From a virus, in the IMG/VR virus record IMGVR_UViG_3300030101_001243, positions 1-23,825 of that record: a DNA stretch of 23,825 bases. One strand, 5' to 3'. Positions 1 through 23,825 of the stretch are shown piece by piece (the stretch's first letter is position 1; every line of letters starts with the position of its first letter). The position numbers were made by a program, and so were the translations under genes. The notes under the pieces are model-generated. The model had not been told where the DNA came from. It saw only the letters and a list, made by a program, of their open reading frames with translations, and searched no databases.

Positions 1-239
1 CCAATATCTACTAAAAGTGAATCCGAATCTTGAGACACCTCTTCTCCGTCCAAACCTCCAATCGAGGGAAACTCCGTAGAATCCGTTGCCACCTGAAAGC
101 CCAAGTACGACCTCCCTTCCGAAGCCGTTGATTCTTTTTTTTTTTTAGAATTGTAACTTGTGACAATCCCTAGCAAGTCATCTCTGCTTGCGCCACTTGC
201 TTGTGCTTCCTCTAAAAGAGCTTTTAATTCCTCATCCAT
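1..239 (-). CDS. N-terminus of a probable internal/ejection virion protein (partial)
   Basis: The reading frame starts with ATG at 239 and stays open to the left edge, so only about the first 79 residues are visible. It begins MDEELKALLEEAQASGASRD, an acidic amphipathic helix, followed by a run of five lysines and a low-complexity Ser/Glu/Asp-rich linker. Short helical starts with such linkers are common in the large internal proteins that follow the nozzle gene in short-tailed phages, and the position fits. No catalytic domain lies in the visible part. The lysine run is encoded within a run of twelve adenines (plus-strand T at 135-146), a site prone to polymerase slippage. A TAnnTTTG box lies 4 nt upstream of the start. 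It follows the 578-aa gene after a 21-nt gap. Confidence 0.6.
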   Translation of the reverse strand, partial: MDEELKALLEEAQASGASRDDLLGIVTSYNSKKKKESTASEGRSYLGFQVATDSTEFPSIGGLDGEEVSQDSDSLLVDI

Positions 240-243
240 TCTT

Positions 244-251
244 CAAAAATA
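244..251 (-). promoter_or_regulatory. TAnnTTTG (-7-like) box ahead of the left-edge gene
   Basis: The minus strand reads TATTTTTG in the 20-nt gap after the 578-aa gene. It matches the Bacteroidota -7 consensus TAnnTTTG. It lies only 4 nt before the ATG, so a transcript starting from it would have almost no leader. The T-rich composition makes a chance match possible. Confidence 0.35.
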
Positions 252-260
252 CTAAAGATT

Positions 261-1997
261 TTACTTTTGTGACTTCAAAAAATCATCCAACTGTTTTTCG
301 TTTTGAGCTTGCTCTGCCTTTAATTCATCAAGGTCTACATTAGGAAACACTCCAGACAAAGCATTTGCGACGAACTTGGAATCATCTTGATTCTTTTGGA
401 TGGCTGCCTTTAATCTAGGTTGAGACAATTCTATGAGTTGTCTAAGAGATGGTTTGCCAGATGCTTGCTTTACCCTTAAGAAACCCTTAAGAACTTCATC
501 GAACCTTGGGTCGTCTATCGTTATATCTTCAACAGTGTATTGTGATGCGTCTTTGAAATCAATGTCTTTCTGCATAGATGGTATAGCCTTAAAGACATTA
601 AGCGCAATAATATCCCCGTTAGTTTCATCGTAAACAACATTATTCAATAGTAGTTTTTCTCCCCTCCTTCCTTTTACAACACCTTTTCCATCAGTCTTTT
701 TGGCTTCAATTTGCATCTGAAAATTCTGACCACTAACATTCACCTTAATGCCCACCCCAGGTATGTCTTTACCATCTTTTTTATATGTAGTACTGAATAA
801 ATTAGGAGTAAATTTCTGAAGTTCTGTCAGCTCTTCTTGTTTCTTTGCTTGGGCATCAAGTGCGGCTTGTTGTTGTTCAAGACGCTGCGCTGTCCTAAGG
901 GCGGTAATCTCTCCTGACTTATCTTCAACACCCATCTTCCCTATGATTAGCCTTGCGGTCTCTTCCATTTGCATCTCATAAGCTTTCCTTGACCGACTTG
1001 CATCATTAAGACCTTTAGCCTCTAATTCGTCATCAGTTAACGTAAAAATAAAGTCACCTTCGTTGTTGAATTTCCCCTCAAGCACAGAAACCTCTCTAGC
1101 GTTCTCACCTTCACCTTGGGTTATTGTTGCGTTATTAAAGTCAACATTGTAAAAAGACGTTGCTTCAGTATAGTCTTCCTCACTAAATTCAGCCTTGCCA
1201 GGTTTATTAATAGCTTTATGATAAAGAACAGCAGCTGCCTCCATAAAGCCTTGAGGGTTTAATCTGTTTGTGTTTTCTAAATCCTCTTGTATCGCAGGAT
1301 AAAGCTCATCTAACTTTAGCTCACCCGTAGCTAATCCAAAATCTGGGTCGGTCTTTTGAAAGACTGATTTTATGCCTAAGTATTTGTCTTTTACAAGAGT
1401 GTCAGAAAGAGGGTCAATCATAAACTTTGAAGGCTCCCACTCCAACTGCGGCATGTACACGTTATTCACGTCCGAAAGTCCTGATTCTCTCCAGTATGTG
1501 CCATCATTCATAACAAGACGACCATTCTCAAACCTGACATTAGAAACATCTTGCTCTCTGAAACGCTGAAGGTTCTCTTCCTTAGTGCCTATCATTCCCT
1601 CGACCTTACCATTCATGATGTTTACTCTAGTCTGACTGTCGAAAGCACTAACAGTAACGGCTATGTTTTTGTAATCATTGTACTCCTTCTTAGCTGCTTG
1701 ATAAGCTTGAATGTCGGATGCAACTCCTGTTTGATAAGCCTTGGATGACTTAGCTTGAAGGTCTTGCAATAGAAGTTGAGCACCCTCTGAATACTTATTA
1801 GTCAACCCCGCAGGAACAGTTTCCTCTAAGGTTCTAGTAAAACCAAGTCTTCTGTCAGCCCTTTCTTGTTTTACCAACCTTGCTTGTTCAAGTCTGTTTA
1901 CATCATCTATGATGCCATCGCTGATTTGCTTTGCCATGTCTCCATAGCTGACATTTGGTCCTAGGAAACCCGTTTTAAATTTTACTCCTTCGCTCAT
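261..1997 (-). CDS. Putative internal virion (ejection/cargo) protein, 578 aa
   Basis: Not recognised by sequence; the role is inferred from position. The protein is hydrophilic and charged, and largely helical in appearance. There are Gln/Glu/Lys/Arg-rich stretches near residues 35-110 and a Glu/Gln/Ala-rich coiled-coil-like segment around residues 345-395. No signal peptide, membrane segment or enzyme motif is visible. It starts at ATG 1997, overlapping the stop of the 310-aa gene by 4 nt (ATGA), so translation is probably coupled. In short-tailed phages the genes just after the nozzle commonly encode proteins packaged in the capsid and expelled into the cell with the DNA, or transcription-related cargo in crAss-like phages. 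A lysin or tail spike is less likely, because no such domain is apparent. Confidence 0.6.
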   Translation of the reverse strand: MSEGVKFKTGFLGPNVSYGDMAKQISDGIIDDVNRLEQARLVKQERADRRLGFTRTLEETVPAGLTNKYSEGAQLLLQDLQAKSSKAYQTGVASDIQAYQAAKKEYNDYKNIAVTVSAFDSQTRVNIMNGKVEGMIGTKEENLQRFREQDVSNVRFENGRLVMNDGTYWRESGLSDVNNVYMPQLEWEPSKFMIDPLSDTLVKDKYLGIKSVFQKTDPDFGLATGELKLDELYPAIQEDLENTNRLNPQGFMEAAAVLYHKAINKPGKAEFSEEDYTEATSFYNVDFNNATITQGEGENAREVSVLEGKFNNEGDFIFTLTDDELEAKGLNDASRSRKAYEMQMEETARLIIGKMGVEDKSGEITALRTAQRLEQQQAALDAQAKKQEELTELQKFTPNLFSTTYKKDGKDIPGVGIKVNVSGQNFQMQIEAKKTDGKGVVKGRRGEKLLLNNVVYDETNGDIIALNVFKAIPSMQKDIDFKDASQYTVEDITIDDPRFDEVLKGFLRVKQASGKPSLRQLIELSQPRLKAAIQKNQDDSKFVANALSGVFPNVDLDELKAEQAQNEKQLDDFLKSQK

Positions 1998-2926
1998 GAT
2001 TCTTCGAAATCTTTTACCATTTTTCTAACTTCTCTTCTTAGGACTTTCATTCCCTTGAGTGAAGAGTCTTTTGATTTGTTTTTAAGTCTTTTAGCTCTTG
2101 CTGGGTCGATAACATACTCACCACCTGTGAGCGCAATACCAACAGGATTGCCGTCAGAATCAACTACATACATCTCATTGGTGTCGTGGTCAAACTTTCC
2201 AGGTGTCTTCTTAACCTTCAGACCTTTGTCACCACTCATAGAAGCTATACCAATAACACCTGATGCAACACCACCTGCAACATTTGCAAAGCCGCTACCT
2301 ATTTGTTGTCTTGCTTGAGCTAACTGTGCTTGAGCTAATGCCTGAGCGTCAAAACCATACTCTATGTCTCTTTCAGAACGTCTCTCTCTTAACTGGGTCT
2401 CTCTCTCTCTTGCGGCTGCAAGGTTTGTAAGTGCTTGAGTTTGTAGTTGGTTTTGAGCAAGTGCCTCTTGTCTCATTTGGTCTTGAGCCTGAGTAGTAGC
2501 CTGCATAACCGCACCTAAACCTCTAGACCCGAACTGTTGAGCAGCTTGAGCTGTGGTTGCTAAAGAACGGTTGATGTCAGCTGTTCTCATCTGAACTAAC
2601 CTTTGGTCGTATGCATTCTTTACAGCGTCATAGTATTCAGATGGCGTACTCAACGATGGTTGAGAATCCATTAGCTTTGCAAGGTTTTCCTCTGCGTCTG
2701 ATAGAGCGTCTTCTGCTCTACCCCTTGCTTTGAAGCCTTGAACCAAATCTACAACTCCACCTACTGCCTGCCCTATTCCGCCAGCTGCCATAGCTCCCGC
2801 CATAAGGGGAGAATCAAACTCAGATACTTCACTCATATTATTGTTTTTAGATTTATTACTACTCCCTCCTATACCAGGTAATTCTAATAAACTGTCAAAA
2901 TTTTCGTATGAACCTCCTACACTCAT
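1994..2926 (-). CDS. Putative internal virion/ejection protein with Ala/Gly-rich segments, 310 aa
   Basis: This is probably a structural protein packaged with, or ejected after, the tail nozzle. A hydrophobic Gly/Ala-rich segment lies at residues 41-63 and a second at about 209-230; both resemble membrane-inserting or glycine-zipper segments. Between them, residues about 115-210 are very rich in Ala, Gln and Arg and look coiled-coil. The C-terminus carries a small beta module ending in GGEYVID (268-274), a motif recurrent in phage internal and tail-end proteins, then a basic tail. The amphipathic and hydrophobic layout suits a protein forming a channel for DNA entry, which is inference. The chosen start is ATG 2926; Met31 is an alternative. 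A TAnnTTTG box lies 4 nt upstream. The end overlaps the next gene by 4 nt. Confidence 0.65.
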   Translation of the reverse strand: MSVGGSYENFDSLLELPGIGGSSNKSKNNNMSEVSEFDSPLMAGAMAAGGIGQAVGGVVDLVQGFKARGRAEDALSDAEENLAKLMDSQPSLSTPSEYYDAVKNAYDQRLVQMRTADINRSLATTAQAAQQFGSRGLGAVMQATTQAQDQMRQEALAQNQLQTQALTNLAAARERETQLRERRSERDIEYGFDAQALAQAQLAQARQQIGSGFANVAGGVASGVIGIASMSGDKGLKVKKTPGKFDHDTNEMYVVDSDGNPVGIALTGGEYVIDPARAKRLKNKSKDSSLKGMKVLRREVRKMVKDFEES

Positions 2927-2930
2927 AATA

Positions 2931-2938
2931 CAAATTTA
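2931..2938 (-). promoter_or_regulatory. TAnnTTTG (-7-like) box upstream of the 310-aa gene
   Basis: The minus strand reads TAAATTTG inside the 14-nt gap between the nozzle gene and the 310-aa gene. It matches the Bacteroidota -7 consensus exactly, but only 4 nt separate it from ATG, and no convincing -33 TTTG is seen at the expected distance. It could be a promoter for a leaderless or near-leaderless mRNA, or chance in A/T-rich sequence. Confidence 0.35.
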
Positions 2939-2940
2939 GT

Positions 2941-5900
2941 TTATTCTCTTGTGTTATTGACACTGTTATCTAATGGTGATGGTACATACACAACATTTAC
3001 AGCGTATAATTGTACAGCAGTTGTTGAGTTAGACGTTAATGTTATTGCTAAATAATAATCCCTTAATTGGTCACCAGATATACTCGCTTGTTCTGTTTGT
3101 ACCAGTATGTCGTCCGCTGATAGATTATCAGGTGTAGCTGAAAGAGTAAGAACCTTACGCCCATCAACAGACTGAACCCTTGCGGTTCCAGAAGACATAA
3201 TATTCACTAAATTATCACCATCAACTTTAAACACCTGAGCATTTGAGTTATTTAGACTAAATGGTAGGTCACTAATTCTTGTCTTGAATGTCACCGTAGC
3301 GCCATCGTTCGATGCTACCTCTCCAAGAACAATATTATTCTCACCCGAAGAGTCACCTGCTGTAACAATGCCTCTAGGTATCCTCTTGTAATACAAGCCT
3401 TCTTTCTCAGGTTCAAAGTCAGCCTTATTAATGGCTGCTGTGTGTTTTGATGTACGAAGAGCTAATGACCAATTAGAATCACCATCAGAACTAGTATTAC
3501 CCTCAAGGCTCAAGGCATTAAATGCTTTAATCATTGATGGGTTAGCCTTTGAAACGATACTAACAAAAGAATCTGCGTTAACATCATAGAATCTATTCCT
3601 AGTTTCGTTTACGTTGTGTCTGTACATGTCCCCGTCATTAAAGCTGAAGAATCTGTTATGTACATACTCGTAATGCTCTGGAATAAATGAGTATCTAGTC
3701 AACCAGAACCCCTTAGTTGTTCCGTATGCTATAGTATCACCATCCACTTCTCTAAGCGAAGTAACTGTAACTGTATCATCAGCTTGAGAGTTTGAACCGT
3801 CACCAGCAGAGTCACTATCTAAAAATTTATTCCCTAAATTAACCTCGCCACTCATGGGGTCAAAAACAGCCGTCCCTCTAAACCTTCCATCTTTAGACGT
3901 TACGTCAATAAGAAAACTTTTACCTTTCGTTATATCCTGTCTGTCAACTATAGCACTACCCTTTTCTTTTATATTATCAAGTATAATAACACCCCTATGA
4001 GTGGTTTCCCACACCAAATGATTAGCTATAGCTGGTCCTAATCCAGTGTAGTCCCACTTAATTACCTCCTTATCCCATGTGAGCTGACCATCGTTTTCAC
4101 CAGCTCTAGATGGCTTTATGTCTACGGTAAAATCTGTAGTTCCATCCGCCCAGTCTGGGCTTGTGCCGCTAAACTCATTACCCCCAATACTAATAGTTTT
4201 CGGAGTAAACTTTGTCATGGTTACTATGAACTCATTATTTTCAGGGTCTATACCGCAAGGCAGCTTGAATACAGCCCTGTTATTCGTGTAGTCAGAAAAC
4301 TCCCTCTCGAAGTAAGACTCAAGCTTGTTGTCGCTGATTGGTGTAATCTTGTTTCCTTGAATCTCAATAACCTTACCTGACTCAACGTCAGAGAAGAATA
4401 CTTTACCAAATCTCTTAACAACAGACTCGGGATTCCTCGAACATCCATAACCACCAGCGTAATACATTTCTTTCCCAAGAACCTGCTGAGATGTTACTAG
4501 CTGACCGTCTGAAGCACTTTGAATCAAAGTCCTTTCAAAAGGAATCAAAGCACACTTCTTTTCTTGAATCATCAACATAGACTCGTTCATATCTTCCAAG
4601 AATTGAATACTACCATTGTTTGGTGAGTAATCATTGAACGGGAATAAAGAAGGATTGAATGATGAAAGGTTTAGTCTTGAAGAATCAAGCACAAATGGCT
4701 CACTGTATGTAACCGATGAAATCCTCCTAATCTCTTGTTGGTCAGGGGTTTCTAAGTGAGGTCTACCAATGTCAGTAATCTCCGAGTCGAAGAAGTCACT
4801 AACCCTAGAGGATTCAACAATGAACTTTTCATAAGTTGCATCTTGAGGCTTAGTATGGTTTCTTTTTAGTGTTAATGAAGAAGCTGCTGGGCTAAAATCC
4901 TCAAGAACATTTACTAGCTGCTCTCTTACCTTGAAGTAAGCATCACCCTCCTCAATATTAATAACCCCATGCAGAAGCTCTTCCGTACCTATTGTTACTG
5001 ACGTAAGTGTAGTGGATACAACACCATCCACAAACAAGTTTGAGTCATGCAATATATATGTAAACCCTCCATTCTGTTCCTCAATCTTTCCAGCTATAAA
5101 AAAGTGACCACTTGCTGTAGAACCACCTTTTATACACCTGTCGCCAAGAAACAATTCCTCTTGAGAGAAAAATCTGTCATTATCTAAAACATCAATACTA
5201 AAGCTTGGTGATACTAAGTTGCTTCTGTCTCCTTGGTGAAATCTCCCAATTTGGTCGAGAGCTCCTGTGGGGTTATCAATAATATCATACTGTTGTCCTA
5301 TCTCGTAGTAAACCTTTTCCTCTAGATTTTTTTTAGGTGTGGCAATCTCGATAAGACATCTTTGCGAGAAGTAAGCGTCTCCCTTTATTACAGCAGACCT
5401 ACCAAAACCTGGGGTTCCGTTATCCTGAACTATTAAAAAGAACCCAGTCCTTCTGTATCTATTTCTTGAATTATTTTCTGCGGTACTACCTCCAGTTGTT
5501 TGGTCAACCAGTTCTACTGGATTGTTTTCATCATCAGCGTAATACCTATAACCAAGAACTCTAAATTCATGAAGTGGTCGTTGCAATGCTCCATTTTCAT
5601 CTTGATACTCAAGAACCCTAATTATATCCCCCTCTTGGAATTTGTAATCTATCAAAGCACCCTTACCATCCTTGTATGAGTTTGGCTTACCCTCAAGACC
5701 TCTAAGACTAAGTAGTATAGCCTCATCACTTGATGATACACCTGCATCCGTTACGGCTCTTTTTTTAGCATCATCACTTGCGCCTGGACTTAAAATATCA
5801 ATGAATGATTTTGCGTTAGGTAAACACGCCTCTGCAACAGTACACTGTAAAAATCTTTCATAGCTAGTATTCTTACTATACACTGGAGCCCACTTGGTTG

Positions 5901-8262
5901 CCCAGACTGGAGGCTCATGTGTTATGCGCATGTCCATTGTGGTCCTTCCGTTATTACCAAACCTTCCTGCCTGACCAAAATGAGGTACGTCTATACTCTG
6001 TATAGCTTGAACACCACTGCATCTATTTCGATGGTCATAGTAAACAATACCTAGTTCATGTGCAGCACCTGCCTTGAATGTCTTATTATCTAAATCATTA
6101 TTGAAAAGTAAAAACTCATTTACGACATCAAACTTTCTCAATGCATGATAAATAACATTGTTTGCGTGTGTACTATCAACCACATGCTGACCAAGAGCAT
6201 TTGTTAATTCTGAGTTTATAACAGCTTGAGTGTTTGCGTTGCTAAATTGTGTAAGTGTGCCATTTGAATGGGTTTCGATAGTTGAACCATTAGCTTCTAA
6301 CGATATATCAGTCATTCTGATTTGTAATACAAGCTTGTTGGTTTGCTGATTAAATGAAAAGTTTTCGATAGTAAAAACCAAAGACCCATCAAACCAAAGA
6401 CGAACTGTCCTATTAGTACTTCCACTTGACACTGCTGATGGTCTAAAAGGACTTCCGTTGAAGTTAGCACCATCCGTATTAAAGTATTGATACCTTGTGT
6501 TTAGTGACTCAACACGAACATTTGCAGTCTGACCAACAAGTGAATTACCAATGATTGCAGCAGCACTGGCAACATCTGTAGTATTGATAGTGCCTGAGGC
6601 AGTATAGTTCCAACCATCAACAGGTTTCAACCCAATGATACCACCATTTAAGTGAAGGTCCTCTTCAGTAGGACCTACAAATATACCACTAGTACCACCA
6701 ACATTACCATTGTCCAATAAGTTAAGGGTGTGTTCAATTCCGTTTATTGTTGCAGTTAAGCTAAACTTATTAGCAGAACTTCCAGACAGCGGATTTGTTG
6801 GATGTACAGCATTAATCGCTATTTCTTTAGCTTCAATACCGAAGCCAAGATTAAATTTTAAACCATCAAGGTCTGCATTAGCTAACTGTGACAAATCCAT
6901 TTCAACCGTAGTGCCAGCCCCCTGGTTAAACATAGTAATACCAGCTGACTCACCATTTAAGTATGTAGAATCCTGTATTGTACTAAAGCCCGCAGGACCT
7001 AAATTTCCAGCTTGTTGGAAAGTATATCCTCCAATCCCATCATATCCGCCAAGGACGCCTGATATTCCAAGACCAGATGGGTTCTTAAATGATGATGTGT
7101 AAAAGGTTGAAGCTACATCACCGTCTGCATCAAAAGACAGGTTTAACACTTGCCCCTTTGATATTCCACCAATCTGTTCTAAGCTTTCGGGATACCTTCC
7201 GTGTACTGGGTATGCGTGTACACTTGTATCTTCTAGGTTGTCAAACCCCTCAAGATAATTACCGTATACTAATCTGTTGTTCGTGAATGTTTGTGCTCTA
7301 GAAAGCCTAGGCACACCATCGAATATCTTGTTAACTTCTTCAGATGATATAGCAGTGTAAATACCATCATTCTTGAATACAAATTCTTGAGTGCCTGTGC
7401 CAACTTGATTGTCAACCTCACCTATCCTATAGAAGAATGTCTCGTTACCCTTTCTAGCAAGAATACGAATCTTAGAAACTGGACCATCTGAGTTTGTAAG
7501 GGTGAGTGTTAGAACATTGTTTATATTAGCACCAAAGTCTCTCTGAGGAGCGTTAAATGCAAAGTGCAAAGGGCTTGTCGCAAGCTTAGAGTACATAGAT
7601 ATAGCACTCACCTCACCGTCATCATAAACGTACTGATACGCAAACTGAAAAATATTCTCCTTCAGGTTGTTCTGTCTAACAGTCTCATCCGTTGAGAATG
7701 CGAACGTGATTGGAGTCTGTGGTGGTTGCTTACACGTAGTGATGTACTTGTCTACAATACTGTTTGTAGCTGAATTGATGTTAGCGTTGTAACCTCCATT
7801 AAGTGCTCTCGTAGCATTAATCTTTCTAGGCTCATTCCTGTCATCAGTGAAGTACAACAGGTGGTCTCCGTTCTTGTCAAATACAATATCAGCCTTTATG
7901 AACGAGTCACCCGAAAAGTTCAAGGCACGGCTCTCGTAAACCTTTTCATATTTATTCAGAGACGTAGAATATTTGTATATCCCATGCGAGGCTTTACTAT
8001 TGAATAAGAAGTAGTAAACACACTTACCAGCATCAGAACCAATACTACCAATGACTCTATTTGAACCAAGAGAAGGTATAGTGTCGGCAGTTGTTCTAGG
8101 GTCAATCTTCGTATTCCCTTTTACATTTTTTACAATACCTTGCTCCCCGTTAGCCTCATGTGAGATACGGATATTAAGAGCATCGGTCATCTCAATAGGC
8201 TTTACGAGTCTCTCATCCTCATCCTTGTTGAGATACTGGGGTATAATCTTATCAATCGCCAT
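2941..8262 (-). CDS. Tail nozzle/stabilisation protein (P22 gp10 / T7 gp12 / crAss muzzle type), 1773 aa
   Basis: This is likely the large protein that closes the short tail below the ring proteins. The N-terminus has the beta-propeller features of this class: CVYYFLFNSK (81-90), GIYKY (94-98), then a strand pair ending LLYFTDDRNEPRKIN (135-149), the YFTD-x-NxPRKIN signature of phage nozzle proteins. Later segments repeat such strands, for example GTTKGFWLTRYSF and NRFFSFNDGDMYRHN in the C-terminal third. Residues about 370-700 are a Gly/Ser/Asn/Thr-rich region that looks like inserted beta domains. At 1773 aa it is much longer than T7 gp12 (794 aa) or P22 gp10 (472 aa). The start overlaps the stop of the ring protein gene by 1 nt (TAATG). 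Its position directly after two connector-like genes supports the call. Confidence 0.85.
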   Translation of the reverse strand: MAIDKIIPQYLNKDEDERLVKPIEMTDALNIRISHEANGEQGIVKNVKGNTKIDPRTTADTIPSLGSNRVIGSIGSDAGKCVYYFLFNSKASHGIYKYSTSLNKYEKVYESRALNFSGDSFIKADIVFDKNGDHLLYFTDDRNEPRKINATRALNGGYNANINSATNSIVDKYITTCKQPPQTPITFAFSTDETVRQNNLKENIFQFAYQYVYDDGEVSAISMYSKLATSPLHFAFNAPQRDFGANINNVLTLTLTNSDGPVSKIRILARKGNETFFYRIGEVDNQVGTGTQEFVFKNDGIYTAISSEEVNKIFDGVPRLSRAQTFTNNRLVYGNYLEGFDNLEDTSVHAYPVHGRYPESLEQIGGISKGQVLNLSFDADGDVASTFYTSSFKNPSGLGISGVLGGYDGIGGYTFQQAGNLGPAGFSTIQDSTYLNGESAGITMFNQGAGTTVEMDLSQLANADLDGLKFNLGFGIEAKEIAINAVHPTNPLSGSSANKFSLTATINGIEHTLNLLDNGNVGGTSGIFVGPTEEDLHLNGGIIGLKPVDGWNYTASGTINTTDVASAAAIIGNSLVGQTANVRVESLNTRYQYFNTDGANFNGSPFRPSAVSSGSTNRTVRLWFDGSLVFTIENFSFNQQTNKLVLQIRMTDISLEANGSTIETHSNGTLTQFSNANTQAVINSELTNALGQHVVDSTHANNVIYHALRKFDVVNEFLLFNNDLDNKTFKAGAAHELGIVYYDHRNRCSGVQAIQSIDVPHFGQAGRFGNNGRTTMDMRITHEPPVWATKWAPVYSKNTSYERFLQCTVAEACLPNAKSFIDILSPGASDDAKKRAVTDAGVSSSDEAILLSLRGLEGKPNSYKDGKGALIDYKFQEGDIIRVLEYQDENGALQRPLHEFRVLGYRYYADDENNPVELVDQTTGGSTAENNSRNRYRRTGFFLIVQDNGTPGFGRSAVIKGDAYFSQRCLIEIATPKKNLEEKVYYEIGQQYDIIDNPTGALDQIGRFHQGDRSNLVSPSFSIDVLDNDRFFSQEELFLGDRCIKGGSTASGHFFIAGKIEEQNGGFTYILHDSNLFVDGVVSTTLTSVTIGTEELLHGVINIEEGDAYFKVREQLVNVLEDFSPAASSLTLKRNHTKPQDATYEKFIVESSRVSDFFDSEITDIGRPHLETPDQQEIRRISSVTYSEPFVLDSSRLNLSSFNPSLFPFNDYSPNNGSIQFLEDMNESMLMIQEKKCALIPFERTLIQSASDGQLVTSQQVLGKEMYYAGGYGCSRNPESVVKRFGKVFFSDVESGKVIEIQGNKITPISDNKLESYFEREFSDYTNNRAVFKLPCGIDPENNEFIVTMTKFTPKTISIGGNEFSGTSPDWADGTTDFTVDIKPSRAGENDGQLTWDKEVIKWDYTGLGPAIANHLVWETTHRGVIILDNIKEKGSAIVDRQDITKGKSFLIDVTSKDGRFRGTAVFDPMSGEVNLGNKFLDSDSAGDGSNSQADDTVTVTSLREVDGDTIAYGTTKGFWLTRYSFIPEHYEYVHNRFFSFNDGDMYRHNVNETRNRFYDVNADSFVSIVSKANPSMIKAFNALSLEGNTSSDGDSNWSLALRTSKHTAAINKADFEPEKEGLYYKRIPRGIVTAGDSSGENNIVLGEVASNDGATVTFKTRISDLPFSLNNSNAQVFKVDGDNLVNIMSSGTARVQSVDGRKVLTLSATPDNLSADDILVQTEQASISGDQLRDYYLAITLTSNSTTAVQLYAVNVVYVPSPLDNSVNNTRE

Positions 8263-9068
8263 TAGTGTTTAGGGGATTGTTTAAAGTTCTTTCTAATTGT
8301 CTTAAGAGCTTCTTCTTTGCTGAATGCTTTCAGTCTTGCATTAGCCTTACGTCTTTCGTTGTAATACTCATCTCTAGCCCTTCTCTTTTCCATTGCTGGA
8401 ACACTTGTCTTTCTTTCCACAAGTTTATAGTATATAAAGCTCCTGAGAGCCTCTTCTGCCTCGACGTGGACCGTAGGGTTAGATGAGCGAGCTTCGTCCG
8501 CTATATACTCTATAACGACCTCAGAACCTATGTTTGATGTGAGTTCAATTCTGTTCTGGTCCAGATTCAATCTGTAACCACCTTGATAATGACCTCCACC
8601 TAATCCATAAACCTGACCAACTTGATTGTTGTAAAGGTAGTTGCTGAATATAAGCTCTGATACATCTCCGTAAATGTTTGTCTGAGTAGTAGAGCCCTTG
8701 TCATCAACCCTGTCATTGACACCATCGCCATCCGAATCAATCGGGGTTCCATCAGCACTTGTGCTATACTTCTGTGAGTAGTTGATGTTTTTATTCTCTC
8801 CAAACACTCTGACCATTCCATCAGCACCAACAAACCCAATCTTTACAAGAGATACAAAGTCGTCTGGCAGTTCACATGTGTCGTTAGAGCCTATAGAAAG
8901 CTTAAGTGATTTAACCCTCTTCAGCATATCAAAGCCCAACTCCCTAATACCACGAAGTGCAAAATTCCTGATGACTACATCTGAAGCATTGTTCACGTAA
9001 TCATCTGAATCAAGTGTGAGTATAAAGTCGTTTACGACATCTTCTATTGTTACTAGATTTCTAGCCAT
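8262..9068 (-). CDS. Head-tail ring/connector protein (P22 gp4 / T7 gp11-like), 268 aa
   Basis: Probably an adaptor or ring protein joining portal and nozzle. The N-terminal helix pair contains ITIEDVV-like sequence (7-12) and RNFALRGIRELGFDMLKRVK (34-53), the F-x-x-RGIREL-x-[FY]D pattern seen in tail tubular/ring proteins of crAss-like and related podoviruses. ELPDDFVSLVKIGFV (66-80) is the usual LPxDFxxxVKI strand after it. The C-terminal part is helical, with many Arg/Lys and the segment YYKLVERKTSVP (213-224). An unusual feature is an acidic loop DSDGDGVND at residues 111-119, which looks like a calcium-binding loop. The start overlaps the previous stop by 1 nt (TGATG), and its own stop overlaps the nozzle start, so the three genes form one coupled block. 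Confidence 0.78.
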   Translation of the reverse strand: MARNLVTIEDVVNDFILTLDSDDYVNNASDVVIRNFALRGIRELGFDMLKRVKSLKLSIGSNDTCELPDDFVSLVKIGFVGADGMVRVFGENKNINYSQKYSTSADGTPIDSDGDGVNDRVDDKGSTTQTNIYGDVSELIFSNYLYNNQVGQVYGLGGGHYQGGYRLNLDQNRIELTSNIGSEVVIEYIADEARSSNPTVHVEAEEALRSFIYYKLVERKTSVPAMEKRRARDEYYNERRKANARLKAFSKEEALKTIRKNFKQSPKH

Positions 9069-9838
9069 CAGCCACGCTTTTGAATTTCTCTTTCTGCAAA
9101 GTTATATATGCTGGTGTCTCGCAGATTTACACCAATTAGTCTAGCCATTTCCTCAATCAACTCAGGAACATAGTGCTCAGGCAACTCAAAGTCAATGCTG
9201 GCAGAACTACTATAAACTTCTTTGTTATTGGATGTAGTAAACCCAAACTTCGGCAAAGAAGCACTCCTTCTTCCATCGGCTGGAGTTAAACCCTCAGGCT
9301 GCTTGTAATATCTTATGTCAATCACACGCAATGTTGTTGGGTATATTTCTATCGCCTGCTCGCTTATGGATGCAGTGTGGTCCTGCTCACCAAGAAAAGC
9401 AATAGGGTTTTCGGTAGTTGGCTTGCTAAGTGTGCTACCCATCAGATAATGAAACTTATCTTCATCATACTCAATGTGAATAGGCTTGGCTACACTTGTA
9501 CCATAAAGAACCCTACCAGGAGTAGACATGCTTATGATTTTAGCTAAGTCATCTGGTTTTGAGAATCTGTTAGTAGTGGCATCTCTTTCGAGCCTCACCG
9601 TCTTGGAGAAGATTGATAAGTCTTCTTTAATCTGTTTTGCAGTTGCCTTGTCTCTACCTGGGTCTATACCTCTTCTTCTTAGGTTTTCTGACTGAACCAA
9701 CTTAGTAAACATCCTGTTGAAGATGTTTGTCTGTGCTATAGGTGCGAAGGCGTTAAACTCAGTGGGAGTAACGAAACCTCTCTGCTCCTTGTTAGCAATA
9801 TCTCTTAATGCATTATATACCTCTCGAACACTAGCCAT
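9068..9838 (-). CDS. Structural protein, probable second ring/connector component, 256 aa
   Basis: Probably another collar or ring protein of the short tail. The N-terminus MASVREVYNALRDIANKEQR (1-20) and the following GFVTPTEFNAFAPIAQTNIF resemble a protein type found next to the gp4-like gene in crAss-like and marine flavobacterial podoviruses. The C-terminus FELPEHYVPELIEEMARLIG fits the same pattern. The middle is beta-rich. No enzyme motif is visible, and the exact role (ring, hub or adaptor) cannot be told from sequence. It is the first gene after a strong terminator and carries its own TATATTTG promoter 17 nt before the ATG. The ring-ring-nozzle block may therefore be transcribed at a level separate from the capsid gene upstream. 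Confidence 0.65.
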   Translation of the reverse strand: MASVREVYNALRDIANKEQRGFVTPTEFNAFAPIAQTNIFNRMFTKLVQSENLRRRGIDPGRDKATAKQIKEDLSIFSKTVRLERDATTNRFSKPDDLAKIISMSTPGRVLYGTSVAKPIHIEYDEDKFHYLMGSTLSKPTTENPIAFLGEQDHTASISEQAIEIYPTTLRVIDIRYYKQPEGLTPADGRRSASLPKFGFTTSNNKEVYSSSASIDFELPEHYVPELIEEMARLIGVNLRDTSIYNFAEREIQKRG

Positions 9839-9855
9839 GATTGGGGATTGTTACG

Positions 9856-9887
9856 CAAATATACAGAAAAAGAGAGGGGGCTATAAA
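9856..9887 (-). promoter_or_regulatory. Bacteroidota-type promoter for the ring/nozzle block
   Basis: The minus strand has TATATTTG at 9863-9856 (perfect TAnnTTTG) and, 20 nt upstream, TTTA at 9887-9884, one mismatch from the -33 consensus TTTG. The start codon at 9838 lies 17 nt downstream of the -7 box. The -33 box coincides with part of the loop of the preceding terminator. The box plus downstream TAACAA is shared with the promoter at 23301-23315. Confidence 0.65.
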
Positions 9888-9894
9888 CCCCCTC
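9867..9894 (-). terminator. Factor-independent terminator after the 274-aa gene
   Basis: A perfect 7-bp stem (GAGGGGG at 9874-9880 pairing with CCCCCTC at 9888-9894) encloses a 7-nt loop. On the minus strand it is followed by TCTTTTT (T-run at 9871-9867). It lies 27 nt past the stop of the 274-aa gene. The G/C stem plus T-run is the classic layout. Confidence 0.85.
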
Positions 9895-9921
9895 ATATTC
9901 ATACTGTGTAGTGTCGTATGT

Positions 9922-10746
9922 TTAGGCAATGGCTTCTAGCTGTCTCTCAAGCTCTGAGAGCACTGTAGCGCCTTTGTCTGTCATCACGAACCTAGTCAAA
10001 ACCTCAACAGCATCCTGACCTACAGGGATTGATACAATCATCTTTCCTGTGTCAAACCAAACTACTGCACCATTTCTATCCTCAATGATTTGGAAATCAA
10101 GTGATTGAGAGACAACAGAGCGTGCATTAACCATAGGGCTGTCTAGCGTGCTCAAGAACTTGTCTGGATTAGACTTTGCAATCTTTATCAAAGAGTGCTT
10201 AATGGCTAAGTCTTTTTGGTTTGTGTTGATGTTAAGAGCTAATGCAACTGGTAGTAACTCATCAATAGGTCTAGCCTTGATAATACTGATTGCATCACTA
10301 ACCTTAAATTCAGACTCAATGTCTTCTTCGAAGGTCTCCTCTTTGTTTACCAACTTGAAGAGTCTACCACCGTTCTTTTGATTGTCAGGGTGATGTTCCA
10401 AGAAGGCAATTAGATTAGGCTGGTCTGGATAAACTGTTAAGAATTTATTCTCAAACATTACCGAACCTATTTGAGCCAAGCCTGATTGTTCGTCTTTCCA
10501 AGGAGAATCTTCAAGGGGACAATACCTTAAAGCTCTAACTCTTCCACTCGACGGGTCAATAGCTCTTACATTTTTAGAAGCTATTTTCAGAATAAAGTTA
10601 TTGCCACTTATGACCTCATAGGTCTTTGGCATGTTAGCCTCATTAGGAATTACCCTTTTGAATGTAGCTTTTTTTTGTGGGGTAGCTTTTTGTGGGGTAG
10701 TTTTTTTCTGTGGTGTACCCGTACCACGTTTTACTTGTTTTTCCAT
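9922..10746 (-). CDS. Conserved-looking phage protein with basic TPQKK tail, 274 aa (function unknown)
   Basis: Not assigned to a function. It follows the capsid gene and may be a capsid-associated or minor structural protein, which is inference. The first 30 residues are strongly basic with three TPQK repeats (MEKQVKRGTGTPQKK...), encoded by imperfect 15-18-nt direct repeats. The rest is a globular domain with beta strands (RALRYCPLEDSPWKDEQ; VMFENKFLTVYPDQPNLIAF; LEHHPDNQ) followed by helices. The F-x-x-x-x-LTVYP...L-x-x-FLEHHPDN pattern is reminiscent of proteins found in many marine phage structural regions. The frame extends upstream to 10803, but that part runs through the terminator hairpin after the capsid gene, so ATG 10746, with an A/T-rich leader, is chosen. 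Terminators lie on both sides, making this a single-gene unit unless there is readthrough. Confidence 0.7.
   Translation of the reverse strand: MEKQVKRGTGTPQKKTTPQKATPQKKATFKRVIPNEANMPKTYEVISGNNFILKIASKNVRAIDPSSGRVRALRYCPLEDSPWKDEQSGLAQIGSVMFENKFLTVYPDQPNLIAFLEHHPDNQKNGGRLFKLVNKEETFEEDIESEFKVSDAISIIKARPIDELLPVALALNINTNQKDLAIKHSLIKIAKSNPDKFLSTLDSPMVNARSVVSQSLDFQIIEDRNGAVVWFDTGKMIVSIPVGQDAVEVLTRFVMTDKGATVLSELERQLEAIA
10664..10714 (-). repeat. Three imperfect tandem repeats encoding TPQKK-type units
   Basis: The plus strand shows three successive units of the form GTAG-C-T(n)-GTGGG, 15-18 nt each, differing mainly in T-run length. They encode the basic Lys/Thr/Pro/Gln-rich N-terminal tail of the 274-aa protein. 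Confidence 0.75.
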
Positions 10747-10762
10747 TATATAATATTTAATT

Positions 10763-10796
10763 AAAAAAGGTAATGGAGGGGAGAGAATCTCCCTCC
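10763..10796 (-). terminator. Probable factor-independent terminator after the capsid gene
   Basis: GGAGGGGAGA (10775-10784) pairs with TCTCCCTCC (10788-10796) through a GAA loop, with one bulged G. On the minus strand the hairpin is followed by ATTACC and then six T (10768-10763). It lies 18 nt after the stop of the major capsid gene. The 6-nt spacer before the T-run makes it less canonical than the next terminator. Confidence 0.65.
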
Positions 10797-10814
10797 CCCT
10801 CATTACAAACTAGA

Positions 10815-12236
10815 TTATCCTTTAATCAATACGTGCTGGTTAGCAGCTCTAGTGATTAAACAGCATTCAGAACGATAGTGGAACTTAGCAATGTCAGAAG
10901 TGTCATTGGTAAACCCAAGAACACCACCACCAGTTACCCAGTGCTCCATCTCTCTGTTGTATCCGTTAGCAGCCTTGTAGTTCATCTCCAAAGCAGGAGC
11001 TCTATGACCCGTCATAGGGTCAGCTACAGTAGTCAATGGAACCAAACATCCTTTAACGATACCCTCACCAGCAGCGTTACCTAACAAGTTAGGGTTGTTA
11101 AGTAGACCCATTTTCTTCAAGTGGAAAGTATATCCACCTCTAGCGAAACTTTGGAACCCAAGGTTAATTGCCAAATCTTGATTGTTTTGGAATGCACCAA
11201 AGTTAGCAGCAACACCAGAAGTCAAAGACTGAGATGGGTCAACACCTGCACGAGAAGGCATATTGTTAAACGATGCGAAAACAGCACTGTTCAACATTGC
11301 AGCATACTCAGGAGCAGCACCTTGCTTATCAAGTAAAGCAATCAAAGTATCCAATTCAGTAATATTATCCAAATCACCAGCGGTAGCAGTTGTGATACCT
11401 CTTTCTGCAATAGCAGAGAAGTAACCTTCAGTACCGTCAATACCAGAAGGTCCACTTGCGTTTGCCATCTTCTTACCAAACAACATGGTCAACTCTCTAG
11501 CGTCAAGGAATCTCTGACGAGCGTCCATTTCACCTTTGATGTACCATCTGTAGTCTCCACCACCTACATCAATATATCCGATGTTAGTTGCAGCAGAACC
11601 ACTTACTTGGTAAGTTTCTTTTACGATAGCAAAAGGATTGGTTCTCTTAACTATGTTAGACTCGATAAATCTTCCAGGTTGGTCAGTACCTTGTGCGTAC
11701 ATGTTACCAATGATTGGGAACTCTTTTGCACCTGCTGGGATTGCTGTCAAGTTAGCGTCAGCAAAGTTAGCGATGGTGAAAGCACCAGTTGAAGCAGTAG
11801 CAGCTGTAACGATACAAACAATCTTATCAACTGGGTGAATTACCAAGTCACCCTCTCTTACTTTGAGGATGTCTGCGTCAGCGTAGTTACCTCCGTCATT
11901 AATAACAGCGTTATCTGGAATTAACTGAGTCTTTCCAGCAGCAACTTCAGCAGGTAAAGTAACTGCTTGGATTGGGTGAAGACGAGTTTCCTCGAAGTAA
12001 GTCACCTCATCGTTAGTACCTACTGCTTTTACAGCTCCCATCAACTCAAGTAGACCAGAGATGCCTTGATTTCCAAAAGTTTTAACTAGGTCCTTTCTTA
12101 CATCTGGTGCAAGAACAGAAGCTAGGTCTCCGAGAGAAGCATACTTCCCTACGGGTGCGCCTAAGTTAAAGGCGTTGTTAGTTGCCCCTTGTGGAGCATT
12201 AGTACGAGCATTTTGCCCTTGTTGCCCTAAAGCCAT
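10815..12236 (-). CDS. Major capsid protein (HK97-fold type), 473 aa
   Basis: Probable main shell protein. The size, the position directly after an acidic scaffold-like gene, and the neutral, Ala/Gly/Asn-rich composition all fit a capsid protein. Residues about 1-30 are a flexible Gln/Asn/Ala-rich N-terminal arm. GISGLLELMGAVKAVGTNDE (58-77) followed by VTYFEETRLH (78-87) matches the ELxG...ao-DEVxYFEExRLH spine-helix/E-loop entry seen in crAss-like and related capsid proteins. The C-terminal half carries the expected beta-rich P-domain segments. No protease-cleavage domain or fused protease is evident. An A-rich leader (AAAAAATAAG) lies 6-15 nt before the ATG, with no Shine-Dalgarno. A near-match to TAnnTTTG (AATGTTTG) overlaps the stop of the scaffold gene about 20 nt upstream. 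A terminator follows the gene. Confidence 0.88.
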   Translation of the reverse strand: MALGQQGQNARTNAPQGATNNAFNLGAPVGKYASLGDLASVLAPDVRKDLVKTFGNQGISGLLELMGAVKAVGTNDEVTYFEETRLHPIQAVTLPAEVAAGKTQLIPDNAVINDGGNYADADILKVREGDLVIHPVDKIVCIVTAATASTGAFTIANFADANLTAIPAGAKEFPIIGNMYAQGTDQPGRFIESNIVKRTNPFAIVKETYQVSGSAATNIGYIDVGGGDYRWYIKGEMDARQRFLDARELTMLFGKKMANASGPSGIDGTEGYFSAIAERGITTATAGDLDNITELDTLIALLDKQGAAPEYAAMLNSAVFASFNNMPSRAGVDPSQSLTSGVAANFGAFQNNQDLAINLGFQSFARGGYTFHLKKMGLLNNPNLLGNAAGEGIVKGCLVPLTTVADPMTGHRAPALEMNYKAANGYNREMEHWVTGGGVLGFTNDTSDIAKFHYRSECCLITRAANQHVLIKG

Positions 12237-12255
12237 GATTTCTTATTTTTTAGTA

Positions 12256-13362
12256 TCAAACATTAAAAGTTGGTGTCCCTCTACCACCTATAGCTGCTCT
12301 CAACTGGTCTGCGATGCTATTACCGCCTTGATTCGGATTGGCTTGAGGAGATTGATTGGTCACATTCGCAGCCTTCTCCACTACATTCCTTTGCCCATCA
12401 CTCAATCCTTGTCGATAAACAGAATTAACAATACTGTCAATGTTGTCTATCAAAGCTCGGTGAGCGTTAAGCTTTTCAAAATTCCAATCACCCGAATCAT
12501 GGATGTAATCATCGAAGTAGTTTTCGATTTGAGTGTTCTTACTAATGAGAGATTTACGATAGTTGTCATCAACTCCGAAAGTGAATTCGCCATTCGGAAG
12601 GTCGAAGACTAAGCCATCAAACTCTTTGACCTCATTAGTCATAGTGTTCACCCATTGCTCTGTTATAGGGGACTGCACCTCTCCAGCATCTTCATTAACA
12701 GGCAACTGATAGTCGTCTCTTAAATTGGATATGCTTTGACGTGCTTTTTCCGCATCAAGCTTGAGTTGTAGCTTAGACATCTGAATATCGTTCTCGTCAT
12801 AGCGTTCTTCATCGAGCTTGTACTTGTTAGACACAAGGAGGTTTACCTCCTCAGGTGTAAGGTTTCCATGCTCAATCACCATCTGGTTTCTTACCGCAGT
12901 CATGTCATCCATTTCGGAAGGGTTGAGCTGCTGGTACTTATACCAATCTTCTGGCGAACGACCAGTCTTTAAAACGAAATCATTGATGGCGGCTACTCGC
13001 TCATCTATTTCTGCGGGTGTACTCTGAAACGCTTGAACTATAGAGTCGTAATCAGTCACTTCTGTGCCTAGCTTTTCGCTGACATAACGAAGGACCTCAG
13101 CATCGACATCTATATCATCGTATCCAGAGGGAGTTGTTTCTTGTATTACTTCCTGCTGAACAGATTCAACAGGTTGGTTTTCGCCTGTATCAACAGGCTG
13201 CGTATCTTCAGCAGTAGCTTGTTCAACCACCCCTTCACTTTCCATAGGAGCTGGAGTAGGCTCTGCTTGAGTTTCTTGAATATCATTTTGTTCTAAGTTT
13301 GGAGGGGTGTCGCTAATTGCGAATCCCGCATTTTCCATCGCTTGTTCTAATTCCTTACTCAT
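12256..13362 (-). CDS. Probable scaffolding protein, 368 aa
   Basis: Probably guides capsid assembly and is lost before maturation. Three features support this: its position immediately upstream of the capsid gene, its high acidity and its low-complexity N-terminus. Residues about 1-80 are rich in Glu, Gln, Pro, Thr and Val and appear disordered. Residues about 85-150 form a small helical domain containing FVLKTGRSPEDWYKYQQLNP, a motif type (F-x-x-x-x-GRxxxDWxxYxxLNP) seen in scaffold-like genes of related phages. Residues about 165-240 are charged helices (LVSNKYKLDEERYDENDIQ), suitable for coiled-coil dimers. The C-terminus, Gly/Asn/Gln-rich then IADQLRAAIGGRGTPTFNV, could be the capsid-binding end, by analogy with other scaffolds. 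There is a 19-nt gap to the capsid gene. Confidence 0.75.
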   Translation of the reverse strand: MSKELEQAMENAGFAISDTPPNLEQNDIQETQAEPTPAPMESEGVVEQATAEDTQPVDTGENQPVESVQQEVIQETTPSGYDDIDVDAEVLRYVSEKLGTEVTDYDSIVQAFQSTPAEIDERVAAINDFVLKTGRSPEDWYKYQQLNPSEMDDMTAVRNQMVIEHGNLTPEEVNLLVSNKYKLDEERYDENDIQMSKLQLKLDAEKARQSISNLRDDYQLPVNEDAGEVQSPITEQWVNTMTNEVKEFDGLVFDLPNGEFTFGVDDNYRKSLISKNTQIENYFDDYIHDSGDWNFEKLNAHRALIDNIDSIVNSVYRQGLSDGQRNVVEKAANVTNQSPQANPNQGGNSIADQLRAAIGGRGTPTFNV

Positions 13363-13371
13363 AATTATATT

Positions 13372-13692
13372 TTATTTATATGTTTTCTTTTGTGATTTTG
13401 GAGGTGACTTTTTATTTCCTCCTGCCTTCCAAAGGAATCTGTTAGCCCAATAAGCTGCACTCCCTTTTCTAGCAATATTTTTCGCATGTCTTTTCTTGAA
13501 TGCGGTCCTAGCTTTTGCGCTATAGTTGTTACCCATCTTCTGGTCACCGAACCTAATGAGCACACCATCCTCTTGACCAGGACCTAGCGTGCTGACAACA
13601 GCAGCCTTTTTAGTTGCATGGCTTCGTGTCAACTTTGGTTTGTTAACACCCTTGAATCCTAATCTCTTTGCCTTCTCTGCTGCTTTAGACAT
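13372..13692 (-). CDS. Small basic phage protein with RHAKNI-x-SAAYWANR motif, 106 aa
   Basis: Function unknown. The protein is strongly basic (many Lys/Arg) and ends in a Lys/Pro/Ser-rich tail. Its centre contains VLIRFGDQKMG followed by ARTAFKKRHAKNIARKGSAA and YWANRFLW. Small proteins with the pattern RFGD...R-x-x-F-x-x-RHAKNI...S-A-x-YWA are frequent in marine phage genomes near structural genes. The Arg/His-rich motif suggests nucleic acid or metal binding, but no function is established here. The frame is open from a TTG at 13701, but ATG 13692 (MSKAAEKAKRLGF) is the better start. It lies 59 nt downstream of the previous gene and directly upstream of the scaffold gene. A TAnnTTTG box overlaps the possible TTG start. 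Confidence 0.75.
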   Translation of the reverse strand: MSKAAEKAKRLGFKGVNKPKLTRSHATKKAAVVSTLGPGQEDGVLIRFGDQKMGNNYSAKARTAFKKRHAKNIARKGSAAYWANRFLWKAGGNKKSPPKSQKKTYK

Positions 13693-13698
13693 ATCCTG

Positions 13699-13706
13699 CA
13701 AAGTTA
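13699..13706 (-). promoter_or_regulatory. TAnnTTTG (-7-like) box ahead of the 106-aa gene
   Basis: The minus strand reads TAACTTTG, a perfect TAnnTTTG match, ending 6 nt before the ATG. It overlaps the palindrome AAGTTA-AG-TAACTT at 13701-13714. No good -33 box is seen at 19-21 nt. If used, transcription would start at or near the start codon. Confidence 0.35.
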
Positions 13707-13735
13707 AGTAACTTAGTTATACGCTGAATACAGCG
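13701..13735. repeat. Two inverted repeats in the 59-nt gap before the 106-aa gene
   Basis: AAGTTA-AG-TAACTT (13701-13714) is a 6-bp inverted repeat with a 2-nt centre. CGCTG-AATA-CAGCG (13722-13735) is a perfect 5-bp stem with a 4-nt loop. Neither is followed by a T-run, so they are not classic terminators. They could be an operator, an mRNA-processing site or incidental. Confidence 0.6.
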
Positions 13736-13751
13736 AATATTACCTTGTTTA

Positions 13752-13898
13752 TTAAATACCCATTTGTCCCTTGTACAGAAAGTTGACGTATTCTGTAAGG
13801 GCGTTAATTCTTTCAAGTAGCTCCTCATTAGTTGCATCAGCATCTAATAACTCTAAATCTTCCCAAGTATCTGGAATTATGTCAATTTTTTTTTCCAT
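13752..13898 (-). CDS. Small acidic protein downstream of the fibre gene, 48 aa (unknown)
   Basis: Not recognised. The product is acidic and helical. It starts MEKKIDIIPDTWEDLELLDA and ends in a hydrophobic/aromatic helix (ERINALTEYVNFLYKG). The frame is open to an upstream ATG at 13937, which would overlap the fibre gene by 35 nt. ATG 13898 is preferred because it begins 4 nt after the fibre stop, in an A-rich context, and removes that overlap. Small acidic genes directly after a fibre gene are sometimes fibre assembly chaperones; here that is only a positional guess. Confidence 0.6.
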   Translation of the reverse strand: MEKKIDIIPDTWEDLELLDADATNEELLERINALTEYVNFLYKGQMGI

Positions 13899-13902
13899 CT
13901 TA

Positions 13903-15954
13903 TTAGCTAAATGTGATTGTAATTGAACAAGCGACATCCTCTCTTACTGAGTAAGATGTGTTTCTTATTGCAAAGAAAATGTAATCACCTTCGTCTATTG
14001 TTAATCCAGTAGCACCAAAACTCAATGGCTTCATTTCATCGCTTTGAGAATAATCAACAGTCGTAGATGCAATTTCTGTGGTTGCTAAAGTTCCCGTTCC
14101 TCCAGAATTAGTTCCTTTCCATAGAGAAAATTCAATAGTAACAGAATTAGATGTTAACATACTTCCAGCGATACCCTTCACATTAATTGCTGTATAGTCA
14201 TTGATTGGAACCATTGCTGATACAAGTTCGAAGTAGCTTAATTGCATATTGTTATCGGAACGATTCCATGCTACATAATTCCAACCATATCTCAGGTTTC
14301 CAAAGAAGTAATTTCCACTGGTAAGTTGTGTTTCAAAACCTAATGCAAATCTTTGTGGAGTGGTTGATGAACCACCACCACCACCACCAGCAGAAGCTTC
14401 TAAGGAAATTTTACCTGAAGAGTTGTCATAAGTTAGGACGTGATTGTCTTGTCCTGCGCCTACAGTCTGGTCTACGTCAAATATAAAATTACCGAGTTTA
14501 ACATCACCTGTGCCATGTGGGTTTAGTTCAATATCACCGTTTGAACCGCTTATTATTTCATGTCCGTTTACATCTAAGTCTCCACCTAGCTGTGGCGTCG
14601 TGTCTTCAACTACATTAGATATAGCTGTTCCTGCTGGTGCTGCGGCTAAATTAAATGTTACGCTAGCAACTACGTAGTTCATGTCGACTGAAGTAGACTG
14701 GTCTATACTAACACTAAACGTATCTCCAGCAGCATAACTACCAGAATTAACCGTGAAGATTTGTATGTCGCCAGCAGAGCTCCATGTCGTAGATGCAGAA
14801 GTAAATATAGGAGAAGTACCCTTATATACTTTAATTACAGCATCCACACTACCTGCTCCAACTCTCACGCAAACAGTCCCTAGTGTTGCAGCTAGGGGAA
14901 TTACCGCTTTCATTGGGTCATTCTGACTACTAAAATCTGCAAACGTCCCGCCAGTCATAGGTATAAACCTTTCAGCTGTTTGCAGGTCTACACTACCTGC
15001 CCCACAATAAGAAAGCACTGCACCCGACCCGCCCCCTCCAGAAGGAGCTTCTAAAGAAATCTTTTGAGTGCTATTGTCGTAAGTTAATACGTGATTATCC
15101 TGTCCAGAACCTACTGATTGGTCTGCATCAAACTTGAAGTTTCCTAGCAGTACATCTCCTGTTCCGTTAGGTTCGATATCAATATCACCATTGGAAGTAG
15201 ATGTAATCTTGTTTCCATTGACATCAAGACTACCACCTAGCTGTGGCGAAGTATCTTCAACGATGTTAGATAAACCACCAACCCCAGAAGGAGCTTCTAA
15301 AGATATCTTTTGTGTGCTGTTGTCATAAGTTAATACATGATTGTCTTGACCTACTCCTACAGATTGGTCTGCATCAAACTTAAAGTTTCCTAGTAATACA
15401 TCCCCCGTACCATTTGGTTCGATATCAATGTCTCCATTAGAAGTGCTAGTGATTTTCTTTCCGTTAACATCAAGATTACCACCTAGCTGAGGAGTTGTGT
15501 CCTCAACAAGATTTTGTAATCCGTTGCTGGTCCATGATGTATTACCAGAACCATCTGTCTTTAAAACAAACCCATCTGTTCCTCCGTCTGGAGGTAGTTG
15601 GAATGAATGGTTTCCAGAGAATTCAGCATGAGGTGGAGCCTTTACAGCTACATAATGTGCGTTACTTGATTCGCAATAGAGACGTAGCTCTGACTGTGAA
15701 CCTGTATTTTTTACTCCTAAAACTCCACTAGATATTGAATTATTATTCATATCTAAGTCTCCTCCTAGCTGAGGAGTAGTATCCTCTACGATGTTTTGCA
15801 TTCCATCAGCTCCTGCGGCTCCTGTAGCCCCTGGTATACCAACTGAAGATACCGTCAAGTTGTTGACAGTAGACACTGCTGTAAGAACGGTTTGTTGACT
15901 TGGGAGGTTTAGCTTTACTGTGTTACCAGTAGATATGTTTAGGGTCAAATTCAT
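13903..15954 (-). CDS. Fibre-type virion protein with internal repeats, 683 aa
   Basis: Probably a trimeric head or tail fibre involved in host attachment. After a short N-terminal beta segment comes a collagen-like stretch GIPGATGAAGADG (39-51). The motif VEDT[TS]PQLGG-x-LD occurs four times (from about residues 56, 150, 228 and 446). Three of these begin a 74-76-residue module (about 149-223, 229-305, 446-521) ending HVLTYDNS-x-x-KISLEA. Such modules are typical of phage fibre shafts. An unrelated beta domain of about 135 residues interrupts modules two and three, and a different C-terminal beta domain (about 530-683) follows a glycine run and probably binds the receptor or forms the tip. 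It overlaps the preceding 135-aa gene by 1 nt (TAATG). Whether it sits on head or tail cannot be told. Confidence 0.8.
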   Translation of the reverse strand: MNLTLNISTGNTVKLNLPSQQTVLTAVSTVNNLTVSSVGIPGATGAAGADGMQNIVEDTTPQLGGDLDMNNNSISSGVLGVKNTGSQSELRLYCESSNAHYVAVKAPPHAEFSGNHSFQLPPDGGTDGFVLKTDGSGNTSWTSNGLQNLVEDTTPQLGGNLDVNGKKITSTSNGDIDIEPNGTGDVLLGNFKFDADQSVGVGQDNHVLTYDNSTQKISLEAPSGVGGLSNIVEDTSPQLGGSLDVNGNKITSTSNGDIDIEPNGTGDVLLGNFKFDADQSVGSGQDNHVLTYDNSTQKISLEAPSGGGGSGAVLSYCGAGSVDLQTAERFIPMTGGTFADFSSQNDPMKAVIPLAATLGTVCVRVGAGSVDAVIKVYKGTSPIFTSASTTWSSAGDIQIFTVNSGSYAAGDTFSVSIDQSTSVDMNYVVASVTFNLAAAPAGTAISNVVEDTTPQLGGDLDVNGHEIISGSNGDIELNPHGTGDVKLGNFIFDVDQTVGAGQDNHVLTYDNSSGKISLEASAGGGGGGSSTTPQRFALGFETQLTSGNYFFGNLRYGWNYVAWNRSDNNMQLSYFELVSAMVPINDYTAINVKGIAGSMLTSNSVTIEFSLWKGTNSGGTGTLATTEIASTTVDYSQSDEMKPLSFGATGLTIDEGDYIFFAIRNTSYSVREDVACSITITFS
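14394..14620 (-). repeat. Fibre repeat module 3 (about 225 bp)
   Basis: This encodes the third EDTTPQLGG...KISLEA module of the fibre. It is more diverged from modules 1 and 2 than they are from each other (for example NPHGTGDVKLGNF versus EPNGTGDVLLGNF). Confidence 0.8.
15041..15270 (-). repeat. Fibre repeat module 2 (about 225 bp)
   Basis: This is nearly identical in protein to module 1 (differences such as SVGSGQ versus SVGVGQ), while the DNA differs at many third codon positions. Confidence 0.85.
15286..15510 (-). repeat. Fibre repeat module 1 (about 225 bp)
   Basis: This is a direct repeat of module 2 separated by about 15 bp. It encodes VNGKKITSTSNGDIDIEPNG and GNFKFDADQSVG-type sequence shared with module 2. 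Confidence 0.85.
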
Positions 15955-16361
15955 TATACGCTCACATCATCGTTTATAGTGAATGTTCCAGCAAGCCATG
16001 TGGTAGCTTCCCCACTGACTAATGCCTCAATATCATAAACGTACTCACCAGCTGCGGCAGCAGCCATATTGGTATTGCTTCCAGTAATTAATAGGCGACC
16101 AGTAGTGCCTCCATCATTGAGAGAGGTTGTTAGTTGCTTAGTACCACTACTAGCTTCTGTACTGAGTATAATCGCAGTGTCACTAGTAATGTTTGTCCCG
16201 TCAGCGTTTAAAGCATTTCTTACCTCCATCTTAATGGTGTAACCTGAAAGGTTAAGAGCAGCTCCTGCGGAGTCCGTCACATCAATAGATAGTTTGAAGG
16301 TATCTCCCTTCCTGCATGTGATATCCACACGCTTTGAAATATCAAGATTTATTTTAGACAT
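15954..16361 (-). CDS. Small beta-sandwich virion protein (BppU N-terminal/Ig-like type), 135 aa
   Basis: Probably an adaptor or decoration protein next to the fibre. RVDITCRKGDTFKLSIDVTD (11-30) then LNLSGYTIKMEVRN resembles the N-terminal domain of phage baseplate upper proteins (BppU_N), where R-KGDTF...LxGYTxKMxVR forms the first sheet. The C-terminal EYVYDIEALVSGEATTWLAG is the matching closing strand pair. The whole protein is one such domain, with no fibre shaft, so it may link the 683-aa fibre to the capsid or tail. That is inference from adjacency and from the 1-nt overlap with the fibre gene. Its start overlaps the end of the portal gene by 8 nt. Confidence 0.7.
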   Translation of the reverse strand: MSKINLDISKRVDITCRKGDTFKLSIDVTDSAGAALNLSGYTIKMEVRNALNADGTNITSDTAIILSTEASSGTKQLTTSLNDGGTTGRLLITGSNTNMAAAAAGEYVYDIEALVSGEATTWLAGTFTINDDVSV

Positions 16362-18804
16362 CTCCTAGAATTTGATTTACTATATCTGTATTAGCGTCAG
16401 TCTGTTCTTCCATAACTGGACGCTCTCCTTTTCTTTGTGCTATAAGCTTAGACTGCTCAACAGCTTGCTTCTGTACCCTGCTGTCTTTTCTGTCTTCCTT
16501 AAGAACTTCAATCTTTTCCTTGAACTCTTGCTCATCAGTCTTGAATCCAAGTGATGCTTGAGCACGAATCATCTCAATCTCTTTCTTCATCTGGTGAAGG
16601 GCAGCAGCAACTTGAACATCTACCTGACCCCTAAGCTGCAACTTCTGAGCTTCTATCTGAGCCTCCATCTGCATCTTCTGAACCTCCATCTGAGCAGCAA
16701 CCTGCTGCGCTTGAGAGTTTGCCTGAGCCTGAGCCTGAATGTTTTGTTGTTGCATCTGCTGACGCATTTGCATTCTCTTCCTTCTCCTAATAGCAAGTAG
16801 CCTTTGAGCTTGGTCGATATCCTTAACCTCCCTAACAGCAATAGCATCCTCAAGGTCTATCTCCTTTTGTGCTAACGAGGCTTGAAGGTTTTGCTCTAGG
16901 AATATTCTATCCTCGTCGGACATGTCTCTAACAACTCTAATACCATAGTTGTACATAGGTATCTCGTTAAAGCTGCTAAGAATATCCATGCTCATCTCAC
17001 CAATAGCTTTACTGTAAACCCTATACAAGACAGAGTCAGTAGGTATTACCTGAAGACATTTTACAATATCAGAACAAACCTTCTTGTAAATAATTAAGCT
17101 AGCATTTGTTATATCGTAAAGGGCATTGTTGCCAGCGGCAAGTGCCTGCTGCCTTACACCAACAAGAGCATCACCCTTAGGTGTAGATGCATCCATGACT
17201 TCATTGATTCCCGTAGCGTCACGAATCATTCTAAGGTAGTGGTTGTACAATCCAATGTACTCGTTGATGTTTCTAATATTATTCTCAATAGAACGTATAG
17301 GAGGATTCTGGAATCCACCTTCTGGGTTTTTACTTCTATAGTAGAAGACACCCGTTTGTTCGTAAATGTCTTGAATGTCTAGCGGTTGTAGTTCACCACC
17401 CCTGCCGAGCTGTACATTCTCCAGCCCCTCGATGTCAACTAATATACCGTCAGGCTTCGCTTTAGCAATCGCCTGTTGTATCTTCAAGTGAGTAAGTTGG
17501 AGTTGGTCAGCAAAACCAATGACACCACTCACTAAAGACTTAGGCATCATCCTCCTCATGTTAGTACAAGACACACTATAAGACATCTTAGTCTTAGTTA
17601 AGTCGTGTATATTCTTAGGCATATTTGACTGAATGCCATAGTTAAATAGACAGTCGTAGCCTATAATAAAGCTACCACAGTACACCATCTGATTCTCCAT
17701 CTTGACTGGCTCTCTCTCGTAAACAGAATTTGGTGACTCCTTGTACTCAGAACCCTTGAAGTAGAATCCCATATTACCATACTGAGACTCTTTACTTTCA
17801 TAATATACACAGTCAACTGTTAAGAACTCAAAGTCCATAACGTCAACCAAGTAAGTATCATAACCATAATTAAAAGTTCCTGAAGCTGTTGAGTAGTCTC
17901 TTCTAGCAAATGCCTTTGAGTCATTATAACTCTTGTGCATCACAGACTTTGCTATCGCTTGATACTTCTCCTCTGAGATTTGGTCACCAGCTCTTCTCTT
18001 CAACTCCTGAATGCTAATCCTAGAAACATGACCAGCATAAACTATATCGCTTAAGTTTGGGTCCTCAGTGTAACTATGAATGAAGTTTACTGGGTCTATA
18101 TACCTAGTTACGATTCCGTAGTTAGGGTCGTTATCTCTTTTGACAACGCCCATACCACATACCACTAAGTCTTCAACATTACGTCTGAATATGTCTTGGT
18201 CAAAATCATTCCAGTCCAGCGTCAAGGATGTTGCCAACTGAGCAGCAATCTCTGAGCTAGTCTTGACGTTTTGGTCCATGAAGATTTCAGCCTCCTCTGT
18301 GGTATCTGGTAAAGAGTCTGGGTCTATGTTTGGTGTAAGACCAAGAGCCTTAGCTTCCATCAATAATTCCTTATCACCAATAGATGATTCTATCTCAGCC
18401 TTTCTTGTATCCTTTTCTTGCTTGCTAATAGGGTCTATAGCCTCTACCTTTGGGTATGGCTTTCTTGACAGGACTCTGTTAACAACTACCTTAACAAACT
18501 TAGGGACGATAGGTACTGGACTCCAGTCGAGGTTCAGTAGTGTACCATCACCATTGTTTGGGTCAAGAGAGTTCAGAATCTGTTTATAGATACTGGTGTC
18601 TTGTGTCCCGTTAGCGTAATCACGACTCTTTTCGAATTCGTGCCTTCTTCGGCTGTATAGGCTGGAGCTATCCTCCCCCTTTCCCCATTGCGCCTCTATC
18701 GCCTTTGCAAATTGCAAGCCATAGCTTTGACTCATCTTTTCCATTGGTGAAGCAAACGGGTCTGGGAATCCTGCCTTATTCGTATTTTTGCTTTTATAAC
18801 TCAT
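16354..18804 (-). CDS. Portal protein, 816 aa
   Basis: Forms the dodecameric DNA channel at the capsid vertex. It is identified by its place after TerL, its size, and typical portal features. FEKSRDYANGTQDTSIYKQI (57-76) is the usual entry helix and YxxGxQD motif. LDWSPVPIVPKFVKVVVNRV (92-111) then PYPKVEAID is the W-x-P-[VI]-P-[IV]-x-PKFV...V pattern of crAss-like portals. The middle carries wing and stem segments (DPVNFIHSYTEDPNLSD; DATGINEVMDASTPKGDALV). From about residue 673 the protein becomes a Gln/Met/Ala/Arg-rich coiled coil (to about 750), then a charged tail, a likely long barrel or internal extension. It has its own TATATTTG box 22 nt upstream and no Shine-Dalgarno. Confidence 0.9.
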   Translation of the reverse strand: MSYKSKNTNKAGFPDPFASPMEKMSQSYGLQFAKAIEAQWGKGEDSSSLYSRRRHEFEKSRDYANGTQDTSIYKQILNSLDPNNGDGTLLNLDWSPVPIVPKFVKVVVNRVLSRKPYPKVEAIDPISKQEKDTRKAEIESSIGDKELLMEAKALGLTPNIDPDSLPDTTEEAEIFMDQNVKTSSEIAAQLATSLTLDWNDFDQDIFRRNVEDLVVCGMGVVKRDNDPNYGIVTRYIDPVNFIHSYTEDPNLSDIVYAGHVSRISIQELKRRAGDQISEEKYQAIAKSVMHKSYNDSKAFARRDYSTASGTFNYGYDTYLVDVMDFEFLTVDCVYYESKESQYGNMGFYFKGSEYKESPNSVYEREPVKMENQMVYCGSFIIGYDCLFNYGIQSNMPKNIHDLTKTKMSYSVSCTNMRRMMPKSLVSGVIGFADQLQLTHLKIQQAIAKAKPDGILVDIEGLENVQLGRGGELQPLDIQDIYEQTGVFYYRSKNPEGGFQNPPIRSIENNIRNINEYIGLYNHYLRMIRDATGINEVMDASTPKGDALVGVRQQALAAGNNALYDITNASLIIYKKVCSDIVKCLQVIPTDSVLYRVYSKAIGEMSMDILSSFNEIPMYNYGIRVVRDMSDEDRIFLEQNLQASLAQKEIDLEDAIAVREVKDIDQAQRLLAIRRRKRMQMRQQMQQQNIQAQAQANSQAQQVAAQMEVQKMQMEAQIEAQKLQLRGQVDVQVAAALHQMKKEIEMIRAQASLGFKTDEQEFKEKIEVLKEDRKDSRVQKQAVEQSKLIAQRKGERPVMEEQTDANTDIVNQILGDV

Positions 18805-18826
18805 TGTATAGATTGGAGCTCACTTG

Positions 18827-18834
18827 CAAATATA
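18827..18834 (-). promoter_or_regulatory. Bacteroidota-type promoter for the portal gene
   Basis: The minus strand has TATATTTG (perfect TAnnTTTG) 22 nt before the portal ATG, in the 53-nt gap after TerL. A TCTG lies 19 nt upstream, one mismatch from the -33 TTTG. The distance to the start codon is like that of the ring-block promoter at 9863-9856. Confidence 0.6.
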
Positions 18835-18857
18835 GCAATACATTGTCGGGTTTCAGA

Positions 18858-20966
18858 TTACTTATATCTTCGGAAGAAAACCTTCTCCTCAAAGTTAGCA
18901 ACCTTCTTCTTTTTCTTAACCTTTTGGGCAGCCAACAAAGCCAAGCCAGAGCTGATGGTAAGGTCAAACTTTGTCCTGTTGTCTATCTTAAATCCTATCC
19001 AATCTTCTAGCGTTCTATTGAAGTGCATCCTGCCTGGATTCCCCTCGTCGTCTGAACCAACATGGTTATGTATGTAGTCCTCAATGGCTGAGGCATGAGC
19101 TTGTATTACGTCTTGAGAGTTGGATGGTATACCCTTAGTCTTTACTGTCATTTGATTTTTAGAGGAGCTAAGATGAGCTGGTCTATCCATTACATAACCA
19201 TCGTAACCCCTTGATTCAAAGTACCTTACGATGCCATACTTGTTGTTCTCAATCAGTAGTGGATAGCCATAGAAGACTGCTGCCATCAGAACATCTTCAT
19301 AGAAGATACTAGCCATAGGTGGTCTACTCGCATACTCAGCGACGAACATGTTTGAAGCACCATCAAGATTGAACTTGTTATAAATATGGCATGCGCCTTT
19401 TGATGACCTACCGTCAACCGTAGCGTCAAGGTCATAGCTATCTACTCCACCACAACCAATGTGTGAATTAGGTGGGACTCTCTTGCCTCTTTGAGTCTTC
19501 ATCACACTCCTGTCTTCCTGAGACGGCGTCCAACAGATTCTCCATCTACCATTAGGGTCTGGATTGAATATAACCTTAGTGTCCTTCACACCGTTAGCCC
19601 ATTGGAAGTTTCCGACAACTACTGGACTAGGGAACAGAGCATCGTTGTATTCCATCTGCTCGTATATCTTCCCAATGTTGAAAAGGCTACCCTCTATACT
19701 ATCTCTGAACGCCTCATCAGTAGTGAACGGGAACTGACGAACTATCTCATTCATCTCCCTAGCATCATGCTTTACGGCATCCCTTTCATTCTTCAAGAAG
19801 CTTTTAGAGCCCATAGTCATCATCTCACCATCAAGTGTTTGTATAGGTGATGAGGGGTCTACAGTTATTGGGTTTCCGTGTATATCAAAGAATCCCTCCA
19901 GAGCTTCATAGGCAGGGATAAATAAACGATACAGACCTGAGGTAGTTCTACCATTTGCATTCCTCTTGTTTGTGTCAGAATCCTCCCACAGCTTTTTGTA
20001 CTCAGAGCCGCCCTTGTCTAAGGGATTTACCGTTGAGCCTACGAGTGCCTTCCCCACAACCCTACGACCAACAATTAAACACGTTCTCTCAATCCTCCAA
20101 GCTTCCCTGATGTCAGCAGGCTTCTCCCACTTACCAGCCTCATCCATGTATAGCATGTGCAGCTTCTCACCATCGTAAGCGTTGTTAGTGGTGTTCTTCC
20201 AGTTGAGTACCGTGTTAAGTGCGTCACCTACATTGGTGGTCTTATTGTTCTTTGTAATCCTCTTTGATGGCTCACGGAAGGCGAGCTCAACCCTTGGGTT
20301 TGTCGTACCGTCTTGAATTGGTTTGAAGAAGAATGGGTAGTTCCGAAACATCGAAACGCATTTCTTCATGAAGATATTCTCCTGAGCATCCTTACCAGTC
20401 TTCGACTGAATGCCAAGAAGTTTGTCTTTAACTTGACTAGCTTCATTAACAAGGACAGAAGCGCAGATATTAGTATAACCAGACCTACGACACTTAGTGT
20501 AAAGCTGCCCAATACAACGCGGGTCAACTTCGCAAGCAGCCATGTGAAGAAATATATCTCTTTGGAACTTGAGGTAAGAGGGGAACCCAATATCAATTTT
20601 GCTCCACTGTAAGAACATGTAGTGCCTCCCAGTGATAAAAGTAGGTACACCCTGATTGTAAAACCAAAAACCTTCACTACGCCTTCTAAACTCCTCCTCG
20701 ATATAAGGACGGAACTTCTCTCGAAACTCCTTTGGAGTCTGCTGCCACTCGTCCATGCTTCTAATACGGGACAACTCCTGTGGCATAGATACCCTTCTCC
20801 ACACTTGCATACTTGTCTCCAAGTCTTCACCTGAGATTCCCGACTTTGGGGTCTTTGGTAAGCCAATGAGAAGGCTGCCGATTTCCACGATATCTCCGAG
20901 CGTACCCTTGGGACAAACCTTAATAACCTTGTCATCATAACCCTCTACATCTACTAGATTACTCAT
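18858..20966 (-). CDS. terL: Terminase large subunit, 702 aa
   Basis: This is the DNA-packaging motor: an ATPase plus the nuclease that cuts concatemeric DNA. The ATPase half shows a deviant P-loop KCRRSGYT (158-165), with the lysine at the first position as in lambda gpA rather than GKT/GKS. Walker B LHMLYMDEA follows (269-277; Asp275, Glu276), then the coupling motif GSTVN (310-314). The RNase H-like nuclease half has GCGGVDSYDLDAT (504-516; Asp509), Glu573 in LIENNKYG, and Asp668 in RTKFDLTISSGLALLA, matching the three-acid nuclease centre. The C-terminus is Lys-rich. The VDxYDxD and ENNKYG forms are like those of crAss-like phage terminases. The start overlaps the 96-aa gene by 4 nt (ATGA). 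Confidence 0.95.
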   Translation of the reverse strand: MSNLVDVEGYDDKVIKVCPKGTLGDIVEIGSLLIGLPKTPKSGISGEDLETSMQVWRRVSMPQELSRIRSMDEWQQTPKEFREKFRPYIEEEFRRRSEGFWFYNQGVPTFITGRHYMFLQWSKIDIGFPSYLKFQRDIFLHMAACEVDPRCIGQLYTKCRRSGYTNICASVLVNEASQVKDKLLGIQSKTGKDAQENIFMKKCVSMFRNYPFFFKPIQDGTTNPRVELAFREPSKRITKNNKTTNVGDALNTVLNWKNTTNNAYDGEKLHMLYMDEAGKWEKPADIREAWRIERTCLIVGRRVVGKALVGSTVNPLDKGGSEYKKLWEDSDTNKRNANGRTTSGLYRLFIPAYEALEGFFDIHGNPITVDPSSPIQTLDGEMMTMGSKSFLKNERDAVKHDAREMNEIVRQFPFTTDEAFRDSIEGSLFNIGKIYEQMEYNDALFPSPVVVGNFQWANGVKDTKVIFNPDPNGRWRICWTPSQEDRSVMKTQRGKRVPPNSHIGCGGVDSYDLDATVDGRSSKGACHIYNKFNLDGASNMFVAEYASRPPMASIFYEDVLMAAVFYGYPLLIENNKYGIVRYFESRGYDGYVMDRPAHLSSSKNQMTVKTKGIPSNSQDVIQAHASAIEDYIHNHVGSDDEGNPGRMHFNRTLEDWIGFKIDNRTKFDLTISSGLALLAAQKVKKKKKVANFEEKVFFRRYK

Positions 20967-21253
20967 TTAGAAAATTTCTCTGCAAACCCTCCTGAATAGT
21001 CTTTGGCATCCTCAATGGAGCCGTTAGCTTGTAAGTCTTTGACCATCTGCTCCAGCCTCTGTCTCTCAACGAGAAGCTCCTTGCAGTCAATCGCGGTCTG
21101 CTTGATTGATTGTAACTCTGCCTTTCTTTGCGTACCACCAGCTTCTGGGTCAACAGGCTTTCTGACCTCATCAATCATGTTATTGATTGCCACCTCCATA
21201 GACTTCATAAGTCTTTTGGCTGCTGATGTTGTGGTGAACTTAGTTGACGACAT
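20963..21253 (-). CDS. Small coiled-coil protein upstream of TerL, 96 aa (possible small terminase)
   Basis: Not recognised with certainty. It is helical and charged: RLMKSMEVAINNMIDEVRKP (14-33), an Asp/Pro/Gly linker, then AELQSIKQTAIDCKELLVER (45-64) continuing as a coiled coil to about residue 75, and a short disordered tail. Its place immediately before terL, with a 4-nt ATGA overlap, is where a small terminase subunit is usually encoded. Its size is at the low end for that role, and no helix-turn-helix is obvious. A capsid-assembly or chaperone cofactor is an alternative. The start overlaps the GroES-like gene by 14 nt. Confidence 0.5.
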   Translation of the reverse strand: MSSTKFTTTSAAKRLMKSMEVAINNMIDEVRKPVDPEAGGTQRKAELQSIKQTAIDCKELLVERQRLEQMVKDLQANGSIEDAKDYSGGFAEKFSK

Positions 21254-21827
21254 AGCTGATGTTATCTGACAACATACGATAAACTATCGTGCCGTCATCA
21301 AGCTTCATCTTATAGTCTCTGTCCTTATCAAAACCCACAGTGTCTCCAGCCTTTACGCCCTGTGCGACGAGGTCGGGATGAGGCATGAACATCTTAGCCT
21401 CCTTTTCGTATTCGACATCACTAACATCTAGGTCAACAATGATTCCAGATTCAGTAACGTCCTCAACAGACTCTACCTCTATAGGTTGTACGAAGACCCA
21501 ACCAGCAAGCATGTGTAGCTCACCATCGGAATCTCTGTATGCAATAGCATGGCTTTGAGTGGTCTCCCTATCATCGTACAATACAATGTACTTGTTGTCA
21601 CCAAGAGATAAACTTTTACTAATAGTGACGTGGTGATGGAAGAACAGTGTATCTCCCTTCTTCACGCCAGTGTCGTAAATTAATGGTGCGCTAAGAACTT
21701 CGCCATAGCATATCCTGTGGTCGAACTCGTTGAACCTAGTATCTAAAAATAATTCTTTTCCCCCGACAGTGACCTTGTCATCTGTCTTCTTAGGGACCTG
21801 TACAATAAAGTGTCTTAAAGCTTTCAT
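21240..21827 (-). CDS. Two-domain GroES-like co-chaperonin, 195 aa
   Basis: Probably a phage co-chaperonin that caps host GroEL to help fold virion proteins, as T4 gp31 does for its capsid protein. Domain 1 (about 1-110) has an N-terminal strand HFIVQVPKK, a loop, then YGEVLSAP (41-48) and GVKKGDTLFFHHHVTI (54-69). These match the GEVLAVG and VKVGDxVxF strands of GroES. Domain 2 (about 111-195) aligns more fully: VFVQPIEV (111-118), ESGIIV (126-131, where GroES has GGIVL), GVKAGDTVGF (157-166) and YRMLSDNISYVV (183-194), matching the IxxESDILAIV ending. Ordinary GroES has one such domain of about 95 aa. The tandem form recalls plastid Cpn20. It overlaps the genes on both sides (4 and 14 nt). 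Confidence 0.8.
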   Translation of the reverse strand: MKALRHFIVQVPKKTDDKVTVGGKELFLDTRFNEFDHRICYGEVLSAPLIYDTGVKKGDTLFFHHHVTISKSLSLGDNKYIVLYDDRETTQSHAIAYRDSDGELHMLAGWVFVQPIEVESVEDVTESGIIVDLDVSDVEYEKEAKMFMPHPDLVAQGVKAGDTVGFDKDRDYKMKLDDGTIVYRMLSDNISYVVN

Positions 21828-22060
21828 TCGAAATTACAATCATATTCAATTAAAATAGGTAGATTCTCAATCGTCTTCCATATGTACGTTGAGTCGTCGT
21901 CTTCTACAAAGACATGATACCTTCTTACATTATACTTATATAGGGCTGCCTCGTCTTCCTTGATGGCGCAGACATTACCCTGCCCAGCCCTCATACCGAC
22001 ATAGTATGCCAGTGCGTCCTTGGGGTTTGCCCCAATGACAATCTTTCTTATTAAATCCAT
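21824..22060 (-). CDS. Small conserved-looking protein, 78 aa (unknown)
   Basis: Not recognised. It begins MDLIRKIVIGANPKDALAYY, and the middle is YNVRRYHVFVEDDD. It ends WKTIENLPILIEYDCNFE. The mix of one helix and several short strands with a Trp near the C-terminus suggests a small alpha/beta fold. There is no signal peptide and no catalytic motif. It overlaps the GroES-like gene by 4 nt (ATGA), so the two are probably made together, and a role related to chaperonin function or head assembly is possible but unsupported. Confidence 0.6.
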   Translation of the reverse strand: MDLIRKIVIGANPKDALAYYVGMRAGQGNVCAIKEDEAALYKYNVRRYHVFVEDDDSTYIWKTIENLPILIEYDCNFE

Positions 22061-22064
22061 TTGT

Positions 22065-22346
22065 TTAGTTTAAAAGAAAATTCATGTCACCGCTGCTTTC
22101 GTCTTCAGATGCGACATAGGCTTCAGCCTGAAGTGTCATGAACTTCTCAAATTCTTCAATATCTTTCACATTCCAACCGTAGTGTAGATTCCATTTTTGA
22201 ACCCCACCTCTATCTTCCTCGATATAACCAACGGACATCGTGTACACCAACTCGACTGATGCTTTGTATTTATCAATAATGTCCTCTATGCGTTCGAACA
22301 CATCTTGTAGTTCGTCGCGCATTGCTTCTTTTAGAATATCATCCAT
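22065..22346 (-). CDS. Small acidic protein, 93 aa (unknown)
   Basis: Not recognised. The first 30 residues form an acidic amphipathic helix (MDDILKEAMRDELQDVFERI). A beta-like stretch follows (ELVYTMSVGYIEEDRGG; WNLHYGWNV), then another acidic helix (IEEFEKFMTLQAEAYVASED). It starts at the last base of the previous stop codon (TAATG) and ends 4 nt before the 78-aa gene. It belongs to the same run of coupled small genes ahead of terL. Confidence 0.6.
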   Translation of the reverse strand: MDDILKEAMRDELQDVFERIEDIIDKYKASVELVYTMSVGYIEEDRGGVQKWNLHYGWNVKDIEEFEKFMTLQAEAYVASEDESSGDMNFLLN

Positions 22347-23290
22347 TAGGCGTTAACAAAAACTGCTGGAGTAGTAGATGCAATACTTCCTGTGGTTACA
22401 AAACTTGCCTGTACAAGCCATTGAGTTACACTAATTAATGTGCATGTAATCTCATCACCAATCTGACCACCTTTATCGTTAGCGTTACTTTGTATCTCTA
22501 TAACATCCTTATCTGTTGTGCCTATCTCAACAAGTTGTATTCTTTGTGCAGTGCTATCCTTTAGTATAGCTTGACCAACAAAGTGAACAGGTCCACTTGG
22601 ACTAGTATCCTTTGCTCTTATTCTATGAACAACACCATCCTTTTTTGTCTTAATGATAAACTTAAAAAACATCCCAACAAGGGCAGCTGTTGGAATAGGT
22701 AGAACTATTTCAACCTGAGAAGCCCCCATTGCATTAAGGTCTAGTTGGTATGTTCTGTTTGCGCCAGTAGTTTTACTTCTGTCTGCGGTCAGCTGAATGT
22801 CACTTGTGGATGTTATGTTTACGATTTCATCAAACCCTTTCTCTATTGTTATAACATCTGATGAAGCGTCAATGTGTGCATTGATACCATGTCCACCTGT
22901 AAACGTTAATGTAGCCCCATCACCACCTGCTGTACCTTGAATGGCTACAGTAGGGTCAGTACCAAAGTCTGAACCAAGAGTATTACCAGCTGCTGTAGTT
23001 ACAGAAACACCAGAAGAACCTGGGAAGGCTCTTTTTGATATCACCCCGCTTGAGCTTATTACTAGCGAGCTTGACTCTGAAGTTGTAGCCAGTCCTGTTA
23101 TTACCAAACCATCCGAACTTGCATCAAGCTGCGTAGCGTCAGTGGCTAGGCTCAATCTTGTGTCATTACCCGCACCATCACTAACTACGTGGAATCCACT
23201 AGATTTTGCTGTTAATATCGTGTTGTCAGTAGTCTTTAGTAGACCAGGATAGCTGTCTTTTATTCTGTTTCCTGAAAGATTAGTTCCCAT
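22346..23290 (-). CDS. Fibre/decoration-like virion protein, 314 aa
   Basis: Probably a surface protein of the virion. The N-terminus has GTNLSGNRIKDSYPGLLKTT (2-21) followed by DNTILT and VSDGAGNDTRLSLATDATQL. This Y-x-x-LLKTTDN...DGxGNdSxLsLsT pattern is common at the start of fibre-like proteins in marine phages. The middle is Ser/Thr/Gly/Asp/Ala-rich beta repeats with few charged residues. A globular C-terminal domain (about 165-314; LVGMFFKFIIKTKKDGVVHR, EIQSNANDKGGQIGDEITCT) resembles a small beta-sandwich. It is the first gene of the leftward block and sits directly under the divergent promoter. Head fibre, tail fibre and capsid decoration are all possible. Confidence 0.65.
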   Translation of the reverse strand: MGTNLSGNRIKDSYPGLLKTTDNTILTAKSSGFHVVSDGAGNDTRLSLATDATQLDASSDGLVITGLATTSESSSLVISSSGVISKRAFPGSSGVSVTTAAGNTLGSDFGTDPTVAIQGTAGGDGATLTFTGGHGINAHIDASSDVITIEKGFDEIVNITSTSDIQLTADRSKTTGANRTYQLDLNAMGASQVEIVLPIPTAALVGMFFKFIIKTKKDGVVHRIRAKDTSPSGPVHFVGQAILKDSTAQRIQLVEIGTTDKDVIEIQSNANDKGGQIGDEITCTLISVTQWLVQASFVTTGSIASTTPAVFVNA

Positions 23291-23295
23291 CTTTT

Positions 23296-23303
23296 TAAAT
23301 TTG
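23296..23303 (+). promoter_or_regulatory. Plus-strand TAnnTTTG box for the regulator gene
   Basis: TAAATTTG matches the Bacteroidota -7 element exactly and ends 16 nt before the ATG of the regulator. No strong -33 TTTG is seen 19-21 nt upstream; a TTT lies 25 nt away. It faces the minus-strand box at 23307-23314. Confidence 0.55.
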
Positions 23304-23311
23304 TTACAAAT
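23299..23311. promoter_or_regulatory. 13-bp palindrome between the two divergent promoters (possible operator)
   Basis: ATTTGT-T-ACAAAT is a perfect 6-bp inverted repeat around one base. It covers the TTTG ends of both opposing -7 boxes, so a protein bound here would block both. The symmetry may partly follow from having two TTTG boxes back to back. Confidence 0.45.
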
Positions 23312-23314
23312 ATA
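23307..23314 (-). promoter_or_regulatory. Minus-strand TATATTTG promoter box for the leftward block
   Basis: Perfect TAnnTTTG on the minus strand, 16 nt before the ATG at 23290. A CTTG lies 21 nt upstream, inside the regulator gene, one mismatch from the -33 TTTG. The box with its downstream TAACAA is also found at the ring-block promoter. Confidence 0.6.
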
Positions 23315-23319
23315 CTATA

Positions 23320-23748
23320 ATGGGAAGAAGTCATCCAAGTAGAAAAAGACGGGACTTCAGTAAGTTGAATAACAGGTATGTCAACAAGAACTATTTAAAG
23401 AAGTGGTCTCTTGTTACCAAGGACATATCTAGCAACTACGGGGTATCTCAGACAGAACTTGAGTTCATGTTGTTTATATATGACTACGAGTTTTTCACTG
23501 TGTCACACGTGGCAAAGGTATTGAAGAGGAGTAAGAAGAAGCTATACGACAGAACTGTGTTACCACTTAAAAGGGAGGGACATATAGAAACGGTGTATCA
23601 CGGAAAGGGGGTGGATGCATATGTCGATGCGCTGTTCCACGAGCGAGGTGTAAACAATGAAAACAGACTTAGTCTGTCACAGAAAGGGAGGTTGCTTGTT
23701 CAGCGGGTGTATAGAAAGCTAGAGGGTGGGGAACCTATTAACTCTTAA
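23320..23748 (+). CDS. Winged-helix (MarR-like) DNA-binding protein, 142 aa
   Basis: Likely transcription regulator. The N-terminus is very basic (MGRSHPSRKRRDFSKLNNRY), followed by YLKKWSLVTKDISSNYGVSQ and an LEFMLFIYD helix. The helix-turn-helix spans about 59-88 (FTVSHVAKVLKRSKKKLYDR then LPLKREGHIE), and the wing follows with VYHGKG. NRLSLSQKGRLLVQRVYRKL (115-134) is the closing strand-helix of MarR-like proteins (LSxKGxxLV). The length fits that family. It is the only complete plus-strand gene and is divergent from the structural block, with 29 nt between starts. That position suggests it controls itself and the late block, though early or middle gene control is equally possible. No ligand-binding extension is visible. 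Confidence 0.8.
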   Translation: MGRSHPSRKRRDFSKLNNRYVNKNYLKKWSLVTKDISSNYGVSQTELEFMLFIYDYEFFTVSHVAKVLKRSKKKLYDRTVLPLKREGHIETVYHGKGVDAYVDALFHERGVNNENRLSLSQKGRLLVQRVYRKLEGGEPINS

Positions 23749-23779
23749 TTTTTTTATGATTGTGCAATATACCAAATAA

Positions 23780-23825
23780 ATGTGCGTTATAGATATAGAC
23801 GAACCCACAAAACAAATTGTTATGA
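23780..23825 (+). CDS. Possible start of a further plus-strand gene (partial)
   Basis: An ATG at 23780 opens a frame to the right edge, MCVIDIDEPTKQIVM, too short to identify. It sits 31 nt after the regulator stop, behind an A-rich leader (CCAAATAA). A 7-codon frame from 23756 ends in the TAA immediately before it. The T-run at 23748-23755 could end or weaken the regulator transcript, and TATGATTG at 23755-23762 is one mismatch from TAnnTTTG. This is a weak call. Confidence 0.3.
   Translation, partial: MCVIDIDEPTKQIVM

Follow-up and report, generated by a model that had tools for sequence, protein, structure and literature searches.

The window, by which we mean the whole 23.8-kb record (23,825 nucleotides) that was analysed, stems from a marine phage and encodes a 195-residue protein of which both halves are, in predicted structures, GroES-type barrels. 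We read this protein as a Cpn20-type tandem co-chaperonin that would act on the host GroEL through its second domain, maybe in mixed seven-domain rings, and place the probability of this reading at roughly 0.6.

The tandem gene and its operon

The following genes were assigned in this part of the window.

21240..21827, minus strand: tandem GroES-fold gene (open reading frame, PHROG 13932 profile and AlphaFold2 model)
20963..21253, minus strand: 96-aa gene between the tandem gene and the terminase, overlapping both
18858..20966, minus strand: terminase large subunit (PHROG 6681, E 7.8e-200)
16354..18804, minus strand: portal protein (PHROG 6547, E 2.9e-193)

Open reading frame calls on the minus strand of the window ran the tandem gene from ATG to TAA; the preliminary description had its position and its length of 195 residues exactly and had left out the strand. 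The gene shares 4 bases with the upstream gene at its start and 14 with the 96-aa gene at its stop, and the 96-aa gene in turn overlaps the large terminase gene by 4 bases. The earlier placement just ahead of the packaging genes holds, with this one gene intervening before the large terminase. Comparison with five near relatives resulted in a dN/dS of approximately 0.11–0.17 (dN 0.016–0.034, dS 0.13–0.20), with dN below dS in domain 1 and domain 2 alike. The tandem gene is under purifying selection and is a real gene of a tailed phage, not a chance reading frame, as its full-length relatives in IMG/VR and the low dN/dS attest.

The gene order in the window was tandem gene, 96-aa gene, terminase, portal and then virion proteins, and the order of this overlapping operon with terminase and portal was the same in phi38:1, phi18:3 and MW202828. 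A similarly sized and placed small gene is present in phi18:3 and MW202828 and absent in phi38:1, in which the terminase reading frame is longer with no small gene ahead of it. Pfam and PHROG searches returned no confident family for the 96-aa product, which is small and charged and has the position of a small terminase subunit. Further along, at 2941–8262, the window encodes a virion protein of 1773 residues (PHROG 14478) that matches the C-terminal domain of the crAss-like phage muzzle below threshold (E 0.001), pointing to a crAss-like podovirus virion. Towards its right end the window has only one plus-strand gene of appreciable size (23320–23748), which encodes 142 residues that match PHROG 17028 weakly and resemble a winged-helix regulator.

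The tandem gene adjoined the terminase in every annotated record examined. This favours the main rival to the Cpn20-like reading, namely that the protein is a repurposed GroES-derived factor for head assembly or packaging that works with terminase or portal, the two-barrel body serving as a scaffold and the co-chaperonin role being gone or minor. We regard this as unlikely. In the region of phi18:3 that was viewed, the neighbouring structural proteins were annotated from virion MS/MS while the tandem protein was annotated by similarity only, which counts against such a factor.

Two GroES barrels in one chain

Modelling with AlphaFold2, with an alignment of 64 family members as input, resulted in a whole-chain model of pLDDT 87.8 and pTM 0.81, which was divided as follows.

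21519..21827, minus strand: domain 1, GroES barrel, approximately residues 1–103 (separate AlphaFold2 model and structure matches)
21243..21518, minus strand: domain 2, GroES barrel, approximately residues 104–195 (profile and structure matches)

The best PDB match of the whole-chain model, by Foldseek and by VIA-align, was Chlamydomonas Cpn20 (7ekq_R; residues 1–195, Z 10.4, 166 aligned, rmsd 3.9 Å), which ranked ahead of any single-domain GroES. Cpn20, proposed earlier as the two-domain parallel, was accordingly the nearest solved architecture to the whole chain. The model suggests that the tandem barrels are arranged head to tail approximately as neighbouring lid subunits of the Cpn20 type, the geometry being only rough at an rmsd of 3.9 Å. 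That this arrangement is kept along the whole chain argues against an assembly factor.

Domain 2 was recognized by both sequence and structure. Its profile matched bacterial GroES with hhalign at 98.3% and the phage single-domain GroES profile at 98%, and its VIA-align Z reached approximately 9 with several GroES and 8.1 and 7.2 with T4 gp31 (2cgt and 1g31). When the family profile was searched against the PDB, GroES chains were matched by the C-terminal half only, at best 2.6e-8. This match required the family profile, as phmmer with the single tandem sequence found nothing in the PDB above chance level.

Domain 1 was modelled alone at a pLDDT of 92.2, and the 15 best VIA-align chains were all GroES or Cpn10 (Z 5.7–7.7), headed by 8wuc_a (Z 7.7, rmsd 2.7, 80 of 94 aligned) and including T4 gp31 at Z 5.7; GroES-like domains of dehydrogenases followed after these 15. 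VIA-align was run on the same candidates as Foldseek, which reported nothing significant for domain 1 alone. Since Z values of 5.7–7.7 could by themselves reflect a common arrangement, we rely on the consistency of the match list together with the register in hhalign. In the latter, domain 1 matched phage single-domain GroES at 82% in the correct register, bacterial GroES at 21% and an unrelated control profile at 0.1%. A weak match (E 0.003) was also observed between the single-domain GroES profile and domain 1 of the phi18:3 tandem protein, and the two domains of the window protein matched each other at 64% in hhalign. Domain 1 would thus be a GroES barrel mainly on structural grounds, with moderate support from sequence. 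The GroES beta-barrel was found in the predicted structures of both domains; neither a different fold in one half nor a match confined to one half, which had been named beforehand as grounds for rejection, was observed. The claim of two GroES barrels in one chain is upheld, for domain 1 by structure and for domain 2 by sequence and structure.

Like the window protein, plastid Cpn20, Cpn21 and Cpn23 carry two tandem Cpn10 domains head to tail. Identity between Cpn20 and the window protein is however only approximately 14%, and the latter is phage-encoded with a short roof region. While Cpn20 consists of two GroES-like domains (PMC5780408), the window protein carries the GroES loop motif in domain 2 only. 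Judged from sequence, the tandem protein likely arose independently of Cpn20, by duplication or fusion. T4 gp31 and RB49 CocO are phage co-chaperonins with a GroES barrel similar to the domains of the window protein, but they have one domain, form heptamers and share 8–9% identity with it.

The two halves are unequal

All motifs quoted in the preliminary description were found: the first half contains GEVLSAP and GVKKGDTLFF, the second SGIIV, GVKAGDTVGF and SDNISYVV. The loops of the two domains are as follows.

21435..21455, minus strand: domain 2 mobile-loop-like motif TESGIIV, residues 125–131, within the low-confidence stretch 121–140
21699..21794, minus strand: domain 1 loop region, predicted ordered beta hairpin, residues 12–43, VGGKELFLDTRFNEFDHR (AlphaFold2 models and alignment)

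The domain 2 motif VTESGIIV sits in a stretch of low pLDDT and matches the GroES mobile loop, for which the consensus is KTxGGIxIPD in bacterial GroES and KTxSGLxLS in phage single-domain GroES. A flexible loop with a hydrophobic motif was found in domain 2 only, and VTESGIIV is a putative GroEL-binding motif on the strength of this resemblance. The loop of domain 1 was instead predicted to be an ordered hairpin with a conserved, non-canonical sequence of its own, GGKELFLDTRFNEFDHR. The expectation of a mobile loop in each barrel is thereby borne out for domain 2 and fails for domain 1, and the lack of a canonical mobile loop in domain 1 counts against the Cpn20-type reading.

Domain 1 also carries a His-His pair, H64-H65, following the GD-strand, that is near-invariant in most of the family, not found in GroES and gone from the phi18:3 group. 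Residues 64–67 (HHHV) correspond to 21627–21638 of the window, and the family forms read HHHVT or HHNVF. It is possible that the pair binds a metal or a client. Conservation of the domain 1 loop and of H64-H65 is not explained by GroES, and its strength favours the assembly factor over the Cpn20-type reading.

The domain 2 motif, the pattern for which was defined after the loops had been viewed, was carried by 19 of the 26 sequences from the window clade and by none of the 38 other members. The tandem proteins of phi38:1, Calle and phi18:3 have domain 2 loops without it, and in a clade of 187-aa proteins the loop is shortened from approximately 32 to 23 residues. The shortening again suits an assembly factor, while retention of the canonical motif in domain 2 of the window clade speaks against one. 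At the position of the roof hairpin of bacterial GroES, each domain has just a short stretch. T4 gp31 is without the roof as well, an absence that gives the capsid protein more space.

Family and distribution

The profile of PHROG 13932, named co-chaperonin GroES, matched residues 1–193 of the 195 (E 4.5e-31) and gave full-length matches in 64 of 64 aligned family members. Relatives in IMG/VR were 52–99% identical over the full length and numbered at least 410 in a profile scan; the 76 distinct complete reading frames extracted were all of two-domain size (187–200 aa). Among cultured phages, Cellulophaga phi38:1 gp089, Calle gp013 and phi18:3 gp096 belong to the same family at full length and in the same place ahead of the terminase, and are named co-chaperonin GroES or chaperonin cpn10 in GenBank. 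Chaperonin cpn10 is listed among the core proteins of the Pervagoviridae, a phage family (PMC8776804).

Against Pfam Cpn10 (PF00166) the tandem protein scored 18 bits, below the curated cut-off of 21.1, and did so through domain 2 only (residues 106–180, E 0.003). Many relatives exceeded the cut-off and 48 of the 64 family members matched at E up to 1, so that membership of PF00166 is by homology through relatives and not by direct score. NCBIfam gave no match to the window protein.

The preliminary statement that known phage co-chaperonins have one domain has to be corrected, as the tandem family is already deposited as co-chaperonin GroES (Cellulophaga phages, PHROG 13932). The family itself is known, named and widespread, and is not unique to the window phage. 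No description of a tandem or two-domain phage GroES was found in the literature searched, most subscription papers lying outside it. Nor does this literature appear to describe the two-domain architecture, the division between the loops or the presence of the tandem protein alongside a complete GroEL/GroES system of the phage.

Chaperonin genes in related phages

Chaperonin genes were surveyed in 31 records that carry the tandem gene. GroEL was encoded in 12 of these, each of which also encoded a single-domain GroES within approximately 3.5 kb of GroEL while keeping the tandem gene beside the terminase. Both genes are annotated in phi38:1 (GroES gp007) and MW202828 (GroES UOF82489.1). These single-domain phage proteins have the GroES fold in common with the window protein, but are encoded separately beside a phage GroEL, carry the canonical loop and were not detected in the window-clade genomes searched. 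Unlike the window clade, phi38:1, Calle and phi18:3 have a single-domain GroES, and phi38:1 and Calle a GroEL as well; in the phi18:3 group and a 72.8-kb contig (L101) the tandem protein and a single-domain GroES were found and GroEL was not detected. Three states are therefore seen among the relatives, tandem only, tandem with GroES, and tandem with GroES and GroEL. The genomes of MW202828, phi38:1 and relatives (L159, L161-L171, L191-L208), approximately 60–73 kb in size, often hold three chaperonin genes. Environmental relatives of phi38:1 are reported to encode GroEL homologues in 36 genomes (PMC5332604), and phi38:1 GroEL was among the proteins detected by mass spectrometry during infection (PMC13288928).

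Three window-clade genomes (L011, 61.2 kb; L013, 60.9 kb; L025, 58.9 kb) have direct terminal repeats of 123–141 bases, as in complete assemblies. In these no GroEL was found with Pfam, in a run that had a positive control, or with a phage GroEL profile run without a control of its own. A second GroES was likewise not found, the phage GroES profile, for which positive controls matched at 1e-26 or better, hitting only domain 2 of the tandem protein. As the window is a 23.8-kb record, absence of GroEL and GroES in its phage is inferred from these relatives. The possibility that the window's own phage supplies a GroEL as partner is unsupported, since neither search detected one in the window clade. 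With no detectable GroEL or single-domain GroES in this clade, the tandem protein would most likely serve as a cap for GroEL of the host, in agreement with the partner originally proposed.

In the phylum to which the Winogradskyella MAG belongs, a normal GroES is accompanied in many genomes by a further, diverged match to Cpn10, in frames of 127–266 aa (for example G009 contig 27, 66907–67230).

The view of the tandem protein as the phage's GroES needs qualification for related phages, in which it occurs together with a separately encoded single-domain GroES and, in many cases, with a GroEL of the phage. In relatives with a dedicated GroES the tandem protein persists although its domain 2 lacks the motif, so roles other than GroEL binding may be conserved as well, and retention of the protein in phages that already own both GroEL and GroES is a further point for the assembly factor. 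The tree separates the window clade from the other tandem-protein clades; the association of loop loss with a separate GroES is essentially one split in this tree, a clade correlation and not many independent events, and is suggestive only.

Proposed mechanism

In the Cpn20-type reading the two barrels of one chain would occupy the places of two adjacent subunits in the lid of the chaperonin. The tandem protein would be produced late, alongside terminase and portal, and in the window clade would cap host GroEL late in infection, with the flexible loop of domain 2 (VTESGIIV) contacting GroEL and the ordered loop of domain 1 differing from it. GroEL capped in this manner would serve to fold at least one virion protein, with the capsid or fibre proteins proposed earlier as putative clients. 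That the protein binds GroEL, and with what ring composition, timing and client, is in each case inferred.

With two domains in every chain, tandem proteins can complete a seven-fold lid only with a single-domain partner; the alternative is a mismatch of six or eight domains. Seven domains could be made up of three tandem chains and one single-domain GroES, which would come from the host in the window clade and from the phage itself in relatives. In plants, the native lid is probably a mixed ring of this kind, its seven domains drawn from Cpn10 and Cpn20 (PMC5780408). A sub-variant of this explanation, possible but on balance doubtful, is a homo-oligomeric lid of three or four tandem chains that is mismatched in symmetry with GroEL and has no single-domain partner. 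Cpn20 homo-oligomers and GroES concatamers of six or eight domains do work with seven-fold chaperonins (PMC5780408), and no second phage GroES was detectable in the window-clade genomes; set against this, host GroES is presumably available in the cell, and a single-domain partner is encoded by most of the relatives sampled from outside the window clade.

A decoy that blocks host GroEL/GroES, redirecting or shutting down host folding, is very improbable. With a single GroEL-binding loop in each chain avidity would be reduced and a poisoned lid is conceivable, but the location in a late virion operon and the long-term conservation alongside phage GroEL and GroES fit assistance better than inhibition.

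A more far-reaching and speculative form of the Cpn20-type reading, unlikely to hold in all its parts, is that the chloroplast solution evolved independently in phage. The mixed lid of three tandem chains and one single-domain GroES would bind GroEL through domain 2 and hold a capsid client through domain 1, and possession of a GroES gene by the phage would decide whether the mobile loop is retained or lost.

Significance

Phage co-chaperonins showed that a virus can retune the folding chamber of its host for a capsid protein, and the known models, T4 gp31 and RB49 CocO, are single-domain heptamers. A two-domain phage version reopens the question of symmetry posed by Cpn20 in cultivable pairs of phage and bacterium, and in the Cellulophaga phages phi38:1 and phi18:3 deletion of the gene is possible. 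The three states observed among relatives form a natural comparison for the purpose of the second domain, and how a double lid sits on a seven-fold chaperonin ring becomes a testable question.
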